Shown here in pieces: positions 1-17,169 of a stretch of DNA of 17,169 nt (position 1 is its first letter; each line of letters opens with the position of its first letter). This DNA is from Candidatus Undinarchaeales archaeon (GTDB lineage: Archaea; SpSt-1190; JASMDC01): assembly GCA_030753015.1 (NCBI GenBank), contig JASMDC010000060.1, forward strand, positions 1 through 17,169, read 5' to 3'. Under the pieces are notes generated by a model. It had not been told where the DNA came from. It was given only the letters and a program-made list of their open reading frames with translations, and searched no databases. The translations under genes were made by a program, and so were the position numbers.

Positions 1-1
1 C

Positions 2-151
2 AAGGATTCGGGCGCCGAGCGGACCATCGAACAGTGGGGAGACATGGACTTCCCATCGGCCTTGGTGGCCAGGCTCGCTCTCAATCCATCCGTCGTGACA
101 TTCGCAGCACGAAGACTTGCTGATCTGCAGCGGAGACATCTCCTTTTTTAA
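2..151 (+). CDS. 3' end of an unidentified gene (C-terminal 49 residues)
   Basis: The frame starting at base 2 is open from the window edge to a TAA at 149-151 and encodes 49 residues. The visible part is amphipathic and probably helical, with an acidic Trp/Met/Asp patch followed by Ala/Leu/Val-rich and Arg-rich stretches ending in HLLF. It has no cysteine, unlike the genes downstream, so it is probably cytoplasmic. I do not recognise the family. The case rests on the open frame, plausible composition and the position directly before the next gene; a 49-codon open frame at this GC content could also be chance. The stop lies 39 bases before the preferred start of the next gene, and a T6 tract overlaps the last codons. 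Confidence 0.5.
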   Translation, partial: KDSGAERTIEQWGDMDFPSALVARLALNPSVVTFAARRLADLQRRHLLF

Positions 152-152
152 T
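144..152 (+). promoter_or_regulatory. Possible TATA-like box or T-tract terminator
   Basis: The sequence TTTTTTAAT lies across the upstream gene's stop codon. Read as an archaeal TATA box, it predicts a transcript start near 174-177, about 15 bases before the ATG at 191. That leader would carry GGTGA (175-179) and AGGGGAAGG (181-189), which could pair with the 16S 3' end. The same T6 run could instead end transcription of the upstream gene. It is weaker than the boxes at 5076 and 14475. Confidence 0.3.
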
Positions 153-190
153 CTATGGGCGTACCAATCATACCGGTGACAGGGGAAGGC

Positions 191-943
191 ATGGACGAAC
201 ACCCACCTCTTATCCACGAGGTAAAGTCCTGCGTCGATGTCGAAGAGAAGAAGGAAGAAGAGGTCCAGCGTGCCAGCCCGTACCTAAGAAGCCCCTACAT
301 GTCCACTCCACGGGACAAGGCTGAGACGAGCATTCCCGGAGTGACAGCGGGCGAGCAGATCGAGGAGGCCAAGGAGGAGGAGGAAGAGGCGTTCAAGGAG
401 GTCCCCTCGCACATCAAACTTATCCGGGCCCTCTATTCCATTCTCAAAATCGTGTTCATCATCGGCATCGTGGTCGGTGCCGGTGTGTTCATCGTCAAGC
501 TCGCCGTGGAGCGGGCTTGGGAAAAGGACCAGGCTCAGCCCAAGGTGTTCTTCGAAGTCGGGTGTCGGGCCCATTATGGATGCGGTGATGAGATCCAGGA
601 AGCATGCGGACTTGACTACAATCCTTATTGTATCGAGATGGAGAACACCGGGGACACCTTCATGCCCCCTACACATTTCAGTGAGCTCACTATCTATTTC
701 AGCACCGCAGACGAATCCTTCACCTACGAGTCTGACCGTATTCGGATGATCAACAAGGACGGCATCTGCACCACGATCGATATGTGCGACAACTGCCCCA
801 GTCTCAAGGAAAAGGGCGGGAGCGTCAAACTCATCCTCCCCCCCGACACCGGAGACATACTCGCCTACTCACATCTCACCTTCACCATCTCGGGTGCGAA
901 CACGGAGTCGGTAAAGAAATGCGAGAAAGCTCCTATCGGGTAG
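191..943 (+). CDS. Single-pass membrane protein with cysteine-rich ectodomain
   Basis: Predicted 250-residue membrane protein of unknown function. Residues 1-76 are charged and acidic, with EEEKKEEE-type and EEAKEEEEEAF runs, and probably cytoplasmic. A single hydrophobic segment spans about residues 81-106 (KIVFIIGIVVGAGVFIVKL core). Residues 107-250 form a putative extracellular domain with eight cysteines (125, 131, 139, 147, 183, 189, 192, 234), enough for four disulfides. The ectodomain contains an ENTGDTF motif followed by alternating hydrophobic strands, loosely like the beta-sandwich of archaeal pilins and archaellins; there is no class III signal peptide, so it is not a canonical pilin. 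I chose ATG 191 because GGTGA and AGGGGAAGG lie just upstream; an in-frame ATG at 155 would add 12 residues and has no such site. The cysteine-rich stalk gene follows after 55 bases, suggesting a shared surface role. Family not recognised. Confidence 0.83.
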   Translation: MDEHPPLIHEVKSCVDVEEKKEEEVQRASPYLRSPYMSTPRDKAETSIPGVTAGEQIEEAKEEEEEAFKEVPSHIKLIRALYSILKIVFIIGIVVGAGVFIVKLAVERAWEKDQAQPKVFFEVGCRAHYGCGDEIQEACGLDYNPYCIEMENTGDTFMPPTHFSELTIYFSTADESFTYESDRIRMINKDGICTTIDMCDNCPSLKEKGGSVKLILPPDTGDILAYSHLTFTISGANTESVKKCEKAPIG

Positions 944-968
944 TTGCGGTAGGGGCGTGGACGCAAGG

Positions 969-976
969 GTTATCAA
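969..976 (+). promoter_or_regulatory. Weak TATA-like element before the cysteine-rich protein gene
   Basis: GTTATCAA lies about 25-30 bases before ATG 999. In archaea this spacing predicts a start of transcription at or within a few bases of the ATG, giving a leaderless message. No GGAGG/GGTGA-like site lies in the preceding 20 bases, which agrees with leaderless initiation. The match to TTTATA is poor, so read-through from the upstream gene is also possible. Confidence 0.3.
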
Positions 977-998
977 TGATTGTGACATAATCTCGTCT

Positions 999-3900
999 AT
1001 GAGGCCCGCCAGGAGACTGGGTGTCATCCTGGTAGTGGCCGCGCTCCTCTTCCACGGCGCCTTTGCCGCCACCTGCGGTCCCCAATCATCCTATTGCGAC
1101 GACAACGGCTACTGCCGCACCGGTGTCTACGTTACGGTTTACAACGCTGATGACGACGAGTACTTCTGCGAGCAATGCAAGCACCAGATCTGGAAGGAGG
1201 ATGCGGACACGGGATCCGGAGAGTGCTGCGGGGACGACGGTCTGGACGATGACTGGTGCGGCAAGTACGGGTACTGCTTCGACGGTGTCTGGAAGGACGT
1301 GTACGGCGAGGACGACTCGCCCTTCCATTGCCAATCGTGCAATGGAGGTACGTGGCATGAGTCGGGGTACTGCTGCGGAGACACTCCGGACGAGTCCTGG
1401 TGCAGGGACGACGGGTACTGTTTCGAGGGCCAGTGGATGACCGTAACGGATCCGAACACCAACGAACACTACTGTACCAATTGTGTGGACATCGACCAGG
1501 ATGGTGTCGCCGACGGAGCCTGGAAGATCGACCTTGACTCAGGTCAGCCCACCTGCTGCGGGGACGAAATTCTCGAGAACTGGCCTGGTCAGGGCGGCGT
1601 CTGCAACCTGGGTGAGTGGCTCTCGGGAGATTGCATCGACGTTAACGACTGCATCGACGAGCCCTGGCTCACCTGCACATCGAACCAGAAGGAATGTACC
1701 AACCATCATTGTCGGTACAACAAGGACTGCTCCTTTTGCTCAGATGCGGACTGGTGCACGTTCTGCGCCGCCGATGATCCCGACCTCACCGAGCGAAGTT
1801 GTACGTGCGCCGGCTACGTCTGGCACGACATTACGTGCTGCGGCGACGATAGCGGCGAGCATTACTTCGAGGATAAACGGTTGTGCTGCCAGGATCCGGA
1901 CTCGTGCACGTCAGGCAACGAATGCTACACTGAGGGAACCATGAAGCTCTTCTTCATCACCAAGGTCTGTGTAGGTGGTGTCTGGGTGAAGGTGGACGTG
2001 CTCCCCGGATCGTTCTACTCAGGAGCGCTCTCGGTCAGCCTCCCTGTCTGGATCGTGGGCACCTCTGCGCGCTGCACTACCGACGACACCGCCCCATGCC
2101 GCGGGATATCCGGCTCCCATAACGTCGTGCTCGGCGAAGATGACGAGGACATCTACATGCGCATCGAGAACTGGGATTTCACCACGGCACTGGACCTATC
2201 CACGCTGGAGTTCACATATGATCCCGAGGGCTACTCGGTCTATTTCCGTAACGGGCTGTCGGTCCCCGTGAGCTTCAGGATGAAACGACGCGATGGCGGT
2301 GTGCTCGAGCGGTGGGACGTGAGCACGTCGTCCTGGCGGGCCCTCGCCGACCATGATGGACTGGAGGTGACCGAGCGGGAGGACGGCTCCTACATCATCA
2401 GGGACACGAAGAGCACTACCGCGTCCATCCGTGATCCTGAGGGTACCTGCGGGGACGATGTGTGCGATGTGAACTTGGGCGACTGCGACAATGGCTGTGC
2501 TGAATGCAACGTGGCATCCTGCGCCGCTGACATCGACTGCAACCTCGAAGTTGGTGAGCGGTGCGATAACGCGCCGTCCCAGTGCACGTGCCCTGACGGG
2601 TACTCCTGCGATCCCGAACAACTCGTGTCCGACGAGAGGGGATGCTACACGGCATCGTGCGGGAACGGCGTGTGCGATCCTGGCGAGTGCAATCTCCCCT
2701 GCCCGGACTGCGATCGGAGGGAATGCGTGGACGACTTCTGCTCGGTCTACCTTGAGGAGAACTGTACAATCGCGCCAGAATGCGGGTGCGACGATAGCGC
2801 CCTATGCGACACGGGCGACGCTCGCTCGGACGCAAAGGGATGCTTCATCCCCAAGTGCGAGGACAGTGTATGCGACCTGGTACATATTGACCTGGCCAAG
2901 AATGTGACAGTCGACCTCCTCCCCCTTCGGGAGTGCGACCGCGCCTGTCTGGGTTGCGACCTCGTCACCTGTGCTAACGACACACGATGCAACATCGGTA
3001 TAGGCGAGAACTGTACGAACTCCAAGATACACTGCGCTTGCCCCATCGATCAGGTCTGCGATCCGCTCAACGCGCTCGCTGACGAGAAGGGATGCTACTC
3101 AAAAGGGTGCGGTGACGGGACATGCGATCCCGGGGAATGCGATATTGCCTGCGTGGACTGCAACACCACAGTGTGCGCCCTGGATCTCAAGTGCAACACA
3201 GCGTTCAACGAGACCTGCGCCTCTCTGCCCACCCAATGTCCGTGTCTGGAGGGCTGGAAGTGCAACATCGCCCACCCGCTCGCCGATGAAAGAGGGTGCC
3301 ACGATCCGAAGTGCGGTGACGGACAATGCGATCCTGGGGAGTGCGCCTCCAACTGCGCGGACTGCAGTCTTGCGGTGTGCACTGGTGACCTCCTGTGCAC
3401 GTTCACTGGAGAGGACTGCAAATCAAGCCCCTTGGATTGCCAATGCGATGCCGCCAAGATATGTGCGCCCGACGATCCGCGGTCCGATGAGATGGGATGC
3501 TACTCCACCTCCTGCGGGGACACGCTCTGCGAGGGGAGCGAGGACTGCTCCTCGTGCACGAAGGACTGTGGGGAATGCCTCTCCCTCCTCACGCCCGTGG
3601 TCGATGCATCAGTCCCACCGGGCAAGACAGCACGGGCTGCGGTCTCGGTGTTCAATCAGGCCAAGGACGCTCTTACCATCTCCCTCTCGCACGACGCTCC
3701 CGCTGAACTGACCTACCCACGGATGCTCCGAGTGGAGGCGGGACAGACCCGCGCTATCGACGTCCACGTCAAGCTCGATGAGAACGCCCGTGGTGCCTTC
3801 AACGGCACCCTTACCATCACCGCCGGGGAGGAGTCCCATACCGCGATCATCCAGGTCACCGTCAAGGGGACGACCACGGTGTACCTCGGCCAGGAGCAGT

Positions 3901-5057
3901 TCAGTCTCACTGCGTCCCCGGGTGGGAAGGCGAACTTCACCTTGCAGGTGGTCAATGCAGCACCGGAGCTCAGACGTGTCGAGCTCACCATCGGCGGTTC
4001 GATCGGACCGTGGCTCTCCCTCGCCGAGACCTCCCTTACCATCCCCACCGAAACTTCCAAGGATGTGATGGTCACTGTGGACGTGCCTTCGGGCACCGAG
4101 ACCGGAAGCCTCAGCGGCACCATCACGTCAACGAGCGGTGAGGAGGAGAGCGTGGCGAAGCTCTCCCTGTTCGTTCTGGAGCGAAAGGCATCCTGTGGTG
4201 ACGGTACCTGCCAACAGGAGGAGGACTGTAAGGAATGCCCGAAGGACTGCGAGTGCGACAATCGGCTCCGGCTCAGCTTGCCGGCCGGAAAGATCATCAT
4301 CGCAGCGGGGATCCCCCAGAGCATCAACGTGGAGGTGCGTAACACAGGTGAGGGTAACCTTACTGATGTCGTCCTCGAGGTCACCATCAAGAAGGGTTCT
4401 GTCAATGTCACTCCCTCCAAGGTGGACATCCCTAACGCTGATGGGGCCATGTTCAACCTCACGCTCATGGTCTCGGAAGAGGGCTCGTATGACCTCCTCG
4501 TCAAGGCCACCTGCACCGAGGGTGCACGGAACGCCAAGCGGCTCGCCATCGAGGTCTCACCGGCACCGCCCGAAGTCATTGAACCCAAGGACGACCTCGA
4601 GGACGACCTCGAGCAGAGCGAGCTGAAGCTGAGGGAGGCCGAGGACAGGATGACCGCGCTCGTCGAGAAGGGCACGGAAGAGGAAGCGCTGGCAGAGCTC
4701 GAGAAGCTTGTCACCGAGGCACGGACAAACGTGGAGATGGCCCAAGAGCTCGCCTCCGATGGTAAGCGTGAGGAGGCGGCACGGCTCGTAGCAGAAGCCG
4801 AGAGCTCCCTGGAGACCTATAGGAGCAAGGCACGGAAGCTGGAACGCGGCTCGGACGTGGAAGATGTACCATCATCCGGATCGAGGATCTCAGGTGTGTT
4901 CAAGGCGTTGCTAGGACTGCTCATCCTGGGTATCGGTGCGTTCGCGATCTCCCTTCGAAAGAAGCCGCCGGCCAGTCCGCCCCAACAGGTCTACGCTGGA
5001 TACCAGGCAGCCCCCATGATGCAACAGGGCGGGTATTACGGCGGCAGGTACATGTAG
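999..5057 (+). CDS. Multidomain cysteine-rich surface protein with C-terminal membrane anchor
   Basis: Predicted 1352-residue exported protein, with about 113 cysteines by hand count. It starts with a clear signal peptide (RPARR, then hydrophobic LGVILVVAALLFHGAFA). Order of parts: CCGD/GYC cysteine repeats, about residues 26-335; a beta-rich domain, about 336-480; five CGDGxCDPGEC repeats plus a partial sixth, 484-860; two Ig/NEW3-like beta-sandwiches, about 864-957 and 958-1060; a lone CGDG module, about 1066-1088; a CARDB-like domain, about 1090-1190; a charged coiled coil, about 1196-1288; a membrane segment, about 1299-1319; and a 33-residue cytoplasmic tail (RKKPP, then Pro/Gln/Gly/Tyr). 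Several N-x-S/T sequons occur in the ectodomain. A GTG at 957 would add 14 residues before the signal peptide, so ATG 999 is preferred. This looks like a rigid disulfide-braced stalk or adhesin. No catalytic motif was recognised and the partner is unknown. The giant exported gene follows after 55 bases. Confidence 0.93.
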   Translation: MRPARRLGVILVVAALLFHGAFAATCGPQSSYCDDNGYCRTGVYVTVYNADDDEYFCEQCKHQIWKEDADTGSGECCGDDGLDDDWCGKYGYCFDGVWKDVYGEDDSPFHCQSCNGGTWHESGYCCGDTPDESWCRDDGYCFEGQWMTVTDPNTNEHYCTNCVDIDQDGVADGAWKIDLDSGQPTCCGDEILENWPGQGGVCNLGEWLSGDCIDVNDCIDEPWLTCTSNQKECTNHHCRYNKDCSFCSDADWCTFCAADDPDLTERSCTCAGYVWHDITCCGDDSGEHYFEDKRLCCQDPDSCTSGNECYTEGTMKLFFITKVCVGGVWVKVDVLPGSFYSGALSVSLPVWIVGTSARCTTDDTAPCRGISGSHNVVLGEDDEDIYMRIENWDFTTALDLSTLEFTYDPEGYSVYFRNGLSVPVSFRMKRRDGGVLERWDVSTSSWRALADHDGLEVTEREDGSYIIRDTKSTTASIRDPEGTCGDDVCDVNLGDCDNGCAECNVASCAADIDCNLEVGERCDNAPSQCTCPDGYSCDPEQLVSDERGCYTASCGNGVCDPGECNLPCPDCDRRECVDDFCSVYLEENCTIAPECGCDDSALCDTGDARSDAKGCFIPKCEDSVCDLVHIDLAKNVTVDLLPLRECDRACLGCDLVTCANDTRCNIGIGENCTNSKIHCACPIDQVCDPLNALADEKGCYSKGCGDGTCDPGECDIACVDCNTTVCALDLKCNTAFNETCASLPTQCPCLEGWKCNIAHPLADERGCHDPKCGDGQCDPGECASNCADCSLAVCTGDLLCTFTGEDCKSSPLDCQCDAAKICAPDDPRSDEMGCYSTSCGDTLCEGSEDCSSCTKDCGECLSLLTPVVDASVPPGKTARAAVSVFNQAKDALTISLSHDAPAELTYPRMLRVEAGQTRAIDVHVKLDENARGAFNGTLTITAGEESHTAIIQVTVKGTTTVYLGQEQFSLTASPGGKANFTLQVVNAAPELRRVELTIGGSIGPWLSLAETSLTIPTETSKDVMVTVDVPSGTETGSLSGTITSTSGEEESVAKLSLFVLERKASCGDGTCQQEEDCKECPKDCECDNRLRLSLPAGKIIIAAGIPQSINVEVRNTGEGNLTDVVLEVTIKKGSVNVTPSKVDIPNADGAMFNLTLMVSEEGSYDLLVKATCTEGARNAKRLAIEVSPAPPEVIEPKDDLEDDLEQSELKLREAEDRMTALVEKGTEEEALAELEKLVTEARTNVEMAQELASDGKREEAARLVAEAESSLETYRSKARKLERGSDVEDVPSSGSRISGVFKALLGLLILGIGAFAISLRKKPPASPPQQVYAGYQAAPMMQQGGYYGGRYM
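1074..1970 (+). repeat. N-terminal CCGD...WC...GYC protein repeats (degenerate)
   Basis: At least three successive units, starting near 1074, 1224 and 1371, follow the pattern CGD, WC, GYC, W.xV, (H/F)C, C, W, then CC. Further CCGD starts at 1554 and 1836 head more divergent units. Unit length is about 48-61 residues. A CxxC-like pair and a Trp-containing strand recur in each. This family is distinct in spacing from the CGDGxCDPGEC repeats further downstream in the same protein. It probably encodes small disulfide-knotted modules. Confidence 0.75.
2448..3580 (+). repeat. Tandem CGDGxCDPGEC cysteine-rich modules (five plus one partial)
   Basis: Units begin at the Cys codons at 2448, 2658, 2856, 3108, 3312 and 3513 and are 70, 66, 84, 68 and 67 residues long; the sixth is truncated to about 22 residues before the beta-sandwich region. 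Consensus: CGDGxCDPGEC..C.DC...C..D..C....GE.C.....C.C...xxCDP....DErGCY. The third unit carries an insertion (VHIDLAKNVTVDLLPLRE) between VCDL and CDR. A separate stand-alone module with the same CGDG start lies at 4194-4260. The DE(R/K)GCY ending is strongly conserved. Known relatives are extracellular cysteine-rich repeats in archaea and bacteria. Confidence 0.85.
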
Positions 5058-5071
5058 GGCCGCCAGCAAAC

Positions 5072-5082
5072 ATTATTTATAC
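5072..5082 (+). promoter_or_regulatory. Archaeal TATA box for the giant exported protein gene
   Basis: ATTATTTATAC has the core TTTATA at 5076-5081, 37 bases before ATG 5113. The standard archaeal spacing puts the transcript start near 5103-5105, leaving a leader of about 8-10 bases with no ribosome-binding site. The box lies in the 55-base gap after the upstream stop, so the giant gene probably has its own transcription start even though the genes are packed in series. Confidence 0.65.
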
Positions 5083-5112
5083 TTCGACCGCGAACCGTGT
5101 GCCGAGCTAGTT

Positions 5113-8100
5113 ATGGGACTGGAACGCGTAAGGACCAGGATCGCATTGACCCTTTTCTTTGTCCTGACAGCGTTATCCACGGGCCTGCCCTTCCTCCCCG
5201 GTCTCGCAGGCCCTGCGGGAGCTCCTCTCGTACCCGCTCTCCCGGGTATGCCTGGTTTCATGGATTTCATGGGACCGTTCCTCCCGCCCTACGTCGAGAT
5301 GGCGTGCCTCGGTGAGTATTACACTGAGTGCCAGGACATCTGGAACTGCGTCGAGGCCTTGCACGAGAGCGATCCCGACGTCAATCTCTGGCTCACAGCT
5401 ACTATCGGCTTCAAGCAGGATATGCGCCTCGTGATCCCGGACGAGCTCCCCCTTACGACCGAGCAGGCCGCTTACGCGATGTTCGGGCTCGTCGTCCCCA
5501 ATCCCATCCCGGTCTCACGCACATCGGTCGATGACATGGCCAGATACTATGTTCTCACCCGATGTAACGCGGTGAAGGCTATACGCGATCCCTTCTGCGC
5601 ACAGTTCAGGGATAGGTTCGGTGAGCGGTCCTCACTGGTCGTTCCCTCTTGCCTGATGCCTCTCCAGTTCAACGATGCCCCAACTGGATTGCGCCCCTGT
5701 GATACCTATGTCAGCAGGGAGGGGACGACCCTCTGCGACTGCATGGCGGCCGCGGGTGGTGATAAGAGCATGTGCACCGGGTTCAAGAGCCTCTGCTCCT
5801 ACGCCGTCGTGAAACAGAACGCGCTCACCGATCCGGGGCTGGCCTCAGCGGCGGACACGGCGGCAGAGGCTGTGGCCGCTGGGGATGATCTTGCGTTCTG
5901 TCGCGACAATCCACTGTGCGCCCGCTCTTGGCCGGACACATCGGCCGTGGACGAGGGCGACCTGGCCACATGGGCCGGCAGGACATGCGCTCGCGAGCTG
6001 AATTACTTCGCGCTCAAGACACTCACCCTCACCCCGACGGGTGCAGAGCACGAGGACCTGACCGCGCGACTTTTCGGCCCGTGCACAGGCGATAAGAAGC
6101 AGGACTGTCTGGCCAACCGGACATGGCTATCCGGTGACTTCCTGCTCCAGTCCTTCACCTCCAACCTCTACGCTCTTAGCAGGAGCCCCTTGGTCAAGTG
6201 CCGTGAGCCGGCACTGCGTATGATCGATACGCAGAACTGTGGTGCGTGCTGGTCGGAGACCCTCTCCTGTTACGAGAACGTACTGGGTAAACAAGTCCCC
6301 CGCAGCCGCGAGGAGCAGCTCACGTCCGGGCTGGTCGACGGGCTCCTACGCCAGCGTTTCGGCACTCTCCACACGTTCCTGGACATGGGGACGGCGGCAG
6401 GTGAACTGGGAATGAGCCTGGCAGGGTGGGGCGATCCCATCTCTGCTGCTGACTTCTCCTCACGTGTTTTCTATGGCGCGTTCTGCATCTCGCTCTGTCG
6501 AATGAAGGGATCTTCGGCCACCGGTGACGCGGCGTCAGGTGACGCGTCAGCAGACTGGATGCGCGCCTGGGGCAACGACGACGAAGTGGCGGGCCTCATG
6601 GTCGGCCACAGTTCGTACAACGCTCGCAGCGGCGAGGCGGCCGAGGTGTACCTCAACCTCATGTTCGGACCTGAGTTCGCTTCCTTAAAGAACGGGTACT
6701 GGCTCCTCGATCCAAAGAAAGTGGCCCAGTGTCCCGCCTACCTGCGGGCCCAGATGGCGCTCCCCCAACCTTCTGCTGATGGACTTTCGGGACAGACGTC
6801 AGCGGGTAACTACCCCTGGCGTGTTGTCATCTCTCGCACCGCCTGGGTGGCCTGCCCCCACAACCTGAAGCTGCCAGCCACAGGCTCGTCCGACGAGTAC
6901 TTCATTTACGACGCCAAGGACCGCCTCTGTAAGACAGGGGTGTTCAAGGACCGGACCGACCGGTGCTACTTCTCGGGCAAGAAACCGACAGGGACGGCGT
7001 GGCGGAAGGGAGGGCTGTTGGATGGCGCCATCGGTCTCGTTTCGGGGACCCTCTTCGATTCGTACGACGAGAGCGCGTTCAAGCCCCGCATCCTCCAGCC
7101 TATCACGGTCAATCCTGGCGATGTACGCGAGCACGTGTTCGGCGTGGTCCTCAACTGTACTGGCCCCATGGACGAGCCGGTGGTCGCCACCTACGCCGGT
7201 GCACCGAAGGTGAAGTGGGTCTACGACGTCTCCAACGATGCGTTCCGTCCCCGCCATGTGTGGCAGTTGTGCAAGGGTGACTCGTGCGAGGAGACCCGGT
7301 ACGTGCACGACCTGCGTGAGATCCCCACGCTCATGGACGAGGAGGAGTACACCCTCCCGCGCCGCATGGGACTGCTCTACGACTGCGCGCGCTGGTTCGA
7401 CAAGGAACGGGGAGTGTGCCTACGTGTCGAGCACTACGGTGTCGACGAGCTTGTCAAGCCACAGGTCACGACCCACCTCGAGCTCCGCGGGTGCGATCGG
7501 TCGGGGATCCGCTGCGACCAGAGCGAGGAGCAGCGCCTGGAGCACGTACCGTTGCTGATGTTCGGTACCGTGGCGGGAAGGCACTATCCCTTCGTCCGTC
7601 CGCTCGAGGCCAAGGAGCAGCCCCTGGAACGGGGTCCGCTCACCCATGTGTTCGATCCCGAGATGATGCTGGACATGGTGTACGACAAGGAGGACTTCCC
7701 GTTCTACCGCAGCACGGGCGGGGACCAAGAGTGCATCAACCTCTACACCGGTGGGTACAACCGGGAGGGGACTGGGAAGCTGGCCGGTCACCTGCTCGGG
7801 CTGGCCTCAGATCCCACAAATCCTTTCGGTCTAGCCGGGATGCTGACCTCGACACTTGATCCGTCCTCATCGGACCTGTCCGGATATTTTGCCCGGAGCG
7901 ATGTCCCCGCTGGTGACCTCCTCCGTTCCGTGGCCGATAACCTCCAGGACTCCATGTCGACGGTCATGCGCATGCAGGGAACCCTGAACCTGTTGGGTCC
8001 ACAGTCCGCTACGTTCGGCGAGAACCTCTCCGCGGAGGGCCGGGAGATGGCCTCGTCCCTGGGCGGAGCGCGCGCCCATAATGAGATGGTCGACGAGGGA

Positions 8101-11100
8101 GTTGCCGAGGCGGCGCGGGTGATCGGGCCGCTCGTAGCATCGATCGTGGCAGAGACCGCCGCTGACGTGGAGTCAGTGACCTTTGCACGGCTGTCCGACG
8201 CCCTTCTCCGTACTGAGGACGGCGTCCCTCTGGCCACGCTCGACGACGTCCATACTTCCGTGGCCGCCCGCCTCGGGCACGACGTTGCTGACGGTCTATA
8301 TGAGCTTGGCCTCAAGCTACTGGCCGAGGATCCTGAGACCGTGCTCTCCGGTATCGATCCGCCCCTCTCACCCGGTGACAGGGCATGGATTATCGGGACC
8401 GAACCGGACCCGGCCATGTGGGACGCCCGGCTCGGTGCCGACATCGCCCGTCAGCTCCGCCACGCCCTCATCCGCTCGGCACGGGACATTCTTCTCTCCG
8501 AGGGCCTAGTGGTGCTGGAAAAGTACGGGATGTCGTCCCTCCACGAGGCGATGATAGCTGACGCCGCCGGTGACCTCCTGCGTCAGGAGCGCCTTCTCGC
8601 CTCCTCGCGCGACGTGCTCCTCAGGCTGATCGTGCAGGACAATGCACAGGACACGGTCCACAACGCGCGCTACCGATTGGGGGACGGCTCGCTCAAGGAG
8701 CTGCGGATGCTGGGAGCCCGGACCATCGCCGTCGAGGGAGAGGGCGTGCTCACGTCCGCCGGTATGCGGCGACTGGCCACGGCCGCTGATGGATTCGGTT
8801 CGCGCGAGCTCGCAGAAGCGCTGGAGAGCGAGCCCTTGACGGTAGTGCCCCGGATCCGAGTGTACTTTGGGGACACGGTCGCCGACAGGATCGAGGAGAT
8901 GCTTGTAACGACGGATGCCGCCACTCTTGCCGCCCGTGTGCGCTCCAGCGGTCTGGAGGGTCTTGGCAACACAGATCTCACCCAGACCACGGTCGCTGTC
9001 GCTGCGCGAAGGCTCGTATCCCAGGGCCTAGCATCCGATGATCCTGCTACTGCCCTGGGCGAGCTGTCCGACGACCTTGCATACGCAGGCATCCGCAGGG
9101 CCGCATCCCTAGGCCCCGATGCAGCAGGACCGCTCACCGCTCGCGCAGTTCGCACGATCGGTGACGATGAATCTCCTGATGATGACATCGCGGTCCTCCG
9201 AGAGGAGCTCAAGGACGCCCAGACCACACGGATGATGCGCATGCTCGCCGAGGATCTCGGGCCCGAGGGCTTCTATCGACTTGTTGCCGATCCTTTGGAG
9301 CTCGAACAGCGAATGAAAAGGCTTGCTGCCCGTCGCCGGCTGGAGGTAATCATCGACCGGCTCACCGCGGGCAATGGGCTCGATGCCCTCGTCGATGCCT
9401 TCAGCGGGCCACTCATGTCACAGGAACGACTTGTGATGCTGGGCCGATCTTACCAGCGCCAAGTGTTCATACGAGCTCAGAAGCTTGCCCCCGAGGGGGC
9501 TCCCACTGACGACGTATGGGCCAACGCGGCTTCGCTCGTGCGCACTGTGTTCACGACAGAAGTTGAGGAGCGGTACATGCAAGACGCGGTGCGTAACACA
9601 CAGAACATCATCAGCGCACGGATCGCCCGTGACCTGGACATCAACGAGCAGGCAGTGAAGGATATCGTCAGGACGCGGATGAAGGCCACAGGTGCCACCG
9701 CTCTGTTCGGCGAGCGGCTCGGTGACGTGGTCTCGAGGGTGTTCGACGACGAGTTCTACGACCTGCCGTCATCCTACATCGAGGACGCTAATCGTCTGGC
9801 AGAGGAGATCGAGCTCGCGGCCCGACGCCAGGCCGAGGAGATGGCGCTCGCTGGGCTGACCGGCTCATCGGACCGCCCAAACACGCTCGCGTTCTCGAAA
9901 GCGGCCCTCATAGATTCCCTTGTGATCGCCCGCAAGCCACAGATCATCTCCGGACTGGCCAGTCCTCTCTACATAGAGGGAAGCCGGAACGCCTTTGGCG
10001 TTGACTGGACACAGGGATTCTTCACGTACATGGCCTCCCTGTGGCGCATCCCTGGATCGAATCCGCCCCAACGTTTCGCTGACAGCTTCGTCGACCGGTT
10101 ACCGGACGCGACCAGCAGGGTATGCCGGGATGAGGGATGGGAGCATATCGTCGTCCGATGCACCGATCCGGCCACATGTGGTCCCGAGGCTGTCCGTGCA
10201 GGGACGCCCGAGGCAAGGCTCCCGGAACCGCCCCTGCAGACCGTCGAGCTGCTGCGCCAGGCATCGCGCTCACCTGCTACCTGCCAGGACGAGTGCGCAG
10301 GTGGCAACGAGCTCATCTATACCAATGGGACCTGCCCGTCCTTCCGACATCTGAACCGGAAGGACCACCTCGACTACATTGCTGTATCGTTGGCCAACCG
10401 CCGTAAGTACCTCGAACGACTGCGCACGACATTGGAGGGGCTGGCCGACGCCACCGAGCGCCGATGTGACGCATGCAAGAACGCCCTCGACGGGCTGGAG
10501 AGCGTCTACGGCGACTGCGTGTTCGCCCTCGACGAGGACATCTGGGATGCCCTTCTCCGCGCTGGCCAGGCACCTCCCTCTCGGGACAAGACGCCCATCA
10601 TCGGTGATTTCCTGGCCACACGACAGGGGAGCGAGCTGCGTGCCGGATTCGCTGACGAACTTGACTACGTGGGCGCTGTCCGCCTCTGCACCGAGCTGTG
10701 CACCTACTGGTCCGCCCAGAATGCGATAGGTGAGAGCTATCTTGAGGGAAGGCTCAAGAACTGTCCGCTCCTAACCATGTCAGCCACTTGCGCAGGTGAC
10801 ATTGCCGTACCGGCGGGGAACGAAGCCGACACCGCCGGTGTGGTGGCCGAACCCTCGGGCATCGCTACCTGCGTCAAGGACGTGCTCGCCACCAAGGAGT
10901 CGTGCACCCTCCTGGGCCTGCGGTTGTTCACCGGAAAGGGCTCGCGGGTGGAGGGGGAGATCGAAGTGGACGATACTGGCTCGGACGATCCTTGCGAGGC
11001 GGCCCGACCCCTCCGTAGGCTCGTGTCCTTCCTTGACGACTACCTCCCTCATCTCGAATCGCTCCGTGGGAACGTTACTGGCTACCTGAAGGGTGCACGC

Positions 11101-14100
11101 TGTCTGGACGAGGCCTCGCTCCCCGAACGTGGCGAATGCCCGTCATGTATCGACGGCGGGACGTACTGCAACGAGTTGCTCGACGCATCGATCCACGATG
11201 CCCTGGCCGAGCTCATGACAGTGACCGGCTTCGGACTCCCCCCCATGGACCAGCGTACGTTCGTCACCCGCCTCACCCAGCTGGTGATGGCGACGGCCGG
11301 CGACCTCAATCCTTCCTACCGCCGGGCTGTTGCCCGCAGCTACCGGGCAAAGGAGGATACCTACCTCGTGTTCGATGAGGGCACGGGTCATGGCCCGACG
11401 GAAGCGCACCCCATGAACGTGAGTTTGTGGTGGGACGTGGTCCACGAACCGTCTGCCGTTGTACGGAACAAGATCCCCTTCACGCTATCACCACGGCTGG
11501 ACGTGACCGCGGCGACCGATCGCGGCCTCGACAATCTCTGCGAATGCCCTGGAGGATGCTTCCTCGCACAGGTCCACCCACGATGGGCGGATAGGCGATG
11601 CAGCGATAGTTCAGACCTGGACACCGATGCGAACTTCTATGACGACGTGTTCCCCGCAGGTACCACCCTCCACGTCAAGCAACGCTTCGAGAACGGAGCC
11701 TTCGTCACCGACTCCCGGGTTCTGGATGATCCCGTGGACGAGGATGCAGACTGCGGCGAGCTCGCATCGAACCAGATCTTCCCCACGTCGGATAACTACT
11801 ACATGGGCTCCGGCGACCTGTCAGGCGATGGCAATGGCGCCCCCCCCGGGAACAAGCGGCTCGTGAACTCCCTCCTGGGCAATGAATGGCGCACGGTCCT
11901 TCTCGAGGGGCTTGCCCGCGACCTGGGGCTCGACACCGTCGTTCCCTGCGCCCCGGCCTGTGGCAGAATACCTGGAACGGTCTCCGAGCAGGGCGCGTTC
12001 CCGCGCTGCGTGCGATGCGAGAACGGTGTATGCGACCTGGAGACCAACTACCCCTTCCATACAGCTGCGGACGCACGCCAGTTCCTGATCAACGCTGCCT
12101 ACCCGTCATCCGTGCCACTGCTCTGCTCAGCCACGCGTACCGCGGGCGACGCTGCTGCTGACGAGGCGACCGACCTCAAGGACCACTTGCGCGAGCTGGG
12201 GGCGCTCTCTGCCGTCTGGCTAAACCGCCTCTTCCCAGTGGACCCATCGTGCTTCGACCTCAGGACCGGTGAGCGCACGGGTGCGGAACGGGTGCAGGAT
12301 TGCCAGGAGGCGTGCCTGGCGCACAAACCGCCGGAGGCGGCCGATGAACTTCTCTACGGCTACTGCCGCGCTGTCGTCAGGGACGAGAGCGTCACGGGAG
12401 TATGCCACTGCGCCACCATCTCCGATCCGCTGGGAACGCCCGTCTCCCGGCCCGAGCCCAGTACGAGGGACGCCTTCCCCATGACCTGCCGTCTTCCCAA
12501 GGAGGCCGCACACTACCGTGAGCTCGCGGAGTGCTGTGTCCGAGACCATGGGTGCTCGGACCTCATCTCCTTCTACAACGGTGATCCTGACGCCTTCGGA
12601 TGTGCTTGCACCACTGGCAACATAGCCCTTGACGCCTACCAGTGCATCGGGACGGCCGAACCGCGTCTGGTTCTCGAAGAGGCGTACTTCAAGGTCGGGG
12701 GCAGTCCATCGCGCACGCATGCTTTCCGGGGCGAACGTGTGCGATCGTGCGTGGTGCTCACAAATGAGGGAGGGGCCACATTCAGGGGTCCGATCGTCGT
12801 GGAGCCGCTGGACACGGGCGGCGTGCCAGCATGGACCCGGCCCGATGGCTGTGACCGGCCTCCGTCCTGCACGCTCATGGGCACCCTGCGCCTCTCGACC
12901 GCGATGCCGGCCGCATCGCTGGCCCTTCCCGGGGGCCGCGTGCTGGAGCTCGAGCTCGCTGGCATCGATGCGGACTGTACCGTGCACCTGACCACCCGGC
13001 TCGCCGCCGAGGGCGTCGTCACAGAGGTGGTCATACCCGCCCATGCAGACGACCTCTGTTCGATCGCGACCATCACGGACGAGGTGCTGGTGGCGGCAAC
13101 TGTCCCGGGGACGGTCTGTGACGAGGCGACGGCCCTGGTCCAGATCCGTGTGCAGGTCCAGACACATCGCGGTCGGTGCGCCATCACCAACAACTGCGAC
13201 GGTGCTCCACCTCTCGACCTGGTCGCCACACGGCCTGCAGGCCCATGTGCACACACTGCAGCACCTTTCACAGTCCAGCCAGGAGAGAACATAGCTGTAT
13301 GCTCGGCTCCAGTGGTCGTGACCGAGACCCTCCTAGGTACTGGCCAGGCCGGCGAGCTCTCCGCACGTATATCTGCCTGGCACGATGACCGTGCTGTGCT
13401 GAGCAATCTCACCACCCGGTCCTACCTCCCGCTCCGCAGGGGTCATCCCGGTGTTGAATGGATCGCTATCGGGGGGGACGTGACCGGTGACGAGACGTTC
13501 CCCGGCTCCGCTGTCGGTGTGCGTGCCACGCTTGCCAACAACCTCGACGAACCCTTCTCAGGTGTCCTGCGCCTGACCATCACCGACGACCTCGGCAACA
13601 CCCTCCTCACAGAGACAAGGGACGTGCCGCCGATACCCGTAAGGGATGTCGTGACCGTCTCGACCACGACAACGAACATCGAGCCAGAGGATGTCGGCAG
13701 AAAGCTGCGGGCGGGGCTCACCCTCTGGGACGCCGTTGGCGTGAAGCGCTACGATCTCACGCCCGACCACACATACCCCCGAGCCTCCGTGGTTGTGGCG
13801 ATGCCGCGCCTGACCGTCGAGGACGGCTTCTTCCGGGAACCCGACGGGGATACACGGCTCTCGACCGCACGCACCTGCGACAACGTCAGAGCGCTCGTTG
13901 AACTGTCGAACCCAAGCCCGCTCGGTTTCGCCGGACGGTTGGCCCTCTCGGTGTACCATGTGGAGTCCAATGACCTACTGGCTACGGCCGTGGACAACGC
14001 TTTCCGGCTCCCGTCAGGGGCACGCACCTCAGCTCTCCTCACGTCACTGGAGCTCGTGGTTCCGTCACTGGGGACCTACCTCATCCACGTCAACCTCACG

Positions 14101-14457
14101 GACCGCAATGGTGTCCGCTGGCACGAGGGGAACGTGGACGTGGCCGACCATCCCTCGGCACGGCTGCGCGTTCGCGAGGACGGCCCGTCCTGCGATCTCC
14201 CACCGTCCTCCATACAGGCCCCTGCGGCCATCGATGTGTCCTGTCCGAAGGGTGCCCGCACACGCCAGCTCCAGTTCTCCTACTGCACTGGCGGTGGATG
14301 CCTCACACGAAAGAACGGCGCTGATGGTTGCTATATGCTCGTTCTGTGCGACGGCTGCCCTGAAGAGTTCGTTCCACAGGTCGCGACCCGGACAGACGGC
14401 TCCTGCCAGCTCGCGAACGCGCCATGCTGTGAGGACTGTCGTATCCAAGTGCGGTAG
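5113..14457 (+). CDS. Giant (3114-residue) exported protein with cysteine-free helical core
   Basis: Predicted 3114-residue exported protein; family not recognised. The N-terminus has a signal-peptide-like segment (RVRTRIALTLFFVLTALS) followed by a Pro/Gly-rich stretch. Residues 65-874 form a mixed region with 34 cysteines. Residues 875-1670 contain no cysteine and are largely predicted helical, rich in Ala/Leu/Arg/Glu/Asp. Residues 1671 to the end hold 66 cysteines. Within this part, about 1671-2500 is mostly cysteine-rich alpha/beta, about 2517-3020 looks like three or more tandem Ig/CARDB-like beta-sandwiches (starting near 2517, 2777 and 2897), and the last 90 residues form a small cysteine-knot-like end (CCEDC near the terminus). 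Counts were made by hand. There is no C-terminal membrane segment, so it is secreted, or held by an uncleaved N-terminal segment or by partners. A TATA box sits 37 bases upstream of the ATG. Frame is intact over 9.3 kb. I infer a structural role, such as surface filament, adhesin or coat; no catalytic motif was seen. Confidence 0.93.
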   Translation: MGLERVRTRIALTLFFVLTALSTGLPFLPGLAGPAGAPLVPALPGMPGFMDFMGPFLPPYVEMACLGEYYTECQDIWNCVEALHESDPDVNLWLTATIGFKQDMRLVIPDELPLTTEQAAYAMFGLVVPNPIPVSRTSVDDMARYYVLTRCNAVKAIRDPFCAQFRDRFGERSSLVVPSCLMPLQFNDAPTGLRPCDTYVSREGTTLCDCMAAAGGDKSMCTGFKSLCSYAVVKQNALTDPGLASAADTAAEAVAAGDDLAFCRDNPLCARSWPDTSAVDEGDLATWAGRTCARELNYFALKTLTLTPTGAEHEDLTARLFGPCTGDKKQDCLANRTWLSGDFLLQSFTSNLYALSRSPLVKCREPALRMIDTQNCGACWSETLSCYENVLGKQVPRSREEQLTSGLVDGLLRQRFGTLHTFLDMGTAAGELGMSLAGWGDPISAADFSSRVFYGAFCISLCRMKGSSATGDAASGDASADWMRAWGNDDEVAGLMVGHSSYNARSGEAAEVYLNLMFGPEFASLKNGYWLLDPKKVAQCPAYLRAQMALPQPSADGLSGQTSAGNYPWRVVISRTAWVACPHNLKLPATGSSDEYFIYDAKDRLCKTGVFKDRTDRCYFSGKKPTGTAWRKGGLLDGAIGLVSGTLFDSYDESAFKPRILQPITVNPGDVREHVFGVVLNCTGPMDEPVVATYAGAPKVKWVYDVSNDAFRPRHVWQLCKGDSCEETRYVHDLREIPTLMDEEEYTLPRRMGLLYDCARWFDKERGVCLRVEHYGVDELVKPQVTTHLELRGCDRSGIRCDQSEEQRLEHVPLLMFGTVAGRHYPFVRPLEAKEQPLERGPLTHVFDPEMMLDMVYDKEDFPFYRSTGGDQECINLYTGGYNREGTGKLAGHLLGLASDPTNPFGLAGMLTSTLDPSSSDLSGYFARSDVPAGDLLRSVADNLQDSMSTVMRMQGTLNLLGPQSATFGENLSAEGREMASSLGGARAHNEMVDEGVAEAARVIGPLVASIVAETAADVESVTFARLSDALLRTEDGVPLATLDDVHTSVAARLGHDVADGLYELGLKLLAEDPETVLSGIDPPLSPGDRAWIIGTEPDPAMWDARLGADIARQLRHALIRSARDILLSEGLVVLEKYGMSSLHEAMIADAAGDLLRQERLLASSRDVLLRLIVQDNAQDTVHNARYRLGDGSLKELRMLGARTIAVEGEGVLTSAGMRRLATAADGFGSRELAEALESEPLTVVPRIRVYFGDTVADRIEEMLVTTDAATLAARVRSSGLEGLGNTDLTQTTVAVAARRLVSQGLASDDPATALGELSDDLAYAGIRRAASLGPDAAGPLTARAVRTIGDDESPDDDIAVLREELKDAQTTRMMRMLAEDLGPEGFYRLVADPLELEQRMKRLAARRRLEVIIDRLTAGNGLDALVDAFSGPLMSQERLVMLGRSYQRQVFIRAQKLAPEGAPTDDVWANAASLVRTVFTTEVEERYMQDAVRNTQNIISARIARDLDINEQAVKDIVRTRMKATGATALFGERLGDVVSRVFDDEFYDLPSSYIEDANRLAEEIELAARRQAEEMALAGLTGSSDRPNTLAFSKAALIDSLVIARKPQIISGLASPLYIEGSRNAFGVDWTQGFFTYMASLWRIPGSNPPQRFADSFVDRLPDATSRVCRDEGWEHIVVRCTDPATCGPEAVRAGTPEARLPEPPLQTVELLRQASRSPATCQDECAGGNELIYTNGTCPSFRHLNRKDHLDYIAVSLANRRKYLERLRTTLEGLADATERRCDACKNALDGLESVYGDCVFALDEDIWDALLRAGQAPPSRDKTPIIGDFLATRQGSELRAGFADELDYVGAVRLCTELCTYWSAQNAIGESYLEGRLKNCPLLTMSATCAGDIAVPAGNEADTAGVVAEPSGIATCVKDVLATKESCTLLGLRLFTGKGSRVEGEIEVDDTGSDDPCEAARPLRRLVSFLDDYLPHLESLRGNVTGYLKGARCLDEASLPERGECPSCIDGGTYCNELLDASIHDALAELMTVTGFGLPPMDQRTFVTRLTQLVMATAGDLNPSYRRAVARSYRAKEDTYLVFDEGTGHGPTEAHPMNVSLWWDVVHEPSAVVRNKIPFTLSPRLDVTAATDRGLDNLCECPGGCFLAQVHPRWADRRCSDSSDLDTDANFYDDVFPAGTTLHVKQRFENGAFVTDSRVLDDPVDEDADCGELASNQIFPTSDNYYMGSGDLSGDGNGAPPGNKRLVNSLLGNEWRTVLLEGLARDLGLDTVVPCAPACGRIPGTVSEQGAFPRCVRCENGVCDLETNYPFHTAADARQFLINAAYPSSVPLLCSATRTAGDAAADEATDLKDHLRELGALSAVWLNRLFPVDPSCFDLRTGERTGAERVQDCQEACLAHKPPEAADELLYGYCRAVVRDESVTGVCHCATISDPLGTPVSRPEPSTRDAFPMTCRLPKEAAHYRELAECCVRDHGCSDLISFYNGDPDAFGCACTTGNIALDAYQCIGTAEPRLVLEEAYFKVGGSPSRTHAFRGERVRSCVVLTNEGGATFRGPIVVEPLDTGGVPAWTRPDGCDRPPSCTLMGTLRLSTAMPAASLALPGGRVLELELAGIDADCTVHLTTRLAAEGVVTEVVIPAHADDLCSIATITDEVLVAATVPGTVCDEATALVQIRVQVQTHRGRCAITNNCDGAPPLDLVATRPAGPCAHTAAPFTVQPGENIAVCSAPVVVTETLLGTGQAGELSARISAWHDDRAVLSNLTTRSYLPLRRGHPGVEWIAIGGDVTGDETFPGSAVGVRATLANNLDEPFSGVLRLTITDDLGNTLLTETRDVPPIPVRDVVTVSTTTTNIEPEDVGRKLRAGLTLWDAVGVKRYDLTPDHTYPRASVVVAMPRLTVEDGFFREPDGDTRLSTARTCDNVRALVELSNPSPLGFAGRLALSVYHVESNDLLATAVDNAFRLPSGARTSALLTSLELVVPSLGTYLIHVNLTDRNGVRWHEGNVDVADHPSARLRVREDGPSCDLPPSSIQAPAAIDVSCPKGARTRQLQFSYCTGGGCLTRKNGADGCYMLVLCDGCPEEFVPQVATRTDGSCQLANAPCCEDCRIQVR

Positions 14458-14474
14458 TTGCGCCCAAGGCCAAC

Positions 14475-14482
14475 CTTTATAT
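14475..14482 (+). promoter_or_regulatory. Strong archaeal TATA box for the 86-residue protein gene
   Basis: CTTTATAT, preceded by a purine/A-containing stretch (GGCCAA) at the place where a BRE would sit, lies 34-41 bases before ATG 14516. It predicts a transcript start near 14504-14506 and a leader of about 10-12 bases. AGGT at 14504-14507 is at most a weak ribosome-binding site. This is the best TATA match in the window, suggesting the small gene is well expressed independently of the giant gene. Confidence 0.7.
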
Positions 14483-14515
14483 CACATCTCACATTCGTCT
14501 AAGTAGGTTTGAGAA

Positions 14516-14776
14516 ATGGCCATCACGTATCTTGAGGTCGCACAGTGGGTTGACCGGGAGCTCATCAGGAACAAGGAGATGGCCGAGCTGAAGGAGCTCC
14601 TTCTCGAGACCGCCGGGGCGATCATCGAGGTCGACTGCGGTCAGCAGCCCAGGATGAGCCCCGAGCTGTACGCCCTGGCGAGTAGCACGAACAAAGAGAT
14701 CCTCGAGGACTCCCTCATCGACGTCGAGACCGACCTCCGCAATGTGCTCAAGAAGAACGCCCAGTGCGGGGAGTAG
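14516..14776 (+). CDS. Small acidic helical cytoplasmic protein, unknown function
   Basis: An 86-residue protein of unrecognised family. It has no signal peptide or membrane segment and looks mostly helical: ITYLEVAQWVDREL, then NKEMAELKELLLETAGAII, a short loop with CGQQPRMSPE, and a final amphipathic helix from about residue 56 to 81 (KEILEDSL...DLRNVLKK). Two cysteines are present. It could be a small oligomeric or regulatory adapter; no DNA-binding helix-turn-helix or metal-binding motif is evident. It follows the giant gene by 58 bases but has its own strong TATA box. It converges on the beta-propeller gene, with only 9 bases between the two stop codons, so their 3' ends probably overlap as antisense RNA. 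The start is fixed by the promoter position and by good coding character from the first residue. Confidence 0.88.
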   Translation: MAITYLEVAQWVDRELIRNKEMAELKELLLETAGAIIEVDCGQQPRMSPELYALASSTNKEILEDSLIDVETDLRNVLKKNAQCGE

Positions 14777-14785
14777 TGCCGTTCT

Positions 14786-16039
14786 TTACTTGTTCGTGTT
14801 CTCCAGCACGTGCGCTTTCGCGAAACGGTCGGTAATCACGAGGTCCTGGTCACCGTCACCGTCCATGTCGGTAAGGCGCAGGTCGCTCTTTCCGGCGAAG
14901 CTGTTATACCCGCCGACACTGCCAGCGTCGGTGAACTGGCCGTCCTGGTTCTTGAGCACGTGCGCTTTCGCGAACCTGTCGAGCACGATCAGGTCGGGAT
15001 CCCCGTCGCCGTCGATGTCAGCGATCTCCACGTCACTATGGCCTGCGAATGAGTTGTAGCCGCCCACCGAGCCGGTATCGATATACGTACCGTCCTGGTT
15101 CTCCAGGATATGCACACGGGCGAACCGGTCGGCCACCACCATGTCAATGTCACCATCGCTGTCCAGGTCCACGAGCTCCGCGTCGCTGTGGCCGGCGAAC
15201 GAGTTGTAGCCCCCGACGCTCCCGGTGTCCACGTACTTTCCATCCTGGTTCTTCAGTATGTGGGCGCGGGCGAACCGGTCGGTCATCACGGCGTCGAGGT
15301 CACCGTCGCCGTCAACGTCCGCGAGCTCGACGTCGGCATGTCCCGCCCAGCTGTTGTAACTATCGGTTGAACCGGTGTCTACGAGACGCCCTCCGCGGTT
15401 CTCAAGGACATGGGCACGGGCGAACCGGTCGGCCACCACGGCATCGAGGTCACCATCGCCGTCAACGTCACCCAGCTCCACGTCCGCATGACCGGAGAAG
15501 CTGTTGTGTCCGGCGATCGTGCCCGTCTCGATGTACGAACCGTCGCGGTTCTCAAGGACGTGCACCTTGGCGAACCGGTCGGCCACCACGAGGTCGAGGT
15601 CACCGTCCCCGTCGAGGTCCCCGAGCTCAGCGTCACCGTGGCCGGCGAAACTGTTGTAACTACCAGTGGAGCCGGCGTCCGTGTAGGTCCCGTCCTGGTT
15701 CACATGCAGATGAGTACTGGCGAAGCGGTCCGTCACGACGATGTCGGGGACACCGTCACCGTCGATGTCGCCCAGCTCCACGTCACTATGGCCCGCGAAG
15801 CTGTTGTAGCCCTCGGCCGAGGACTTCTCTTGGAACCCCTGGTACTTCACCGGGCCGGAGGGCTTGTCATCCGATGACCCGGTACAACCGGACAGGAGGA
15901 ACGCGACGCCCGCGGCCATGAGGACCGCACCTCCGACCTTCGCTCCGTCCAGGTCATCGGCCCGCGCATACCCCTCGGCAGCGTGAGCGTTGCCATAGAC
16001 AGCTCCATCGGTCGTGGTCTCGAGATCGACATCGTACAT
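14786..16039 (-). CDS. Membrane-anchored seven-bladed FG-GAP/VCBS-like beta-propeller
   Basis: Predicted 417-residue surface protein. Residues 1-33 are acidic. Residues 34-51 are hydrophobic and end in LLSGC (Cys52), a lipobox-like site followed by TGSSDDKPSG. Residues 78-417 hold seven tandem repeats: six of exactly 50 residues and a last one of 40. Each repeat carries a calcium-loop motif DxDGDGxxD (the fifth has Ser for the first Gly) and a DRFAxxHxxxN motif. FG-GAP/VCBS repeats of this type form calcium-bound beta-propellers used for adhesion or ligand binding. The segment KYQGFQEKSSAEG before repeat 1 resembles the end missing from repeat 7, so it may close the ring as the Velcro strand. 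ATG 16039 is preferred over the in-frame ATG at 16075 because AGGTG lies about 8 bases upstream and a TATA box fits it. The ligand is unknown. Confidence 0.9.
   Translation of the reverse strand: MYDVDLETTTDGAVYGNAHAAEGYARADDLDGAKVGGAVLMAAGVAFLLSGCTGSSDDKPSGPVKYQGFQEKSSAEGYNSFAGHSDVELGDIDGDGVPDIVVTDRFASTHLHVNQDGTYTDAGSTGSYNSFAGHGDAELGDLDGDGDLDLVVADRFAKVHVLENRDGSYIETGTIAGHNSFSGHADVELGDVDGDGDLDAVVADRFARAHVLENRGGRLVDTGSTDSYNSWAGHADVELADVDGDGDLDAVMTDRFARAHILKNQDGKYVDTGSVGGYNSFAGHSDAELVDLDSDGDIDMVVADRFARVHILENQDGTYIDTGSVGGYNSFAGHSDVEIADIDGDGDPDLIVLDRFAKAHVLKNQDGQFTDAGSVGGYNSFAGKSDLRLTDMDGDGDQDLVITDRFAKAHVLENTNK
14789..15808 (-). repeat. Seven 150-base in-frame tandem repeats
   Basis: The coding repeat has an exact 150-base period with no indel. 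For example, CGAACCGGTCGG-like blocks recur at 15121, 15271, 15421 and 15571, with variants at 14821, 14971 and 15721; GTTGTA(G/A)C blocks recur every 150 bases as well. The copy next to the stop codon is 120 bases long. DNA similarity between copies is high enough to read by eye, indicating duplication or ongoing gene conversion within the gene. Confidence 0.92.
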
Positions 16040-16084
16040 GAGCGAACACCTGTTCCTTCCAGTGCTGTCGCGCACGGCGTCCGC

Positions 16085-16091
16085 TATTTAA
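16085..16091 (-). promoter_or_regulatory. TATA box for the beta-propeller gene
   Basis: On the minus strand this reads TTAAATA, inside the 78-base gap between the two minus-strand genes. It lies 46-52 bases before ATG 16039 and predicts a transcript start near 16060-16064. The resulting leader of about 22 bases contains GGAAGGAACAGGTG, a plausible ribosome-binding region. This would make the propeller message leadered, unlike the plus-strand giant genes. Confidence 0.55.
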
Positions 16092-16117
16092 GCATTGCTT
16101 TGGAGCGCTCCGAGGGA

Positions 16118-17167
16118 CTATATCTCGTGCTTCAGCCACTTGAAGATGCGGTCGAGCAACTTGACGTCGGCTGATGAGTTCCTTTCGAACATGACGGCAT
16201 CCCCGATGAACACGACACGGCCGTTGCCGTTCTCGGCCTTTCCCATAACCGCGCAGGTACCGCTATACTCGTCCTCGTCCCATGTGCCCGAACCGTCGGC
16301 GTCGGAGAAGCTCTTTTCGCTCGAGAATAGGAGGACCTGACCGTACCAGTCGGTGAGACGGAGCGAGCAGCTGCGGTCCACCTGGAAGGCTTCCAGCCCT
16401 TCGGTGATGGCATGGGGCAGGGCGTACATGTGCGGAGCGTACGTAGCGCTGCCCGATTCATCGTAGCTCGAGACAATATCGCTGTTGAAGCTGGCCCCGA
16501 ACCTCTTGGCAAGGCCGTTGAGGTTCGAGTTGTCCTCACCACCGTCCCCAACGAGAAGGAGGCCCATGCCGCTCTCGACGTTGAACGCGATCGACTTGAC
16601 CTCGTTGGGGGAGAGCGGCTCCTGCGGTTTGACCACCATGAGGACCTTTCCCGAGAACGATGAGGGATCCTTCACCGTGGGAAATGGCATGTTCCCGATA
16701 CGCCGGCTCTTGGCCAGGAGCGCGGTCACTCCCTGGGGACGCGGAGGTGGCGGCCCCTGCGGTGTGGCCTTCTTCGGTGGTGGTGCTCTCGCACTCTTCG
16801 GTGGTGGTGCTCTCTCACTCTTCGGTGGCGGTGCTCTCTGCGAGGTCTTCAACTCGTGGGCCTGCTTCTGTGGCGGCTTCTTGGCCGGAGCGGGAGGTGC
16901 AGCTGGGGGGGGATCAAGCCCGAGCGGCAATCCTCTGCTGAAACGCAGGGCGAGGTTGGACAGGAGCGCCAGAAGACCTCCCAATAGGAACCCTCCCACG
17001 GCGAAACCGAAGGGGAATATAGCGACAGCCGACAATCCCATGCTGCCGCTCGCATCGTCGAAGCCGATGAGCGGACCGATGATCGTTCCTATCTGCTTTG
17101 TTGCATAACCTCGACGTTTGCCCCCTCTCCCTACCCCATCACTACGCTCCCGCCCCTGCCCGGGCAT
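16118..17167 (-). CDS. Membrane protein with proline-rich linker and DUF4350/GIFT-like domain
   Basis: At least 349 residues; the ATG is at the window edge, so the true start may lie beyond it or further in. Residues 1-42 are basic, then Ile/Gly-rich. A strong hydrophobic segment covers about residues 43-76 (AVAIFPFGFAVGGFLLGGLL core). Residues about 84-146 form a Pro/Lys/Ala-rich linker with three 8-residue RAPPPKSE-type repeats. Residues about 165-349 match the general pattern of the DUF4350/GIFT (GldG/IFT52 N-terminal-like) fold: a hydrophobic strand with VVKP, LSPNEVKSI, a glycine-rich strand (MGLLLVGDGGED), LAKRFGASFNSDIV, and a final RVVFIGDAVMFE with KLLDRIFKWLK. These domains are generally non-catalytic glutamine-amidotransferase-like folds that bind small ligands or partners. 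The linker may hold the domain off the membrane; which side is uncertain. The propeller gene follows on the same strand after 78 bases. The family call is by motif memory only. Confidence 0.82.
   Translation of the reverse strand: MPGQGRERSDGVGRGGKRRGYATKQIGTIIGPLIGFDDASGSMGLSAVAIFPFGFAVGGFLLGGLLALLSNLALRFSRGLPLGLDPPPAAPPAPAKKPPQKQAHELKTSQRAPPPKSERAPPPKSARAPPPKKATPQGPPPPRPQGVTALLAKSRRIGNMPFPTVKDPSSFSGKVLMVVKPQEPLSPNEVKSIAFNVESGMGLLLVGDGGEDNSNLNGLAKRFGASFNSDIVSSYDESGSATYAPHMYALPHAITEGLEAFQVDRSCSLRLTDWYGQVLLFSSEKSFSDADGSGTWDEDEYSGTCAVMGKAENGNGRVVFIGDAVMFERNSSADVKLLDRIFKWLKHEI
16773..16844 (-). repeat. Three 24-base coding repeats (PPPK linker)
   Basis: Three consecutive 24-base units (16773-16796, 16797-16820, 16821-16844) encode the 8-residue pattern (S/Q/A)RAPPPK(S/K). 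They sit in the proline-rich linker between the membrane segment and the GIFT-like domain. Copy number could vary between strains, changing linker length. Confidence 0.85.
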
Positions 17168-17169
17168 AG

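Follow-up and report, generated by a model that had tools for sequence, protein, structure and literature searches.

Three genes lying in series on one strand of an archaeal contig were proposed to encode the parts of a single surface assembly, and the question raised by this locus is whether their products work together and for what purpose. The window, i.e. the whole stretch of DNA analysed, is the entire contig C74 of 17,169 bases with 190 bases between the contig start and P0001, and because of this the genes preceding P0001 are unseen. The host archaeal genome (G000) has 3,845,586 bases (3.85 Mb) in 117 contigs, with a completeness of 98.9% and a contamination of 5.0%; no rRNA gene was found in this assembly by the 16S search. 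The nine same-class genomes used for comparison are of 0.6-1.1 Mb each. All three genes were found to be real, their open reading frames matching the claimed positions, and gaps of 55 bases separate P0001 from P0002 as well as P0002 from P0003. The features are listed below.

191..943, + strand: P0001, single-pass protein with an acidic cytosolic part, a membrane segment and an 8-Cys ectodomain
about 413-517, + strand: membrane segment of P0001 (residues 87-121 of the 262-aa form)
about 518-940, + strand: 8-Cys ectodomain of P0001
999..5057, + strand: P0002, exported, C-terminally anchored candidate stalk with 113 Cys and a Tyr/Gln/Gly-rich cytosolic tail
2436..3578, + strand: CGDGxCDxGEC-type cysteine repeats of P0002 (residues about 494-874)
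3606..4175, + strand: Ig-like domains of P0002 (residues about 884-1073; Pfam FixG_C, E=4.5e-6)
4596..4826, + strand: coiled-coil-like Glu/Ala-rich stretch of P0002 (residues about 1214-1290, by eye)
4884..4961, + strand: C-terminal membrane segment of P0002 (residues 1310-1335, by hydropathy)
5073..5081, + strand: archaeal TATA-like box TTATTTATA, 32-40 bases before the giant ATG
5113..14457, + strand: P0003, exported anchorless giant of 3114 residues with 100 Cys
5305..7734, + strand: first Cys-rich block of the giant (residues 65-874, 34 Cys), conserved with the C22 paralogues
7735..10122, + strand: Cys-free Ala/Leu/Arg-rich segment of the giant (about residues 875-1670), poorly conserved and mostly absent in paralogue A
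10123..14439, + strand: second Cys-rich block of the giant (66 Cys), with the C-terminal module (residues about 2820-3025) and a closing Cys cluster

The export and membrane features attributed to the three proteins were also borne out. P0001 (250 aa from ATG 191, or 262 aa from ATG 155) has one membrane segment with eight of its nine Cys beyond it, P0002 (1352 aa from ATG 999, or 1366 aa from GTG 957) combines a signal-like N-terminus with a C-terminal anchor, and P0003 likewise starts with a signal-like stretch, with no membrane segment after it. The even cysteine counts offered as evidence in the original prediction are meaningless, as P0002 has 113 Cys and the two closest paralogues of the giant have 85 and 81. 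In agreement with the prediction, no known S-layer, archaellum or pilus family was recognised in Pfam, NCBIfam and PDB sequence searches, which gave weak Ig-like matches for P0002, no usable match for P0001 and no recognised domain or enzyme for P0003. A PACE-CTERM S-layer protein with a C-terminal sorting anchor was considered for P0002 and rejected (19.8 bits against a cut-off of 110). A type IV pilin or archaellin, judged by a class III signal peptide followed by an N-terminal helix, was rejected as well, the P0001 membrane segment lying at residues 87-121 and the signals of P0002 and P0003 being Sec-like (by eye).

P0003 belongs to a family within its own genome. Two paralogues in tandem sets on contig C22 (2792 and 2703 aa) share about 25-30% identity with it across long stretches in an alignment spanning most of P0003, and this similarity is far beyond chance. 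In the three-way alignment, 64 of the 79 aligned cysteines (81%) are invariant, whereas no other residue exceeds 38%, which fits a conserved, putatively disulfide-linked scaffold. The profile of the conserved block gave no convincing relative outside the own genome among 394 archaeal genomes and no match in the genome_contigs dataset; a 17.6-bit match in the same-class genome G002 was taken as chance, its locus holding only a 156-aa gene. No SLT or other peptidoglycan-hydrolase domain was found in P0003 using Pfam and NCBIfam. The C-terminal module is common to the P0003 family and a second subfamily of giants, g2 (profile match 96%, E=2.6e-9). The single-sequence AlphaFold model of residues 2720-3040 reached a pLDDT of 33.9 and was discarded.

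A single operon is doubtful because of the TATA-like box preceding the giant. Such motifs were commonest 20-50 bases upstream of the open reading frames in a sample of 263, hence a promoter of its own is probable for the giant, which may be transcribed separately. No clear TATA box was seen upstream of P0002, and P0001 and P0002 may be transcribed together.

Paralogues of P0002 were found in the own genome on C73, C25, C38, C36 and C51, and its cysteine repeats are 39-44% identical to those of the C73 and C25 copies. These P0002-type proteins have the cysteine repeats and, in most cases, the C-terminal anchor and the Tyr/Gln/Gly-rich tail. They adjoin other large Cys-rich proteins on C73 and C38, and one or two genes separate the two on C36 and C51. 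The nearest parallel to P0002 and P0003 is the pair on C20, where the genes for an anchored 2032-aa protein, whose cysteine repeats resemble those of P0002, and for an anchorless giant of 2153 aa share four bases. This giant matches subfamily g2 and contains Peptidase_M23 (E=1.4e-34) and NlpC/P60 (E=9e-19) domains with the catalytic motifs of both. Archaea are without peptidoglycan, so the hydrolase domains suggest that the C20 set is aimed at bacteria. Other giants of the genome have Kazal, C-type lectin and TSP3 domains. The genome carries about a dozen duplicated sets for very large exported Cys-braced proteins, and the window is one of them. In the sampled contigs, 22 proteins of at least 1000 aa with at least 30 Cys were counted, and a protein of 4130 residues with 636 Cys is encoded at C51:104057-116449.

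The pairing of an anchored Cys-rich stalk with a large, mostly anchorless Cys-rich neighbour was thus upheld by its recurrence on C20, C73 and C38, a recurrence partly reflecting duplication within this one genome. P0002-like proteins stand without an adjoining giant in the same-class relatives G005, G007 and G009, which partly goes against the proposed linkage; they have the C-terminal anchor and the Tyr/Gln tail, and the two complete ones have 136-138 Cys. The closest giant paralogues sit with two other proteins, termed mid and end, and not with a P0002-type stalk, which goes against the linkage as well.

Both C22 giants are followed by mid and then by end; neither type adjoins P0003 on C74, which ends 190 bases before P0001. 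Mid is a protein of about 690 aa with an N-terminal membrane helix, preceded in most copies by an RGQ motif, and end is a secreted protein of 960-1007 aa with a signal peptide. Pairs of mid and end are present on C22 (two), C26, C29, C30, C39 and C76; other giants accompany them on C29, C30 and C39, those of C30 and C39 belonging to g2. The first-type counts are equal, with three giants (two on C22 and that of the window) and three mid/end pairs (two on C22 and one on C26). The C26 pair is of the subtype matching the window giant and has no such giant adjoining it, and it may be the partner of P0003. At C39:25914-33836, a giant of 2640 residues has a mid-like segment (residues 355-765) inserted in it.

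Mid is the more widely conserved component. A search with its profile, built from eight paralogues, recovered remote relatives of full length in other archaea, and homology to Woesearchaeota proteins was detected over the N-terminal 400 positions (hhalign 99.1%, E=1e-18). Scanning of named genomes gave 40 loci, mostly labelled Woesearchaeota or Nanoarchaeota. Out of 42 mid genes, three at a contig end and one with its neighbour cut short were left out, and in 33 of the 38 testable copies a large exported protein follows directly on the same strand, being the second gene in two more. These neighbours are of about 1000-2700 aa where complete. Pfam domains in 20 of them included SLT (7), Amidase_3 (2), Peptidase_M15_4 (2) and Glucosaminidase (1), so that at least seven carry peptidoglycan-hydrolase domains. 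No homology between the woesearchaeotal giants and P0003 was detected by hhalign with the shallow profiles at hand, and because of this the peptidoglycan link reaches P0003 by gene-set analogy. The model of a woesearchaeotal mid (pLDDT 83.5) has a long N-terminal helix, an alpha/beta part and CnaB/transthyretin-like sandwiches, and the CnaB-like domain of mid also matches the Sulfolobus S-layer anchor SlaB. Orthologues of end outside the own genome were not accepted, the profile matches being weak and partial. In the same-class genome G002 (C1:65827-75763), an exported giant of 2366 aa is followed by a 570-aa N-anchored protein and a 365-aa protein, with no match to the mid profile.

On the basis of the directly observed gene structure, paralogy, cysteine conservation, pair recurrence and hydrolase domains of the sister sets, we infer that P0002 would be a disulfide-rich stalk displayed at the surface and anchored in the membrane through its C-terminal end. 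P0003, exported and anchorless, would probably be retained in complex with an anchored partner, which may be P0002, the mid/end pair of the genome, or the two together. We picture the giant as probably a rigid arm, braced by disulfides, with an Ig-like module and a Cys cluster at its end. It would most likely serve to contact other cells and, in some copies, to attack them. Bacteria are the most plausible partners, given the peptidoglycan hydrolases of equivalent giants; the window copy may be a binding arm or the carrier of an activity yet to be recognised. Contact with or attack on bacteria would be the most likely reading, drawn from the sister sets and not from the window giant. Taken as a whole, the explanation that P0002 and P0003 together make up one copy of an expanded modular surface family for cell contact has, in our judgement, about an even chance of being correct.

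Other explanations were weighed against it. The many copies of Cys-rich secreted proteins, the weak PACE-CTERM match of P0002 and the SlaB match of mid would suit giants and stalks that form a coat or sheath of the archaeon itself, unrelated to other cells. We regard this as rather unlikely, since the giants differ strongly among copies, some have lectin, Kazal or peptidoglycan-hydrolase domains, and it is hard to see what hydrolases of peptidoglycan would do in the envelope of an archaeon. It is unlikely that P0003 is released as a free extracellular product, with its own promoter and with P0002 adjacent by chance: anchored and anchorless large Cys-rich proteins are repeatedly neighbours in the genome, even though the missing anchor, the TATA-like box of the giant and the P0002-like proteins of relatives that stand without a giant would agree with such a release.

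The original prediction had also included P0001 in a three-part set, and this part was found to be unsupported. Its paralogues in the own genome (full-length C51_80830 and partial copies on C29 and C117) mostly lie apart from stalk and giant pairs, and no P0001 relative was found in the same-class genomes. A complex with P0001 as an essential subunit, for which the common strand, the 55-base gaps and the possible shared transcript with P0002 could be cited, is hence very improbable, and P0001 probably lies outside the anchored stalk and giant system.

Among known systems, large murein-lytic proteins of Woesearchaeota have already been described (Castelle 2021, PMC8204110; cf. Vigneron 2022, PMC9723730). 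In the accessible text these fam00969-like proteins are, like P0003, exported archaeal proteins, reaching about 3000 aa, and by size, host group and SLT domain the giants next to mid are probably members of this family. P0003 differs from them in having no SLT domain, no detectable homology and far more conserved Cys, and an anchored partner does not figure in the accessible text of that description (PMC8204110). The SPEARE proteins, giant surface proteins of Nanohaloarchaeota (PMC6642349, PMC10266531), are likewise giant exported archaeal proteins, of DPANN hosts and thought to contact other cells; they have their own membrane anchor, a cytosolic VirB4/TraG-like ATPase and LamG domains. Membership of P0003 was rejected, as no membrane segment past the signal peptide and no ATPase or LamG domain was found in it. 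Archaeal peptidoglycan hydrolases are reported to kill bacteria (Strock 2025, PMC12352652), and their domains are of the kind present in the sister gene sets, whereas no hydrolase domain was recognised in the proteins of the window.

We came across no account of the anchored partner, of the family expansion or of the P0003 giant family. How archaea attack bacteria or attach to them, and whether they do so at all, is an open question, and a conserved anchored partner beside large exported proteins, many of them bearing peptidoglycan-hydrolase domains, provides a search handle across DPANN archaea as well as a testable protein set; the giant of the window would stand for a family of Cys-braced giants not studied so far. 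It is a speculative and rather doubtful extension that this large-genome archaeon has turned a DPANN-type stalk and giant module into a multi-copy, exchangeable arsenal of disulfide-braced arms for seizing and opening bacteria, with peptidoglycan peptidases in some copies and uncharacterised binding or killing domains in others, the window's included.

Further open reading frames lie in the remainder of the window. One of 86 residues (14516-14776, + strand) lies directly past the giant and has its own upstream TATA-like box, CTTTATAT. Convergent with the giant is P0004 (14786-16075, - strand), which is lipoprotein-like with an LSGC motif and seven FG-GAP repeats. P0005 (16118-17167, - strand) has a membrane segment and a DUF4350-like domain, which was also seen by eye in C51_85899, a CGDGVC-repeat protein adjoining another large Cys-rich gene.
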